Shown here: in pieces, positions 1-64,000 of the stretch
Layout: every line of letters begins with the position of its first letter
Position numbering within the stretch: the first letter of the stretch is position 1
NCBI GenBank assembly: GCA_947450365.1
Contig: CANFVE010000009.1
Span: 29,657 to 93,656, forward strand
Direction: 5' to 3'
DNA length: 64,000 nucleotides
Source of the DNA: Cytophagaceae bacterium
Lineage (GTDB): Bacteria > Bacteroidota > Bacteroidia > Cytophagales > Spirosomataceae
Made by a program: the position numbers and the translations under genes
Notes under the pieces: model-generated
What the model saw: only the letters and a program-made list of their open reading frames with translations
Told to the model about the DNA's origin: nothing
Databases searched by the model: none

Positions 1-35
1 ATATTGAAATAGACAGTGTTTTTAATTTGAAGTGG

Positions 36-108
36 TGATCCCGCTGGGATTCGAACCCAGGACCCATACATTAAAAGTGTATTGCTCTACCGACTGAGCT
101 ACGGAATC
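36..108 (-). tRNA. tRNA-Lys (anticodon TTT)
   Basis: On the minus strand: acceptor GATTCCG/CGGGATC pairs, TAGCTCAGT D-arm, anticodon loop ...CTTTTAA..., GGTTCGAATCC-type T-arm (ttcgaa visible on plus strand). Confidence 0.95.
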
Positions 109-242
109 ATCAAGCTCGCGCTTGTATATCAAATGGCCCACGCTGGAGCCCTAGGGAAGTTTAGCCACTGGCCAACTTCATTTTGCAATTCAGCGATATT
201 TTCCCTTTATTGCGGTGCAAAACTATCATAGTTTTTCGAATT

Positions 243-980
243 ATGCAAGCAAGCCATCTAAATAAAATTATATTTTACCTTATTTTTTGCTTCGGCTTTT
301 GGCAACCCGCTTATTGCCAAATAGATACAAAGGAAATCCAAAAGGCCGATTTACTCTTTAAATCCAACCGACTCCTCGAAGCTGAAAAGATATACCTACA
401 AAATCTCAATAAATCCACCCAAGAATCCGAAAATATCAAATATAAACTGGCATTCATCGCCAAAGAAAAAAACGACTGGATCTCCGAATTAACCTTCCTC
501 TCCAGCATCCAAGCCCAAAACGCCAAACCCGAAATCGCCAAACGACTCGCCGAAATCGGCGAAAAACACCAAGTCCAAGGATTTCAAATCAATTACCTCA
601 ACCAATTCCAATGGCTCTATTTCGGCTTTTTTCCATACATCATCGGATTCCTTCTCCTCCTTGCTGCCTATTCATTCCTCATCCTGCTAAATAAAAAACG
701 AAATAAGCGCCGTATCCGACCCGCCTACATCACCTATCTTTCCCTATTCCTCATCAGCCTATTTATCCTGACCAATTACCCTACCTTCCTGAATTTTGGA
801 ATTATCAAAAAAGACAAAGTCTTCCTACGCGAATTCTCCTCGTCAGCTGCACCCGTCAAAATCATGTTGAAAAAAGGAAATATCATCACCCACTGGAACG
901 AACAAGAGGTGTGGGCGAATTGCTATTTCGACGGCCAATTCGGCTACATCAAAACAGACGATTTTCAGGGCATCAACTAA
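243..980 (+). CDS. Membrane protein with TPR-like N-terminal part and SH3-like C-terminal part (BatE-like), function uncertain
   Basis: ORF 183-980; ATG at 243 gives MQASHLNKIIFYLIFCFGFW signal-like start; repeat-like helical region, TM segment, C-terminal 'VFLREFSSSAAPVKIMLKKGNIITHWNEQEVWANCYFDGQFGYIKTDDF' resembles a bacterial SH3 domain. Confidence 0.6.
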   Translation: MQASHLNKIIFYLIFCFGFWQPAYCQIDTKEIQKADLLFKSNRLLEAEKIYLQNLNKSTQESENIKYKLAFIAKEKNDWISELTFLSSIQAQNAKPEIAKRLAEIGEKHQVQGFQINYLNQFQWLYFGFFPYIIGFLLLLAAYSFLILLNKKRNKRRIRPAYITYLSLFLISLFILTNYPTFLNFGIIKKDKVFLREFSSSAAPVKIMLKKGNIITHWNEQEVWANCYFDGQFGYIKTDDFQGIN

Positions 981-2002
981 AGATGTAAAATCTCAAAACT
1001 CAAATCCAAGATAATCTCTCGGTCCGTCTGCGCATGTCCTAATACGCCTTTGACCTTTAAATCCGCATTCTTAATGGCTTCTATGACCCGTACGACCTTG
1101 CCCAAAGGATAATTCCGCTTCGCCGTCTGGTAATCCCGCACAAAGTAAGGATTGATTCCCAGCACTTTGGCAATCTCCCCATCGGACATCGCCCCCAAAT
1201 CATGCGCCTGTAGGACTTTGGCAAAGAAATTAAATAACATGATCAACATCGGCGCCACCGGATTCTGCTTTGTATTGTCCGCAAAATAAAAAGCAATCTT
1301 CTGCGCCCGCTCCACATTCCGCTGCATGATCGCCTTTTGAAATTCAAAATAATTATACTCCCGACTAATCCCAATGTACTTCTCAACCTCCTCAGCACCC
1401 ACCTCGGTACCCGCCGGCATATTGACGATCAATTTATCCGCCTCATGCGCCATCCGCTGTAAATCGGCCCCCACATAGGAAACCATCAATTCCACCGAAC
1501 TCGCCTGAATTTGAATCGAATGCTGACCCAAATACTCCTTTAACCAAGCGCCTACCTTATCATCGGATATCTTCTTTGACGCCACCACAACCCCATTTGC
1601 GGCGAGTGGAGCCAACAATTTAGATTTATCTGTCAACAAAGTCTTCAGCGTAAATACCAAAATCGTCGAAGGCGTCGGATGCGCACAATAGTCTTCAAAG
1701 GCCTTCATTTCCTCCTTCGACTTCAACGCCGCCTCCAAACACACCGCCTCCTTCACCATAATCACCTGTAGATCCGACATCATCGGATATCTCCGCGCAT
1801 GCGAAACCACCGAAGCAATCGTATGATCCTTCCCAAACAACACAAACTGATTAAAACTCCGCTGATCCTCCGACAATACCTCCGTTTCAAAGGCATGAGC
1901 CAATTCATCGATAAAAAATGGCTCATCCCCATGCAATAAATAAATAGGAGCGAGGGCCTTTTTCTTGATATCCTTCCGTACTTCTGCTGTCGTTTTGATC
2001 AT
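977..2002 (-). CDS. holA: DNA polymerase III subunit delta
   Basis: N-terminal 'APIYLLHGDEPFFIDELA' and overall HolA-like organisation, 341 aa. Confidence 0.93.
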   Translation of the reverse strand: MIKTTAEVRKDIKKKALAPIYLLHGDEPFFIDELAHAFETEVLSEDQRSFNQFVLFGKDHTIASVVSHARRYPMMSDLQVIMVKEAVCLEAALKSKEEMKAFEDYCAHPTPSTILVFTLKTLLTDKSKLLAPLAANGVVVASKKISDDKVGAWLKEYLGQHSIQIQASSVELMVSYVGADLQRMAHEADKLIVNMPAGTEVGAEEVEKYIGISREYNYFEFQKAIMQRNVERAQKIAFYFADNTKQNPVAPMLIMLFNFFAKVLQAHDLGAMSDGEIAKVLGINPYFVRDYQTAKRNYPLGKVVRVIEAIKNADLKVKGVLGHAQTDREIILDLSFEILHL

Positions 2003-2126
2003 ATGTCGGGTGCCAAAAGCACATACACAAAGCTAATCAAAAGGGCGGATTGGGAAAAATTATATTTCAGCAATACCCCCATTCTCAAAAAAAGGCCGTA
2101 GGTTTGCGCCAAAATAACGTATTCTC

Positions 2127-2639
2127 ATGCAAATCGCACCCAACTCCGTCGTTTCCATCAGCTACCAATTAGCTTTCCCAGATGAAAATGGCCAACCTGA
2201 TATCGTCGAAATCGTCGACGAGCACGAACCTATGGTTTTTATCCACGGTTTAAGTGGCCTTCCAGAAGCTTTTGAGGCTCATTTATTAAATCTTTCCGTA
2301 GGCGATGCCTTCGAATTTAGTATCGCAGCGGAAGATGCGTATGGCAACATCGACCCGAACGCCATCATTTCCCTTCCGAAATCCATTTTCCAAGTGGATG
2401 GACAAAATCCGGATGACATCCTCAAAGTAGGTAATTACATCCCCATGACCGATGAAGAAGGAAACCGCATGCAAGGCATGGTCGTTTCCATCGGACCCGA
2501 AAATGTCATGATGGACTTCAACCACCCTTTGGCCGAAAAAGAATTGATGTTTTCAGGAAAAGTATTAAAAATCCGGGCAGCAAGTCCCGAAGAATTAGAC
2601 CATGGACACGTCCACGGCGAGGGTGGGCACCACCATTAA
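2127..2639 (+). CDS. FKBP-type peptidyl-prolyl cis-trans isomerase, SlyD-like
   Basis: SlyD-type FKBP/IF-domain pattern and His-rich tail HGHVHGEGGHHH. Confidence 0.9.
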   Translation: MQIAPNSVVSISYQLAFPDENGQPDIVEIVDEHEPMVFIHGLSGLPEAFEAHLLNLSVGDAFEFSIAAEDAYGNIDPNAIISLPKSIFQVDGQNPDDILKVGNYIPMTDEEGNRMQGMVVSIGPENVMMDFNHPLAEKELMFSGKVLKIRAASPEELDHGHVHGEGGHHH

Positions 2640-2650
2640 CAAAGGAAAAG

Positions 2651-2677
2651 GGTAGGACAGACGTTCTACCTTTTTTT
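2651..2677 (+). terminator. Rho-independent terminator after slyD-like gene
   Basis: GGTAGGAC-agac-GTTCTACC stem followed by TTTTTTT. Confidence 0.8.
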
Positions 2678-3140
2678 ATAGATCTGCATAAGCCATTACC
2701 TCTACGCCAAATTTGCGCAGAAAATCGACTCCCTCATCCGATGCCAATCCCTTGTATGCCGCATAGGAATGCAAATAAATGACGCGCTTGATCTTCATGC
2801 TGTAAATGATTCGCGCACAGGAGATGCAAGGCGATAAGGTCACATAAATCGTGGAACCATCAATCACCGCACCATTTTTAGAGGCATATAGAATCGCATT
2901 TTGTTCGGCATGCAGCGCCAAAGAACAAGAACCTTTGGAATCCTTCGGACATCCGCCTTCGTCAACAAAATCCTCATCACAATTGTGTGTGCCAGATGGC
3001 GGACCATTGTACCCAATTGAAATAATTCGCGTGTCCTTCGTCAAAACAGCCCCGACTTGCGCCCGCGTGCAATGCGAACGCAAGGCCAAATTTTGGGCTA
3101 ATTCCATGAAAATCGAATCAAATGAGGGCTTTTTCATCAC
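2676..3140 (-). CDS. dCMP deaminase family protein (ComEB-like)
   Basis: Deaminase motifs 'LHAEQNAILYA' and 'TLSPCISCARII'; GTG (3140) or ATG (3137) start. Confidence 0.92.
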   Translation of the reverse strand: MMKKPSFDSIFMELAQNLALRSHCTRAQVGAVLTKDTRIISIGYNGPPSGTHNCDEDFVDEGGCPKDSKGSCSLALHAEQNAILYASKNGAVIDGSTIYVTLSPCISCARIIYSMKIKRVIYLHSYAAYKGLASDEGVDFLRKFGVEVMAYADL

Positions 3141-3165
3141 AAAAAAAAATCCCTATTAAAGGGAT
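3141..3165 (-). terminator. Terminator downstream of tRNA-Met (minus strand)
   Basis: On minus strand ATCCC-tttaata-GGGAT followed by a run of T reaching the dCMP deaminase start. Confidence 0.65.
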
Positions 3166-3171
3166 GTTTTG

Positions 3172-3245
3172 TAGCGGGGAGCAGAATCGAACTGCCGACC
3201 TTTGGGTTATGAATCCAACGCTCTAACCATCTGAGCTACCCCGCC
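3172..3245 (-). tRNA. tRNA-Met (anticodon CAT)
   Basis: Minus strand acceptor GGCGGGG/CCCCGCT, TAGCTCAGATGG D-arm, anticodon loop with CAT, GTTCGATTC T-loop. Confidence 0.93.
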
Positions 3246-3322
3246 AAATCAGGATGCAAAGTTAATCGAAAGGCTTGAGTTCACAAATTTTTTCTGAATA
3301 CTTATTAAATTTGCGTCTTCAT

Positions 3323-3352
3323 TTGGGAATTAGCGTAGAAATAATACCTTTG
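3323..3352 (+). promoter_or_regulatory. Bacteroidota-type promoter (-33 TTG, 19-nt spacer, -7 TACCTTTG)
   Basis: TTG at 3323-3325 and TACCTTTG at 3345-3352, exact match to the TAnnTTTG -7 pattern, 33 nt before the ATG at 3385. Confidence 0.6.
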
Positions 3353-3384
3353 TTTAAAGGAAAAAATCGAGCCTTTTATAAATT

Positions 3385-3777
3385 ATGGCAGCAACACATT
3401 TTGAATTCGAGTACGAGATAAAAGCCTCACCAAAAGTACTTTACCCGTATCTGAGTACGGCTTCTGGGCTCCAACAATGGTTTGCCGACAAAGTCACCGT
3501 CAAAAATGCCGAACAATTTATTTTTTTCTGGGACGATGAGAACCACAGCGCCCAATTAGTCCAAAATAAGATCAATAAATCTGTCAAATTCGAATTTAAT
3601 CGCCCAGACGCCGCAGCCCATTCCGCCCAAATCGAGCTAGTATTAGATGTTAGCGAATTGAGCAATACCACCTATTTAAAAGTGTACGACAGCGCATCTA
3701 CCTTCAAATCCCCAGCCGATGCGACGGAATTATGGGATTACCTGACCGACAAATTAAAAGAAATCGTAGGGAGTTAA
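3385..3777 (+). CDS. START/SRPBCC-like domain protein
   Basis: 'HFEFEYEIKASPKVLYPYLSTASGLQQWFADKV' is typical of SRPBCC/AHSA1-type Bacteroidota proteins. Confidence 0.85.
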   Translation: MAATHFEFEYEIKASPKVLYPYLSTASGLQQWFADKVTVKNAEQFIFFWDDENHSAQLVQNKINKSVKFEFNRPDAAAHSAQIELVLDVSELSNTTYLKVYDSASTFKSPADATELWDYLTDKLKEIVGS

Positions 3778-5228
3778 TGATACGTAAACTTGACAAATTA
3801 GTCCTTAAAGCCTTTTGGGGCCCATTTATATTGACGCTTTTAGTCGTCATTTTCATCTTCCTCCTCCGGCTAGTCCTATTTTATTTCGCCGATTTATTCG
3901 GAAAGGACCTGGGTGCCACGGTTTATGTCGAACTCTTTTTCTATTTTTCATTAATCACCATCCCCCTTGCATTGCCATTAGCAATGCTTCTTTCCTCGCT
4001 CATGACCTTTGGGAAATTAGGCGAGAACTTCGAGCTAACCGCCCTAAAAAGCGCCGGAATATCCATTGTACGAATCCTAAGACCTATTTTCGTTGTCGCA
4101 ACTATTTTAAGTGTCTTCATGTTTTGGTTTACAAACGTGGCATTGCCATGGGCCAACCTAAAAGGCTGGAGCCTCCTGTATGACATCAAAACCACCAAAA
4201 CTACCTTAAACATTAAGGAAGGCATCTTTTACACCGACCTCCCCGGATATGCCATCAAAGTGGGTAAGAAATACCCTGACAACAAAACACTCAAATCTCT
4301 CATCATTTATGACCACAGCCATAATGATGGCAATCGACACGTGACCTTAGCGGATTCCGCCCAGATGTATACGATTTTAGGGAAGAAATACCTGATTTTC
4401 GAACTATTTAATGGAAAAGACTACTTGGAAGATGCCGATCGCGGAAATAATTTAGATGCGAGTGATATGGCCGTGCATCAGTTTAGTCGAAGTAAAATCG
4501 TGATGTCTCTCGATGCCTTTGACATTCATAAAACGGATGAAAATCAATTTGCACATCATGAAATTATGCGGAACAACTGGCAGTTGGCCGACGACGTAGA
4601 CTCCCTCCAACGCATCATCAAAAGCATGAAATATGGTTTTGTGCGCGGGACAACCCCCAATTTCCTATATCATCAAAAACCCATCAAGCAATCCCTGTTG
4701 GTTTTCAAAGGAAAAACGGCTTGGCTCAAAGCACGGTTGGCAAAAGGCTTAAAAAAATCAACCAAGTCGCCCTACGATATCGCCTTGCAACAAAGTCAAA
4801 ATATGTTAGCCTACGGACATGCCAACTTGGTTGCCCTAGATGACAAAGAAACCGTATTAAAAAAATCGAATCTAGAATGGCACCATAAATTCACCAATGC
4901 GCTGACAATCTTAGTGATGTTCTTAATCGGCGCGCCACTTGGGGCGATTATTAAAAAAGGTGGATTTGGTGTTCCGGTCGTCGTGGCGGTGTCTTTTTTC
5001 ATATTGATGTACATATTAACCCAGCAGGGCGATAAAATGGCCAAAGAAGGGAAGGTCCTTCTCCAAATGGGCGCTTGGGCTTCTAATTTTATCCTAGGGA
5101 TGATCGGACTCTATTTCATGAAAATATCGTTAAATGATTCCCGATTATTTGAATCAGATTTCTATCGAGTGGTTTGGCAGAAATTCCGTTTGCAATTCTC
5201 CAAGCTTTTCGGTACTTTTGCGAATTAA
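3777..5228 (+). CDS. LptF/LptG family LPS export permease
   Basis: YjgP/YjgQ-type sequence 'MIRKLDKLVLKAFWGPFILTLLVVIFIFLLRLVLFYFADLFGKDL'; ATG overlaps previous stop (TAATG at 3775-3779). Confidence 0.9.
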   Translation: MIRKLDKLVLKAFWGPFILTLLVVIFIFLLRLVLFYFADLFGKDLGATVYVELFFYFSLITIPLALPLAMLLSSLMTFGKLGENFELTALKSAGISIVRILRPIFVVATILSVFMFWFTNVALPWANLKGWSLLYDIKTTKTTLNIKEGIFYTDLPGYAIKVGKKYPDNKTLKSLIIYDHSHNDGNRHVTLADSAQMYTILGKKYLIFELFNGKDYLEDADRGNNLDASDMAVHQFSRSKIVMSLDAFDIHKTDENQFAHHEIMRNNWQLADDVDSLQRIIKSMKYGFVRGTTPNFLYHQKPIKQSLLVFKGKTAWLKARLAKGLKKSTKSPYDIALQQSQNMLAYGHANLVALDDKETVLKKSNLEWHHKFTNALTILVMFLIGAPLGAIIKKGGFGVPVVVAVSFFILMYILTQQGDKMAKEGKVLLQMGAWASNFILGMIGLYFMKISLNDSRLFESDFYRVVWQKFRLQFSKLFGTFAN

Positions 5229-5258
5229 TTTTTCATAACTTTTAAAAACTGGTAAAAG

Positions 5259-5534
5259 ATGTATTTGTCACCCGAGAAAAAACAAGAGATTTTCGAATCA
5301 AAAGGGAAAGCAAAGTCAAAAATCGATACTGGTTCTGCTGAGTCGCAAATTGCGTTATTCACTTTCAGAATCAATCACTTGACTGAGCACCTTAAAAAGA
5401 ACAAAAAAGACCACAGCACACGTTTGGGCCTTTTGAAATTAGTTGGTAAGCGTCGTCGTTTACTAGATTACTTAACTCGTACAGATATTTCACGTTATCG
5501 TGCGATCATCCTAGAATTAGGTATTCGTAAATAA
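5259..5534 (+). CDS. rpsO: 30S ribosomal protein S15
   Basis: '[49 protein letters not shown]' is diagnostic of S15. Confidence 0.98.
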
Positions 5535-5541
5535 ATAGAAG

Positions 5542-5573
5542 CAGGGTTTTCTGGAAGGGAAACCCTGTTTTAT
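5542..5573 (+). terminator. Terminator after rpsO
   Basis: CAGGGTTT (5542-5549) / AAACCCTG (5560-5567) then TTTTATT. Confidence 0.75.
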
Positions 5574-5650
5574 TAAAATTTACCATTGTTTGAATCAACA
5601 AACAACGCTTTTCTTTGCGCAAGGTTGCGTAAAATTTTATTCAGAAACGT

Positions 5651-7792
5651 ATGTCATTTAACATTATTCAAAAAAATATTTCGATGCCTGATGGCAAGGA
5701 AGTCCAAATTGAGACTGGCAAATTAGCCAAGCAAGCGGATGGATCTGTGGTCATCAAATCAGGAAATATGATGTTGTTAGCCACAGTGGTAGCTAACAAA
5801 GAGGCCAAAGAGGGAGTCGATTTTCTTCCATTATCTGTCGATTACCAAGAGAAATTTGCGTCAAACGGACGTATTCCAGGTAGTTTTCTAAAAAGAGAGG
5901 CACGCCTTTCGGATTACGAAATTTTAATTTCACGCTTAGTAGACCGCGCTTTGCGTCCTACCTTCCCAGATGATTACCATGCCGATGTGCAGGTATTGAT
6001 CAATTTAATTTCAGCAGATGCGGAAGTTTTACCGGATGCTTTTGTGGGCTTAGCAGCAGCCGCGGCCTTGGCGGTGTCGGATATTCCATTTAATGGACCG
6101 ATTTCTGAGGTACGTGTGGCCAAAATCAATGGCGTTTATAAGGTAAATCCAAGTGTAAGCGAATTAGTTGGCGCTTCCCTTGAATTAATCGTGGCGGCCA
6201 ATGAGAACGATATCTTAATGGTGGAAGGCGAAGGCGATGAGGTGTCTGAAATCGAAATGATTGAGGCATTGAAAGTAGCGCATGAAGCGATTAAATTGCA
6301 ATGTAAGGCATTGAACGAATTAACGGTAGCTGTAGGCAAAACTGAAAAACGTTCATATAGCCACGAAAATCATGATGAAGCGCTTCGTGCGGAATTATGG
6401 GATAAGTATTATGACAAGTATTTGGCTGTTGCTAAATTAGCGAACCCAAAGAAAGAAGATCGGAAAGCAGGTTTCAAAGCCATCGTAGACGAATTCATCG
6501 CTTCATTAAACGAAGATCATACGGTGAATATTTCCTTAGCCAAGGTGTATTTACACGATATTGAGAAAGAGGCGGCGCGTCAATTGGTACTTCAAGAAAG
6601 ATATCGTTTAGACGGTCGAAAATTGAACGAAATACGTCAAATCACCTGTGAGGTAGATTATTTACCTACGCCACATGGTTCGGCGGTGTTTACGCGGGGG
6701 GAAACTCAGTCCTTGACTACCGTTACCTTAGGAACGAAGATGGATGAGCAAATCATCGATCAAGCGATGACACAAGGCTATAACAAGTTTATGTTGCACT
6801 ATAATTTCCCAGGATTCTCAACAGGTGAGGTAAAGCCAAACCGTGGGGTAGGTCGTCGGGAAGTAGGACACGGAAATTTAGCCATGCGTGCAATTCGTAA
6901 AGTTTTGCCTAAAATGGAAGAATTCCCGTACACTTTACGTATTGTTTCCGATATTTTAGAATCGAATGGTTCTTCCTCGATGGCAACTGTGTGTGCGGGT
7001 ACCTTGGCCTTAATGGATGCAGGAGTAAAAATCAAGGCACCTGTTTCAGGGATTGCCATGGGTTTAATTTCTGATCCAAAAACGGGTAAATATGCGGTAT
7101 TATCCGATATTTTAGGGGATGAGGATCATTTAGGTGATATGGACTTTAAAGTAACGGGGACAGAAAACGGAATTACCGCTTGCCAAATGGACATCAAAGT
7201 TCAAGGCTTATCGTACGAAGTTTTGGTAGAAGCGTTGTCTCAAGCCAAAGAAGGTCGTTTACACATTTTGAATGAAATGAAAAAGGCGATTCCTTCCGTT
7301 CGTGAAGATTTCAAACCACAAACGCCTCGTGCCACGGTCATTAAGATTATGAAAGACCAAATCGGTGCGGTAATCGGACCAGGTGGTAAAGTCGTTCAAG
7401 ATATCCAAAAACAATCAGGTGCTACCGTAACGATTGAAGAAAAAGAGGATGGAGGATATGTAAGTATTTTCTCTGCCAATGGATCTGCGATGGATATGGC
7501 AGTTCGCATGGTGAAGAGCATCGTTACTGTTCCGGAAGTAGGCGAGATCTACGATGGAAAAGTAAAGAATATTCAAGCATTCGGTGCGTTTGTTGAGTTT
7601 TTACCTGGCAAAGACGGATTATTACACATTTCTGAAATTTCATGGGATCGCATTGACACCATGGACGGAGTGTTTAAAGAAGGAGATAAGGTGAAGGTTA
7701 AATTAGTAGAAGTAGATAAGAAGACCGGTAAATTCCGTCTATCTGCGAAAGCTTTATTGCCAAAACCAGCGAGTTCAGAGAAATCTGAATAA
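5651..7792 (+). CDS. pnp: Polyribonucleotide nucleotidyltransferase (PNPase)
   Basis: Two RNase PH domains, KH '[27 protein letters not shown]', C-terminal S1 domain. Confidence 0.98.
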
Positions 7793-7805
7793 ATAAAAAA
7801 AATAG

Positions 7806-7833
7806 ATGGCTCAAAGGGAAACCTTTGGGCCAT
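7806..7833 (+). other. Stable hairpin with GAAA loop between pnp and rpoD
   Basis: ATGGCTCAAAGG-GAAA-CCTTTGGGCCAT, 12-bp stem with one T.G wobble; no T-tract after it. Confidence 0.6.
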
Positions 7834-7853
7834 GTAATCTGTTGTAACATACT

Positions 7854-8717
7854 ATGAGACAGCTAAAAATTAGCAAACAAATTACCAACAGGGAAAGTCA
7901 GTCCCTTGACAAATACCTGCAGGAAATCGGTAAAGTAGATTTATTGACACCCGATGAGGAGGTAATCCTCGCACAAAAAATTCGGGATGGGGATCAATTG
8001 TCGCTTGAACGTCTCACAAAAGCCAATTTACGTTTCGTGGTTTCGGTTGCTAAGCAATACCAAAATCAAGGACTAAGTTTGGGAGATTTAATTAATGAAG
8101 GCAATTTAGGTTTGATCAAAGCGGCTCAACGTTTTGATGAAACACGTGGATTTAAATTCATTTCCTACGCCGTATGGTGGATTCGTCAATCCATCCTTCA
8201 GGCCTTGGCTGAACAATCTCGGATCGTTCGTTTGCCATTAAACCGGGTAGGTTCATTGAATAAAATCTCAAAAACTTTCTCTGAATTAGAGCAAAAATTT
8301 GAGCGTGAGCCATCTCCAGAGGAATTGGCAGAGGTATTGGAAATCTCAACCGGTGAGGTGGTTGATACCCTGAAGATTTCAGGTCGTCACGTCTCCATGG
8401 ATGCACCATTTGTGCAAGGAGAAGAAAATTCCTTATTAGACGTATTGGAAAACGATTCGGAAGATAAGCCAGATTCAGGATTGATTAATGATTCTCTTCG
8501 TCGGGAGGTTCAGCGGGCTTTATCTACCTTGACCCAACGCGAAGCGGATGTCGTAACCTTATACTTCGGTTTAAATGGTGAACATGCGATGACCCTTGAG
8601 GAAATCGGTGAGAAATTCAATTTGACTCGTGAGCGTGTTCGACAAATCAAAGAAAAAGCGATTCGTCGTTTGCGCCATACTTCCCGGAGCAAAGCACTCA
8701 AAACATATCTTGGATAA
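7854..8717 (+). CDS. rpoD: RNA polymerase sigma factor RpoD/SigA family
   Basis: '[28 protein letters not shown]' type start; region 2 '[32 protein letters not shown]'; region 4 '[29 protein letters not shown]'. Confidence 0.95.
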
Positions 8718-8721
8718 AACG

Positions 8722-8747
8722 AAAAGCCTCAATTGAGGCTTTTTTTT
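8722..8747 (+). terminator. Terminator after rpoD
   Basis: AAAAGCCTCAATTGAGGCTTTTTTTT palindromic hairpin. Confidence 0.85.
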
Positions 8748-8751
8748 ACCT

Positions 8752-10449
8752 ATGGCATTCCCACACGGACTTACGGATTTAGTTGACATTTTAGCTCTAC
8801 AAGGCATAAATCAAGCCGTTATTTGTCCTGGATCCCGAAATGCACCGATCATGTTGGCACTGACTAGGAACAAACAATTTACCTGTTATTCCATTTCGGA
8901 TGAACGTTCGGCGGCCTTTTTTGGCCTAGGCTTAGCGCAAAAAACAGGAAAACCCGTGGTGCTTTGTTGCACCTCCGGTTCAGCTGGCTTAAATATGGCT
9001 CCTGCCGTCGCGGAAGCCTATTTTCAAGAAATTCCCCTGATTGTGCTCACAGCCGATCGCCCAAAAGAATGGATTGAACAATGGGATGGCCAAACGATTT
9101 TTCAAGCCAATCTATTTGGTCCACATGTCAAAAAAGCCATTGAATTTCCAACGCAAGCAAGTTCAGAAAAGGATTTCGCATGGTTTCAAAATCGGATAGC
9201 CAATGAAGCCGCGATCATAGCCCAACAAGCCCCCAAAGGCCCTGTGCACATCAATATACCCATCTCGGAACCCTTTTACCCTGGTAAAGAAGAGGAAATT
9301 CCAAGCCCACAAAATACCAAAATCATTCATAGAATGGAGGGAAAGGTACATGTGACGAAGGAAATGGAGTGGCTAATCCAACAAAGCCTTTCGCAAAATC
9401 CACATGTCATCTTGTCTGTAGGCCAAATGGATCCTGATCCAGAAATCCAGGATTTAATCTTACAAATGAGTTCCTTAGGCATTCCGGTAATTGGAGATGC
9501 GACGGCGAATATCCCTGAGTCTGTCCAACTAAACCATGATTTAATCTTGGCCAATGAAATGCATTGGCGTGACTTAGCTGCGGATGTGGTCATTCACATC
9601 GGAAAATCCTTTGTCTCCAAACGCATCAAACAGTTTATGAGACGCTTTCCTGCGGCCCAACACTGGTGGATTGACCCGACCAACACCCAAACCATCAAAG
9701 ATCCTTTTCAACACCTAAGTCATATTTTAAGTACCCAACCCGCGGATTTTTTACGCGCGTGGATCCAACAAGCCACCCAAATGCCCCTCACCAAGGCCTA
9801 TGGTGAAGAATGGAATCAATTCAACCAGAAGGTTAAAGATATCCAAACCGATTTTTTTCAAACAGCGGATTGGACCGAAATTCATATTCTAAATGGTTTA
9901 TTTAAGCATTTAAAAGCATATAAAGGTGATTTACATGTGGCCAATTCCTTGGCCGTGAGGTACATCAATTGGACTGCCGAATCTGTATCTCATCTCAATA
10001 TTTACGCGAACCGGGGAACAAGCGGAATTGATGGTTGCCTCAGTACCGCCGTAGGAGCAGCCCAGGCGGCAGAGGAACTCGTGATTTCGCTCATCGGAGA
10101 TGTGGCCTTCCAGTACGACCGCAATGCTTTATGGAATCAATACCTGCCCACGAACCTTCGCATCATAGTCCTGAATAATCAAGGCGGAGGAATTTTCAGG
10201 AATTTAGAAGGAGCCAAGGACTTACCCGAATTGGCAACCTTTATGGAAACCGAACAAAAATTTACGGCAAAAAACACGGCCCTAGACGCAGGAATTGCTT
10301 ATTTCAATGCGAAAAACGAAAGTGAATTGGCGGAGATCTTGCCTAGATTTTTCGAAAAGAGCCACACGGCCCAACTGCTTGAAATCGAAACCGATTCCAT
10401 TCAAAATGCCGAAGCATTAAAGGCCTATATGTCTTTATTCAAGGGCTGA
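8752..10449 (+). CDS. menD: 2-succinyl-5-enolpyruvyl-6-hydroxy-3-cyclohexene-1-carboxylate synthase
   Basis: MenD-type ThDP enzyme: 'VICPGSRNAPIMLAL', 'LCCTSGSAGLNMAPAVAEAYFQEIPLIVLTADRP'. Confidence 0.93.
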   Translation: MAFPHGLTDLVDILALQGINQAVICPGSRNAPIMLALTRNKQFTCYSISDERSAAFFGLGLAQKTGKPVVLCCTSGSAGLNMAPAVAEAYFQEIPLIVLTADRPKEWIEQWDGQTIFQANLFGPHVKKAIEFPTQASSEKDFAWFQNRIANEAAIIAQQAPKGPVHINIPISEPFYPGKEEEIPSPQNTKIIHRMEGKVHVTKEMEWLIQQSLSQNPHVILSVGQMDPDPEIQDLILQMSSLGIPVIGDATANIPESVQLNHDLILANEMHWRDLAADVVIHIGKSFVSKRIKQFMRRFPAAQHWWIDPTNTQTIKDPFQHLSHILSTQPADFLRAWIQQATQMPLTKAYGEEWNQFNQKVKDIQTDFFQTADWTEIHILNGLFKHLKAYKGDLHVANSLAVRYINWTAESVSHLNIYANRGTSGIDGCLSTAVGAAQAAEELVISLIGDVAFQYDRNALWNQYLPTNLRIIVLNNQGGGIFRNLEGAKDLPELATFMETEQKFTAKNTALDAGIAYFNAKNESELAEILPRFFEKSHTAQLLEIETDSIQNAEALKAYMSLFKG

Positions 10450-11178
10450 TTTAGCCGCAATTTTCTCCATATTTTTTAAATACAAAGGATTTTTTGGATC
10501 AATTGCCAAGGCTTTTTTGACCCAGGCCTCCGCACGCGCCCATTGTTGGCGCTGAATCTCCAAATATCCTAAATTGTTATAAATCAAGTCTTTATATTTT
10601 CCTGTTGCCAAAGCTTTTTGAAAAGTAGCTTCGGCGAGATCGATTTGATTTAATTCTTGGTACACAACCCCTTTATTAATTAATGTTTCGACGGCTTTAG
10701 GATTTAAGACCAGGGCGCGGTCATAGGAGGAGAGGGCTTGGAAATATTCGCTTTGTTGGAGTAAAATATCCCCCTGCAAGGACCAAAATGCCGAAGAATC
10801 TGGAAAAGCCTCCACCAATTTTTTGGCCTGAGTCACGGCTTCTGGGTAATTTTCCTGGTTTTGTAATAATTCGACTTGTTTAAAAAGAGCGGATGAGAAT
10901 TTCGGATCGAGTTCGAAGGCTTTGACAAAATCAGCCATTGCCTCTTCGTTTTTTTCGAGGCTTTGATAGACGAGACCGCGGTTATAATAGGCGTCGGAAA
11001 ATTCGGGTTGCTTTAAAATGGCCTCATTATACCATTTAATGGCCTCATAATTCTCTTTTTCTTTGAATTTTTGATTCCCGCGTAGAAAAAATTGCGTCGC
11101 TTCTTTTTTATCAGCTTCTGAATCGCAAGCACTGAAAAAAAAGAGGGAGCTAATCAACAAGAGTAAAATGGATCGCAT
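10435..11178 (-). CDS. TPR-repeat lipoprotein
   Basis: Start MRSILLLLISSLFFFSACDSEADKK gives an SPase II lipobox (FSAC); multiple TPR motifs. Confidence 0.85.
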   Translation of the reverse strand: MRSILLLLISSLFFFSACDSEADKKEATQFFLRGNQKFKEKENYEAIKWYNEAILKQPEFSDAYYNRGLVYQSLEKNEEAMADFVKAFELDPKFSSALFKQVELLQNQENYPEAVTQAKKLVEAFPDSSAFWSLQGDILLQQSEYFQALSSYDRALVLNPKAVETLINKGVVYQELNQIDLAEATFQKALATGKYKDLIYNNLGYLEIQRQQWARAEAWVKKALAIDPKNPLYLKNMEKIAAKSALE

Positions 11179-11269
11179 AAGATAAAAATCAGCTGAATGA
11201 GGACTCAATTTAAATAATTCAAAATTCATTCGCATCTTTGTACCCTAATTAATACCAAATTTTATTCCC

Positions 11270-11707
11270 ATGGCATATGCAAACATGTTAACCGATAAAG
11301 GGTTAATGAAAATTGAATTTTATTCGGAAGATGCACCGATTCACGTGAAGAACTTCATCGATCTCTCCGAAAAAGGTTTTTACAATGGACTTACCTTTCA
11401 CCGCGTGATCCCCGATTTCGTCATCCAAGGGGGTGACCCAGATGGAACGGGGGGTGGTGGCCCAGGATATAGCATCCCGTGCGAATTGACCGGAAATAAC
11501 CAATACCATGACCGTGGCGTACTTTCGATGGCACATCGCGGACCGAATACGGGTGGATCTCAGTTCTTCATCTGCCATTCACGCAATAATACCTCGCATT
11601 TAGATCGCAAGCATACCTGCTTCGGAAAGGTCATTGAAGGACAAGATGTGATTGACCAAATTCGTCAAGGCGATAAAATCATCAGCATCGAAATCGTAGC
11701 CGAATAA
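11270..11707 (+). CDS. Cyclophilin-type peptidyl-prolyl cis-trans isomerase
   Basis: '[33 protein letters not shown]' and 'GSQFFICH'. Confidence 0.95.
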
Positions 11708-11946
11708 TGCATTTCATCAAAGAAATCCCATCGACATGCATGCGCATTTCCTTATTCGAATGGAATTCAAAATACATTCTGAAATTTGAAACGCCTGATT
11801 TAGAACAAAGTTTTAAATTTTCCGTGCTGGATTTTACTGACCAAAACGAAATAGAGGAGCTTGCTTCAAGCTCCTCTTTTCAAACATTTGTTGAAAATAC
11901 CTTTCACAGCATGTATGCTGAAATGGCTAAACAATTGAATCCTTAA
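11707..11946 (+). CDS. Small hypothetical protein (79 aa)
   Basis: ATG overlaps cyclophilin stop (TAATG); no recognised domain. Confidence 0.5.
   Translation: MHFIKEIPSTCMRISLFEWNSKYILKFETPDLEQSFKFSVLDFTDQNEIEELASSSSFQTFVENTFHSMYAEMAKQLNP
11853..11880 (+). terminator. Terminator-like hairpin inside ORF 11707-11946
   Basis: AGAGGAGCTTG-CTT-CAAGCTCCTCT perfect 11-bp stem followed by TTT. Confidence 0.65.
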
Positions 11947-13733
11947 CGGTTTCCAAGCCATTTACCACGCAACTTCTTTTGTGCATCCGTGATATTTTTA
12001 CTTTCCGTCAACGTATAGGCATGCAGAGGACTTTGAATCACAGGAACGACAAAAAAGCGTTCGATGCCATCACGACGAACGACAAAGTTTAGCAGATCGC
12101 CTGTTTTTTTATCGCTGAGTAATTTTTCCATTCCTTCGAAGTTTGCCTGATTCACCTTTAGAATCTCATCGCCTACGTTTAATCCAGCCTGATAGGCTGA
12201 TCCTCCACGAGATACACTGGTAATGCGGCCCGCCATTGCAGTAAATCCAAGGTAAGGAATGACTTTCCCTACGTTCGCATCTGCCCACTCATATCCGAAT
12301 CCTTGGAATAAATCGGCATAGGCCGGTGTTTGGGTGCCATATATGTGGTTTTCAAACATGGATTTGGCGGAAACACCTGCCACTTGACTAAAGGCATTTT
12401 CCAATTCCGCGTCGGTAAAGCCACGCCCTAATTTTTGGTAATAGGTGGTATATAACAACTTAAATACATCATCTAAACATTTTTGACCTTGCGTTTGTCG
12501 AATGATCCACAAATTTAAAACGCCACCTAAGAGCGAACCTTTGTCATAATAGGAAACGGTGGAATTGCGAGAGTTTTCGTTTGGTCGGTAATACTTGATC
12601 CAGGCATCCCAACTGGCAGAAGCAGCTGATTCGATCTGATTCCCCGGGGTATTTTCCACCATGGAAATTTCATCGGCGAGGGATTTAATGTAATCGGGAG
12701 TACTAGATTGACCGGTTCTTTGCAAAATCACGTCGGCATAATAACTGGTTATTCCTTCCGACAACCACAAATTGTGTGTATAATTTTCATTTTCATAATC
12801 AAAAGGTCCTAGGGCTTTTGGACGAATGCGTTTCACATTCCATAAATGAAAATATTCATGTGCTAATAAATTTAAGATTCCTCGATATCCATTGGGATTT
12901 TCGTAATTGGCCCGAGACACCTGACAGGTGGTAGAGTATAAATGCTCCAATCCACCGCCTCCGCGGTATAAATTGTGAATGATGAATAGATAATGGTCGC
13001 AGGGATGATCGCCAACTACCCGTTGGGCTTCTTCACACATTTTCTTCACATCGGCTAAAAATACAGCTGAATCTACTTTAGCGGGTCCATAAAAGGCAAT
13101 TTGATGAGGGACTTGGTTTACTTTAAACTCCCATACCTTGTGATTTCCGATTTCGATGGGTGAGTCAATCCATTCATCTAGGTTTTTGGCTTGGAAGGTG
13201 AATTTCTTTACTTCCTTCATCGCAGTAGAAACCTTTTTAAATTCTTTAAACGGAATGACGGTTAATTCTTGGGCCGATTGCGCATATTCAGGAACATATA
13301 AAAATACACTCGCCGGATTGATGTATCCATGAGAATCGTCCAAAAAGGAAGTGCGCACGGACAATTCAAAGGCATATACGGAATAGTATACCGAAATTTT
13401 GGTTTGACCGGTACTGACAGGAACGCGCCACGTATTTTTATTGATTTTAGTGATAGTTGATTTTTGACCATCGATGCTGGCTTGAACTCGTTCAATGTTT
13501 TTGGCAAATTCACGAATTAAATAAGAGCCGGGAGTCCAAGCGGCCATTTTGAAATCCAGATATTTCATTTTTTGAGCGGATGCGGGAATATCAACTTCGG
13601 TGGTCACATCAAAATAATGAGTATGCGGCGCATCCATGCGCAGGCTGTGGCGAATAGGTGCGGCAGCTATCAAAAAGGAGAAAAATAAAGGGAAAATAAG
13701 ACAAATAAAATGACGTAGAAATAGCTTGTTCAT
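11943..13733 (-). CDS. M61 family metallopeptidase with PDZ domain
   Basis: Glycyl aminopeptidase-like 'LLAHEYFHLWNVKRIRPKALGPFDYENENYTHNLWLSEGITSYYAD' (HExxH variant) plus C-terminal PDZ; signal peptide from M at 13733. Confidence 0.92.
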   Translation of the reverse strand: MNKLFLRHFICLIFPLFFSFLIAAAPIRHSLRMDAPHTHYFDVTTEVDIPASAQKMKYLDFKMAAWTPGSYLIREFAKNIERVQASIDGQKSTITKINKNTWRVPVSTGQTKISVYYSVYAFELSVRTSFLDDSHGYINPASVFLYVPEYAQSAQELTVIPFKEFKKVSTAMKEVKKFTFQAKNLDEWIDSPIEIGNHKVWEFKVNQVPHQIAFYGPAKVDSAVFLADVKKMCEEAQRVVGDHPCDHYLFIIHNLYRGGGGLEHLYSTTCQVSRANYENPNGYRGILNLLAHEYFHLWNVKRIRPKALGPFDYENENYTHNLWLSEGITSYYADVILQRTGQSSTPDYIKSLADEISMVENTPGNQIESAASASWDAWIKYYRPNENSRNSTVSYYDKGSLLGGVLNLWIIRQTQGQKCLDDVFKLLYTTYYQKLGRGFTDAELENAFSQVAGVSAKSMFENHIYGTQTPAYADLFQGFGYEWADANVGKVIPYLGFTAMAGRITSVSRGGSAYQAGLNVGDEILKVNQANFEGMEKLLSDKKTGDLLNFVVRRDGIERFFVVPVIQSPLHAYTLTESKNITDAQKKLRGKWLGNR

Positions 13734-13886
13734 AGATGAATGGATTGATGGGAATTTGAATTTTTGTAAAATTATAAAAATCAATGAATTCTTTTAGCGA
13801 ATCATGATTTATATAAAAAACCGGACAATTTTTTGCTGAAAAAATCGTATTATTGTAGTAATTGTGAAAGCTGAAACCATTTTCAA

Positions 13887-16800
13887 ATGATATCTAAAAA
13901 GACCTTAAGAGGCTTGTTGCCCGGACTTGTAATTTTCTTGTATTCAACAGGGGTTTTGGGCCAACAAACATTAAGCTTTAACGACCACACGCTACATTTT
14001 CGGCAAGCCAAAGAATATTTTGACGCAAAAAACTATGTCGCCGCACAAGAAGAATTTTCTGCCTATTTAGGAAGTTTGGAGCCATTGAGCAATGAGCAGA
14101 GTGGACAGCGCGTTTTGGCGGAATATTACATGACGATGTGTTCTTTATACATGAGTCGGCCAGAATCGGAGATTTTGGCGGAACGCTTTGTCGCCAATAA
14201 CCCGGAACATCCTCAAGCGGTTAAATTGCTTCGTGGTATTGGAACCTTTTTCTATGAAAATGGCGACTATGCGAAAGCGATTAAATATTTGAGCAAATCC
14301 TCGGATACGAATTTGGAGGCCAAATTTAAATTAGCCGTTTCTTATTATGAATTAAAGAAATATTTAGAGGCGTTAACTGTATTTAATGAGATTAAGGTAG
14401 AAAATGAGGAGGAATATGCATTTCCAGCTTCCTATTACGCGGGGGTGATTAATTTCAATGAAAAGCGGTATGCTGAGGCGGTGATTGATTTTCAAAAGGC
14501 TGAGGGGGGGAGTAAATTCCGTAAAGAGATTCCGAATTGGATTGGTTTATGTTATTTTAATCAGTCAAAATTGACTGAATTATTGAATTATGCGGAGCCG
14601 ATCATCGCGAAGAAAAATACGGGCTATCGCTTAGATGAATTGGCGCTATTGGTAGCTGATGTCCAATTTCAATTGAATCAATTCGAAAAATCGATCAAAT
14701 CCTATGAGATTTATGGCAAATTAACGGGCATGCAATACAGTCCATTGTCCCAATATCGCTTGGGTTATGCCTTATTTAAGACCAAGAAATACAATGAGTC
14801 ATCTAGTCAATTAAAGCCTTTATTGGCAAAAAAAGACACATTAAGTCAATATGCAGCGTATAGCATTGCATTGGGTCAATTGAGTTCTGGGAATTTAATA
14901 GCTTCCTTGGAGGCCTTTGATTTGGCCAGAGCCTTATCCTTCAACAAGACGATTCAAGAAGAGGCCTACTTTAATCATGCGAAGGTTCAATTGGATTTAG
15001 GTAGGGGTGCCGAGACCATTGATGAAATCAAAAAATTCAATGCTTTATATCCAACGAGTAAATTTTCCGAAGAAGCAACCGAATTAGTGGCTGAGGCTTT
15101 TATTAATTCAAATAACTTGGAGGTGGCCATTAGTTATCTAAAGGGGATCACGAATCGCAGTGCAAAGTTAAACACCGCCTACCAGACCTTATCGTATAAT
15201 TTGGGCGTTAGAGCGTATAATGACAATAAGATTGATGAGGCGATTAAATTATTTGATGAATCCCTGAGTACACCTGAAAAGGAGGAATATACGTGGAAGG
15301 CGACACTAGGGAAAGCAGAGGCTTTGTCAGTGGAAAAGAAATTCGAAGAAGCGATAGAGCTTTATGTTCCTTTGATGAACAAGGGGATTAAGCAAGAGGA
15401 TTTTGTTCAAAAAGTGCGCATTGGATTAGCTTTTGCCTATTTTAATACAAAGGAGTTTAGTAAGGCAAATGCTCTGTTCAAGACCTATGTGGATCGTTTA
15501 AAATCCACCCCGAATGCGAAGAATAATCCGACGATCTTATTGCGTCTGGCTGATACCTATTTGATTTCTCGGAAATACGAAGATGCCTTGACCTATTACA
15601 GCCAGGCGGCGGATTTGGCGAAAACGGAAAAGGATTATGCTTTATTTCAAAAGGGGATGACCTTGGTGTATTTAAATCGGGCTAATGAGGCTCGGGCGGC
15701 GATGAAGCAGGTTCGGGTATCCTTTCCAGAATCGAAATATGCGGAGGATGCATTCTACCAAGAAAACTTGATTCTGTTTAATGCAGCAAAATATGCGGAA
15801 GCCATTGTCGGTTTTTCAGAGATTATCTCAAGTAAAAAAACGGGCGAGACATTGGCGCCGGCGATATTCAAACGAGCACAATCCTATACCAATAATGAGC
15901 AATACGATTTAGCGATAACGGATTATAAACGGATAATCAATGAATTTTCGGGGGATAAAATTGCGAAAGATGCCTTGGTTGGTCTCCAAGAGAATTTAAT
16001 TAAGGTGGGTCGTCCAGAAGAATTTGGCCAGGTATTAGATAGCTATCAAGCTGTCAATAAGTCTGAATCAGATAATGAGGCCATCGATCTAAAATACGGG
16101 GCTGCGCGTGGTATTTATGAAGGAAAGAAATTCGATAAGGCGGTTGTGGCATTAAAGGATTTTGTGGAGAAATACCCGACTAATGAAAACGTGGTAGAGG
16201 CTACTTATTTAATTGGCGATGCGGCGGATCAAATTCAGGATACGTTGACTGCCATTCCTTTTTTCAAAAGGGTCATTGAGAAAAATGAGCACCCTCAAGT
16301 GAACAAGGTGATTTTACGTGTGGCCGATTTATTGACCGGTCAAAAACAATATGTTGAAGCTGTAGGCTATCATCGCTTATTTATGGTGAAAAATCCGGAG
16401 CCTGAACAACAGGTATCAGCCTATACCAAAATCATTCAAACCTTTACAGAGGCAAAAGCATTAGATTCTTTGGGGGCTGTCATCCAAGAAATTAGCCCTT
16501 TGGAATTATTTAGTCAAGAGGAAAAGGCGAAACTTAGTCGACAATTAGCGAATTTATACAGCAGTGATAGTTTGCAGGTGGGCCAAAAAAGAAAATGGCT
16601 AAATCAAACGATCACATTTGATAAAAATGAATTAGGTGCTGATGCACAATATGAATTAGCCTCTTTATTAGCGAAAGAGGGGAAATTCAAGGAATCGAAT
16701 GACATGATTAGTACCAAATTCAAAAATGAATTTGCGGATGCGTCGGATGCGGTTATTGGCAAGGCCTATGTGCTATTGGCAGATAACTTTGTTTCCTTGA

Positions 16801-16910
16801 AGAACTTACCTCAAGCCAAAGCCATTCTAAAATCGGTGATTGATAATTCCAGTGATTCAGGTGTCATCGAAATGGCCAAAACAAAATTAAAAAGCTTACC
16901 CTTAAAATAA
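13887..16910 (+). CDS. Large (1007 aa) exported TPR-repeat protein
   Basis: Signal-like N-terminus and numerous TPR-like units throughout. Confidence 0.85.
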   Translation: MISKKTLRGLLPGLVIFLYSTGVLGQQTLSFNDHTLHFRQAKEYFDAKNYVAAQEEFSAYLGSLEPLSNEQSGQRVLAEYYMTMCSLYMSRPESEILAERFVANNPEHPQAVKLLRGIGTFFYENGDYAKAIKYLSKSSDTNLEAKFKLAVSYYELKKYLEALTVFNEIKVENEEEYAFPASYYAGVINFNEKRYAEAVIDFQKAEGGSKFRKEIPNWIGLCYFNQSKLTELLNYAEPIIAKKNTGYRLDELALLVADVQFQLNQFEKSIKSYEIYGKLTGMQYSPLSQYRLGYALFKTKKYNESSSQLKPLLAKKDTLSQYAAYSIALGQLSSGNLIASLEAFDLARALSFNKTIQEEAYFNHAKVQLDLGRGAETIDEIKKFNALYPTSKFSEEATELVAEAFINSNNLEVAISYLKGITNRSAKLNTAYQTLSYNLGVRAYNDNKIDEAIKLFDESLSTPEKEEYTWKATLGKAEALSVEKKFEEAIELYVPLMNKGIKQEDFVQKVRIGLAFAYFNTKEFSKANALFKTYVDRLKSTPNAKNNPTILLRLADTYLISRKYEDALTYYSQAADLAKTEKDYALFQKGMTLVYLNRANEARAAMKQVRVSFPESKYAEDAFYQENLILFNAAKYAEAIVGFSEIISSKKTGETLAPAIFKRAQSYTNNEQYDLAITDYKRIINEFSGDKIAKDALVGLQENLIKVGRPEEFGQVLDSYQAVNKSESDNEAIDLKYGAARGIYEGKKFDKAVVALKDFVEKYPTNENVVEATYLIGDAADQIQDTLTAIPFFKRVIEKNEHPQVNKVILRVADLLTGQKQYVEAVGYHRLFMVKNPEPEQQVSAYTKIIQTFTEAKALDSLGAVIQEISPLELFSQEEKAKLSRQLANLYSSDSLQVGQKRKWLNQTITFDKNELGADAQYELASLLAKEGKFKESNDMISTKFKNEFADASDAVIGKAYVLLADNFVSLKNLPQAKAILKSVIDNSSDSGVIEMAKTKLKSLPLK

Positions 16911-18611
16911 ATGAACATGAATTTTCCGATGATAGCGAAACCATTAACCCTGTGTAGCGTGCTTATTCTGGTAGGAGTGGGACATGTGGGGTACGGCCAA
17001 CAAAAAAAGGAGGGAAGTATTCAAACCGACGATATCATTCTTGAGAAGGAGCGTAAGATTGAATTAAAACCTGAAATTTCACGCAATTTTGAACCCTTAG
17101 ATGAAATTGAAAATCTGAATAAGGGGCGTAAAATGAAATATGAGTTTTTGGAGCGTAAATGGGAGGCCAAAAGTCCAGCCATTTTGACTACTTCTGTCAT
17201 TGGTCCGCGTGAAGGGGATGAATTGGTGTCGGCATTTGGTCCGAAATTCAAAAATATGGTGAAGATTGGAGCTGGAAATTACGGCCATACATTGCTGAAT
17301 GGTCACTTTGGCTTTGCGAAGGAAAACCAATTTCAAGGGATTTACATAAATCATGACGCAAATCGTCGGGGGCCTATTGGCGGAGTGTATGGGGGGCGAA
17401 ATGATAATGAGGTGAAATTATATAGCAAGACATTTACGGGAAATTATTTATTAGATGGATCGATTGGCTATAAGCGGACGGAGGCGAATTATTACGGTCG
17501 CGATGAGGATAAATTCGAGACTCAGTTAAATAAAATCGGCATTGTCTACAATAAATTTAATTACGTTGGGAGTATTGGAAATGCCAAAAAGGACGCCAAA
17601 TATGATTATATCGCGTCTTCGGGTTTGACTTATTTATCGACGAGCAATTCGAATCGGGAGTGGATATGGGAAAGTAAGATTAATTCTGTGATGCATGTGA
17701 ATGATCAAATTTCCGCGTATTTAAACGGGGATATGTTGCTTTCAGAAATTACGAATTCACAAAATAACCGCCGAGAATTATATCGCATCAAACCAAGTTT
17801 CCTCTATAAAAATGGTCGCATTTCCGTGACAGCAGGGATTAACATCGCGAATGAAAAGGATAAATTGGTGAATTTAAATCAGACTCGAATTTTTCCAATT
17901 TTGAAATTGGATGTGAAACCTACTGAATTTTTACATGTTTTCGCCGGAATAGGTGGGGATACCTATTTCAATTCGATGAATCAATTTGTGTCAGAGAACA
18001 ATTGGCTTGGCAATGATGTCAATCTGAAAAATACGGTTCAAAGTTCCAATATCTACGGAGGATTAAAAGGAAGTAATGAACGAAATTTTGATTTTGAGAT
18101 GAAATTTGGCTATTCTGAATATAGTAATTTAGGCTTTTTTACGTCCGTTCAAGGGGATTCCTCTCGTTATAATGTGAGCTATGCGGGAGGAGATAAAAAA
18201 GTTCAGGTCGTGAATATTTCAGGGCAGATTAACTATCAAATATTAAATGAGGTCCTGTCGATTTTAAAATATGATTTCAATAGTTATGAAAACCTGGGCG
18301 AATTAGAAAAACCTTATCATCGACCTGCCATCAATTTATCCTTCACAAATTCTATTACGTTTAAAGATCGGATTATCATTTCTCCCGATGTATTTTATTT
18401 AGGGGGATTGTATGGATATAATCCCCAACAAGTAAAGGCGGTAAAAATGCCAGATATTATCGATTTGAATTTAAAAGTGAATTATTTGATCACTAAAAAA
18501 TTCAATGCTTCGGTGAGCGCGAATAATATTTTGGGGAAATTGAATCAAAGGTATTTATTTTATCCCCAACAAAGTTTAAATTACACAGTTGGAATCGCTT
18601 ACTCTTTTTAA
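16911..18611 (+). CDS. Outer-membrane beta-barrel, TonB-dependent-receptor-like but without a recognisable plug
   Basis: Signal peptide, alternating beta strands, C-terminal 'NASVSANNILGKLNQRYLFYPQQSLNYTVGIAYSF' typical of TonB-receptor barrel ends. Confidence 0.75.
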   Translation: MNMNFPMIAKPLTLCSVLILVGVGHVGYGQQKKEGSIQTDDIILEKERKIELKPEISRNFEPLDEIENLNKGRKMKYEFLERKWEAKSPAILTTSVIGPREGDELVSAFGPKFKNMVKIGAGNYGHTLLNGHFGFAKENQFQGIYINHDANRRGPIGGVYGGRNDNEVKLYSKTFTGNYLLDGSIGYKRTEANYYGRDEDKFETQLNKIGIVYNKFNYVGSIGNAKKDAKYDYIASSGLTYLSTSNSNREWIWESKINSVMHVNDQISAYLNGDMLLSEITNSQNNRRELYRIKPSFLYKNGRISVTAGINIANEKDKLVNLNQTRIFPILKLDVKPTEFLHVFAGIGGDTYFNSMNQFVSENNWLGNDVNLKNTVQSSNIYGGLKGSNERNFDFEMKFGYSEYSNLGFFTSVQGDSSRYNVSYAGGDKKVQVVNISGQINYQILNEVLSILKYDFNSYENLGELEKPYHRPAINLSFTNSITFKDRIIISPDVFYLGGLYGYNPQQVKAVKMPDIIDLNLKVNYLITKKFNASVSANNILGKLNQRYLFYPQQSLNYTVGIAYSF

Positions 18612-18612
18612 T

Positions 18613-19626
18613 ATGCATTTACCTAGTATCATTCAATCCATCGAACAATTACTATTCACACATGATTGTGTGATAATTCCGAATTTTGGGGGCTTTGTGG
18701 TAAACCAACAAGGGTATACCTACGATGCAGAACAAGCTAAAATTCATCCTAAGAAAAGGTGGATCGCATTTAATGAGCGCTTGCGTGCAGATGATGGTAT
18801 ATTAGCTATTCAACTCGCGAAGGATTTCAACCTGACACAGAAAAAGGCCTTTGAACACGTATTGGCTTTTAGTTCAGAAATTAAATCCATCCTTCAGGCC
18901 AATGGAACTATGCAATTAGGGAAAATAGGTCAATTTACCTTAACCCAAGAGCAAAAAATCAGCTTTACTCCGAATAGTCATTTGAATTTTGATTTATCAC
19001 AATATGGTTTATTTGAGGTAGGAACCTTAGGTAAAACAAAGCCGAAATTAATCGAAAATCCAATTCCACTATCTGTGGAGGACTTACCAGCGCTTAGCCA
19101 ATCGGAATATGAAGAAGAATCCACGAGAAAAACGTTTAGTTCTCGGTTTTATGCCTATGTTTTAACAGCGTTTATTGTTGGGGGATTGGGGGCATATATC
19201 TTGACAGAACCGAATTCAAAATTTGTCAATAGTTCATTTTCGCCATTGACCATAAAAATCAAGAAAGAAAAGCTTGTTGCGAAAACGATTGTAACACCGA
19301 CTGTCATAAAAACTGATAATCCTGCCGAAAAGGCTGATGTAGGAGTTGATTCACTAACTGAAACACCAAGCACATTTAAGAGAGAAGGTATTTTTTTAGT
19401 TGCGGCAAGTTTCAAAACGCAGGAAAAGGCTGAAGAGGGTCTCGCGGAATTTGTTTCAAGGGGATTTGATTCCGTGGAAATTTTACCTAAGCAAGAAGGA
19501 GAACAATATTTCCGGGTGAGTGTGGGGAAAGTGGCCACCATGGACGAGGGCTACCAAGTGGCGGCTACTATGAAAAAAAATAAGAAAGTCGATATTTGGG
19601 TATATCAAACAAACCATTCATTATGA
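18613..19626 (+). CDS. HU-CCDC81-like and SPOR domain membrane protein
   Basis: N-terminal 'IIQSIEQLLFTHDCVIIPNFGGFVVNQQG...RWIAFNERLRADDGILA' (HU-CCDC81_bac pattern), TM segment, C-terminal SPOR-like 'IFLVAASFKTQEKAEEGLAEFVSRGFDSVEILPKQEGEQYFRVSVGKV'. Confidence 0.85.
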   Translation: MHLPSIIQSIEQLLFTHDCVIIPNFGGFVVNQQGYTYDAEQAKIHPKKRWIAFNERLRADDGILAIQLAKDFNLTQKKAFEHVLAFSSEIKSILQANGTMQLGKIGQFTLTQEQKISFTPNSHLNFDLSQYGLFEVGTLGKTKPKLIENPIPLSVEDLPALSQSEYEEESTRKTFSSRFYAYVLTAFIVGGLGAYILTEPNSKFVNSSFSPLTIKIKKEKLVAKTIVTPTVIKTDNPAEKADVGVDSLTETPSTFKREGIFLVAASFKTQEKAEEGLAEFVSRGFDSVEILPKQEGEQYFRVSVGKVATMDEGYQVAATMKKNKKVDIWVYQTNHSL

Positions 19627-20402
19627 ACGTTAGTTATCAAGAGCAAAAAGAATTAGAAAGAAAAAACCAGGTTAAGGCTTTGGTCATTACGCTTTTTCTG
19701 AATGGCTTATTATTTTTATTGATTTGGCAAGTGAAAATTTGGAATGAAAATCCAAATCCTCCCATCCTACAAGAAGCCGAAGGAATGAAAGGGGAGATTA
19801 CCTTTGAACAGGAACCGCCAAGTCCTTCACCAGCGAAAAAAGAAGAATTAACCACAAAATCAGAAGCAGCTGAAACACCGAGTACAGTTCCTCCCTTAAC
19901 GAGTCAAGCTGAAAGTCCGGTAGTCATAAAGGCTTCTCCGCCAGCACCTAAGGTAGATGTACCCGAGGAACCCGTGGTCGATTTAAATTTGACCTTAGGA
20001 AAACGAAGCCCGAAAGCCAGTGGAAGTGCTAATGGAAATGGAAGTAGTGGATCTGGGGGAAATGGACCGGCAGGATCGTCAGGCAACGGTTCCGGTGGAG
20101 GAGGGAAAGGAAATGGAATTGGTGGAAGCGGGGATAAGCCTATTGCTCAAAACTGGACATTCCCAACTTCGGTTATCAGTTCCATCGATAATGGCTCAGA
20201 AACGGGAGAAATCACCTTTTTTATTCGTGTAAATGAAAAAGGTAGTGTTACCGAAATCCGCATAGAAAAAACGAATGTAAAATTATCCCTCGCTGAAAAA
20301 TATAAAAAAGCTATCAAAGGCGCTCGATTTACACCCAAAGATGAAGGTAAAAGGGAAGGAGCTAGTGGCCTAAAAACCATTCGTATCGTTCCTACGAACT
20401 AA
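19623..20402 (+). CDS. TonB-like energy transducer with Gly/Ser-rich linker
   Basis: Short cytoplasmic N-terminus, one TM helix, Pro/Glu then Gly/Ser-rich linker, C-terminal TonB-like fold 'GEITFFIRVNEKGSVTEIRIEKTNVKLS...'; ATGA overlap with upstream gene. Confidence 0.7.
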   Translation: MNVSYQEQKELERKNQVKALVITLFLNGLLFLLIWQVKIWNENPNPPILQEAEGMKGEITFEQEPPSPSPAKKEELTTKSEAAETPSTVPPLTSQAESPVVIKASPPAPKVDVPEEPVVDLNLTLGKRSPKASGSANGNGSSGSGGNGPAGSSGNGSGGGGKGNGIGGSGDKPIAQNWTFPTSVISSIDNGSETGEITFFIRVNEKGSVTEIRIEKTNVKLSLAEKYKKAIKGARFTPKDEGKREGASGLKTIRIVPTN

Positions 20403-20415
20403 TTTCATCTCATTC

Positions 20416-21708
20416 ATGAATTACCAAGAGGCAATATCTTTTCTATATGCTCAATTACCCGTGTTTCATAACGTTGGTAAAAAAGCATACAAACCCGGTT
20501 TAGGAAATGTATTGGCGCTTTGTGAAAAGGTAGGTAATCCCCAACATAATTTTAAATCCTTACACATTGCCGGAACGAATGGAAAAGGAAGTTCCTCTCA
20601 TTTTATGGCTTCTGTGTTACAAGAACACGGATTTAAAGTAGGTCTTTATACCTCACCACATTTAAAACGGTTTACGGAGCGAATAAAAATCAATGGACAA
20701 GAGATTCCTGAATCATGGGTTAGTCAATTTGTTGAGCAATATCAATCCCACATTCAGGAAATTCGTCCTTCGTTTTTTGAATGGACAGTTGCCATGGCCT
20801 TTTGTTATTTTTCTGAAGAACAAGTAGATTATGCCATCATTGAAACCGGATTGGGGGGTCGATTGGATTCCACGAATATTATTACACCTTTGGCATGCTT
20901 GATCACAAACATCGGCTATGATCATCAAGATATTTTAGGTGAAACACTACCTGAGATTGCCTTAGAAAAGGCCGGTATTATCAAAAAAGGTATTCCAGTT
21001 ACCATCAGCGAATACCAAATGGAGACACATTACGTGTTTGAACAAATGGCTGAGGAATGTGGGTCGGATATTATTTTTGCGAATCGAGCCATTGAGCCCA
21101 TCCATATCCAAATGGGGGAACAACTAACCTTCGAGGTACAAAATCATCACGCTTGGAAGAATATTCATATTAAGAGCCCCTATGTGGGTACTTACCAAAT
21201 TCAAAATATACTGGGTGTGTTAGCCTGGTCAGTCCAAATTCACGAAGCCGGCCTGATTGACCTCAGGCAAGAGGCATGGGAACGAGGCATTGAGAATTGT
21301 GCAAAAAATACGGGCTTAAAGGGTCGATTTGAGATTTTGGAGAAAAAACCGTGGCTGATTGCGGATACAGCACATAATGAGCATGGCCTACGATTATTAG
21401 GTAGGCAAGTGGAAGGGATGTTGATGGGCCAACTATTCATCATTGTGGGCATGGTCGCCGATAAAGATATTCAACGTGCCTTAGAGGTATTACCGAAACA
21501 TGCCACGTATTTCTTTTGTCAATCTGGAAATCCGAGAAGTCTTTCCGCAAGTCAGTTACAGGAAAAAGCCAAAAATATAGATATCAAAGGAATTTGTGTC
21601 GAACATGTGAATGAAGCAATTGGGCTTGCGAAAGAATTGGCCCAAGAAAATGATATTATTTTAGTAACCGGAAGCACCTACATGGTGGCTGAAATTGACC
21701 AATTGTGA
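20416..21708 (+). CDS. folC: Folylpolyglutamate synthase/dihydrofolate synthase
   Basis: 'LHIAGTNGKGSSSHFMASVLQEHGFKVGLYTSPHLKRFTERI' Mur-ligase-type FolC. Confidence 0.95.
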   Translation: MNYQEAISFLYAQLPVFHNVGKKAYKPGLGNVLALCEKVGNPQHNFKSLHIAGTNGKGSSSHFMASVLQEHGFKVGLYTSPHLKRFTERIKINGQEIPESWVSQFVEQYQSHIQEIRPSFFEWTVAMAFCYFSEEQVDYAIIETGLGGRLDSTNIITPLACLITNIGYDHQDILGETLPEIALEKAGIIKKGIPVTISEYQMETHYVFEQMAEECGSDIIFANRAIEPIHIQMGEQLTFEVQNHHAWKNIHIKSPYVGTYQIQNILGVLAWSVQIHEAGLIDLRQEAWERGIENCAKNTGLKGRFEILEKKPWLIADTAHNEHGLRLLGRQVEGMLMGQLFIIVGMVADKDIQRALEVLPKHATYFFCQSGNPRSLSASQLQEKAKNIDIKGICVEHVNEAIGLAKELAQENDIILVTGSTYMVAEIDQL

Positions 21709-22370
21709 GTAGAAGGAAAACGTATAAATACGACCGAGCTGAAATGCTCGACAATGTCATCCAAAGTACGAAAGAAAATTTTGGGGCCTACATAGGTCGC
21801 TGGCGAACTGATTATTTTAAAAATTCAAATCCCATCGTATTGGAACTCGGCTGTGGAAAAGGAGAATATTCCAATGGATTGGCGCGACTTTTTCCAGAAA
21901 AAAATTTCATTGGCATTGATATCAAAGGAGACCGCTTGGCTTCGGGGGCATTGGTGGCGAAAAATGAAGGTTTAGAACATGTGGCTTTTTTACGCATCAT
22001 GATGCAATTCATTGATGAACATTTTGAAGAAAATGAGGTCGATGAAATTTGGATTACTTTTCCAGACCCTCGGCCGAAAGATCGGGATGAGAAAAAACGT
22101 TTGACGAATCCATTTTATTTAGCCAAATACCGCAAAATTTTAAAACCGGGTGGAATTCTACATTTGAAAACAGATGCTGAGGCATTTTTTGATTTTTCAA
22201 AGGAGATGTTGACGAGTCAAGATTGGCCTCTTTTGGTTTCGACGCGAGATTTATATCAATCAGAATGGAATGACGATCACTTTGGGATAAAAACCCGATT
22301 TGAAACGATATTTTACAATAAGGGATTTTCCATTCATTATTTACGGGCAGAAAACAAAAAAGAGGCCTAA
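21705..22370 (+). CDS. trmB: tRNA (guanosine(46)-N7)-methyltransferase
   Basis: 'LELGCGKGEYSNGLARLFPEKNFIGIDIKGDRL' and 'WITFPDPRPKDRDEKKRLTNPFYL'; GTG start overlapping folC stop. Confidence 0.94.
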   Translation: MSRRKTYKYDRAEMLDNVIQSTKENFGAYIGRWRTDYFKNSNPIVLELGCGKGEYSNGLARLFPEKNFIGIDIKGDRLASGALVAKNEGLEHVAFLRIMMQFIDEHFEENEVDEIWITFPDPRPKDRDEKKRLTNPFYLAKYRKILKPGGILHLKTDAEAFFDFSKEMLTSQDWPLLVSTRDLYQSEWNDDHFGIKTRFETIFYNKGFSIHYLRAENKKEA

Positions 22371-22381
22371 GCCTCTTTTTT
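22356..22381. terminator. Bidirectional terminator between trmB and gap
   Basis: AAAAAAGAGGC-CTAA-GCCTCTTTTTT. Confidence 0.8.
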
Positions 22382-22402
22382 AAAATATAATTCGAATTAG
22401 AA

Positions 22403-23479
<1,077 letters not shown>

Positions 23480-23901
23480 TCATTTTAAACGATTAAACAA
23501 GATAATTAAACAATTGTAAATCGTAATATTCTAATTTAGCCATATAGATAATTATAATATTTTATGAAAAATTTACTTGGATACGTTTTTTATTCAAGCA
23601 TTTTTTGCATATTTGTATATCAAAATCTACCTGGGCGTCAACAGGGTAGGAGCGTGACAGAATGTCACTTGTTATTTTAGCTAAATTTGAAGCTAAATAT
23701 CCTCCAAATTTAATTTTGTACCTAATTGTAACTAACTGATAATCAGTTTATTGATAACTTAAAGTTTAAGTTAAATTTAATCTGGTATTTCGAGTAAAAC
23801 GAGGCTATTCTTGATCAATCAATTGATTTATTTTTTCTTCGGGATTGAGAATCCAACCTTTTTCTGCGAAATTGCAGTTCAAAAAATTGCATACAATTAA
23901 T

Positions 23902-24720
23902 ATGAATAACTTAAAAGAGATTATCGTTGCTGCGTGGGATCAGCCGGAATTACGTCAAACACCTGAAAGTATCCAGGCGATCGAAGCGGTGTTAGAAAAG
24001 GTAGATAAAGGAGAGCTTAGGACGGCGGAACCGTTGGCAGATGGTAGTTGGCAAGTCAATGAATGGGTAAAAAAAGCGATTGTGATGTACTTCCCTATTC
24101 GCCAGATGTCGGTTAGTGAAGTAGGAATCTTCGAATTTCATGATAAAATGAAATTAAAAAGTAATTATAAGGAATTAGGCGTACGAGTTGTTCCACCGGC
24201 AGTGGCGCGTTATGGTGCATATTTGGCGAAGGGAACAATTTTAATGCCTTCTTATGTGAATATTGGTGCCTATGTGGATGAGGGAACAATGGTGGATACA
24301 TGGGCGACTGTTGGGAGTTGCGCCCAAATAGGTAAACATGTCCATTTAAGTGGCGGTGTGGGCATTGGTGGTGTATTAGAACCGCCTCAGGCCTCACCTG
24401 TAATCATCGAGGATGGTGCATTTATTGGTTCTCGTTGCATCGTCGTCGAAGGTGCTCACATAGGTAAAAAAGCCGTTTTAGGTGCCGGGGTAACGATTAC
24501 TGGATCCTCTAAGATTATCGATGTTTCAGGTCCGGAACCAGTCGAATACATCGGCTATGTGCCTGAAAACTCGGTTGTTATTCCAGGTAGTATTCAAAAA
24601 ACATTCGCAGCTGGAACCTATGGCGTTCCATGTGCATTGATTATTGGAAAACGGAAAGAGAGCACAGATTTGAAAACCTCATTGAATCAAGCACTTCGTG
24701 AGAATAATGTGGTAGTCTAA
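23902..24720 (+). CDS. dapD: 2,3,4,5-tetrahydropyridine-2,6-dicarboxylate N-succinyltransferase
   Basis: DapD hexapeptide-repeat region 'TWATVGSCAQIGKHVHLSGGVGIGGVLEPPQASPVIIEDGAFIGSRCIVVEGAHIGK'. Confidence 0.96.
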   Translation: MNNLKEIIVAAWDQPELRQTPESIQAIEAVLEKVDKGELRTAEPLADGSWQVNEWVKKAIVMYFPIRQMSVSEVGIFEFHDKMKLKSNYKELGVRVVPPAVARYGAYLAKGTILMPSYVNIGAYVDEGTMVDTWATVGSCAQIGKHVHLSGGVGIGGVLEPPQASPVIIEDGAFIGSRCIVVEGAHIGKKAVLGAGVTITGSSKIIDVSGPEPVEYIGYVPENSVVIPGSIQKTFAAGTYGVPCALIIGKRKESTDLKTSLNQALRENNVVV

Positions 24721-24744
24721 ACCGAAATCAATCCTTACCTTTAT

Positions 24745-24773
24745 ACCCGGTTCTTAAACAACCGGGTTTTTTT
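24745..24773 (+). terminator. Terminator after dapD, abutting next start codon
   Basis: ACCCGGTT (24745-24752) / AACCGGGT (24760-24767) followed by Ts to 24773. Confidence 0.85.
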
Positions 24774-25616
24774 ATGGAAAATAAATTAAAAATAGGCGAA
24801 TACAACCGCCTGCGCATCATTAAAGAAGTTCCTTTTGGTTTATATCTGGATGGGTATGAAGATGAAATTCTACTTCCTTTGCAATATGTACCGGAAACAT
24901 ACCAAATCGATGAAGTCATCGAAGTATTTATCTATCGAGATTCAGAGGATCGGATTATTGCGACAACACTTCGACCAAAGGCCACCATTAACCAATTTGC
25001 CTATTTAGAAGTTCATTCAGTTACCCCATTAGGCGTTTTTCTGGAATGGGGATTAGCAAAACATTTATTTGTTCCATTTAGCCAACAGTTTCAAAAAATG
25101 ACCGTTGGCCGATCATACCTCGTGTATGTCTATTTAGATTTACAAACCGATCGCATCGTGGCTTCCGCCCGAATCGAAAATTTTCTTCCTGTTCTTGATA
25201 TCAATGAGGAGTTTACAATTGGCGACAAAGTAGATGCAGTCCCATTTGAACACACAGATCTAGGAATTAAATGCCTTGTAAACAATTGTAAAATAGGTTT
25301 ATTGTTCAAAAATCAAGTGTTTACAAAAGTAACAATGGGTGAATCAATGTCTGTTTACGTTTCTAACATTCGTCCTGATGATAAATTGGATTTGCGTTTG
25401 GAACCTGTTGGCCTAATACGTATGGATGGCCAAATGATAAGGTTGTTAGCTATATTAAAAGCGAATAATGGTGTCTTAATGTTGCATGATAAGAGTCCGG
25501 CAGAACTGATTTATGATCAATTGGGGATGTCGAAAAAGGATTTCAAAAAGGCCGTTGGGGGATTATACAAAAGTAAACAACTCGCTATTCATCATGATTG
25601 CATTTCACTTTTGTAA
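24774..25616 (+). CDS. S1-like RNA-binding protein, CvfB family
   Basis: 'LKIGEYNRLRIIKEVPFGLYLDG' and tandem S1-like domains with C-terminal winged-helix-like end. Confidence 0.9.
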   Translation: MENKLKIGEYNRLRIIKEVPFGLYLDGYEDEILLPLQYVPETYQIDEVIEVFIYRDSEDRIIATTLRPKATINQFAYLEVHSVTPLGVFLEWGLAKHLFVPFSQQFQKMTVGRSYLVYVYLDLQTDRIVASARIENFLPVLDINEEFTIGDKVDAVPFEHTDLGIKCLVNNCKIGLLFKNQVFTKVTMGESMSVYVSNIRPDDKLDLRLEPVGLIRMDGQMIRLLAILKANNGVLMLHDKSPAELIYDQLGMSKKDFKKAVGGLYKSKQLAIHHDCISLL

Positions 25617-25698
25617 ACTAATTTAATTCATCGTTTCTTATTTGTAATTTGAATTTGTTCGTTTACTTTTGTGATGTATTATTTACAATCGTAATCGG

Positions 25699-26193
25699 AT
25701 GGATTTAGCTGGAAAAATAGAATTAATTATTAAGCGTAAGCAATTGAGTTCTTCTCAATTTGCTGATGTGTTAGGAATCCCAAGAAGTAGTATATCCCAT
25801 ATTCTCTCGGGACGTAATAAACCGAGTTTGGATGTCGTACAAAAGATTCTAACCGCATTCCCTGAAATCAGTGCGGAGGAATTGTTATTTGAAGACCGGA
25901 CTTTACAGGTGGCCACGGCGGTAAAACCACAAGCTGCTCCTACCATGCCTTTACCGACGCTATTTGATAGTCCAACGCCTAGCCCGTCAGAATCCGTTAA
26001 AAATAATTTACCTGAGCCTACTATCGTACGCTCGAATCTCAGGCGGAATCGTGATGAGGCTAAAAATTCCGCGCCGCAGCAAGAGAATCCGAGCCAAGCG
26101 CAAGAATTAGCTCCCCACTTAACAAAACAGATTGAACGGGTTATCATATTTTATTCCGACGGTTCTTTTTCTGAAAGTAAACCCTTGGTGTAA
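25699..26193 (+). CDS. XRE-family helix-turn-helix protein
   Basis: 'QLSSSQFADVLGIPRSSISHILSGRNKPSLDVVQKILTAFPEIS' HTH_3. Confidence 0.92.
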   Translation: MDLAGKIELIIKRKQLSSSQFADVLGIPRSSISHILSGRNKPSLDVVQKILTAFPEISAEELLFEDRTLQVATAVKPQAAPTMPLPTLFDSPTPSPSESVKNNLPEPTIVRSNLRRNRDEAKNSAPQQENPSQAQELAPHLTKQIERVIIFYSDGSFSESKPLV

Positions 26194-26205
26194 TATCGAA
26201 TCGAC

Positions 26206-26302
26206 TTATCCTCGAATTACCTTCGACTTATCCCCAACTTATCCACAGTTGTGCACATTTGTTATTTTCATTCTCCACTTATCCACAATTTTATGTGGAT
26301 AA
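26206..26302. promoter_or_regulatory. Cluster of DnaA-box sequences
   Basis: TTATCCACA at 26239-26247 and 26279-26287, TGTGGATAA at 26294-26302 (all exact), TTATCCCCA at 26228-26236 and TTATCCTCG at 26206-26214 (imperfect). Confidence 0.75.
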
Positions 26303-26334
26303 CTCGTGGATTTGTTTACAATTTCTACACATTG

Positions 26335-26365
26335 CCAATTTCAAGCTGAAATTGGTCATTTTTTT
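26335..26365 (+). terminator. Terminator-like hairpin downstream of DnaA-box cluster
   Basis: CCAATTTCA-AGC-TGAAATTGG followed by TCATTTTTTT. Confidence 0.7.
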
Positions 26366-26380
26366 GAGTCTATATTTCAT

Positions 26381-26411
26381 TTGACATAGCCACGATAATT
26401 GCTTAATTTTA
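26381..26411 (+). promoter_or_regulatory. Candidate promoter for the MazG-like/two-component operon
   Basis: TTG(ACA) at 26381, 20-nt spacer, TAATTTTA at 26404-26411 (7/8 to TAnnTTTG), 18 nt before ATG 26430. Confidence 0.45.
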
Positions 26412-26429
26412 GTTTATATACCTTATTTT

Positions 26430-26897
26430 ATGCAAAAAATCGATTCCTTAAACCAGGTGGCCTTGTTTCATCAGACTTTTGGGGCGCCTATCTTGGACGA
26501 ACCAACCATTCCTTCCGCAGAACGTTGTCAATTACGCGTCAGCCTATTAGCTGAAGAATTAGATGAATTATGTGAAGCGATTGCTGCAGGGGATTTGGTG
26601 GAAGTGGCCGATGCCCTGTGTGATTTACAATATGTGCTTTCGGGGGCCGTTTTGGAGTTTGGATTGGGTGAAAAATTCGTCGATTTATTTGATGAAGTGC
26701 AAAGGTCCAACATGTCTAAAGCCTGCCAAAGTCTCGAAGAAGCCGAAAATACAGTCAAATTTTACCGAGATAAGGATGGAACAGAGGCGGAAATTAAAGC
26801 AGAACATGGCGTTTGGAAGGTATTTCGTAAAGCAGATAACAAGGTATTAAAGTCAATAAATTATTCGCCAGCTGACTTAGCTAGCTTATTAAGATGA
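26430..26897 (+). CDS. MazG-like/phosphoribosyl-ATP pyrophosphohydrolase-like NTP pyrophosphatase
   Basis: 'LRVSLLAEELDELCEAIAAGDLVEVADALCDLQYVLSGAV' EExxE...ExxD MazG-type signature. Confidence 0.88.
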   Translation: MQKIDSLNQVALFHQTFGAPILDEPTIPSAERCQLRVSLLAEELDELCEAIAAGDLVEVADALCDLQYVLSGAVLEFGLGEKFVDLFDEVQRSNMSKACQSLEEAENTVKFYRDKDGTEAEIKAEHGVWKVFRKADNKVLKSINYSPADLASLLR

Positions 26898-27577
26898 TGA
26901 AAATCCTATTGATCGAAGATGAGCCTAAAACCGTACAATCCTTAAAACAAGGTTTGGAAGAAAATCATTATGCGGTAGAAGTGGCTTATGATGGCTTATT
27001 AGCCAGGCAATTGGCCACGCGAAATACCTATCAATTGATCATTTCCGACATCATCATTCCTGGAATGAATGGCATCGAATTATGTCGGGAATTACGCGCC
27101 TTAGGAATCCAAACGCCCATACTCATGTTAACAGCCTTAAGTACGACCGATGATAAATTGATCGGATTCGAGGCAGGAGCTGATGATTATCTGGCGAAAC
27201 CTTTCGATTTTAAAGAATTTTTGGCACGCGTCAAAGCCTTGATTAAGCGATCCAATCAAACGATTTTGGAAGCGCAAACGCTTCGATTTGCCGACTTAGA
27301 AATGGATTTAACGAGTCATTTGGTGAGTCGATCGGGCCAAAGTATCAACCTCACGTCCAAAGAATTTCAATTACTCGAATACTTCCTCCGAAATCAAGAA
27401 AAAGTACTCTCAAAAGCTGAAATCGCCGAAAATATTTGGGAAGTAGAAGATGAAAATAGCTCAAACCTCATTGAGGTATATGTGAATTATTTACGGAAAA
27501 AAGTTGACAAAGGTTTTTCAAGTAAATTAATTCATACTCAATTTGGCATGGGGTATATATTACGAATGGAACAATAA
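26894..27577 (+). CDS. OmpR/PhoB-family response regulator
   Basis: Receiver domain 'ILLIEDEPKTVQSLKQGLEE...ISDIIIPGMNG...PILMLTAL...LAKPF' and winged-helix C-terminus; start overlaps preceding stop. Confidence 0.96.
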   Translation: MMKILLIEDEPKTVQSLKQGLEENHYAVEVAYDGLLARQLATRNTYQLIISDIIIPGMNGIELCRELRALGIQTPILMLTALSTTDDKLIGFEAGADDYLAKPFDFKEFLARVKALIKRSNQTILEAQTLRFADLEMDLTSHLVSRSGQSINLTSKEFQLLEYFLRNQEKVLSKAEIAENIWEVEDENSSNLIEVYVNYLRKKVDKGFSSKLIHTQFGMGYILRMEQ

Positions 27578-27578
27578 G

Positions 27579-28946
27579 ATGCAAATCCGATCGAGATTAA
27601 CCTACCAATTTACCTACCTGGTTTCGGCGATTCTCTTCGTTTCTTACCTCATTATTTTCGTATTTACCCAACAAAACTACGAGGATAAATTTTATAGCCG
27701 GCTTCGTCAGAAGGCCAATACGGCAGCCGAATTATTAGTCAACGTCAACCAAGTCGATAGTAAACTCCTACGGATTATCGATCGTGCCAATCGGGATATT
27801 TTGTACCGAGAAAACATCGTAGCTTATGATACCTGTTTTGAACGTATTTATCGGTCCAATGACACGATCAATTTCCATATTGATGTCAACCGAGTTAAAG
27901 ATGTTTTAAAGCGAAAAGACGTCCGATTTAGCGTAGACGATTTAGAAGTATTGGGAACTGTTTTTGTGACCCCAGAGGGAAGAATCGTCGTTTTTGCAGG
28001 GGCTGTGGACCAATATTCTGCCGAAAATGCGAAGGATTTAAAAAACATTTTAATTGCTCTATTTTTATTATTTGTGTTCATTGTCGTGATTTCTGGCTGG
28101 TTTTTTGCTGGCAGGGCCGTAAATCCCATATCCGAAGTCATCAAACAAGTCGACTTATTATCCCCCAAACGACTCGAACAACGCCTTGAAACGTCAACTT
28201 CAGAGGATGAAATAGGGAAGATGGTGGCTACGATCAACCGTCTTTTGGAACGCATTGAAAATGCCTTTAAACTCCAAAAAACATTTATTGCCAATGTTTC
28301 CCATGAATTAAAAAATCCTTTGACGAAAATTTCGTCCCAATTAGAGGTTAGTTTACTAAACGAACGGAAAACCGATGAATATAAACAAACCATCGCATCC
28401 GTTTTAGAGGATACCCAAGATTTAGCTGCAATTACGGAATCTTTGTTAGAACTCAATAAAATTAGTATTTCAGATTATCAAGCGAGCTTTCAAACCACTC
28501 GCGTAGACGAAATCCTGTGGGAATCAAGGAGTTTGACGCTTAAATTAAACAGCCTATATAAAGTCCAAATCGACACGCAATTCATGCCCGAAGACGAGGA
28601 ATTGTTGAATATGAAAGGCGATGAAAAATTGATTTTAACAGCGATAAAAAACCTATTAGAGAATGCATGTAAATTCTCAACCGATAAAACCGCTCAGGCT
28701 TGCATTCAAACCGAAGGAAAATGGATCGTTATCAAAGTAAGCAATGAAGGAAAAGGGATTCCAGAAGCGGATATTCCGTATATTTTTCAGCCATTTTTCC
28801 GTGCAGAAAATACGGCTTCGTCCAAAGGCTATGGCATCGGATTATCGCTCGTGGAACGCATCGTGTTGTTGCACAACGGCCAAATTTCCGTACAATCCGA
28901 ATTAAACGGAACCACCGAATTTACGCTTCGTTTCCCGATGCTATAA
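27579..28946 (+). CDS. Sensor histidine kinase (HAMP-HisKA-HATPase)
   Basis: 'FIANVSHELKNPLTKISSQLE' H-box, 'KNLLENACKFS' N-box, 'GKGIPEADIPYIFQPFFRAE' G/F boxes. Confidence 0.96.
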   Translation: MQIRSRLTYQFTYLVSAILFVSYLIIFVFTQQNYEDKFYSRLRQKANTAAELLVNVNQVDSKLLRIIDRANRDILYRENIVAYDTCFERIYRSNDTINFHIDVNRVKDVLKRKDVRFSVDDLEVLGTVFVTPEGRIVVFAGAVDQYSAENAKDLKNILIALFLLFVFIVVISGWFFAGRAVNPISEVIKQVDLLSPKRLEQRLETSTSEDEIGKMVATINRLLERIENAFKLQKTFIANVSHELKNPLTKISSQLEVSLLNERKTDEYKQTIASVLEDTQDLAAITESLLELNKISISDYQASFQTTRVDEILWESRSLTLKLNSLYKVQIDTQFMPEDEELLNMKGDEKLILTAIKNLLENACKFSTDKTAQACIQTEGKWIVIKVSNEGKGIPEADIPYIFQPFFRAENTASSKGYGIGLSLVERIVLLHNGQISVQSELNGTTEFTLRFPML

Positions 28947-29129
28947 ATTTAGCATCCCACATCAGAATGCCATCCCCAAACGTTTTAGCCTAAATTTGAT
29001 ATCAGCCTGAAGGCAACGTCTCGAGAATTATTAGTTTTTACCTTCCTGTATCATCCTTCGAGTTCATAGGATATTCAATGGAATACAGTCAAATACCGTC
29101 AAAAAAGCATTTGAACGAATTATTATAAT

Positions 29130-29157
29130 TTGTTATATAATTTATATTATGTTAAGT
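29130..29157. other. Candidate dif (XerC/XerD recombination) site
   Basis: TTGTTATATAA-TTTATA-TTATGTTAAGT; positions 29137-29157 match 19/21 of the E. coli dif segment ATAATGTATATTATGTTAAAT. Confidence 0.65.
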
Positions 29158-29170
29158 AATAGATTGAACA

Positions 29171-29206
29171 ATCAAAAAGGCCGTCCCTACAGGCGGCCTT
29201 TTTGAT
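29171..29206. terminator. Bidirectional terminator
   Basis: ATCAAAAAGGCCG-tccctacagg-CGGCCTTTTTGAT perfect 13-bp stem with A/T flanks. Confidence 0.85.
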
Positions 29207-29208
29207 AT

Positions 29209-30654
29209 TTATTTTTCTAACTCAGCTAACTTCGCATCCATTTTCAACGCGCGATAGATTTGCTTCAAAACTTCCTTCAAATCTTCTTCTTTTTTCGATT
29301 TGTATCCTTTTTCAAAATAAGGCAATGCTTGCTCGTATTTCGCAGTCACCGCTGCTTCCACATTTTTACCTTCTTTTTTGTAGGTATCCATGTCCATGTT
29401 ATCAACTTTTTTCTTAATCTCAACCGCCTCATTGAAATAATAAGCTCCTAATTGATACAAGGCATCGTAATAATTGCCATCGATTTCTAAAGCCTTCGTA
29501 TAATAACCTGGCAAATCTTTCCGGTATTCAGCTACTTTTGCACCTAATTCCTCAATTTTTGACTTATTAGCCGCCTCATCCCCTACTTCAGCCTCGGCCT
29601 TAGCTAAATCACCTTTCAATGCATCTAGGGTTTTTGTTTGTTCCGCTACCGTAGATTCTAATTTCGAGATTTGCGCCTTAATTGGGCCTTGTTTCGCTGG
29701 AGGTGTAGTTTTCAACTTCGCCTTGGTCCGCTTAACCTCATCATTATATACATCCACTTGATCTTTTTGAGCCGCTAATTTGCGTTTTGCCTCGGTAATT
29801 TTCACCGTTTTATCTTGGATCTTACGGACTTCATCCAAAACCCCATTCATCTTGTTTTCGAACAATAAACCTAAATTCAACCAAGACATCGCATCCTTAG
29901 GATCCGCCGCCACCGTCGCCTTTAATTGCGTAATCGCTTGATCGATCCGATTAAAGGAAATCAACATATTGAATTTCTCATTTTTCAAATCCTTATTTCC
30001 AGGATAAATCGCAATCCCCTGGTCAATTAAAGCGATTGCCTTATCTTCTTCCTTAGCCGTCTTGTAGATTTGTGACAATCCATATAAAATAGCCATATCC
30101 TTTCCTCCGATCGATAAATACAATTCGTAAGCCTTTCTCGCTTCCGCATCTTTTTGGCATAACTGAGCCACTACACCCGTGTACATCGCTGAAGTCGTAT
30201 CTTTGGGCGAAATTTCAGATGCCTTACTCATATACTTAAATGATGAGGCATAATCTTTTCCTTGGTACTTGATTACACCCATATTCATCAGGGCACCGTA
30301 GGCTTTTTCACGACCGGTCAACAAAACCTCCGCTTCCTTCGCCACACTCCCCTTTTTCCCATCTTTGGTATCTAATTTCACCGCCTCAGCGATAAATTCA
30401 ATCGCCTTAAATGACGCATCCGCATCTTTTAATGCAACCGTCGAATCTGGAAATGAGGCCAAATCCAAGTATGCCACCGCACGATTCAACCATGGACGTG
30501 GTTTTGTCGGTGCCTTTTTCACTTCATCATCCGACTTTTTAACAGCCTCTAAAATGGCCTTTTTTTGCGCTTCGACCAAAGCCTTATCCACCTGAGCGAA
30601 CGTTGAGCCTGCGGCCAAAACCACAGTAAACAGGGTTAAAACTAATTTTTTCAT
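29209..30654 (-). CDS. Exported TPR-repeat protein with coiled-coil segment
   Basis: Signal peptide MKKLVLTLFTVVLAAGSTFAQ, TPR units, coiled coil in the middle. Confidence 0.88.
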   Translation of the reverse strand: MKKLVLTLFTVVLAAGSTFAQVDKALVEAQKKAILEAVKKSDDEVKKAPTKPRPWLNRAVAYLDLASFPDSTVALKDADASFKAIEFIAEAVKLDTKDGKKGSVAKEAEVLLTGREKAYGALMNMGVIKYQGKDYASSFKYMSKASEISPKDTTSAMYTGVVAQLCQKDAEARKAYELYLSIGGKDMAILYGLSQIYKTAKEEDKAIALIDQGIAIYPGNKDLKNEKFNMLISFNRIDQAITQLKATVAADPKDAMSWLNLGLLFENKMNGVLDEVRKIQDKTVKITEAKRKLAAQKDQVDVYNDEVKRTKAKLKTTPPAKQGPIKAQISKLESTVAEQTKTLDALKGDLAKAEAEVGDEAANKSKIEELGAKVAEYRKDLPGYYTKALEIDGNYYDALYQLGAYYFNEAVEIKKKVDNMDMDTYKKEGKNVEAAVTAKYEQALPYFEKGYKSKKEEDLKEVLKQIYRALKMDAKLAELEK

Positions 30655-30671
30655 TGTGTTTAGTTATATTA

Positions 30672-30702
30672 AAAAAAATAGCCCGGACATCACATCCGGG
30701 CT
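30672..30702 (-). terminator. Terminator after gyrA (minus strand)
   Basis: AGCCCGGA / TCCGGGCT stem (30680-30687 and 3095-type partner at 30695-30702), A-run on plus strand = U-run on minus transcript. Confidence 0.75.
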
Positions 30703-30711
30703 GATAAAAAA

Positions 30712-33312
30712 TTATACTTCTGTTGAATCTTCTACTTGATCATCCGCTTCCGCCGACTCCCTTCCTTCTGAAACAGGTCCTTCCTCCATCGCGGGTGCAT
30801 CTAACACAACACCTTCCGCAAGCTCCATTCCTTCCACCATTTCCACTTCTTCTGGCTCTGGATCCTTTTCAATCTTCGTTACCGACGAAATCTCATCCGC
30901 TTCATTCTTCAAACGAATCAATTTCACCCCTTGCGTATTCCGTCCCATGACACGTAATTCTGCCACACTCGTCCGAATCAAAATACCCGCTTTGGTGATA
31001 ATCATCAAATCGTTGTTATCATCCACTTCCTTAATCGCCACCAACGCACCTGTTTTCTCCGTGATATTCAAGGCTTTAACTCCTTTTCCACCCCGGTTTG
31101 TCAAGCGGTAATCATCGACCTCCGAACGTTTTCCAAATCCTTTTTCGGAAACAACCAATAACTGTTGAACCTCCGGATCCGACACACAAACCATGCCAAT
31201 CACCTTCTCAGTCGGGATTTTCTCATCGATCCAGATGCCCTTCACCCCCGCCGCCGTACGACCCATCGGACGCACCCGAGTCTCCTCGAAACGCACCGAA
31301 CGACCGGTATTCGTCGCAATGACGATTTGATTATTGCCATTCGTTAACGCAACGTCTAACAAACGATCTCCCTCGCGAATCGTAATGGCATTAATACCAT
31401 TTTGACGCGGGCGAGAATAGGCTTCTAACGAAGTCTTCTTAATCGTTCCATCTTCCGTACACATCACAATGAAATTATTATCAATGTAATCCGGATCCGT
31501 AATCGACTTCACATTGATCACCGCACGAATGGTATCTCCATTCTCAATGTTCATTAGGTTTTGAATCGGTCTTCCCTTCGACACTTTGGATCCCTCCGGA
31601 ACCGCGTAAACGCGTAACCAGAAGCATTTTCCGCGCTCGGTGAAGAACAATAACCAATTATGCATCGTCGCGGAGAATAAATGCTCCGTATAATCATCAT
31701 CTTTCGTCGCCACGGCACGTGAACCTACCCCACCCCTTGTTTGGGCACGATATTCTGTGATGGCGGTACGTTTGATATATCCTTGAGCCGATACGGTGAT
31801 TAACATTTCATCATCGGCAATCATATCTTCCACAGAGAATTCTTCATCGGTCATGTTGATCTGCGTTCTCCGCTCATCCCCATACCGCGTCTTCATATCC
31901 GTTAATTCATCCTTAATGATTTGTAATTGACGTTCTGGTTTTGCTAAAATATCCTCCAAATCCTCGATCAATTTCATAATTTCGGCATATTCATTCATGA
32001 TTTTCTCGCGCTCCATGCCGGTTAAGCGTTGTAAACGCATCTCCAGAATTGCTTTCGATTGAATCTCGGACAAATTAAACTTAGCCATTAAGCCTTCCTG
32101 CGCCGTATTCGGATCTTTGGATTCACGAATCAATTTGATCACCGCATCCAAATTATCCAAGGCAATAATAAAGCCTTCCAAAATATGCGCACGCTTTCTC
32201 GCCTCCCGTAAATCATATTGCGTCCGACGCACAATAACTTCATTGCGATGCTCCACAAAATGATGAATCAAATCCTTCAGATTCAACATCATTGGGCGAC
32301 CTTTCACCAAAGCCACGTTATTTACACTAAAGGACGATTGTAAAGCCGAATGTTTGTACAAATTGTTCAATACCACATTCGCCACCGCATCGCGCTTTAA
32401 ATCGAACACAATGCGCATTCCTTGACGATCCGACTCATCCCGAATCTCCGAAATCCCATCAATCCGTTTATCATTTACCAAATCCGCACACTGCTTGATC
32501 AAGTTCGCCTTGTTCACCATGTACGGAATCTCCGAAATAATAATCTGCTCTTTACCCGTTTTAGATGTATCAAAGGTCGCGTTTCCACGCACAACAATTC
32601 GACCACGTCCTGTTTCAAAGGCATTTTTAATTCCTTGAACGCCATAAATGGTACCACCCGTAGGGAAATCCGGCGCCTTAATGTATTGCATCAATTCCGG
32701 AATTGTAATATCCCGATTATCTATATAGGCTGAAATACCATCAACCACCTCCGTTAAATTGTGTGGGGCCATATTCGTGGCCATACCCACCGCAATTCCC
32801 GAAGTACCATTTAACAAAAGGTTTGGAATCTTGGCAGGTAAAACGGTAGGCTCCTCGAGGGAATCGTCAAAGTTGGGCTGAAAATCAACCGTCTCCTTAT
32901 TCAAATCCGACAACATCTCATCCGCAATTCGCTTCAAACGCGCCTCCGTATACCGCATCGCTGCAGGAGAATCCCCATCGACCGAACCAAAGTTACCCTG
33001 ACCATCCACCAAAGGATACCGCAAAGACCAATCCTGCGCCATACGAACCATCGTATCATAGACCGATGAATCCCCATGTGGATGGTACTTACCCAATACC
33101 TCCCCGACAATACGAGCTGATTTCTTATAGGATTTATTATAACTAACCCCCAACTCCTCCATTCCATACAACACCCTGCGATGTACAGGCTTAAGCCCAT
33201 CACGAACATCCGGCAAGGCTCTAGAAACAATAACAGACATCGAATAATCGATGTAGGCCCCTCTCATTTCATCTTCGATGTTGATTGGGATAATATTTGA
33301 ATTTAAAGACAT
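30712..33312 (-). CDS. gyrA: DNA gyrase subunit A
   Basis: '[32 protein letters not shown]', '[38 protein letters not shown]', GyrA beta-pinwheel motif '[10 protein letters not shown]'. Confidence 0.97.
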
Positions 33313-33451
33313 AAAAAATGGTTTGATTCCATGAATAACCCAAAGACATAAATCCTTAAAACAGGATTTTAATTGGATTTTCCAATAGATACAAATATCA
33401 CAAATTCCGCCTATTTTTCCAAGAAATAATTCTGCTTTTCAAAGCTTTTTA

Positions 33452-33459
33452 TAGCTTTG
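33452..33459 (+). promoter_or_regulatory. -7-like promoter element TAGCTTTG upstream of phosphoesterase
   Basis: Exact TAnnTTTG match 36 nt before GTG start; no clean TTG at the expected spacing. Confidence 0.35.
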
Positions 33460-33495
33460 TGAAATTTACTTCCTAGTTATACATTTCATACCCTT

Positions 33496-35247
33496 GTGAA
33501 CCAGCGATTTAGCCCGTTATTCGTCCTTTTTATCTGCTTTTTAGTCCTAGGAAATCAACCTATTTGGGCACAAAAAATTATACGAAATCCGTATTTGCAG
33601 GAAGTTGGGCCTCGTTCCATCACCATCCGCTATCGAACGGACCAACCGACCACGAGCCAGGTGCAATTTAGCCTCGACCCCAAATCCTTTAAACAGGCCA
33701 AAATAAAATCAGGCCAGCAAACCGAACACACACTAAAGCTCGATTCGCTCCAACCCAATACCACCTATTATTACCGCGTGGTCGCTAGCACCAACGAGGT
33801 CCTCGGCGATTCCACCTATTTCTTTAAAACCGCCCCAAACCTAGGCTCCAAAGAAAAATTTTCCGTTTGGTGCATCGGGGATATGTTTCCAGGCCCAACA
33901 CAAACGAACGTCTACGAGGGTTTCAAAAAATTCAGTAAAGGAAAATACACAAACCTATTTTTAACCGTGGGCGATAATGTCTATGGTGGAGGCACCGATG
34001 ATGATTTTCAAACGCACTTTTTCAACGTATACCAAAATGGTCCCCTGCTCAAGCAAAGTCCTCTATTTACTTCGATAGGAAACCATGATTATGATGCCTA
34101 TGCGAAGAATCAGGATAATCCCAACATGGCCTATTTTCAGAATTTCAACCTCCCTTCCAATGGCCAATTGGGTGGACTGGCCTCGAATTCAGAAGCATAT
34201 TATTCGTTCGATTATGGAAATGCGCATTTCATTTGCCTAGATTCCTATGCCTGGGGAAGAGATAACATGCGTATTTTTGATGGTCCATCCGAACAATTAA
34301 CCTGGCTAAAAAACGACTTAAAGGCCAATAAATTTCCTTGGGTCATCGTTTATTTTCATTATCCACCCTATACGAAAGGCACCTATGATTCGGATATTGT
34401 TCCCGAATTAACAAAATTAAGAGAAATCCTAACGCCTGTTTTCGACGAATTTAATGTAGATATGGTTATTTCTGGACATAGCCATGTGTTCGAACGATCG
34501 CGGCCTTTGAGCGGGTTAAGTGGGCTTTCAAGCGAGTTTAACAAAAAAACAAATTGGACTCAAAATAGCTCCGGCAAATATGATAAATCCGAAAATTCCT
34601 GTCCCTATATTTTTCAAACGAACCCCAAAGAAAAAAATGGAGTTATGTATGTCGTAAATGGCGTGGGTGGCGCTACAGGTAGCCCTAGAGCCGGATTTCC
34701 ACATCCGGCCATGGAATATAGCTTGGCGGGTAAAGGGGGGTCCTTCTTTTTTGAAATTGAAAATAAACGTTTGGATGCAAAGTTCATTGATGAGACGGGA
34801 CAAGTACTTGACCAATTCACCATCATGAAGGATTTTAAACCGCGTGACCCGATTTCCCAGACGATTAATTACTTGGACAAAATCGAAATCGCCGCGTCAT
34901 GGCAAGGAGATTATCAATGGTCGACGGGTGAAAAGGTGGCTAGTGTCAAGGTTGCTCCCACAGAAAAAACAACCTTCACCGTTTCGGATCCGCAAGGCTG
35001 TTTTCAAGAAAAATTTGATATCACCGTGAATCCTCCCCTGTCCATTCAAGAAGTCAAGGAGGAAATCAATGATGCCTTCGATTCGCTCCTGATTTACAAC
35101 ATGCATGGTCAAAAAATCAAAGAATATCCCGAACGAGGACATATCTCCAAACGGATTACTCAAGATCTGAATCCAGGGCTTTATCTGTTTTTACTTGAAA
35201 AAAATGGAATCCAAAAGGTATTAAAAATAGCGATTAGCCCTTATTAG
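33496..35247 (+). CDS. Secreted purple-acid-phosphatase-like metallophosphoesterase with C-terminal sorting-type domain
   Basis: Fibronectin-III-like N-terminus, 'GDNVYGGG', 'GNHDYDAY', 'SGHSHVFERSRP' metallophosphatase motifs, C-terminal beta module ending 'GLYLFLLEKNGIQKVLKIAISPY'. GTG start. Confidence 0.9.
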   Translation: MNQRFSPLFVLFICFLVLGNQPIWAQKIIRNPYLQEVGPRSITIRYRTDQPTTSQVQFSLDPKSFKQAKIKSGQQTEHTLKLDSLQPNTTYYYRVVASTNEVLGDSTYFFKTAPNLGSKEKFSVWCIGDMFPGPTQTNVYEGFKKFSKGKYTNLFLTVGDNVYGGGTDDDFQTHFFNVYQNGPLLKQSPLFTSIGNHDYDAYAKNQDNPNMAYFQNFNLPSNGQLGGLASNSEAYYSFDYGNAHFICLDSYAWGRDNMRIFDGPSEQLTWLKNDLKANKFPWVIVYFHYPPYTKGTYDSDIVPELTKLREILTPVFDEFNVDMVISGHSHVFERSRPLSGLSGLSSEFNKKTNWTQNSSGKYDKSENSCPYIFQTNPKEKNGVMYVVNGVGGATGSPRAGFPHPAMEYSLAGKGGSFFFEIENKRLDAKFIDETGQVLDQFTIMKDFKPRDPISQTINYLDKIEIAASWQGDYQWSTGEKVASVKVAPTEKTTFTVSDPQGCFQEKFDITVNPPLSIQEVKEEINDAFDSLLIYNMHGQKIKEYPERGHISKRITQDLNPGLYLFLLEKNGIQKVLKIAISPY

Positions 35248-36256
35248 AGGACGATTCACGAACCACTAAATTGGTTTTCAATACTTCGACTCGCGCGGGA
35301 ATATCTTCCCCTTTATGTTCGATTTGATCAATTAATAACTCGATTGCTAATCGACCAATTTCCTCTAATGGCTGTGCCACAGAAGATATAGAAGGTGATA
35401 CCACGGAACAAATAGGTTCATTGTTAAAACTAACAATTTTAACCTGCTCAGGCACCGAAATTTTCAGTTCTCGTAAAGCCACTAAAACCCCAAGGGCTAA
35501 TCGATCCGAAACGACCAAAATTCCATCGGGTTTTTGGCTTAATTGCATTAAATCATGGGTTTGCTGGGTCGCCGTATCCTGAAAATAATCCGAATGAATG
35601 ATTAAAGCTGGATCTTCCTCGATACCCGCTTCCGATAAAGCCCGTAAATAACCCAAACGCCGTTGATTACTCACGGATACACTTTTAGGCCCAGCCAAAA
35701 AAGCAATGCGCTTGCACCCCGAATCTAATAAATGTTTGACCGCCTCATAGGCCGATTGCTCATTATCCACCATGACTTTAGACGCCACAATCTCATCACT
35801 ATCCCGATCAAAAAACACCAGAGGAATTCCCCGCCGCTGTAAACGCGTCAAATGGTCTAAATTCATCGTTTCCCGAGAAAGGGAAATAATAATACCTTCC
35901 ACTTGCCCCCTCGAAAGATTCTGAATATTCGTCAATTCCCGTTCGTAGGATTCCTGTGTTTGGGTGATTAATAAACTGTATCCTGCGGCAATGGCCGCTT
36001 CTTCAATCGCCTTCACCACCGTAGAAAAGAAATAGTAGCCTAAATCAGGCACGATCACGCCTAAGGTTTTGGTTTTACTTTTCACCAAACTGGTGGCCAA
36101 TACATTCGGTTGATAATCCCACTCCGCCGCTAAATCCAAAACAGCCTTTTTGGTATCCGGATGGATATCCGGCAAATCCCGCAAGGCACGTGAAACCGTG
36201 GCAACGGAAACATTTAATTGCTTCGCAATGTCTTTAATGGTAACTTGGTGACGCAT
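35234..36256 (-). CDS. LacI-family transcriptional regulator
   Basis: 'VTIKDIAKQLNVSVATVSRALRDLPDIHPDTKKAV' LacI HTH plus periplasmic-binding-like domain. Confidence 0.95.
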   Translation of the reverse strand: MRHQVTIKDIAKQLNVSVATVSRALRDLPDIHPDTKKAVLDLAAEWDYQPNVLATSLVKSKTKTLGVIVPDLGYYFFSTVVKAIEEAAIAAGYSLLITQTQESYERELTNIQNLSRGQVEGIIISLSRETMNLDHLTRLQRRGIPLVFFDRDSDEIVASKVMVDNEQSAYEAVKHLLDSGCKRIAFLAGPKSVSVSNQRRLGYLRALSEAGIEEDPALIIHSDYFQDTATQQTHDLMQLSQKPDGILVVSDRLALGVLVALRELKISVPEQVKIVSFNNEPICSVVSPSISSVAQPLEEIGRLAIELLIDQIEHKGEDIPARVEVLKTNLVVRESSSNKG

Positions 36257-36304
36257 AGAGGGTTTAATTTCACTCGAATTTACATTCTTTTTTTGATAAA
36301 TCCG

Positions 36305-36667
36305 CTATTCATTTCGTAAGGTCCAATGAACCTTCGACCTTCCTCCAGCCATGCCCATCGGCGGATGTTCTTTGCTCAACGAAATTTCAATACTCAAAAA
36401 ATCAGGAAATTGAGCACGCACCTGTTCCGCTATCCGCTGACAAACCGTTTCTAATAAATCGACTGGTTCTGCCATGACTTTCACACAAATCTGATAAATC
36501 AGACCATAATCCATGGTTTTTGAAATGTCATCCATGATGTCTTGGGACAAGGATTTAGATACAGAAACCGATAACAGATAAGAATTTCCCAAAATTCGTT
36601 CCTCTGGATACAATCCATGAAAGGAAAAGAATCGTAAATCCTCTAATTGAACCTGATAAATCTCCAT
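36305..36667 (-). CDS. folB: Dihydroneopterin aldolase
   Basis: 'VQLEDLRFFSFHGLYPEERILGNSYLLSVSV' and small FolB size. Confidence 0.88.
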   Translation of the reverse strand: MEIYQVQLEDLRFFSFHGLYPEERILGNSYLLSVSVSKSLSQDIMDDISKTMDYGLIYQICVKVMAEPVDLLETVCQRIAEQVRAQFPDFLSIEISLSKEHPPMGMAGGRSKVHWTLRNE

Positions 36668-36670
36668 GGA

Positions 36671-37438
36671 TTAATTGATATCCCCAACTTTCCCCCGAGG
36701 ACCCGTGGATTTTGCATAGGCCTCCAATACCTTATTTAAGGTCGGTAAGCCATCATCTTGAATCTCCATATCTTTCGAACTCAGCTTCTTTTCTGATACT
36801 TTTTTGGGAGATGTTGCCTTTAGGGGCTTCGTTGATTTCGGTTTAGCCGACTTGCCAGCTTTAGGGGCAGATTTGGGTTTTGCAACAACCTTCTTCTCCT
36901 GAACGTCCACTTTCGTCACCTGCGCCACTTCCTTTTGCATGGACGTCTCTGGCTTATTCCACGCCTGAATGCGAGTCAAGGTACTTTGAGCGATTTGGGC
37001 TAATTGATTCGCAATTTCCTTCTGAGCTTCTTGCAGGCCAATTAAACCCCTCTCCTGATCCTTCAATTCCTGGCTAGCCGAGGCCAATAAACTTTTACGC
37101 TCAGATTCAGCCAAAAACTTGATTTTTTCAGCCTCTTTTTTCGCATTCTCTACTAATTTTTCGGCGTCTTTGACCGATTTCTCATGGATGCTTTTCGCCT
37201 CAGCTTCCACTTTTACCTGCCACGTTTTTTGTGCTTCTTCGGCCAATTGCATCGCGCGTAACAAGGAACTTTCCAACTCCCGCATGCGCGAAATTTCCTT
37301 TTCCAAGGCATTGTTTTTTTCCACCAAATGCCCAAATTCTCGACGTAAATCATCCACATAGGACTCTACCTCATCTACTTGATAGCCTCGAAAGGACTTC
37401 GAAAAACCGACTTCAGGAAATTGAAATTGCTCACTCAT
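36671..37438 (-). CDS. DivIVA-domain coiled-coil protein with basic Lys/Pro/Ser-rich tail
   Basis: 'VGFSKSFRGYQVDEVESYVDDLRREFGHLVEKNNALEKEISRMRE' DivIVA N-terminal motif followed by long coiled coil. Confidence 0.85.
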   Translation of the reverse strand: MSEQFQFPEVGFSKSFRGYQVDEVESYVDDLRREFGHLVEKNNALEKEISRMRELESSLLRAMQLAEEAQKTWQVKVEAEAKSIHEKSVKDAEKLVENAKKEAEKIKFLAESERKSLLASASQELKDQERGLIGLQEAQKEIANQLAQIAQSTLTRIQAWNKPETSMQKEVAQVTKVDVQEKKVVAKPKSAPKAGKSAKPKSTKPLKATSPKKVSEKKLSSKDMEIQDDGLPTLNKVLEAYAKSTGPRGKVGDIN

Positions 37439-37444
37439 AAGACC

Positions 37445-38353
37445 CTAAATTAATGAAATTCTTTCATGTATTTTCCAAACAGAAATATTTTTATCGTCCG
37501 AACAAGAAACCAAAAGGTCCTCAAAACTACTCCAAATCAAACGATTAACCGAATTTTGATGAGAACCATAGCGAGCAAAATCAATCACCTTTTTCAATTG
37601 CATGGATTCCGTTTCCCAAATCTTAATCGTCTTATCCATACTCGCCGTCGCAAAATGCCTTCCATCTGGACTAAAAACCAAATCATTTATCGCATAAATA
37701 TGTCCAGGAATCGTATGCATTTCTTGTTTTTCTCCGATGGAATACCTTTTGATATGCGCATCTCGACCCACCGAATATATCGATTGATCCTCCTCTCGAT
37801 AGACCACCCCAAACACCGAGTTTTGATGTGCTTGCCACGATTCGACCAGCTCGAATGCCGCATCAAAAACCCGAATACATCCATCGCTGTAGCCTACGGC
37901 TATTTTTTCTAGCCCCAACAAACACATCGTTCGAACTCTTTTTTGACCCGCTTTCACATGCCGAATGACCTGCCTCGTTGCCCGATCCAAAACCGTAATT
38001 AGCCCACCATCATGCCCCACCCACACCTGTGAATCCCAAAATTGTATCGCATAGATCGCCTGCTTAGGCAAGGAAATCGAAAAAATACGTGCCTGACTTC
38101 CCACATCCACCCCGTGAATCCCCTCATAATTTTGCCCTATCCACAAGATCGACGATTCAGGTTCCATGCGCATCGCATAGACTGAGCCTTCGATCTGCGC
38201 GATAACTTTCCCCACATCCGGTTTTTCTAAGTTCCATTGGACAACCCAGCCATCCGAACCCGCTGAATAAAATAGCTTATCTTCCACCCCTTGTTCCAAG
38301 GCATAAATGGGCCCCCGATGACCCGAAAAAGTATCTATTCGTTCGATTTGCAC
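37445..38353 (-). CDS. WD40-repeat protein
   Basis: Multiple WD-type repeats e.g. 'GHIYAINDLVFSPDGRHFATASMDKTIKIWE'. Confidence 0.92.
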   Translation of the reverse strand: MQIERIDTFSGHRGPIYALEQGVEDKLFYSAGSDGWVVQWNLEKPDVGKVIAQIEGSVYAMRMEPESSILWIGQNYEGIHGVDVGSQARIFSISLPKQAIYAIQFWDSQVWVGHDGGLITVLDRATRQVIRHVKAGQKRVRTMCLLGLEKIAVGYSDGCIRVFDAAFELVESWQAHQNSVFGVVYREEDQSIYSVGRDAHIKRYSIGEKQEMHTIPGHIYAINDLVFSPDGRHFATASMDKTIKIWETESMQLKKVIDFARYGSHQNSVNRLIWSSFEDLLVSCSDDKNISVWKIHERISLI

Positions 38354-38406
38354 GCAATTCAGATTTTAACTACAAAAATGGTAATTTTACACGCAAATTC
38401 TCCGAC

Positions 38407-39024
38407 ATGCCCCAAATTTTATTCCAATCCTCAGCCCCTTTGCCCCATGAATGGCACGTGATGGTTTGGCATATTCAGGAGGAGCTAGCCCATTTCCAAA
38501 ACTTTCCTCCATCCTGGGCTCCTGCACAGCTAACGAAACATCCTCAAAAATTCCTAGAATCCTGTGCGGCTCGATTTTGTCTGTGGAAATTATGCGAACA
38601 ATTGGAAATCGAAGATTCCATTTTCCAACAAGACGACCGAAATAGACCATTTTTCCTAAATTCCGAATGGCATATTTCCCTCACTCACGCATACCCCTAC
38701 GCAGCCGCTGCCCTTCGTAAACACGCGTCCATCGGAATCGATGTAGAAAATAAAGGCAGAAAGATTAAGCCAATATCGGCGCGCTTTTTATCGAGTGAAG
38801 AATATGGGCGTTGGCATTCCGACGACCTCGCCCTCACCCGCGCATGGTCCGCTAAAGAAGCCATTTATAAGGCTATGGCCAAACCTGGACTATCCTTCCA
38901 AGAAGAAATCATGCTCCCTAAATTTGACCAAAATCCAATCCTTTCCCAAGTCCAAGAACGTGAGGTACAGGTGTTCTGGGAGGATTTCGAGGCATTCGTT
39001 TTGACGATAGCCGGCCCTATTTAA
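38407..39024 (+). CDS. 4'-phosphopantetheinyl transferase superfamily protein
   Basis: 'ISLTHAYPYAAAALRKHASIGIDVENKGRKI...WSAKEAIYKAM' Sfp/AcpS-type motifs. Confidence 0.92.
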   Translation: MPQILFQSSAPLPHEWHVMVWHIQEELAHFQNFPPSWAPAQLTKHPQKFLESCAARFCLWKLCEQLEIEDSIFQQDDRNRPFFLNSEWHISLTHAYPYAAAALRKHASIGIDVENKGRKIKPISARFLSSEEYGRWHSDDLALTRAWSAKEAIYKAMAKPGLSFQEEIMLPKFDQNPILSQVQEREVQVFWEDFEAFVLTIAGPI

Positions 39025-39057
39025 ATCAAATAAATACCAGGGAAATACGCTGAAAAA

Positions 39058-39915
39058 TTAATCCAAGGAATCAATGATATCCGTTAATTCAGCCCGATAA
39101 TCATCATGCCCGGATTTTTCATAGGCCATGATTAAATTTCGTAAGACCCGACGAATAATTTCCAAATTCGAACAGGGTTGATAATAAATATCCAAGGGCG
39201 TTAAATTCAATTGGGCTAAATAATTATCAATATCTACTTTATTGAAAATCAGTCCCTTATTAAACACATTGATATAAAATTGTGTCTGCTCATGCTTGTA
39301 GGTCAGCACAAAAAGATTAGGCAAATTTACCCCGTACACAGGGAATCCTAATTTCTGCGCAATCCACATGTAAATCACACACAAGCTGATGGGATTGCCT
39401 TTTTTGGATTCTAAGACCACATTAATGAAGGAATTATTAGCCGCATGAAAATTTTTGGTATTCGCCCCGAACTTCAATTGGTCAAACATCACCCCATTCA
39501 AGACCTTAATCTGATCAATCGGATGCAAATTATCACGCATCTGTGGCCATACTTCGTAATAAAGCTGGTCCATATCCTTTTTCAAAGTAGCGAATGAATA
39601 TTCAGGAAACCGATAGGTGGCTAAAATCCACATACCTTCCAACAAATCCATCGCCCCGCTCTGTTTCCAATGCATCAATTTCGTCTTCATGGATTCCATT
39701 TGAAATTCATGAATCAAATTTTCAATCTTATTTTGCAAAACGGGATTCAAACTTAAATTCTCCCATTCGGATTCTAAAATCGGGATAATCGATGGCCCCA
39801 ACGTACGGATTTGGGTTTCGACCATGTGAACGACCTCCTGATCAGAGTCATCCATTAATTGAATCATGGCTTTAATTGCAGGTTCCGTCATCCTTTGTTT
39901 GAAATTATAGCTCAA
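39058..39915 (-). CDS. Transglutaminase-like/SirB1-family TPR protein
   Basis: 'SFINVVLESKKGNPISLCVIYMWIAQKLGFPVYGVNLPNLFVL' SirB1-type motif. Confidence 0.85.
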   Translation of the reverse strand: MSYNFKQRMTEPAIKAMIQLMDDSDQEVVHMVETQIRTLGPSIIPILESEWENLSLNPVLQNKIENLIHEFQMESMKTKLMHWKQSGAMDLLEGMWILATYRFPEYSFATLKKDMDQLYYEVWPQMRDNLHPIDQIKVLNGVMFDQLKFGANTKNFHAANNSFINVVLESKKGNPISLCVIYMWIAQKLGFPVYGVNLPNLFVLTYKHEQTQFYINVFNKGLIFNKVDIDNYLAQLNLTPLDIYYQPCSNLEIIRRVLRNLIMAYEKSGHDDYRAELTDIIDSLD

Positions 39916-40012
39916 AAATATAGACTATTCGCTGGAAATCAAATATCAAAAAAGGATAGTACCATACAATAAATGTTTTAACGCATAATTTTTTTTCAGG
40001 TAAAAATCGCCC

Positions 40013-40020
40013 TAAATTTG
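40013..40020 (+). promoter_or_regulatory. -7-like element TAAATTTG immediately before galE
   Basis: Exact TAnnTTTG; only 5 nt separate it from ATG 40026. Confidence 0.4.
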
Positions 40021-40025
40021 TAGCT

Positions 40026-41042
40026 ATGAATATTTTAATCACAGGCGGCGCAGGTTTTATCGGTTCTCATACCTACGTAGTGTTAAAGGAACATGGATAT
40101 ACGCCCATCATTGTGGACGATTTTTCAAATTCGTCGGTTTCTGTTTTAGGCAAATTAGCCGAAATATGTCCGGGTGAAGTTCTTTCTCTTCAGGCAAATG
40201 TCAATGATCCAGCTACCTATGATACACTTTTCCAACAATATAAAATCGATGGCGTCATTCATTTTGCAGCTTCTAAAGCTGTTGGAGAATCGGTCGAAAA
40301 TCCATTGAAATATTACCGGAACAACGTAGCAGCCACCGTATTGCTTCTAGAAAAAATGAAGGAATACCAAGTCAACCATTTGGTATTTTCGTCATCTTGT
40401 ACGGTCTATGGCCAACCGGCGCAATTGCCCGTAACAGAAAACTCGCCTGTCCAGCAGGCCATGTCGCCCTATGGCAACACCAAACAAATTTGCGAAGAAA
40501 TCATCTCCGATACTGTAAGTGCCTCAGCTGATTTTAAGGCTATCTCCTTACGGTATTTTAACCCCATTGGAGCACATCCAAGCGCTTTAATCGGCGAATT
40601 ACCGCTCGGAACACCGGCCAATTTAATCCCATTTCTTACCCAATCCGTGGCAGGTTTACGAGGTCCCTTGAACGTATACGGAACCGATTATCCGACGCCC
40701 GATGGTACAGCCGTCCGCGATTATATACATGTATGTGATTTAGCCGAGGCGCATGTGAAGGCATTGAGCCATTTATTGAGTAAAAAAGAAGGGGCCTATT
40801 ACGATTATTTCAACATCGGTACTGGGGAAGGAAGCTCCGTCTTACAAGTCATTCAGGCGTTTGAAAAAGCCACGGGTAAAAAAGTCGCCTATGTGACGCA
40901 GCCCCGTAGAAGCGGTGACATCACCTCGGTATATGCTGCGACGGGAAAATCCTGGGAAATATTAGGTTGGAAAACCACTCGAAATTTAGAAGAATCATTA
41001 CAAGATGCTTGGGCTTGGCAAGAAGCTCTTACCAACATATGA
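40026..41042 (+). CDS. galE: UDP-glucose 4-epimerase
   Basis: '[23 protein letters not shown]', '[12 protein letters not shown]', SDR extended family. Confidence 0.95.
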
Positions 41043-42094
41043 AAAAAATTGTCATCACCGGAGGCTCCGGATTTATAGGCTCACATGTCGTTCGTTTATT
41101 CGTTCAGAAATACCCGAATTACCAGATTTTCAACCTTGATGCATTAACCTATGCAGGTAATTTAGCCAATAACGAGGACATCGCACAGGCACCCAATTAT
41201 ACCTTCATCAAGGCCGACATTACCGATGCAGCGCATATCGACGCCCTTTTTGCTGAACATCAGTTCGATGGCGTGTTGCATTTAGCCGCCGAATCCCATG
41301 TAGATCGCTCGATTGAGGACCCATTGGCTTTCGTGAAAACGAATGTAATCGGAACCGTGAATCTATTGCAAGCCGCCAAAAAATACTGGAAAGGCAACAT
41401 GGAAGGCAAACGCTTTTACCATATTTCCACCGACGAAGTATATGGGGAATTGCACAATCCTGAAGAATTCTTCTTAGAAACCACGCCATATGATCCCCGA
41501 TCGCCCTATTCGGCGTCCAAAGCCTCTTCGGATCACTTTGTACGGGCATTTCATGAGACCTATGGCTTGCCGACGGTCATCACAAATTGTTCCAACAACT
41601 ATGGCCCGAACCATTTCCCAGAAAAATTAATTCCATTGATGATTCATAACATCATCCACAAAAAACCACTTCCCGTGTACGGAAAAGGCGAAAATGTGCG
41701 AGATTGGTTATATGTCATCGACCATGCGCGGGCCATTGACGTAGTTTTCCACGATGGGAAAATAGGTGAAACGTATAACATCGGTGGGTTTAACGAATGG
41801 AAAAACATCGATTTGGTTCATTTATTATGCCAAATCATGGATGAAAAACTAGGTCGCCCGGCGGGAAGTTCAACAGACTTAATTCATTACGTGACGGATC
41901 GAGCGGGCCATGATTTACGCTATGCGATTGATGCGAATAAAATCATGAAGGAATTAGGTTGGAAACCGAGTTTGCAATTTGCCGAAGGCCTTGAAAAGAC
42001 TGTTGACTGGTATCTAGCCAATGAAAAATGGCTGAATGATGTCACATCTGGCGATTATCAAAAGTATTATACAAACATGTACCAAGGACGATAA
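41039..42094 (+). CDS. rfbB: dTDP-glucose 4,6-dehydratase
   Basis: '[19 protein letters not shown]', '[10 protein letters not shown]', '[20 protein letters not shown]'; ATGA overlap with galE. Confidence 0.96.
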
Positions 42095-42097
42095 ACC

Positions 42098-42958
42098 ATG
42101 AAAGGAATCATTTTAGCTGGAGGATCTGGCACGCGCTTACACCCGTTGACCCTTGCCGTTAGCAAGCAATTAATGCCTGTGTACGATAAACCCATGATTT
42201 ATTATCCTTTGTCGATCTTAATGTTGGCCGGTATTCGGGAGATATTAATCATTTCCACGCCGCATGATTTACCAAATTTCGAGAAATTATTGGGTGATGG
42301 GTCGAATATCGGTTGCCACTTTGAATATGCGGTTCAGCATGAACCCAACGGCCTTGCGCAAGCCTTTGTCATCGGCGAAAAATTCATTGGAAAAGAAAAA
42401 GTTGCACTTGTATTAGGGGATAACATCTTTTATGGCTCTGGTCTCAGTAAATTATTACAAGCCAATAACGATCCCGAAGGCGGTGTGGTGTATGCCTATT
42501 CCGTGAATGATCCGGAACGTTATGGGGTGGTTGAATTTGACGAAACCAATAAAGTGATTTCAATCGAGGAAAAACCAAGCCAACCCAAATCCAATTATGC
42601 GGTTCCTGGACTCTATTTTTATGACAATGATGTCGTAGACATCGCCAAAAATATTGCTCCTTCGCCCCGCGGCGAATATGAAATCACGGATGTCAATAAG
42701 GAATATTTAAAGCGCGGAAAATTATCGGTGGGTATTTTAAATCGGGGAACCGCCTGGTTGGACACAGGCACTTTTGCTTCCTTGATGCAAGCCGGACAAT
42801 TTGTTCAGGTGATTGAAGAGCGTCAAGGTATGAAAATTGGTTGTATCGAGGAAGTTGCCTATCGGATGGGCTTTATTGATGCGAAGCAATTAGAAGCCAT
42901 CGCAAAACCCCTAGTCAAAAGTGGATATGGCGAATATTTGCTAAATATTCTAAAATAG
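42098..42958 (+). CDS. rfbA: Glucose-1-phosphate thymidylyltransferase
   Basis: '[54 protein letters not shown]'. Confidence 0.98.
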
Positions 42959-44122
42959 CAGAATTCCAGCCAATAGGGCCAAACTAAATAAGATAATAGA
43001 AGGGATTTTAGTGTATTGGGCCAACAAAAATGTGAGTCCGACTACCCCCACATCCACAAAATCCCCTTGGATAATCATTGGGTTCACAAAGGTATACACG
43101 GCGACCATCGTTAAACCAACGGAAGTGGCTTGAATACCCGCTAAGGAGGCCCGAATGAAGCGATATTGTTTCAATTGGCCCCAAATTCGATACACAAAAA
43201 AGATCATAAACGTCCCGGGCAAAAATACGCCCAAGGCCCCAATCGCGCTACCCATCAACTCGCCCCAAATCCCATAATCCTTCATCAGCAAAACACCTAA
43301 ATAGGAAGTTAACGCAAAGACAGGTCCGGGTAGGGATTGAGACAAAGCCATACCCGTCAAGAAATCATCAGCAGAAAGCAGCTTTTTAAATTCGACAAAT
43401 TCGGTAAAAAGAACTGGCGCCAATACTTGACCTCCCCCAAACACAAGACTTCCATTTCGGTAAAAATTCTCAAAAATGCGAATGGGAAAATAATCCGTAA
43501 AATGCCCCAAAAGAGCCAACAATACCAAAAATCCCCAGAATAAATGGAAATTAGCCCAAGGAATCACCATTTTGTGCTTATTCTGACGAGGAAATTTTTT
43601 ATAATTAAAAGAGGAAATTGTTCCGCCGAGCAACAAGACCAAGGGGAAAATAAAGGGATTCGGAAATCCGATGCCAATGAACAAGGTGACTAAAAAAATA
43701 AAGACGTATAATGGACCTGAAATGACTTTTTTGGCCATAAACCAGCCCGCCTGAAGAATGAGGCCAACCCCGACAGGCAAGACATAATGAATAATCTCTC
43801 GGTTTCTTAAAAAAGTCATCCCAAAAGCTGCCAAAGTCATCACGAACACGGCTGGACTAATCCAAATGATGGTCGTCAAATAGGCTAATATGGCCCCTCC
43901 CCGCTTATAACCGATGGCGGTAAGCACTTGGGTCGACGTAGGACCTGGAAGTACTGAACAAAGCGCATGAATTTCGAATAATTCATGTTCATCCAAATAC
44001 TTTTTTTCTTGAACTAAACGCTTTAAAAAAAGCGCCATATGCACCTGTGGACCCCCAAATGACGTGGAAGCAAGAATCAAAACATCCCATAAGAAATCAA
44101 GATGTTGGCTCCTTTTCCACAT
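42950..44122 (-). CDS. Chromate transporter family protein (ChrA-like, fused two-domain)
   Basis: '[56 protein letters not shown]' and second half '[16 protein letters not shown]...[13 protein letters not shown]'. Confidence 0.93.
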
Positions 44123-44126
44123 GAAA

Positions 44127-45095
44127 TTACTTCTTTAATAAACCTAACTCGATCAAACGCTCCGTTAAAAATTCACCCGCATTCATATCTACATATAATT
44201 TAGGATATTCCCCACTGACACATGAAGGAAGGCAACTCAAATCCATTTCAGACCGTGGGTGCATAAAAAAAGGAATCGAATAGCGAGAAGAACCCATTTT
44301 TTCCCGAGGTGGATTCACCACGCGATGTATGGTCGATTTCAATTTGTGATTGGTCAGTCGATCCAACATATCCCCCACATTCACCACCACCTGATCCGGC
44401 AAAGCCGTAATCGGAATCCATTTCCCGTCCATACGAAGCACTTCTAAGCCTTCGGCGGAGGCGCCCATCAATAAGGTTATCAGATTAATATCTCCATGCG
44501 CCGCCGCCCGAACTGCTCCTTCGGGTAAAGCATCTGGATTCAAAATCGGGAAATAATGGATCGCGCGTAAAATCGAATTTCCGTGCAAGACCTTGGCTTC
44601 GAAATAATCCTCTGGAAGCTCCAAATAAAGCGCAATGGCTTGCAATAGGGCCTTCCCTGCGGCCTCTAAAGTTTGAAATGCCTGAACCGTATGGGTTTCA
44701 AAATTCGGAAATTCAGCCGGAAAAACATTTTCTGGATACTCCTCCCAGACGGAATCTCCATCGGCTCGATGCACCTGCCCAACATGATAAAACTCTTTTA
44801 AATCAGGGACTTTAAAACCTTTGGCGGTTTCTTTTCCTTTGCCCACATAGCCACGTTGGCCCGCAATTCCCTCAATTTCATAAGCCTGCTTCAAGGCATC
44901 CGGCGATTGGAAAAAGTTCTCCACCTCTTGATACAAAGCCTTTGTAAATGAATCGGTTAAGCCATGTCCTTTGATGGCCACAAATCCGATTGTATTAAAT
45001 GCAGAGCCTAATTCCTGAACGAATTGGGCTTTTCTTTGTGCATCGCCTGAGGTGAAATCAGTTAAATCTAAAGAAGGAATTTCGTCTAACAACAT
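44127..45095 (-). CDS. Isopenicillin-N-synthase-like 2OG-Fe(II) oxygenase
   Basis: 'IPSLDLTDFTSGDAQRKAQFVQELGSAFNTIGFVAIKGHGL', 'AHGDINLITLL', 'STIHRVVNP'. Confidence 0.93.
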   Translation of the reverse strand: MLLDEIPSLDLTDFTSGDAQRKAQFVQELGSAFNTIGFVAIKGHGLTDSFTKALYQEVENFFQSPDALKQAYEIEGIAGQRGYVGKGKETAKGFKVPDLKEFYHVGQVHRADGDSVWEEYPENVFPAEFPNFETHTVQAFQTLEAAGKALLQAIALYLELPEDYFEAKVLHGNSILRAIHYFPILNPDALPEGAVRAAAHGDINLITLLMGASAEGLEVLRMDGKWIPITALPDQVVVNVGDMLDRLTNHKLKSTIHRVVNPPREKMGSSRYSIPFFMHPRSEMDLSCLPSCVSGEYPKLYVDMNAGEFLTERLIELGLLKK

Positions 45096-45096
45096 A

Positions 45097-45810
45097 TTAT
45101 AAGTTGATTTTTTCAAATTGCTGGGATACAAAATCCCAATTAATCACATTCCAAAATGCTTGAATGTAATCCGCACGTTTGTTTTGATATTTTAAATAAT
45201 AGGCATGTTCCCACACATCGATAGCCAATACCGGAATACCCCGATTTTCCACCACATCCATCAAGGGATTATCCTGATTCGCGGTAGACGTAATTTGTAA
45301 TTTGCCATCTTTCCAAATTACCCAAGCCCATCCAGAACCAAAACGACCCGTTGCTGCCTTCGCAAATTCTACTTTCATTGCCTCCATACCCCCTAAATCC
45401 TTTTGGATTTGGGCGGCCAATTTAGCACTTGGCTGAGAACCTTTGGCCGGTCCTAAGATTTTCCAAAAAAAGCTGTGATTCCAATGGCCACCGCCATTAT
45501 TGCGCACCACGGCAGGTTGTTTGCTGATTTGCCCCAATAATTCTTCAAGCGAAACACCTGCTCCTGCTGTTCCAATTAAAGCCTTATTCAAATTATCCAC
45601 ATAGGCTTTATGATGGCGATCATGATGAATTTCCATCGTCATCGCATCGATGTGAGGCTCCAAGGCATTAAATGAATAACCTAAAGCAGGTAGGCTAAAA
45701 GGTGAATTTTCCAAAATGACAGCCGATTCACGCGCCGACGAAAAACTGGAAACTAAAAATCCAGCACCTAAAAAAGCCGAGGCTCTTTGCAAAAAATCAA
45801 TTCGTTTCAT
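45097..45810 (-). CDS. Fe/Mn superoxide dismutase with N-terminal export-like signal
   Basis: 'FSLPALGYSFNALEPHIDAMTMEIHHDRHHKAYVDNLNKAL', 'DVWEHAYYLKYQNKRADYI'; hydrophobic N-terminal extension MKRIDFLQRASAFLGAGFLVSSFSS. Confidence 0.95.
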   Translation of the reverse strand: MKRIDFLQRASAFLGAGFLVSSFSSARESAVILENSPFSLPALGYSFNALEPHIDAMTMEIHHDRHHKAYVDNLNKALIGTAGAGVSLEELLGQISKQPAVVRNNGGGHWNHSFFWKILGPAKGSQPSAKLAAQIQKDLGGMEAMKVEFAKAATGRFGSGWAWVIWKDGKLQITSTANQDNPLMDVVENRGIPVLAIDVWEHAYYLKYQNKRADYIQAFWNVINWDFVSQQFEKINL

Positions 45811-45824
45811 GGTATCTGTTTACA

Positions 45825-46433
45825 TTATTCATAGATCACTCGGCCCACAATGCTGCGGCCAAGCGTAATTTCATCCGTATATTCCAAATCACCCCCAATC
45901 GGAATTCCCCGAGCAATGGTGGATAGTTTAACCGTATAATCAGCTAATTTTTTGGTCAAATAAAAAGCAGTAGTATCCCCTTCCATCGTGGGACTTAGAC
46001 CCAAAATCACTTCTTTAATTTCGCCCGAGGCCACTCGTTGGACCAAGGATTCAATCGTCAAGTCACTCGGCGAAATCCCTGACAAGGGAGAAATGATTCC
46101 GCCCAATACATGGTATAAACCCGTATATTGTCCCGTGTTTTCGATGGCCAAGACATCACGTAAATCCTCAACCACCATCAAGATACTCTCATCACGTTTC
46201 GTGCTCGCACAAATCCCACATAAATCTCCATCCGAAATCATATGACATTTGGGGCAATAACGAGTTTCGGTACGCAATTGAACAACCGCATGGGCCAATT
46301 GTAGCGATTGCGATTCAGGACGTTTTAATAAATGGAGGGCTAAACGTAATGCGGATTTCTTCCCAATCCCTGGCAATTTGGAAATTTCTTCCACCGCCTG
46401 TTCGATAATCCGAGAAGGATAGGTATGCATCAT
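45825..46433 (-). CDS. recR: Recombination protein RecR
   Basis: 'LPGIGKKSALRLALHLL', Cys4 zinc motif 'CPKCHMISDGDLCGIC', Toprim 'ESILMVVEDLRDVLAIE'. Confidence 0.96.
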   Translation of the reverse strand: MMHTYPSRIIEQAVEEISKLPGIGKKSALRLALHLLKRPESQSLQLAHAVVQLRTETRYCPKCHMISDGDLCGICASTKRDESILMVVEDLRDVLAIENTGQYTGLYHVLGGIISPLSGISPSDLTIESLVQRVASGEIKEVILGLSPTMEGDTTAFYLTKKLADYTVKLSTIARGIPIGGDLEYTDEITLGRSIVGRVIYE

Positions 46434-46436
46434 GGT

Positions 46437-46772
46437 TTAGGATTCAAAAGATTCGATTTCAGCGGAAATTCCCCGTCGGCAAATTTCATTGCGCATACTC
46501 ACCAATTCATCAAACTCTCCCGATTTTACGCCACATTTCCCTTTAAAATGAATTTGTAAGGTACATTGTTCCGCTTGTTCTGGGCTATGTTCACAGACCT
46601 CGATGAGGGTAAAAATCACGTATTCGAAGGAATTGACTTCATCGTTGTACACAACTAAAGAATGCGCGGGCACGGTTTCCGTCTCTTCCAAGACCTCCAC
46701 TTCTACCTGCCATTTCTCCTGACCCGCAAAAGAAAAATCAAATCGAGAATCGTTATCTACGGAGAATTCCAT
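46437..46772 (-). CDS. clpS: ATP-dependent Clp protease adaptor ClpS
   Basis: 'HSLVVYNDEVNSFEYVIFTLIEVCEHSPEQAEQCTLQIHFKGKCGV' ClpS core. Confidence 0.9.
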   Translation of the reverse strand: MEFSVDNDSRFDFSFAGQEKWQVEVEVLEETETVPAHSLVVYNDEVNSFEYVIFTLIEVCEHSPEQAEQCTLQIHFKGKCGVKSGEFDELVSMRNEICRRGISAEIESFES

Positions 46773-46833
46773 ATTTTTGATTGCTTGTGTAAAGACCTAA
46801 CACAAATTTAAAAAAAAATCCAGTTAAACCTCT

Positions 46834-48276
46834 ATGTCTGTTCAATTAGCCGGTGGAATTCTTGCCATCTATTTTGCCTTACTTTTAGTGATTTCCTATT
46901 TTACTTCCAAAGGCGCAGATACCCATGCATTTTTCACAGCCAATCGGGAATCTCCTTGGTGGTTAGTTGCCTTCGGGATGATTGGCACCTCGATTTCAGG
47001 ACTAACGTTTATTTCCGTTCCAGGGGCAGTCGGAAAAACCTCATTTACCTATTATCAAGTCATTTTAGGGCATTCCTTGGGCTATTTAACCATCGCCCTC
47101 GTCCTCATGCCCTTATATTACCGTTTAAACCTGATCTCCATTTATGGCTATTTGGAAAAACGATTTGGTTTTTGGTCCTATAAAACGGGTTCTGCCTTCT
47201 TTTTACTATCTCGAACGATCGGTTCAGCGGCTCGTCTCTATTTGGCCGTCAACGTATTACAAATCGCGATTTTCGCACCCATCGGCGTGCCATTCGTAGT
47301 TACGGTATTTATTTCCATCTTTTTAATTTGGCTATATACGCATCGTGGGGGTGTCAAAACGATTATCTGGACGGATACCTTACAGACCTTGTTTTTATTA
47401 GTTGCACTCTTTATTACGATCTATTTAGTGGGCCAACGGATGAACATGGGTTTCAGCGATATGGTGCAAACCATCTCAAATAGCCCTTATTCGCATATGT
47501 TCGAGTGGGACTGGAAAAACCCACATTTCTTCGGGAAAGACTTTTTAGCAGGGGTATTTATTGCCATTGTCATGACGGGCTTAGATCAGGATTTGATGCA
47601 AAAAAACCTGACGTGTAAATCGATTGGGGAAGCACAAAAAAACATGTTCTGGTTTTATTGGGTGCTTTTATTGATCAATTTACTGTTTTTATCCCTCGGC
47701 GCCCTGCTTTATATCTATGCACAGGCCAATCAGATTGCGATTCCGGCTAAAACAGATGAGCTGTATCCCCTATTAGCTTTAGGGGGCCAATTTGGCACCT
47801 TAGCCGCGGTTACCTTCTTATTAGGCATTATTGCCGCATCCTATGCGAGTTCTGATTCAGCGTTGACGGCCTTAACAACCTCTTTTTGTATTGACTTTTT
47901 ACGCATTGAAAAATTTCAAGAAGAGAAACGTACTAAAATCAAACACCGCGTTCATTTGGGATTTTCCTTCTTATTCTTCATCGTTATAGGCTTATTTCAT
48001 CTGTTTAATAATCAGGAATTGATTGCCGCGGTGTTTAATTTAGCCGGATATACCTATGGGCCTTTGTTGGGCTTATTCTCCTTCGGATTATTCACAAAAA
48101 AGGCAGTTCGGGACAAATTAGTTCCGGCGGTTTGTGTTGCCTCTCCTGTGATCACTTTTGTGCTTGAAAGTCAATCACAGACTTGGTTTGGCGGCTTTGG
48201 ATTCGCGAAATTAATTGTAAACGGATTTATTTGCTTTTGCCTTTTATGGCTTATACGCAAAAAAGGCGACCAATAA
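46834..48276 (+). CDS. Sodium:solute symporter family protein
   Basis: Many TM helices, 'SGLTFISVPG' and SSS-family pattern. Confidence 0.93.
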   Translation: MSVQLAGGILAIYFALLLVISYFTSKGADTHAFFTANRESPWWLVAFGMIGTSISGLTFISVPGAVGKTSFTYYQVILGHSLGYLTIALVLMPLYYRLNLISIYGYLEKRFGFWSYKTGSAFFLLSRTIGSAARLYLAVNVLQIAIFAPIGVPFVVTVFISIFLIWLYTHRGGVKTIIWTDTLQTLFLLVALFITIYLVGQRMNMGFSDMVQTISNSPYSHMFEWDWKNPHFFGKDFLAGVFIAIVMTGLDQDLMQKNLTCKSIGEAQKNMFWFYWVLLLINLLFLSLGALLYIYAQANQIAIPAKTDELYPLLALGGQFGTLAAVTFLLGIIAASYASSDSALTALTTSFCIDFLRIEKFQEEKRTKIKHRVHLGFSFLFFIVIGLFHLFNNQELIAAVFNLAGYTYGPLLGLFSFGLFTKKAVRDKLVPAVCVASPVITFVLESQSQTWFGGFGFAKLIVNGFICFCLLWLIRKKGDQ

Positions 48277-48288
48277 GTCGCCTTTTTT
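48259..48288. terminator. Bidirectional terminator between symporter and YceI gene
   Basis: AAAAAAGGCGAC-caataa-GTCGCCTTTTTT. Confidence 0.85.
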
Positions 48289-48309
48289 TTATTCCTCAAA
48301 AGTTCTGGA

Positions 48310-48873
48310 CTAGTTTTGGATAAACTCGCCGTTTGCTTTTAATTCAATTTCTTCGCCTACTACGGCTGCTGGCATAGAACCCACACCGAAAGCAGTACGG
48401 TTTAAAGTACCTGTAAATTTAAATCCTGCGATTTTCTTTCCAGCTTTATTGGTGGTCGTTCCGTTTAGGTTTCCGTCTAACGTAACAGATTTTGTTACCC
48501 CGTGCATGGTTAAATCACCAACCAATTTGTATTTACGATCCGCAACTTTCTTGAAAGACTTGGAAACGAATGAAATCGTTGGATATTTAGCCACATCAAA
48601 GAAATCAGCTGATTTCAAGTGACCATCCCGACGATCATTATCCGTAAATACCGTGTTTACATCCGCTGTCAATTCAAATGTCGCATCCGAAAAATCATCC
48701 TTCGTAGAAGTCAATGTCGCATCTGAAATTTTAAATGCACCTTCCACATCTGAAATCGATAAGTGGACTACGCTGAAACCTACTTTTGAGTGGGCTTTAT
48801 CCACCGAGAATTTTTGTGCTTGTGCAACAAATACAAAGGCCGAAAGAGCCAAAAGCAATACCAATTTTTTCAT
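48310..48873 (-). CDS. YceI family protein
   Basis: 'KFSVDKAHSKVGFSVVHLSISDVEGAF...HLKSADFFDVAKYPTISFVSKS'. Confidence 0.94.
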   Translation of the reverse strand: MKKLVLLLALSAFVFVAQAQKFSVDKAHSKVGFSVVHLSISDVEGAFKISDATLTSTKDDFSDATFELTADVNTVFTDNDRRDGHLKSADFFDVAKYPTISFVSKSFKKVADRKYKLVGDLTMHGVTKSVTLDGNLNGTTTNKAGKKIAGFKFTGTLNRTAFGVGSMPAAVVGEEIELKANGEFIQN

Positions 48874-48963
48874 GATTTTTATTTTTTTTGTTTAACGTTT
48901 AAAATTAGCGAATCTAGTGTCAATAATACAAGTTTTAAGACCTAAATGATTATTATGTCGACA

Positions 48964-51639
48964 TTATAAATTCTTTTTCACTTCCTCTACATCATCCATT
49001 TCGATGGTTTTCTTGATTTTTCGCCAGTCGATGGATTTATTATATTTCAGTAAAGTTTTATCTGGATCAAATACCCGCTTATCCGGAACGACCAATTGAT
49101 ACGGCCTAAAATCAGGCTTTTCTGTAAAAAAATCGTCCAACACACTCGCCGTTTGATCATAATGATTCACCGGAGGAATCCCCAATAACCCATAAATTAC
49201 GCGCAAAATGGAACCAAAATTCGCATGGGTATGGGACACATAATCCTTTTTCACATAAGGGCCCGCCATCATTAATACACTACGGTGAGCATCCACATGA
49301 TCCGAACCTCCTTGCGGATCATCTTCGGTCACGATAACTAACATATTCTTCCAATAGGGTGTGTGCGACAAGAACTGCAACATCCGACCTAATGCCAAAT
49401 CATTATCCTCCATAAAGGAATGCCTGAAGGGAAATCCATCCACGGTCGACGTATCTGCGCCATGGTCATTCGACAACTGGATTGTCACCAAGGAAGGCAT
49501 TTTCCCTTTGCCGCTCAACCATTTGCTCGTAAACTCAGATTCAAACTGAGCCACCCGAAACTGATCCGGAATACTCATATTAAATCCCGCATAATTGTGA
49601 CTGGTGTTTGGATATAAAGCTTTTTGCATCGGAACCATCACTATGTGCCCCGCACCTGTCAAGGTATCATCCCAATCTTCCCGCACATGGCCTGTCTCAT
49701 TGGCCTCCCCAAAATTATAAAATGAGATATGCTGACGTTCTAAAGCCTCCCAAATCCCCCCAATTTCAGCATAATCTTCCGGATCCATACTTCCCGTGGT
49801 GGCTGGAAAGCGACGCCCAGGCGCTTTCGAGAATATTTTAGCCGTTTTGGAGACACTCGAATTGGCTTCTACCCATTCGTTCGGAATCACGCCCATCATC
49901 CAATGGTGCCCATGAATGGAAGCATCACTGTCACAATAAAAATTATCACTCATCGAAAATGCCTTCGCGATCTTATGGTGATTCGGCATCACATCTACAT
50001 GCTCGAAATGATGTAAGGAGTCTTCAACCGTTTGATCTAAGCCATAACGTGCCAAAGTCGGATCTCCATTAGCCCCTTTAAACTGACCAAAAATCTCATC
50101 ATAGGTTCTATTTTCCTTCGTAATGTAGACGATGTGTTTGATGGGTGAAGCACTATTGGAACCGAATGAAAAGGTTTTATTGCCACGCTTGGCGACCTGA
50201 TTGACCTGAAAGGTATTGTTTTTTACCTCTTGGGTATAGGTAGCTAATTGGGGCCCAGCAGGCATTTCGATCGTTTGAAAGGTACCTAATTGTATATCTC
50301 CTACATAAGAACCTTGTTCAGGTGCTTTAAAATCTTTTCCACCATTAGGACCTGCGCCATAGCCTCGGCTCGAGGTAACATACATCCTTTTTTCGTCGGC
50401 CGAAAGGGCTACGCGAGTGGGTCCCCAACCTGTGGGAATAAATCCTTTCGTTTGCTGACTTTTTACATCGATCACCGCCACCGCATTTAGGCCTAAACAG
50501 GTCACATACAATGTTTTTTCATCCTTGGATAAGTTAATTCCAAAGGGCAAATAGCCTCTTCGTTTGTCCAAAAGAGGTGAAAATCGAATGGGAATGTGGG
50601 ATTTAATTTTTCGGGTTTTGATGTCGATCACGGCGATGTTGTCATTCGTGGCATTTGTCACAAAGGCCCATTGAGATCCCACCGCTAGTGAATTTGGGCT
50701 AGATCCACCCACCACTTCCATTTCTTCCACCATCTCGCCTAATTGAAATCCAGGTTTGAATTTTTTGACGATTTGATTGGTCTGTAAATCAATTTGAAAT
50801 ACGCTCATCGCCTCATCCGATCGCGGATCACCTAAACCCGGTATTTTTTTACCTTCGATTTCAGTTCCCTCCCGCGATTCCTTCGTGTCATTTCCATAAG
50901 GATGGTACGGGATGTATTGTGATTTTAAATTTTTCGGGGTTGTTCCTTCCACCAAAGGATAGGCATACATGCCCACATTGGCCTCAAACGCATATTTTTG
51001 ATCCGGACTTATTTGAATTCCAAAAGGCAAACGACCCGTGGGAACGCTGGCAATTAATTTCCCTGTGCCTATATCGATTCTCACCATGCGGTAATTCGCC
51101 CGGTCCAGCACTAAAAGTTCATTTTTACTGGTCAATAAAGCCAAATCCGAGGTGAAGCTATCCTCGAAACTTTGATTTCCAACGGTTCCGTTCAAGGAAA
51201 AAGTTCGGATCACTTGGCCCGATTCGATCGCTACCTCCAACACCGTTCCCGCATCTCCCCCACTCAGGTAAACATGACGGCTATCCCGTGAAAAAACAAC
51301 TCCTAAAAAAGAACTCTTTCCATAAGGCGACAATTTCGAAGGTGTGCCGAATTTTGGAAAGCGTTTTTTCGTTTGCGTTTGCAAATCGATGCGCGTAAAA
51401 GCTCCATTATGTAGGGTTACAGCCCATTTTCCATCCGGGCTAATGGCCATACCAAAGGGATCACTCGTGATACGCAAGGTTTTTCCCGCAGGTTTTACAT
51501 AGCGTCCGCTAGGCAAAATAGAGATACCTTGGGTATCAATTTTGGCAAATTGTTGCGTACCGGGAACCTCTAATATTTGTTGGGCGCCAACAGGAAAAAA
51601 CATCCCAAGACTCAGAAGTAAGGCAAAAAATAATTTCAT
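48964..51639 (-). CDS. Bifunctional YncE-like beta-propeller / phosphoesterase-domain protein
   Basis: N-terminal 7-bladed propeller-like repeats, C-terminal 'HIVYITKENRTYDEIFGQ' alkaline-phosphatase-like phosphoesterase. Confidence 0.88.
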   Translation of the reverse strand: MKLFFALLLSLGMFFPVGAQQILEVPGTQQFAKIDTQGISILPSGRYVKPAGKTLRITSDPFGMAISPDGKWAVTLHNGAFTRIDLQTQTKKRFPKFGTPSKLSPYGKSSFLGVVFSRDSRHVYLSGGDAGTVLEVAIESGQVIRTFSLNGTVGNQSFEDSFTSDLALLTSKNELLVLDRANYRMVRIDIGTGKLIASVPTGRLPFGIQISPDQKYAFEANVGMYAYPLVEGTTPKNLKSQYIPYHPYGNDTKESREGTEIEGKKIPGLGDPRSDEAMSVFQIDLQTNQIVKKFKPGFQLGEMVEEMEVVGGSSPNSLAVGSQWAFVTNATNDNIAVIDIKTRKIKSHIPIRFSPLLDKRRGYLPFGINLSKDEKTLYVTCLGLNAVAVIDVKSQQTKGFIPTGWGPTRVALSADEKRMYVTSSRGYGAGPNGGKDFKAPEQGSYVGDIQLGTFQTIEMPAGPQLATYTQEVKNNTFQVNQVAKRGNKTFSFGSNSASPIKHIVYITKENRTYDEIFGQFKGANGDPTLARYGLDQTVEDSLHHFEHVDVMPNHHKIAKAFSMSDNFYCDSDASIHGHHWMMGVIPNEWVEANSSVSKTAKIFSKAPGRRFPATTGSMDPEDYAEIGGIWEALERQHISFYNFGEANETGHVREDWDDTLTGAGHIVMVPMQKALYPNTSHNYAGFNMSIPDQFRVAQFESEFTSKWLSGKGKMPSLVTIQLSNDHGADTSTVDGFPFRHSFMEDNDLALGRMLQFLSHTPYWKNMLVIVTEDDPQGGSDHVDAHRSVLMMAGPYVKKDYVSHTHANFGSILRVIYGLLGIPPVNHYDQTASVLDDFFTEKPDFRPYQLVVPDKRVFDPDKTLLKYNKSIDWRKIKKTIEMDDVEEVKKNL

Positions 51640-51715
51640 ATCGTTTAATTTTCCGTGAAGGTAAGGAATAAAATTTTTACACATTTTACCGTTATGTTAA
51701 CACCTATTTTCTCTA

Positions 51716-52732
51716 TTAATCCAGTTGAATAATCGCCTTAATCACCCCTGTTTGAGGATCTAATAAACGAGAAAATTTGGAGGGAACATCCTCAAAGGCT
51801 AGCCGATGCGTGATGAAATCATGGGCGACGATTTGCCCAGTCTTCATCGCATCGATGACCCGCTGGAAATCTTCTTTCGTCGCGTTCCGACTACTCATCA
51901 AAGTCCCCTCCCGCTTATGAAATTCAGGATGCGATAACGAAATGGATTGCAATTGAAGCCCAATCAACACAAAAATCCCCCCATGCGACATATAGGAAAA
52001 ACTAGTTTCAATGGCCTTTACATTTCCCGTAGCATCAATAACCACCTCCGGCATTTGGCCATTCGTATAGGCTTGCAAAGATGCCATTGCATTTTCTTTC
52101 AAGGGGTTTATAGCCAAAGAAATCCCCCATTTTTGTTGGACATGAGCCAATCGTTGTGCATTTACATCCATCAAAATAACATCTGCACCCGCAATTTGAG
52201 CCATTTTAACCGTGCCTAAGCCGATTGGACCCGCCCCGACGACCAATACGCGATCTCTCTTTTGAATGTGTGCTCTGCGTATTCCATGGGCACCTATGGC
52301 CAAGGGTTCCACGAGCGCCAATTCGTCCAGGGACAAATCAGGATCCTTCATTAAATTGGCAATGGGCACCTGAAAATATTCTGCCATTCCCCCATCTACG
52401 TGGACGCCTGCTACTTGAATATGTGTACAACAATTGGTTTTGCCTGTTTGGCACGCCCGACAGTCCCCGCACGAATAATAAGGTACAATCGTCACAAAAT
52501 CTCCCTTCTTGAAAACTGAGTCTTCCTCGATATCGACGATTTCTCCGGCCAATTCATGACCTAAAACGCGAGGATACGAGAAAAATGGTTGAGTTCCCTC
52601 GAAGGCATGTAAATCCGTTCCACATATGCCGATCCGACGTATTTTCAAGAGGGCAAACCCAGGTTTGGATATAGGCAAATCTACCTTTTGAAATTCCCAA
52701 AACCCGGGTTCGATACATGATAATTGCTTCAT
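51716..52732 (-). CDS. Zinc-dependent alcohol dehydrogenase (MDR family)
   Basis: 'GICGTDLHAFEG', 'VLGHELAGEIV', 'CGDCRACQTGKTNCC', Rossmann 'VLVVGAGPIGLGTV'. Confidence 0.94.
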   Translation of the reverse strand: MKQLSCIEPGFWEFQKVDLPISKPGFALLKIRRIGICGTDLHAFEGTQPFFSYPRVLGHELAGEIVDIEEDSVFKKGDFVTIVPYYSCGDCRACQTGKTNCCTHIQVAGVHVDGGMAEYFQVPIANLMKDPDLSLDELALVEPLAIGAHGIRRAHIQKRDRVLVVGAGPIGLGTVKMAQIAGADVILMDVNAQRLAHVQQKWGISLAINPLKENAMASLQAYTNGQMPEVVIDATGNVKAIETSFSYMSHGGIFVLIGLQLQSISLSHPEFHKREGTLMSSRNATKEDFQRVIDAMKTGQIVAHDFITHRLAFEDVPSKFSRLLDPQTGVIKAIIQLD

Positions 52733-52734
52733 GA

Positions 52735-54135
52735 CTAAAACTTTAAGGCATTTCGTAAGGCAAAATAAATCACATCTTTCCCCACGCCCGTATCTTTCAA
52801 ATAATCACCCGCGGCACAATACCCCATTTCCAACTGCAAGGCCCAATGTTTAGTCGGGAAGTAATTAGCCTCTAAGGCATAAATTTGACAAATTTCTCGT
52901 TCCTGGCTATCGATTTTTTTACCTAAAATCGGGCGCATGGGAGTCATGTTGGGGGTGAAAATCCCATCAGCTGTTTGGGTTCGATTGACAAAGGAACCAC
53001 GCAGGGTGACCAGCCATTTATTCGATTGTTGATACCGAATATATGGACTTAGGTTTAGCGTATTCGTGATATTGAGCCCAACAGTTTGGCCAAAGGGAGG
53101 TCGGGCAAATAATGTATTAAAAGTATTCAACTCCCCATCATAATTCGACACATCGCCAGGTACGTAATTGCCACTAAAACCTAGATATCCATGACGCAGC
53201 GGAGAAAAATTAAAATCCCATACACCCATAAAGGCGTTGATTTGTAAGTTTTCGAAGGAGCCACTTTGGTGTGCCACTTCCACATCATAATTGACCGCAC
53301 CTAGATCTGAATACAAGCGAAAACCAAGGGTATGTCGTTTTTCAAGGCCTTTTTTGAACATATATTCCCGTAACGTACTTTCGAAATAGAAATAATACAG
53401 ATCTAAATTCGCCCGTTTGGGCTTAAACGCATGTGAATAATAGGCCCCGCCTAAAATTTCCGAGGAGCGTACATCGTCCCAGGCACCTGGGTTCATTTTA
53501 ATTGGATTGGATAAAAAGGCCTCGAATTTATTTTTCTGAAATTGATATTTCAGGGTTGCGCCATAAAAGGGCTGACGCGTATTTGGTCCTTCTTTGGTGG
53601 CCACGAATCGTTCTACGCCCCAGGAATATTCTTGTCGGCCCACTCGTACGATCATATGAGGCGCAAGGCTAGCTTCGGCAAACAATTGATGAATGGATAA
53701 TTCATTTTGGTCCAATTGCGACGTGATGGGATTTGGATTCCAAAACCGCATGGTATTGTTTAATTGAGCAAAAATTCGAAATTTTTGAGCCCATTGGAGA
53801 TTGGCATGTAGCATGATGCGGTGCATCAATTGATGTGGACTTTCTGTCTCAAAATTTGACGGAACCTCACCAAAATTCACATTTGTGTAGGACTGATATT
53901 GTTCACGCCATTCCCCACCGATACTCAATTTAACTGGCCCACCCAGTGAAATCAATTTCCACTTTTCATCCCATGATTTTTTTAATGAATCATGTCTCAA
54001 ATAGGAAAAATCGTCATCGAAGCGAATTCGCGCAATATGTTGGGCACTCAATGATGCACTGAGCAATACTCCCAAAAGCACAAAACCGACTTTTTTTACA
54101 GACAAAATAGGCACATTCAAAAATTGAAATGGCAA
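52735..54135 (-). CDS. Alginate-export-like outer-membrane porin
   Basis: Signal peptide, beta-barrel with AlgE-like 'RIFAQLNN...ASLAPHMIVRVGRQEYSWG', C-terminal aromatic end. Confidence 0.8.
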   Translation of the reverse strand: MPFQFLNVPILSVKKVGFVLLGVLLSASLSAQHIARIRFDDDFSYLRHDSLKKSWDEKWKLISLGGPVKLSIGGEWREQYQSYTNVNFGEVPSNFETESPHQLMHRIMLHANLQWAQKFRIFAQLNNTMRFWNPNPITSQLDQNELSIHQLFAEASLAPHMIVRVGRQEYSWGVERFVATKEGPNTRQPFYGATLKYQFQKNKFEAFLSNPIKMNPGAWDDVRSSEILGGAYYSHAFKPKRANLDLYYFYFESTLREYMFKKGLEKRHTLGFRLYSDLGAVNYDVEVAHQSGSFENLQINAFMGVWDFNFSPLRHGYLGFSGNYVPGDVSNYDGELNTFNTLFARPPFGQTVGLNITNTLNLSPYIRYQQSNKWLVTLRGSFVNRTQTADGIFTPNMTPMRPILGKKIDSQEREICQIYALEANYFPTKHWALQLEMGYCAAGDYLKDTGVGKDVIYFALRNALKF

Positions 54136-54425
54136 ATTAGGGAATTTTCTTTGGGAATTAATCCTGAAAGAATCACATTATCATAAACCTGAGGAATGAA
54201 AAATAATTTTATTCCTGGGTAAATTGACAATTTTACCAATTTGACAAGTAAAATAGTAAGGCTCGATTGAAATGACCCCACAAGCCCTTTGAAATTCCCA
54301 TAAAAATTACCGAAATTCATCAAGCCATTTTTCCTAAACTAGAATTAAACGCATCGTTTATTGACTCAGTTTAGAAAACCTGGAGAAAAGAACTTACCTA
54401 CGAATACAAATTAATACATCAACAA

Positions 54426-57400
54426 ATGAAAAAAACCTTGACAACAATCGCCCTCAGCGCATGTTTCGGCATGCTTCAGGCACAGAATCCACTTATTTTA
54501 CGACAACCCGCCATCAATCCCGATGGATCTAAAATCGCTTTTTCCTTTCAAGGAGACATTTGGACCGTAGCGACCCAAGGGGGCAAAGCCAGCCGATTAA
54601 CCATCCATGAGGCCTATGAAAGCAATCCTGTTTTTAGCCCAGATGGTAAACAAATCGCCTTTAATGGCCAGCGATTTGGCGAAAATGACTTATTTAGCAT
54701 TCCGGCAGAAGGAGGCCCTTCGAAACGAATGACCTTTCATTCCGTGGCGGATAATTTAGCTTCATGGCATTCAAATGGTCAATTGTTTTTCACCACCAAT
54801 CGCGAATTCAAACAAATCGAAAGACCCCAAGAAATCTATAGCATTTCAGCCAATGGAGGTACCGAAAAACGTGTTTTGGATGCACTAGGCTACGAACCTT
54901 CGCTTTCCCCCGACGGAAAGCTTATGGCTTTTGTCCGTGGAGATATCAATCCCGTAGCACGCGAAGCCTATGATGGAAGCTCAAACCGGGATATTTGGAT
55001 CTACAACACCCAATCGAAAAGTTTTGCAAAACTCAATGCATTCAAAACCAATGACATCCAACCGCAATGGGGCCCGAATCACCTCCTCTATTTTCTAAGT
55101 AGTCAAGACGGCTCCTACAATATCTACCGCTTGGCGTTAGATGCCAATGGCAAACAAACAGGGACACCGGAACGTCTGACCAACTTTAAAAATGAATCCA
55201 TCCGCCATTTTAGCCTTTCCGCCGATGGACAAAGCATCGTTTTTGAAAAGGATACACATATCTACACGATGAAAACGGCGAAAGGAAGCCCAACAGTGGT
55301 ACATGTAGAAATCAGTACAGATGAGCGCTTGGACGCGAGTGAGGAAAAGACCTATGCTTCTGAGGCGAATCAATTTTCAGTATCCCCCTCGGGTGAATTT
55401 GTGGCCTTGAATATACGTGGAGAGATTTTTGTGAAGTCGGTGGACAAGGAAAACCCTCGCAGCATCAATGCCTCCAATCATCCGTTTCGGGACATTCAGC
55501 CGACTTGGCTTTCCGACAAAGCCTTGCTTTTCCTTAGTGACCGAAAAAATGGCAATTATGACCTTTACTTATATCGAAGTGCTGACACGACAGAAACCAA
55601 TATTTTCAAGAGTTTAAAGCATGAATTAATTGCGTTAACAAATACCCTGGAAGATGAATCAAACGTTTCCATTTCACCCGATGGCAAAAAAATCACCTAT
55701 GTACGCGGAAAAGGAACGTTTATTTTGGCCGATATCGATGCCAAAGGAAAAATCAGCAAAGAGCGTATTCTATCGAATGGTTGGAATCCCCCAAGTGATT
55801 TAGCATGGAGCCCGGATAATAAATGGGTGGCTTATGCGGCCACTGATTTGTATTTCAACCAAGAGGTTTTCATTGCATCCACGACTGAGAAAGAATTTAA
55901 ACCCGTGAATGTGTCTATGCATCCTCGTACCGACCGGAACCCGGTTTGGAGTCCAGATGGCTCGAAATTAGGCTTTATTTCGGAACGTAGTGTGGAAAAA
56001 AGCGCGGATATCGTATTCGTTTGGTTGAGAAAAGAAGATGCTGAAAAAGAAAAACAAGACTGGTTGGAAAAAGATAAACCCAAACCTGAAAGTCCAGCAG
56101 CCGCGGCCGTTTCAGCTGGGTCAGCAAAACCAGATGCGCCGAAAAAGGCCATGAAAGATATTCTCATTGACCTAGACAAAATTCACGAGCGTATCGTCCG
56201 CGTCACGACCTTCCCGGGCGATGAGCGCGAATTAGCTATTTCAAAAGATGGAGATACTTTTTATTATACGACGAATAGTAGTACGGCGAAAGGTCGGGAT
56301 TTATACAGCATCAAATGGGACGGTTCTGATTTAAAAGAAATCACCAAAGGCGGCTCGAATCCAGGCAATATCGCCATGGATAAGGACGGTAAATACTTGT
56401 ATTACAGCCGAATGGGCGGTGGCATCGCGCGTATCGATGTAAAAACGAGTATGACGGAAAATTTTCCATATGTGGCTAAAATGAAAATCAATTATTTGGA
56501 GGAAAGAACACAGCTTTTCGAAGAGGCTTGGCGTACCATTCGCGATGGATTTTATGATCCTAAATTTCATGGCCATGATTGGAAAGCGCTACATGACAAA
56601 TACAAGGAACGTTGCATTTACGCAAGTACCAGTACGGATTTTAGGGACATGTTTAATTTGATGTTAGGGGAATTGAATTCCTCCCATATGGGCTTTACGA
56701 CCCCAGAACGCCTAAAAACCCAACGAGAAAGCACCGCTTATGTAGGGGTAGAAATTAGTCCAGAAGAGCAAGGAATGCGTATCATGCGCGTCATTCCTGG
56801 AAGCCCTGCGGATAAGGTAGCCAGTAAATTGGCGGTGGGTGAACTCATAAGCTCGGTAAACGGAGAAACCATCAGCAATGACAAGAATTTCTATGCCTTA
56901 TTAACGGGTCTTGTGAATGAAAAAGTAGCGCTTCAGGTCATCGGGAAAGACGGAAAATCACGGGATGTGGCGATGCGTTTGACGAATAATTTGGCTGACG
57001 AATTATATGAAGAATGGGTGGACAATCGGAAAAAAATGGTCGATGAGTTATCCAAAGGCCGATTGGGCTACCTGCATATTCGAGGCATGGACTTTCCAAG
57101 CTTTGAGACAGTTGAACGCGAATTTACCGCAGCCGGCTATGGAAAAGAAGGAATGATTATCGACGTGCGGTACAATGGCGGCGGAAGTACAACGGATTAT
57201 TTAATGACCATTTTAAATTACAAACAACATGCCTATACGATTCCTAGGGGTGCCAGTGAGAATTTAGAAAAGGATAAATTGAAATTCCGGGATTATTATC
57301 CTGTCGGGGAGCGTTTGGTGTATGCGGCATGGACAAAACCATCGATTGCACTTTGTAATGAAGGAAGTTATTCGAATGCTGAAATTTTCTCGCATGCGTA

Positions 57401-57668
57401 TAAATCGCTGGGGATTGGAAAATTAGTGGGGCAGGTCACGAATGGTTCCGTGATATCCACTGGGGGAAAAGCGCTGATCGATGGTTCGTTTATTCGCTTA
57501 CCGGGTCGAGGTTGGTTTACCAAGACCACCGATAAGAATCAGGAATTAGGAGCTGCGGTACCGGATATTATCGTTGACAATGAACCTGATTGGATCGCGA
57601 AAGGAACAGATGAACAATTAAAAGTGGCTACTAAGGAATTATTGAAAGACCTTGATGCCAAAAAATAA
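54426..57668 (+). CDS. Tricorn-like S41 family peptidase (WD40-like beta-propeller, PDZ, S41)
   Basis: PD40 repeats 'NPVFSPDGKQIAFNG', PDZ, C-terminal protease region 'IIDVRYNGGGSTTDYLM...CNEGSYSNAEIFSHAYKSLGIGKLVGQVTNG'. Confidence 0.93.
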   Translation: MKKTLTTIALSACFGMLQAQNPLILRQPAINPDGSKIAFSFQGDIWTVATQGGKASRLTIHEAYESNPVFSPDGKQIAFNGQRFGENDLFSIPAEGGPSKRMTFHSVADNLASWHSNGQLFFTTNREFKQIERPQEIYSISANGGTEKRVLDALGYEPSLSPDGKLMAFVRGDINPVAREAYDGSSNRDIWIYNTQSKSFAKLNAFKTNDIQPQWGPNHLLYFLSSQDGSYNIYRLALDANGKQTGTPERLTNFKNESIRHFSLSADGQSIVFEKDTHIYTMKTAKGSPTVVHVEISTDERLDASEEKTYASEANQFSVSPSGEFVALNIRGEIFVKSVDKENPRSINASNHPFRDIQPTWLSDKALLFLSDRKNGNYDLYLYRSADTTETNIFKSLKHELIALTNTLEDESNVSISPDGKKITYVRGKGTFILADIDAKGKISKERILSNGWNPPSDLAWSPDNKWVAYAATDLYFNQEVFIASTTEKEFKPVNVSMHPRTDRNPVWSPDGSKLGFISERSVEKSADIVFVWLRKEDAEKEKQDWLEKDKPKPESPAAAAVSAGSAKPDAPKKAMKDILIDLDKIHERIVRVTTFPGDERELAISKDGDTFYYTTNSSTAKGRDLYSIKWDGSDLKEITKGGSNPGNIAMDKDGKYLYYSRMGGGIARIDVKTSMTENFPYVAKMKINYLEERTQLFEEAWRTIRDGFYDPKFHGHDWKALHDKYKERCIYASTSTDFRDMFNLMLGELNSSHMGFTTPERLKTQRESTAYVGVEISPEEQGMRIMRVIPGSPADKVASKLAVGELISSVNGETISNDKNFYALLTGLVNEKVALQVIGKDGKSRDVAMRLTNNLADELYEEWVDNRKKMVDELSKGRLGYLHIRGMDFPSFETVEREFTAAGYGKEGMIIDVRYNGGGSTTDYLMTILNYKQHAYTIPRGASENLEKDKLKFRDYYPVGERLVYAAWTKPSIALCNEGSYSNAEIFSHAYKSLGIGKLVGQVTNGSVISTGGKALIDGSFIRLPGRGWFTKTTDKNQELGAAVPDIIVDNEPDWIAKGTDEQLKVATKELLKDLDAKK

Positions 57669-57673
57669 GCCTT

Positions 57674-57702
57674 AAAAGCCACCCCAATCGGGTGGCTTTT
57701 TT
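57674..57702 (+). terminator. Terminator after S41 peptidase gene
   Basis: AAAAGCCACCC-CAATC-GGGTGGCTTTTTT. Confidence 0.85.
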
Positions 57703-57787
57703 GTTAACAAATTTTAACAATTAGCCTCATAACAGCCTCAGTAAAAAAAATTAAATTGAGAATTAAACTCTAATATCCGATCAATTT

Positions 57788-59425
57788 ATGAAGCTATTTG
57801 GCAAGCTTTTACTCCTTTTGCTATTCCCCTACCTTTCTTTTGCGCAAAAATATTCGATTATTTTAGGTCGACCGACCGACAAAACCATGACGCTAAGTGT
57901 CCTTTTTGATCAAAATGCGGAATATTTTGTCGAATATGGGACTCAAAGTGGGGTCTATCCAACGAAAACAAGTGTTTATGCCGATAATGCATCGGTGCCC
58001 AGAGAATTCGATTTGGAGGGTTTAACGAAAAACACACGGTATTTTTACCGAATGCGATACCGCTTAAAAGGCGCTACAAATTATACGTCAACTCCGGAGT
58101 ATAATTTCATGACACCGCGGGATCCAGGGAACGGATTTACGTTTACCGTTGAGGCGGATGAACATTTGTATGATAAAAAAGGGGTAGATAATTTATATCG
58201 AATATGTCTGGAAAATCAGTTGAAGGACAAGCCCGATTTCATGCTTTCGTTGGGAGATACCTTTGGCGATGACCATAATCCTACGACGATCACCTCACTT
58301 GAATTAAAAACGCTTCATGCCAATTATCGGCCATTTTTAGGCAATATCGCCCATTCTGTTCCCTTTTATTTTGGTATGGGAAATCATGAGGGAGAAAATA
58401 ATTTTTATATCAAACAAGTACCACCCAATAATTTAACGGTTCAAGCGACACTTTGGCGCAAATATTATTATCCAAACCCTTCGCCCAATTCCTTTTATTC
58501 GGGAAACCAAGAAATTGAAGACTACGGAGTCGGTAATCCGGAGAATTACTATGCCTGGACGTGGGGAGACGCTCTTTTTGTGGTATTGGATGCCTATCGC
58601 TATCAATCTGTGGATGGAAGTTCGGATAAACCCAAAAGCTGGGATTGGACGTTAGGGAAAAAACAATACGATTGGATGCGAAATACAATCGAGGGAAGTA
58701 AGGCGAAATACAAATTTGTGTTTGCTCATCACATCCGAGGTCAAGACCGGGGAGCCTTGACAAATGCCAAATTATATGAATGGGGTGGATATGATGGAGA
58801 TGGAAAAACGTATTCATTCGATAAAAACAGACCTGGGTGGGGCAAACCCATCCATCAGGTTTTTAAGGATTCAGGCGTGACTATATTTTTCCAAGGACAT
58901 GACCATTTATTTGCCAAGGAAGATTTGGATGGAATGGTATATCAAGAAGTACCTATGCCAAGCGATTCGACGTATGAAATTGGCATGCTAGCCAATGCAG
59001 ATGCGTATACCGCTAATCAAAAGGGGGGTGCGGGACATATTCGGGTACAGGTAAATCCGGACAATGTGAAGGTTGATTTTGTTCGCGCCTATTTACCTGC
59101 AGATACCAAAACAGGTGGTCGACAAAATCAGGAAATTGGATTTTCGTACACACTAGGAACTGTGAAGGAGCCTGTGGTTTTGGCAACATGGACGGAGGAC
59201 AAAGAATTACAAATTCACCCGAATCCAGCGAATGAACAATTATTTATTCAAATACCTCCGGGCCTCGGGAAAGCTAATTTTCAATTGTACTCGATGGCAG
59301 GCCAATTAGTCCTCACGAGCAATCAGCCTGACATATCCGTCAAAAAAATTCCGGATGGTCTTTATTTAATTGTGGTTGAAACCGAAAACAAGATCCTGAA
59401 ACAAAAAATTGTCATTAAGCATTAA
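57788..59425 (+). CDS. Secreted metallophosphoesterase with T9SS type A-like sorting domain
   Basis: 'MLSLGDTFGDDHN', 'GMGNHEGENN', 'FQGHDHLFAKEDLDG', C-terminal 'IHPNPANEQLFIQIPPGLGKANFQLYSMAGQLV...GLYLIVVETENKILKQKIVIKH'. Confidence 0.92.
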   Translation: MKLFGKLLLLLLFPYLSFAQKYSIILGRPTDKTMTLSVLFDQNAEYFVEYGTQSGVYPTKTSVYADNASVPREFDLEGLTKNTRYFYRMRYRLKGATNYTSTPEYNFMTPRDPGNGFTFTVEADEHLYDKKGVDNLYRICLENQLKDKPDFMLSLGDTFGDDHNPTTITSLELKTLHANYRPFLGNIAHSVPFYFGMGNHEGENNFYIKQVPPNNLTVQATLWRKYYYPNPSPNSFYSGNQEIEDYGVGNPENYYAWTWGDALFVVLDAYRYQSVDGSSDKPKSWDWTLGKKQYDWMRNTIEGSKAKYKFVFAHHIRGQDRGALTNAKLYEWGGYDGDGKTYSFDKNRPGWGKPIHQVFKDSGVTIFFQGHDHLFAKEDLDGMVYQEVPMPSDSTYEIGMLANADAYTANQKGGAGHIRVQVNPDNVKVDFVRAYLPADTKTGGRQNQEIGFSYTLGTVKEPVVLATWTEDKELQIHPNPANEQLFIQIPPGLGKANFQLYSMAGQLVLTSNQPDISVKKIPDGLYLIVVETENKILKQKIVIKH

Positions 59426-59426
59426 T

Positions 59427-61133
59427 ATGAAAATACTTATTTTGCTGTGTTTAATGGGATGGGCGTTGCCGAGTATAGGTCAAAAAATCGTTTACAAGGA
59501 ATTCCTTGGAAAGCCTACCCAGAAGTCTATCGCCATGAAGGTGTTTTTCGATGCTCTAGTCGAAATAAGTGTACAATATGGCCTTAGTTCAGGAAAATAT
59601 ACCATGGAAAGTCCCTGGCAAGCAGTAAATGCGAATGAAGCTGGGGAAATCATATTGTCAAATTTGACTGCAAATACGACCTATTTTTATCGTCTTCAAT
59701 ATCGAGTGCCAAACAGTGCGGCCGTTTCCTTTCGACCAGAATATAAATTTCAAACACAGCGTTCGGTCAATACAAGCTTTACTTTTGTTGTCCAATCGGA
59801 TCCTCATTTGGATGAACAAAGTGATTCGGCCTTGTTTCGTTTATGTTTAAAAAACCAGTTGGCCGACAAACCCGATTTCATGCTCGATCTAGGCGATATT
59901 TTAATGACGGACAAATTAAAAAATGCTGCTGGTAATATTCCGAGGGATACGATCACCTACCGAAGTTCTTTATTTCGAAATTACTATGAAACCATATCGC
60001 ATTCAGTACCCATCTTTATTTCCATGGGAAATCATGAGGGAGAATCCGGTTGGAACTTAAACAATACGGCCAATAATATCGCGGTATGGGGTACTTTAGA
60101 TCGAAAAAAATACTTTATGAATCCGTCTCCCAATGATTTTTATACGGGCGACCAAACGGTTCATCCCTATGTGGGATTGCGTGAGAACTATTATGAATTT
60201 ACTTGGGGAGATGCGCAATTCATCATTTTAGATCCCTATTGGTACACCCCTACAAAACCAGATGCGAATAACGGCTGGCGCTGGACCTTAGGAAAAACAC
60301 AATATGATTGGCTCCGAAATAGTTTAGAAAAAAGTAAATCGAAATTCAAATTCATTTTTGCACATCAATTGATTGGTGGCGATCCAAACGGTCGGGGTGG
60401 CATCGAATTCGCCGATCTCTATGAATGGGGCGGAAAAAATTTAAATGGTACGGATGGTTGGGCCACCAATCGCCCCGGTTGGTACAAACCCATCAAGGAC
60501 TTACTAACCGAAAACCGCGTGACCATATTCTTCCACGGCCATGATCATTTTTATGCCAAACAAGACAAGGATTGTTTGGTCTATCAAGAAACACCCCAAC
60601 CTAGCCATCCCGTATTTCTAACAGCAAATTCAGCCACAGAATATGGCTATTTGAAGGGAGATATTTATCCAAATGCAGGTCATTTACGGGTTACTGTTTC
60701 CGGGGATGGTGTAAAAGTAGATTATGTTCGTGCCTATTTACCAAAAAATGAAAGTGCTACTCGAAAAAACTTGGATGTTTCGGCTAGTTATTTTATTGCA
60801 ACGAAAAATTGTTACGACGATAAACCGAGCAATGTAGTCTTATGGAATGCCAATTATATCAATGAGGTGGTTTATCCAAACCCCCTTCGCCAACGAACAA
60901 CGCTTTCATTTACCTTATCGAAGCCTGATTTAATCAGTTTGTCGATTTTTAATGCGACAGGCCAACAAGTCAAACAATTAGTACGCGATAATCCCGTTCA
61001 AGATGGAAATTATCAAATCATTTGGGATGGTACCGATGACTCCAATCGTCCCTTGCCCCCCGGCCCATACATATACCAATTTTCTGGACCTCAGACCAGC
61101 ACAAAAACTGGCAAAATTATCCTAATCGACTAA
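59427..61133 (+). CDS. Secreted metallophosphoesterase paralogue with FlgD-like/T9SS C-terminal domain
   Basis: Same motifs as upstream gene ('MLDLGDILM', 'SMGNHEGESG', 'FHGHDHFYAKQDKDC'); C-terminus 'VVYPNPLRQRTTLSFTLSKPDLISLSIFNATGQQVKQL...YQIIWDGTDDSNRPLPPGPYIYQF'. Confidence 0.92.
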   Translation: MKILILLCLMGWALPSIGQKIVYKEFLGKPTQKSIAMKVFFDALVEISVQYGLSSGKYTMESPWQAVNANEAGEIILSNLTANTTYFYRLQYRVPNSAAVSFRPEYKFQTQRSVNTSFTFVVQSDPHLDEQSDSALFRLCLKNQLADKPDFMLDLGDILMTDKLKNAAGNIPRDTITYRSSLFRNYYETISHSVPIFISMGNHEGESGWNLNNTANNIAVWGTLDRKKYFMNPSPNDFYTGDQTVHPYVGLRENYYEFTWGDAQFIILDPYWYTPTKPDANNGWRWTLGKTQYDWLRNSLEKSKSKFKFIFAHQLIGGDPNGRGGIEFADLYEWGGKNLNGTDGWATNRPGWYKPIKDLLTENRVTIFFHGHDHFYAKQDKDCLVYQETPQPSHPVFLTANSATEYGYLKGDIYPNAGHLRVTVSGDGVKVDYVRAYLPKNESATRKNLDVSASYFIATKNCYDDKPSNVVLWNANYINEVVYPNPLRQRTTLSFTLSKPDLISLSIFNATGQQVKQLVRDNPVQDGNYQIIWDGTDDSNRPLPPGPYIYQFSGPQTSTKTGKIILID

Positions 61134-61135
61134 TC

Positions 61136-61678
61136 ATGAAAAAACTTGGTTTATTATTCATCACCTGCTTCCTATTTTCCTGTTCAAAGGAAGAAAGCGT
61201 AAGCCCTACTAGCCCGGCGACTAGTTTTGAAGCCTATAGTTCCACATTTAGCGCGAACGGAGAATTCCCTCAGAAATATACCTGCGATGGGGCCAGCATC
61301 TCCCCTGCCCTCGCCTGGAAAAACCCTCCTGCAGGCACCAAAGGATATGCCATCACCATGCACCACATTCCTCCCACGGGCGATAAACATGTGTATATGT
61401 GTGTGTATAACATCGCGTCAAGCGTCATGAGTTTCCCGGAAAATAGTACCACCATAGGTCTTTGGGGAATTAATACGGTCAATGGCAAAAACACCTACAC
61501 ACCTCCCTGTTCCCAAGGGCCAGGTGCAAAAATTTATGTGATAACGGTATATGCCTTGTCGGAACAACCGACCATCACCCTAGCCGCCAATAAAATCACC
61601 ATGGACGTTTTACTCGACGCAATTTCCACCAAAACACTCGCTAAATCCGTTTTATCCGTTTCTTATACCCGACCCTAA
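61136..61678 (+). CDS. YbhB/YbcL family Raf-kinase-inhibitor-like (PEBP) lipoprotein
   Basis: Lipobox 'LLFITCFLFSCSKEE'; 'NGEFPQKYTCDGASISPALAWKNPPAGTKGYAITMHH'. Confidence 0.92.
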   Translation: MKKLGLLFITCFLFSCSKEESVSPTSPATSFEAYSSTFSANGEFPQKYTCDGASISPALAWKNPPAGTKGYAITMHHIPPTGDKHVYMCVYNIASSVMSFPENSTTIGLWGINTVNGKNTYTPPCSQGPGAKIYVITVYALSEQPTITLAANKITMDVLLDAISTKTLAKSVLSVSYTRP

Positions 61679-61679
61679 C

Positions 61680-63038
61680 ATGAAAAAACTAGCCCTATGG
61701 ATATGTCTCATTTCCCCATTCTTGCTGCAAGGCCATGCAGGAGGACACTATGCGACAGGTGATTTATTGAAAATCTGGCATTTACAAAATGGCCAAACAA
61801 TCGAAGGAAATTTCGCCTATGGGAATTCTGAGGGTATTACGGTCGAACAATTACATGGTACCTTGCAAACCATTCTCTTGGCTAATCTTCAAACGGCTGA
61901 CCGAAAAATTGCCCAATTAAAAGTAAACCGATATAAATCCATTCATGGCCAAGCATTTACCGAAACCTTACCGAAGACGTCAAAACCTGCTTTTCCAGGA
62001 ATGCACTGGATTGCTTTCTTTTTATTTGCCACTTTGGCCTTACAAGTTTTTTCAGGTGATCATCAAAAAAAATGGCGCCAAGCGATTGGCCTCGCTTGTT
62101 TGTTTGTAGGTATTATCTGGGCTTGTAAAACAGAAACCGCCATCAGCCCGTCGAATTCAAGTACAACCACAACGACCCCGACCAAAACAAGTATTAGCTT
62201 TTTAGATTCCGCATTCGCTCCTTATAAAAAAACAATTAGTACAAATTATGATGACACCTATTATTATGTGAATTCGAATGGAATGCCTGAGCATAATATG
62301 ATGGTGGGAATTACGAGTTGGCAACAGCAAGTTCCCATCCCCCAGCCCTATTCTGGGTCCAACCACTGGTCTATTCCTTTAAAACCCGTATATGAAAGCA
62401 CGCCATTAAGTACCAAAACAAATTTCATGAAAGGCGCCGTGGCATTAGCCGTCAATGGAATTCCTATTTTTAACGCATTAAATAACCGAGGGGAAGATTC
62501 ATTTGCCATTGGCGAATTGGATCAATGGGGCGGCCACTGTGGACGTGCAGATGATTACCATTACCACGCAGCACCCATGCATTTAAGCAATACCTCCGGA
62601 TTAAAACCCATAGCCTTTGCATTAGACGGCTATGCCGTCTATGGCGCAAAAGAACCCGATGGAACAGCGATGAAAGCATTAGATGCCTACCATGGTCATG
62701 AATTATCCAATATGGCCTACCATTACCATGGGACTGCCGACTATCCCTATGTCATCGGTTCCATGCGAGGAAAGGTCAGTACCGATCCAGCAACTCCCGC
62801 GCCGGAGAATCAAATCCTGCCACAAGCATTCACAAATTCAGTCAGGCCAGCCTTGACTGCGCTAAAGGGTGCTACGATCACAAATTTTGAGACATTGTCC
62901 CCGACTGCCTATGTTTTGACCTATTCGTTAAATGCGAAAAAATACACAGTAAAATATAGTTGGGTTAATTCAACCTACACCTTTGTCTTCACAGACGGAG
63001 ATGGGAAACAAAGTACAGAAACGTATACGAGGAAATAA
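61680..63038 (+). CDS. YHYH domain-containing protein with extra N-terminal membrane region
   Basis: 'DQWGGHCGRADDYHYHAAPMHL' and 'MAYHYHGTADYPYVIGSMRG' YHYH motifs; two N-terminal hydrophobic segments. Confidence 0.88.
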   Translation: MKKLALWICLISPFLLQGHAGGHYATGDLLKIWHLQNGQTIEGNFAYGNSEGITVEQLHGTLQTILLANLQTADRKIAQLKVNRYKSIHGQAFTETLPKTSKPAFPGMHWIAFFLFATLALQVFSGDHQKKWRQAIGLACLFVGIIWACKTETAISPSNSSTTTTTPTKTSISFLDSAFAPYKKTISTNYDDTYYYVNSNGMPEHNMMVGITSWQQQVPIPQPYSGSNHWSIPLKPVYESTPLSTKTNFMKGAVALAVNGIPIFNALNNRGEDSFAIGELDQWGGHCGRADDYHYHAAPMHLSNTSGLKPIAFALDGYAVYGAKEPDGTAMKALDAYHGHELSNMAYHYHGTADYPYVIGSMRGKVSTDPATPAPENQILPQAFTNSVRPALTALKGATITNFETLSPTAYVLTYSLNAKKYTVKYSWVNSTYTFVFTDGDGKQSTETYTRK

Positions 63039-63044
63039 AATCAA

Positions 63045-63074
63045 AAAGCACATTCTTATCGAAGAATGTGCTTT
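63045..63074. terminator. Hairpin downstream of YHYH operon
   Basis: AAAGCACATTCTT-atcg-AAGAATGTGCTTT perfect 13-bp stem, weak T/A tract. Confidence 0.65.
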
Positions 63075-63229
63075 CCAAACTCTGTGTGTTTGTGTTCTAA
63101 ATATCTTTAGAAATGGTTGATTTCTAAAAAGACAATCAAATATAAACAGACAAAACGAGACAGTCAAAAATGCTTACTGTCACAACAATGTCTCAAAATT
63201 AAATATGGCTTATTTGCCATAAAAAGCCA

Positions 63230-63997
63230 CTAAAATTCGGCTAGATACTGAAAAATTCCTACGTCAGATTTTGTCAACATTAATTTTTTTCTCAAACGGA
63301 TTCGAGAAAGTTCAATGGCTCGTACGGTTTGTCCCGTTAAACTTGAGATTTCCTTCGTACTCATATCTAAGCGAAGGAATGCACATAACCTACGTTCATT
63401 GCTGGATAAATTAGGATGCGCCGCAAATAAATTTTGAAAGAAATTGGCATGTATCCCAACAAACCTTTTTTCAAATTCATCCCAGTTTTTTGTGACACTA
63501 ATTTTTTCTAAATCTTTTGTAATGGAAGTTAAGATTTGAGAATTAAGTCCTTCGCCCTGTTGATTATTTTTAATTTTTTGAACGATTTGTTGTAATGTCT
63601 CATCCTTTTGCAAAGCTTGTAGAGCTTGCGAGGTCATTTGTTGGTGGGTTAATTCTAACTCATCCTTTAAATTTTCTTGCTGCTGATTTTCCTGAATCAA
63701 TAAATTGATTTCCTTACGAGCCATCATGGTATTCCAGATATAGAAAGCTGCAATGGCTAAAATCATACACACAAAAATGGCAATGAAGATGTTATTTTTT
63801 TGTTGCTGCTCCTCGATTTTAGATTTCTCCTTCTTAAAATTTCGTTGAATCGATTTTCGCTGTAATTCCTCCCGCGTAACCTGTTTCTTACTTAATTCTT
63901 TTTGTTCTAAATTCAGATTTAGATAATAGAACGCTTTTTCGAAACTTTTTTGGGCCTTAAAAATTTTATACAAATAATCACTGAATTCAACCTTCAA
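63230..63997 (-). CDS. LuxR-type HTH regulator with TM and coiled coil (5' part probably beyond the window)
   Basis: C-terminal 'LSSNERRLCAFLRLDMSTKEISSLTGQTVRAIELSRIRLRKKL' HTH; ORF open near window end, so probably truncated (TPR sensor part likely outside). Confidence 0.8.
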   Translation of the reverse strand: MKVEFSDYLYKIFKAQKSFEKAFYYLNLNLEQKELSKKQVTREELQRKSIQRNFKKEKSKIEEQQQKNNIFIAIFVCMILAIAAFYIWNTMMARKEINLLIQENQQQENLKDELELTHQQMTSQALQALQKDETLQQIVQKIKNNQQGEGLNSQILTSITKDLEKISVTKNWDEFEKRFVGIHANFFQNLFAAHPNLSSNERRLCAFLRLDMSTKEISSLTGQTVRAIELSRIRLRKKLMLTKSDVGIFQYLAEF

Positions 63998-64000
63998 GTC

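Follow-up and report, generated by a model that had tools for sequence, protein, structure and literature searches.

A conserved, terminus-linked DnaA-box cluster in Aquirufa: a putative DnaA docking or control site

Introduction

What is a dense group of DnaA boxes doing beside dif, where replication is expected to end? The question arises from the window analysed here, a stretch of 64,000 nucleotides on one contig (CANFVE010000009.1) of a Cytophagaceae bacterium. The preliminary description of this DNA offered two conflicting explanations for the group, either oriC or a DnaA-titrating or DnaA-signalling locus near the terminus, and concluded that the oriC or the dif call had to be wrong, or the locus unusual.

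Results

DnaA boxes in the window form two modules

The cluster sits between an XRE gene and a MazG/PRA-PH-like pyrophosphohydrolase gene (MazG-like gene below). The three exact boxes reported earlier, two on the plus strand and one on the minus strand, were recovered along with their near-matches. Further boxes were located with a relaxed pattern, TTNTNCACA with at most one mismatch.

25699-26193, plus strand: XRE-type helix-turn-helix gene, 5′ of the cluster (Pfam PF01381)
near 26208: weaker near-box TTATCCTCG (sequence match)
26228-26236: one-mismatch box TTATCCCCA (sequence match)
26239-26247, plus strand: exact box TTATCCACA (sequence match)
26249, plus strand: relaxed box TTGTGCACA (relaxed pattern)
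26279-26287, plus strand: exact box TTATCCACA (sequence match)
26294-26302, minus strand: exact box TTATCCACA (sequence match)
26313, minus strand: relaxed box (relaxed pattern)
26323: relaxed box TTCTACACA (relaxed pattern)
26228-26257, plus strand: module A, three head-to-tail DnaA boxes (TTATCCCCA at 26228, TTATCCACA at 26239, TTGTGCACA at 26249)
26279-26321: module B, opposed pair TTATCCACA (26279, plus) and TGTGGATAA (26294, minus) with a spacer of 6 bp; the third box is a relaxed minus one at 26313
26430-26897, plus strand: MazG/PRA-PH-like nucleotide pyrophosphohydrolase gene (Pfam PF01503, E 1e-17)

Boxes in module A are offset by 11 and 10 bp, leaving gaps of 2 and 1 bp; low-affinity boxes 2-3 bp apart favour cooperative head-to-tail DnaA binding (PMC8682772). 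The opposed boxes of module B are offset by 15 bp, and the further minus box follows at +19 (+18 in the sister genus G030, +10 in some species). An RNA hairpin formed by the inverted boxes was disfavoured: the second box in G030, TTTTCCACA, breaks the pairing while leaving the DnaA box intact, and no T-run follows.

The cluster lies at the terminus, and oriC lies elsewhere

29136-29155, plus strand: dif core TATAATTTATATTATGTTAA, terminus marker (exact match)

The dif-like site, earlier placed 2.9 kb away, was correctly called: its core is exact and lies 2.83 kb from the last box. Of 245 genomes in the order, 203 had the core at up to one mismatch, normally as a single copy, and a reversed-pattern control gave close to zero matches. 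Being nearly invariant across the order, TATAATTTATATTATGTTAA is usable as a terminus marker for this group. GC skew changes from plus to minus at about 28-29 kb of the window, and genes converge there. Beyond dif are a TPR protein gene and then gyrA. The gene order dapD-cvfB-XRE-MazG-dif-TPR-gyrA (window 23845-33312) is common to the terminus of several genera.

There are 53 exact boxes in the 2.66-Mb genome, and they form only two tight groups, the window cluster and one on contig C7. The latter (C7:20987-21199) packs seven exact boxes into 213 bp, with an eighth some 350 bp off and a flank of 75-85% AT. It is taken as oriC from its box density, AT-rich flank and nearby parS; the mnmG (gidA) region of Aquirufa, 4-6 kb from oriC, has three perfect parS palindromes (G000:C7:25564-27207; L001 9680-11580). 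G108, an assembly of 2.505 Mb in nearly one contig, has just two tight groups, oriC at 1.242 Mb and the terminus cluster at 2.1347 Mb, and its dif lies at 2.132 Mb. The terminus cluster is likewise the sole tight group apart from oriC in G099. The two oriC-dif arms of G108 contig C1 are unequal (0.89 and 1.6 Mb), which may be a misassembly of the draft or a real asymmetry. Skew in G108, taken from 20 sampled 20-kb blocks, was noisy, with the expected sign change at oriC and dif and mixed values on the other arm.

As a candidate for oriC, the window cluster was rejected. It has three boxes against seven on C7, and so is not the densest cluster; the plus-to-minus skew and converging genes are not the skew minimum with diverging genes of an origin; and its AT content is unlike that of the C7 flank, at 62-70% over the boxes, reaching 77% only at the MazG promoter. 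A second or dormant origin at the terminus would account for the oriC-like density and mixed orientation of the boxes. We consider it highly improbable, as oriC lies elsewhere, the AT content over the boxes is modest, and skew and gene direction mark a terminus. Nor was a second dnaA gene found near the cluster, the single DnaA-family match in the genome being on contig C21. Of the two calls that seemed incompatible, dif therefore stands and oriC, with its place on C7, falls. Since the cluster is linked to the terminus, the other proposal, a locus there that titrates or signals through DnaA, fits better.

Might a protein other than DnaA, such as the XRE regulator encoded next door, bind these sites? 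This is very unlikely: the oriC cluster is built of the same 9-mer, the boxes lie 3′ rather than 5′ of the XRE gene, and that gene is 3.8 kb away in Arcicella.

The layout is conserved across Aquirufa and a sister genus

At least two, and usually three or four, exact boxes lie between the XRE and MazG-like genes in the window and in all 24 other Aquirufa loci examined. The named relatives that carry the same locus are Aquirufa species, freshwater bacteria, and from these matching contigs the genome of the window is taken to be Aquirufa, family Spirosomaceae. Across the Aquirufa loci, dif lies 2.57-2.77 kb past the start of the MazG-like gene, and further Aquirufa-like contigs agree.

Module A was present in all 26 loci compared (25 from Aquirufa, plus G030), its last box being TTGTGCACA or a close variant. 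The opposed pair of module B was present in 20 of these 26; its spacer is fixed in length and variable in its letters. The six loci that keep module A only form one clade in a tree of flanking proteins, and module B was therefore probably lost once. Of 38 Aquirufa genomes, 25 have a single copy of the pattern TTATCCACA-N6-TGTGGATAA, in every case at the terminus cluster; several of the remaining genomes are incomplete assemblies.

Conservation thins outside this group. Arcicella-type genera have up to three exact boxes 5′ of the MazG-like gene, 1.0-1.5 kb from dif and without the module layout, and some Arcicella-type genomes have no exact box there. None was found at the MazG-dif locus of the related genera g2, g20 and Siphonobacter, where MazG adjoins dif. 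Exact boxes were also absent 5′ of all 50 more distant MazG homologues listed, and no box cluster was seen in the 20-kb dif regions of 20 genomes from other families.

Thinned or missing boxes in some Arcicella-type genomes are what a chance or neutral leftover of box-like sequence would give. When the 45 non-oriC boxes were scattered randomly 5000 times, three never fell within 64 bp, and the analytic expectation is about 3e-5. With that figure, and a layout kept across a whole genus, chance is barely conceivable. The preliminary description had named two outcomes that would count against a real feature, boxes not conserved in relatives and comparable clusters common in the genome; instead, module A is universal in the loci compared and oriC is the only comparable cluster. 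With several DnaA boxes in one intergenic region, above chance and conserved, this has the sequence features of a DnaA-box cluster outside oriC in the general sense.

Control of the MazG-like gene is a serious rival

26334-26356, plus strand: terminator-like hairpin plus T-run 3′ of the XRE gene (no clear conservation among relatives)
26404-26411, plus strand: TAATTTTA, −7-like element of the presumed promoter of the MazG-like gene
26894-28946, plus strand: genes for a response regulator and a histidine kinase, lying between the MazG-like gene and dif

The preliminary description had the XRE stop at 26193, then a terminator-like hairpin, then a promoter, and all were found. It took the hairpin to make promoter control hard to accept. 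That argument is weak: relatives show no clear conservation of the hairpin, DnaA could exert control from an upstream position, and the boxes lie 5′ of the MazG promoter in every relative.

DnaA acts as a transcription factor at sda in Bacillus subtilis. It may do the same for the MazG-like gene, tuning nucleotide clean-up to replication status, with the closeness of dif no more than inherited gene order. We regard this as quite possible, if short of an even chance, and as a serious rival because the boxes always adjoin the MazG-like gene within the clade. In all 25 Aquirufa loci they lie between the XRE and MazG-like genes and 5′ of a conserved promoter, the TAATTTTA element being 25-30 bp 5′ of the start codon in each. 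In Arcicella and G028 the boxes stay by the MazG start even though the XRE gene is kilobases off or reversed, and an Arcicella box that lies 41 bp 5′ of the start codon may overlap the promoter. Box clusters at promoters under DnaA control have been described (PMC4447404).

Spacing argues the other way. Distances from module A to module B fall into three classes (51-52, 92-93 and 112-114) that differ by whole helical turns, with a phase coherence of 0.92 calculated over the distinct values; simulation of three classes gave a p of about 0.01. Three classes are few, and the agreement is therefore only suggestive of modules A and B being kept on the same helical face. The distance from the boxes to the MazG promoter varies from about 65 to 270 bp, with a coherence of about 0.5. 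The constant distance or phase expected of a DnaA-controlled promoter is thus not seen here. Moreover, the layout of module B is more elaborate than a simple operator requires, and the listed MazG homologues of other lineages lack exact boxes. Of 101 genomes in the family, 98 have a homologue of the gene. Among the loci compared, only those of Aquirufa and G030 had the response regulator and kinase pair between MazG and dif; it was not found there in the Arcicella-type loci L038 and L039.

Other genera carry a different dif-linked element

Against control of the MazG-like gene as the sole role stand dif-linked arrays in three genera, g3, g5 and g18, whose sampled genomes have no MazG beside dif. 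Here an GTTCCACGTGGATAA element is joined to degenerate DnaA-like boxes; 28 genomes have one such array each. The boxes are mostly one mismatch off, at offsets of 11-12 bp, and are on the opposite strand relative to dif. In 24 of the 28 genomes dif lies within 1 kb of the element on the same strand, and in 17 it is 54-55 bp away; in G044, G018, G038 and G089 the distance is 1.7-2.8 kb. In g5 the distance to dif is as a rule exactly 55 bp, and the element has the sequence CAATACTTTAGTGTTCCACGTGGATAA with the DnaA-like boxes after it. Because of the mismatches in the boxes of these genera and their opposite direction with respect to dif, we only infer that they are DnaA sites, or homologues of the Aquirufa cluster.

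A parS-like sequence, GTTYCACGTGRA, lies near dif in many Spirosomaceae genera (L287-L314; L137-L139, L145-L150; L038-L043, L153), on the same strand and the same side of dif throughout. Related copies without clear boxes occur near dif in family genera beyond g3, g5 and g18. It was absent near dif in Aquirufa and G030, and in 20 genomes of other families, where one partial match lay far from dif. GTTYCACGTGRA looks like a terminus-linked parS-like site.

Discussion

The Aquirufa cluster emerges from these sequence comparisons as a conserved, terminus-linked DnaA-box element of fixed geometry, staying less than 3 kb from dif, unique in the genome besides oriC, and no origin. Its closest counterparts are loci that control DnaA. 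On NC_000913, Escherichia coli DARS1 and DARS2 were measured to have plus, minus and minus boxes at offsets 14 and 12, the first two of which hold DnaA head to head (PMC8682772). Like them, the Aquirufa cluster is intergenic, with opposed boxes I and II (in 20 of 26 loci), a next box oriented as the second, and few copies per genome (PMC8682772). It differs in the opposed offset (15 against 14) and in the next minus box, mostly at +19 (some at +10) against +12. Despite the same layout, the exact core spacing of 14 and 12 is not kept, and for this reason module B is not filed as DARS. DARS also lies mid-arm, whereas the Aquirufa cluster is at the terminus and has module A in addition.

Other relatives are equally partial. 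E. coli datA is a non-coding DnaA-box cluster outside oriC too, but lies near oriC rather than beside dif. The DnaA-box clusters of B. subtilis and the Streptomyces coelicolor cluster are likewise intergenic multi-box groups; some of the former also control adjoining genes (PMC4447404). The clusters that restrain initiation are, by published accounts, near oriC (PMC4585315), unlike the Aquirufa cluster beside dif. Promoters under DnaA control, such as that of sda, share boxes 5′ of a gene promoter, but the Aquirufa boxes have no fixed spacing to theirs and DnaA regulation there is putative. What is novel is the placement at the terminus, as the known loci sit elsewhere and E. coli datA and DARS2, as well as a B. 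subtilis cluster, become weaker on relocation to it (PMC5010248; PMC4585315). Our literature search returned no report of a dif-linked DnaA-box cluster or of Aquirufa replication, nor of such DnaA-box control in Bacteroidota, an absence that is not proof.

The best reading is a terminus-linked DnaA docking or control site of the datA, DARS or DnaA-box-cluster kind, with binding and function predicted; we put its chances at about even. In its favour, module B, in the genomes that have it, occurs once and only there, and dif-linked arrays exist in genera whose sampled genomes have no MazG beside dif. Against it count the constant position of the boxes just 5′ of the MazG-like gene within the clade, the want of exact boxes in g2, g20 and Siphonobacter though MazG adjoins dif, and the poorer working of datA, DARS2 and the B. 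subtilis cluster at the terminus (PMC5010248). A docking site and control of the MazG-like gene may both hold.

If the docking-site reading is right, module A would be loaded with DnaA head to tail and module B with an opposed pair. Staying on one helical face, these assemblies may interact. As the site is among the last DNA copied, its duplication would alter how much DnaA is free or ATP-charged, and would thereby link the next initiation to completion of the round before. DARS stimulates ADP release from DnaA, and datA acts through IHF-dependent ATP hydrolysis by DnaA. The Aquirufa site might correspondingly recharge DnaA as DARS does, inactivate it as datA does, or titrate it. The DARS-like opposed pair hints, by analogy, at recharging, but one Aquirufa clade lacks the pair and has module A only.

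More tentatively, and rather doubtfully as yet, Spirosomaceae as a family may have a dif-tied DnaA control element, made of exact boxes in modules A and B for Aquirufa and its sister genus, and in other genera of a parS-like palindrome fused to weak boxes beside dif. Duplicated as replication ends, such an element would reset DnaA activity and thereby couple termination and segregation to the initiation that follows, perhaps with ParB taking part. Cultured Aquirufa species exist, so the prediction is testable. The DnaA-box control loci in the literature consulted act from near oriC or from mid-arm, and one at the terminus would differ from them. If true, the cluster would be a candidate signal for a finished replication round, and an undescribed link between the end of replication and its next start.
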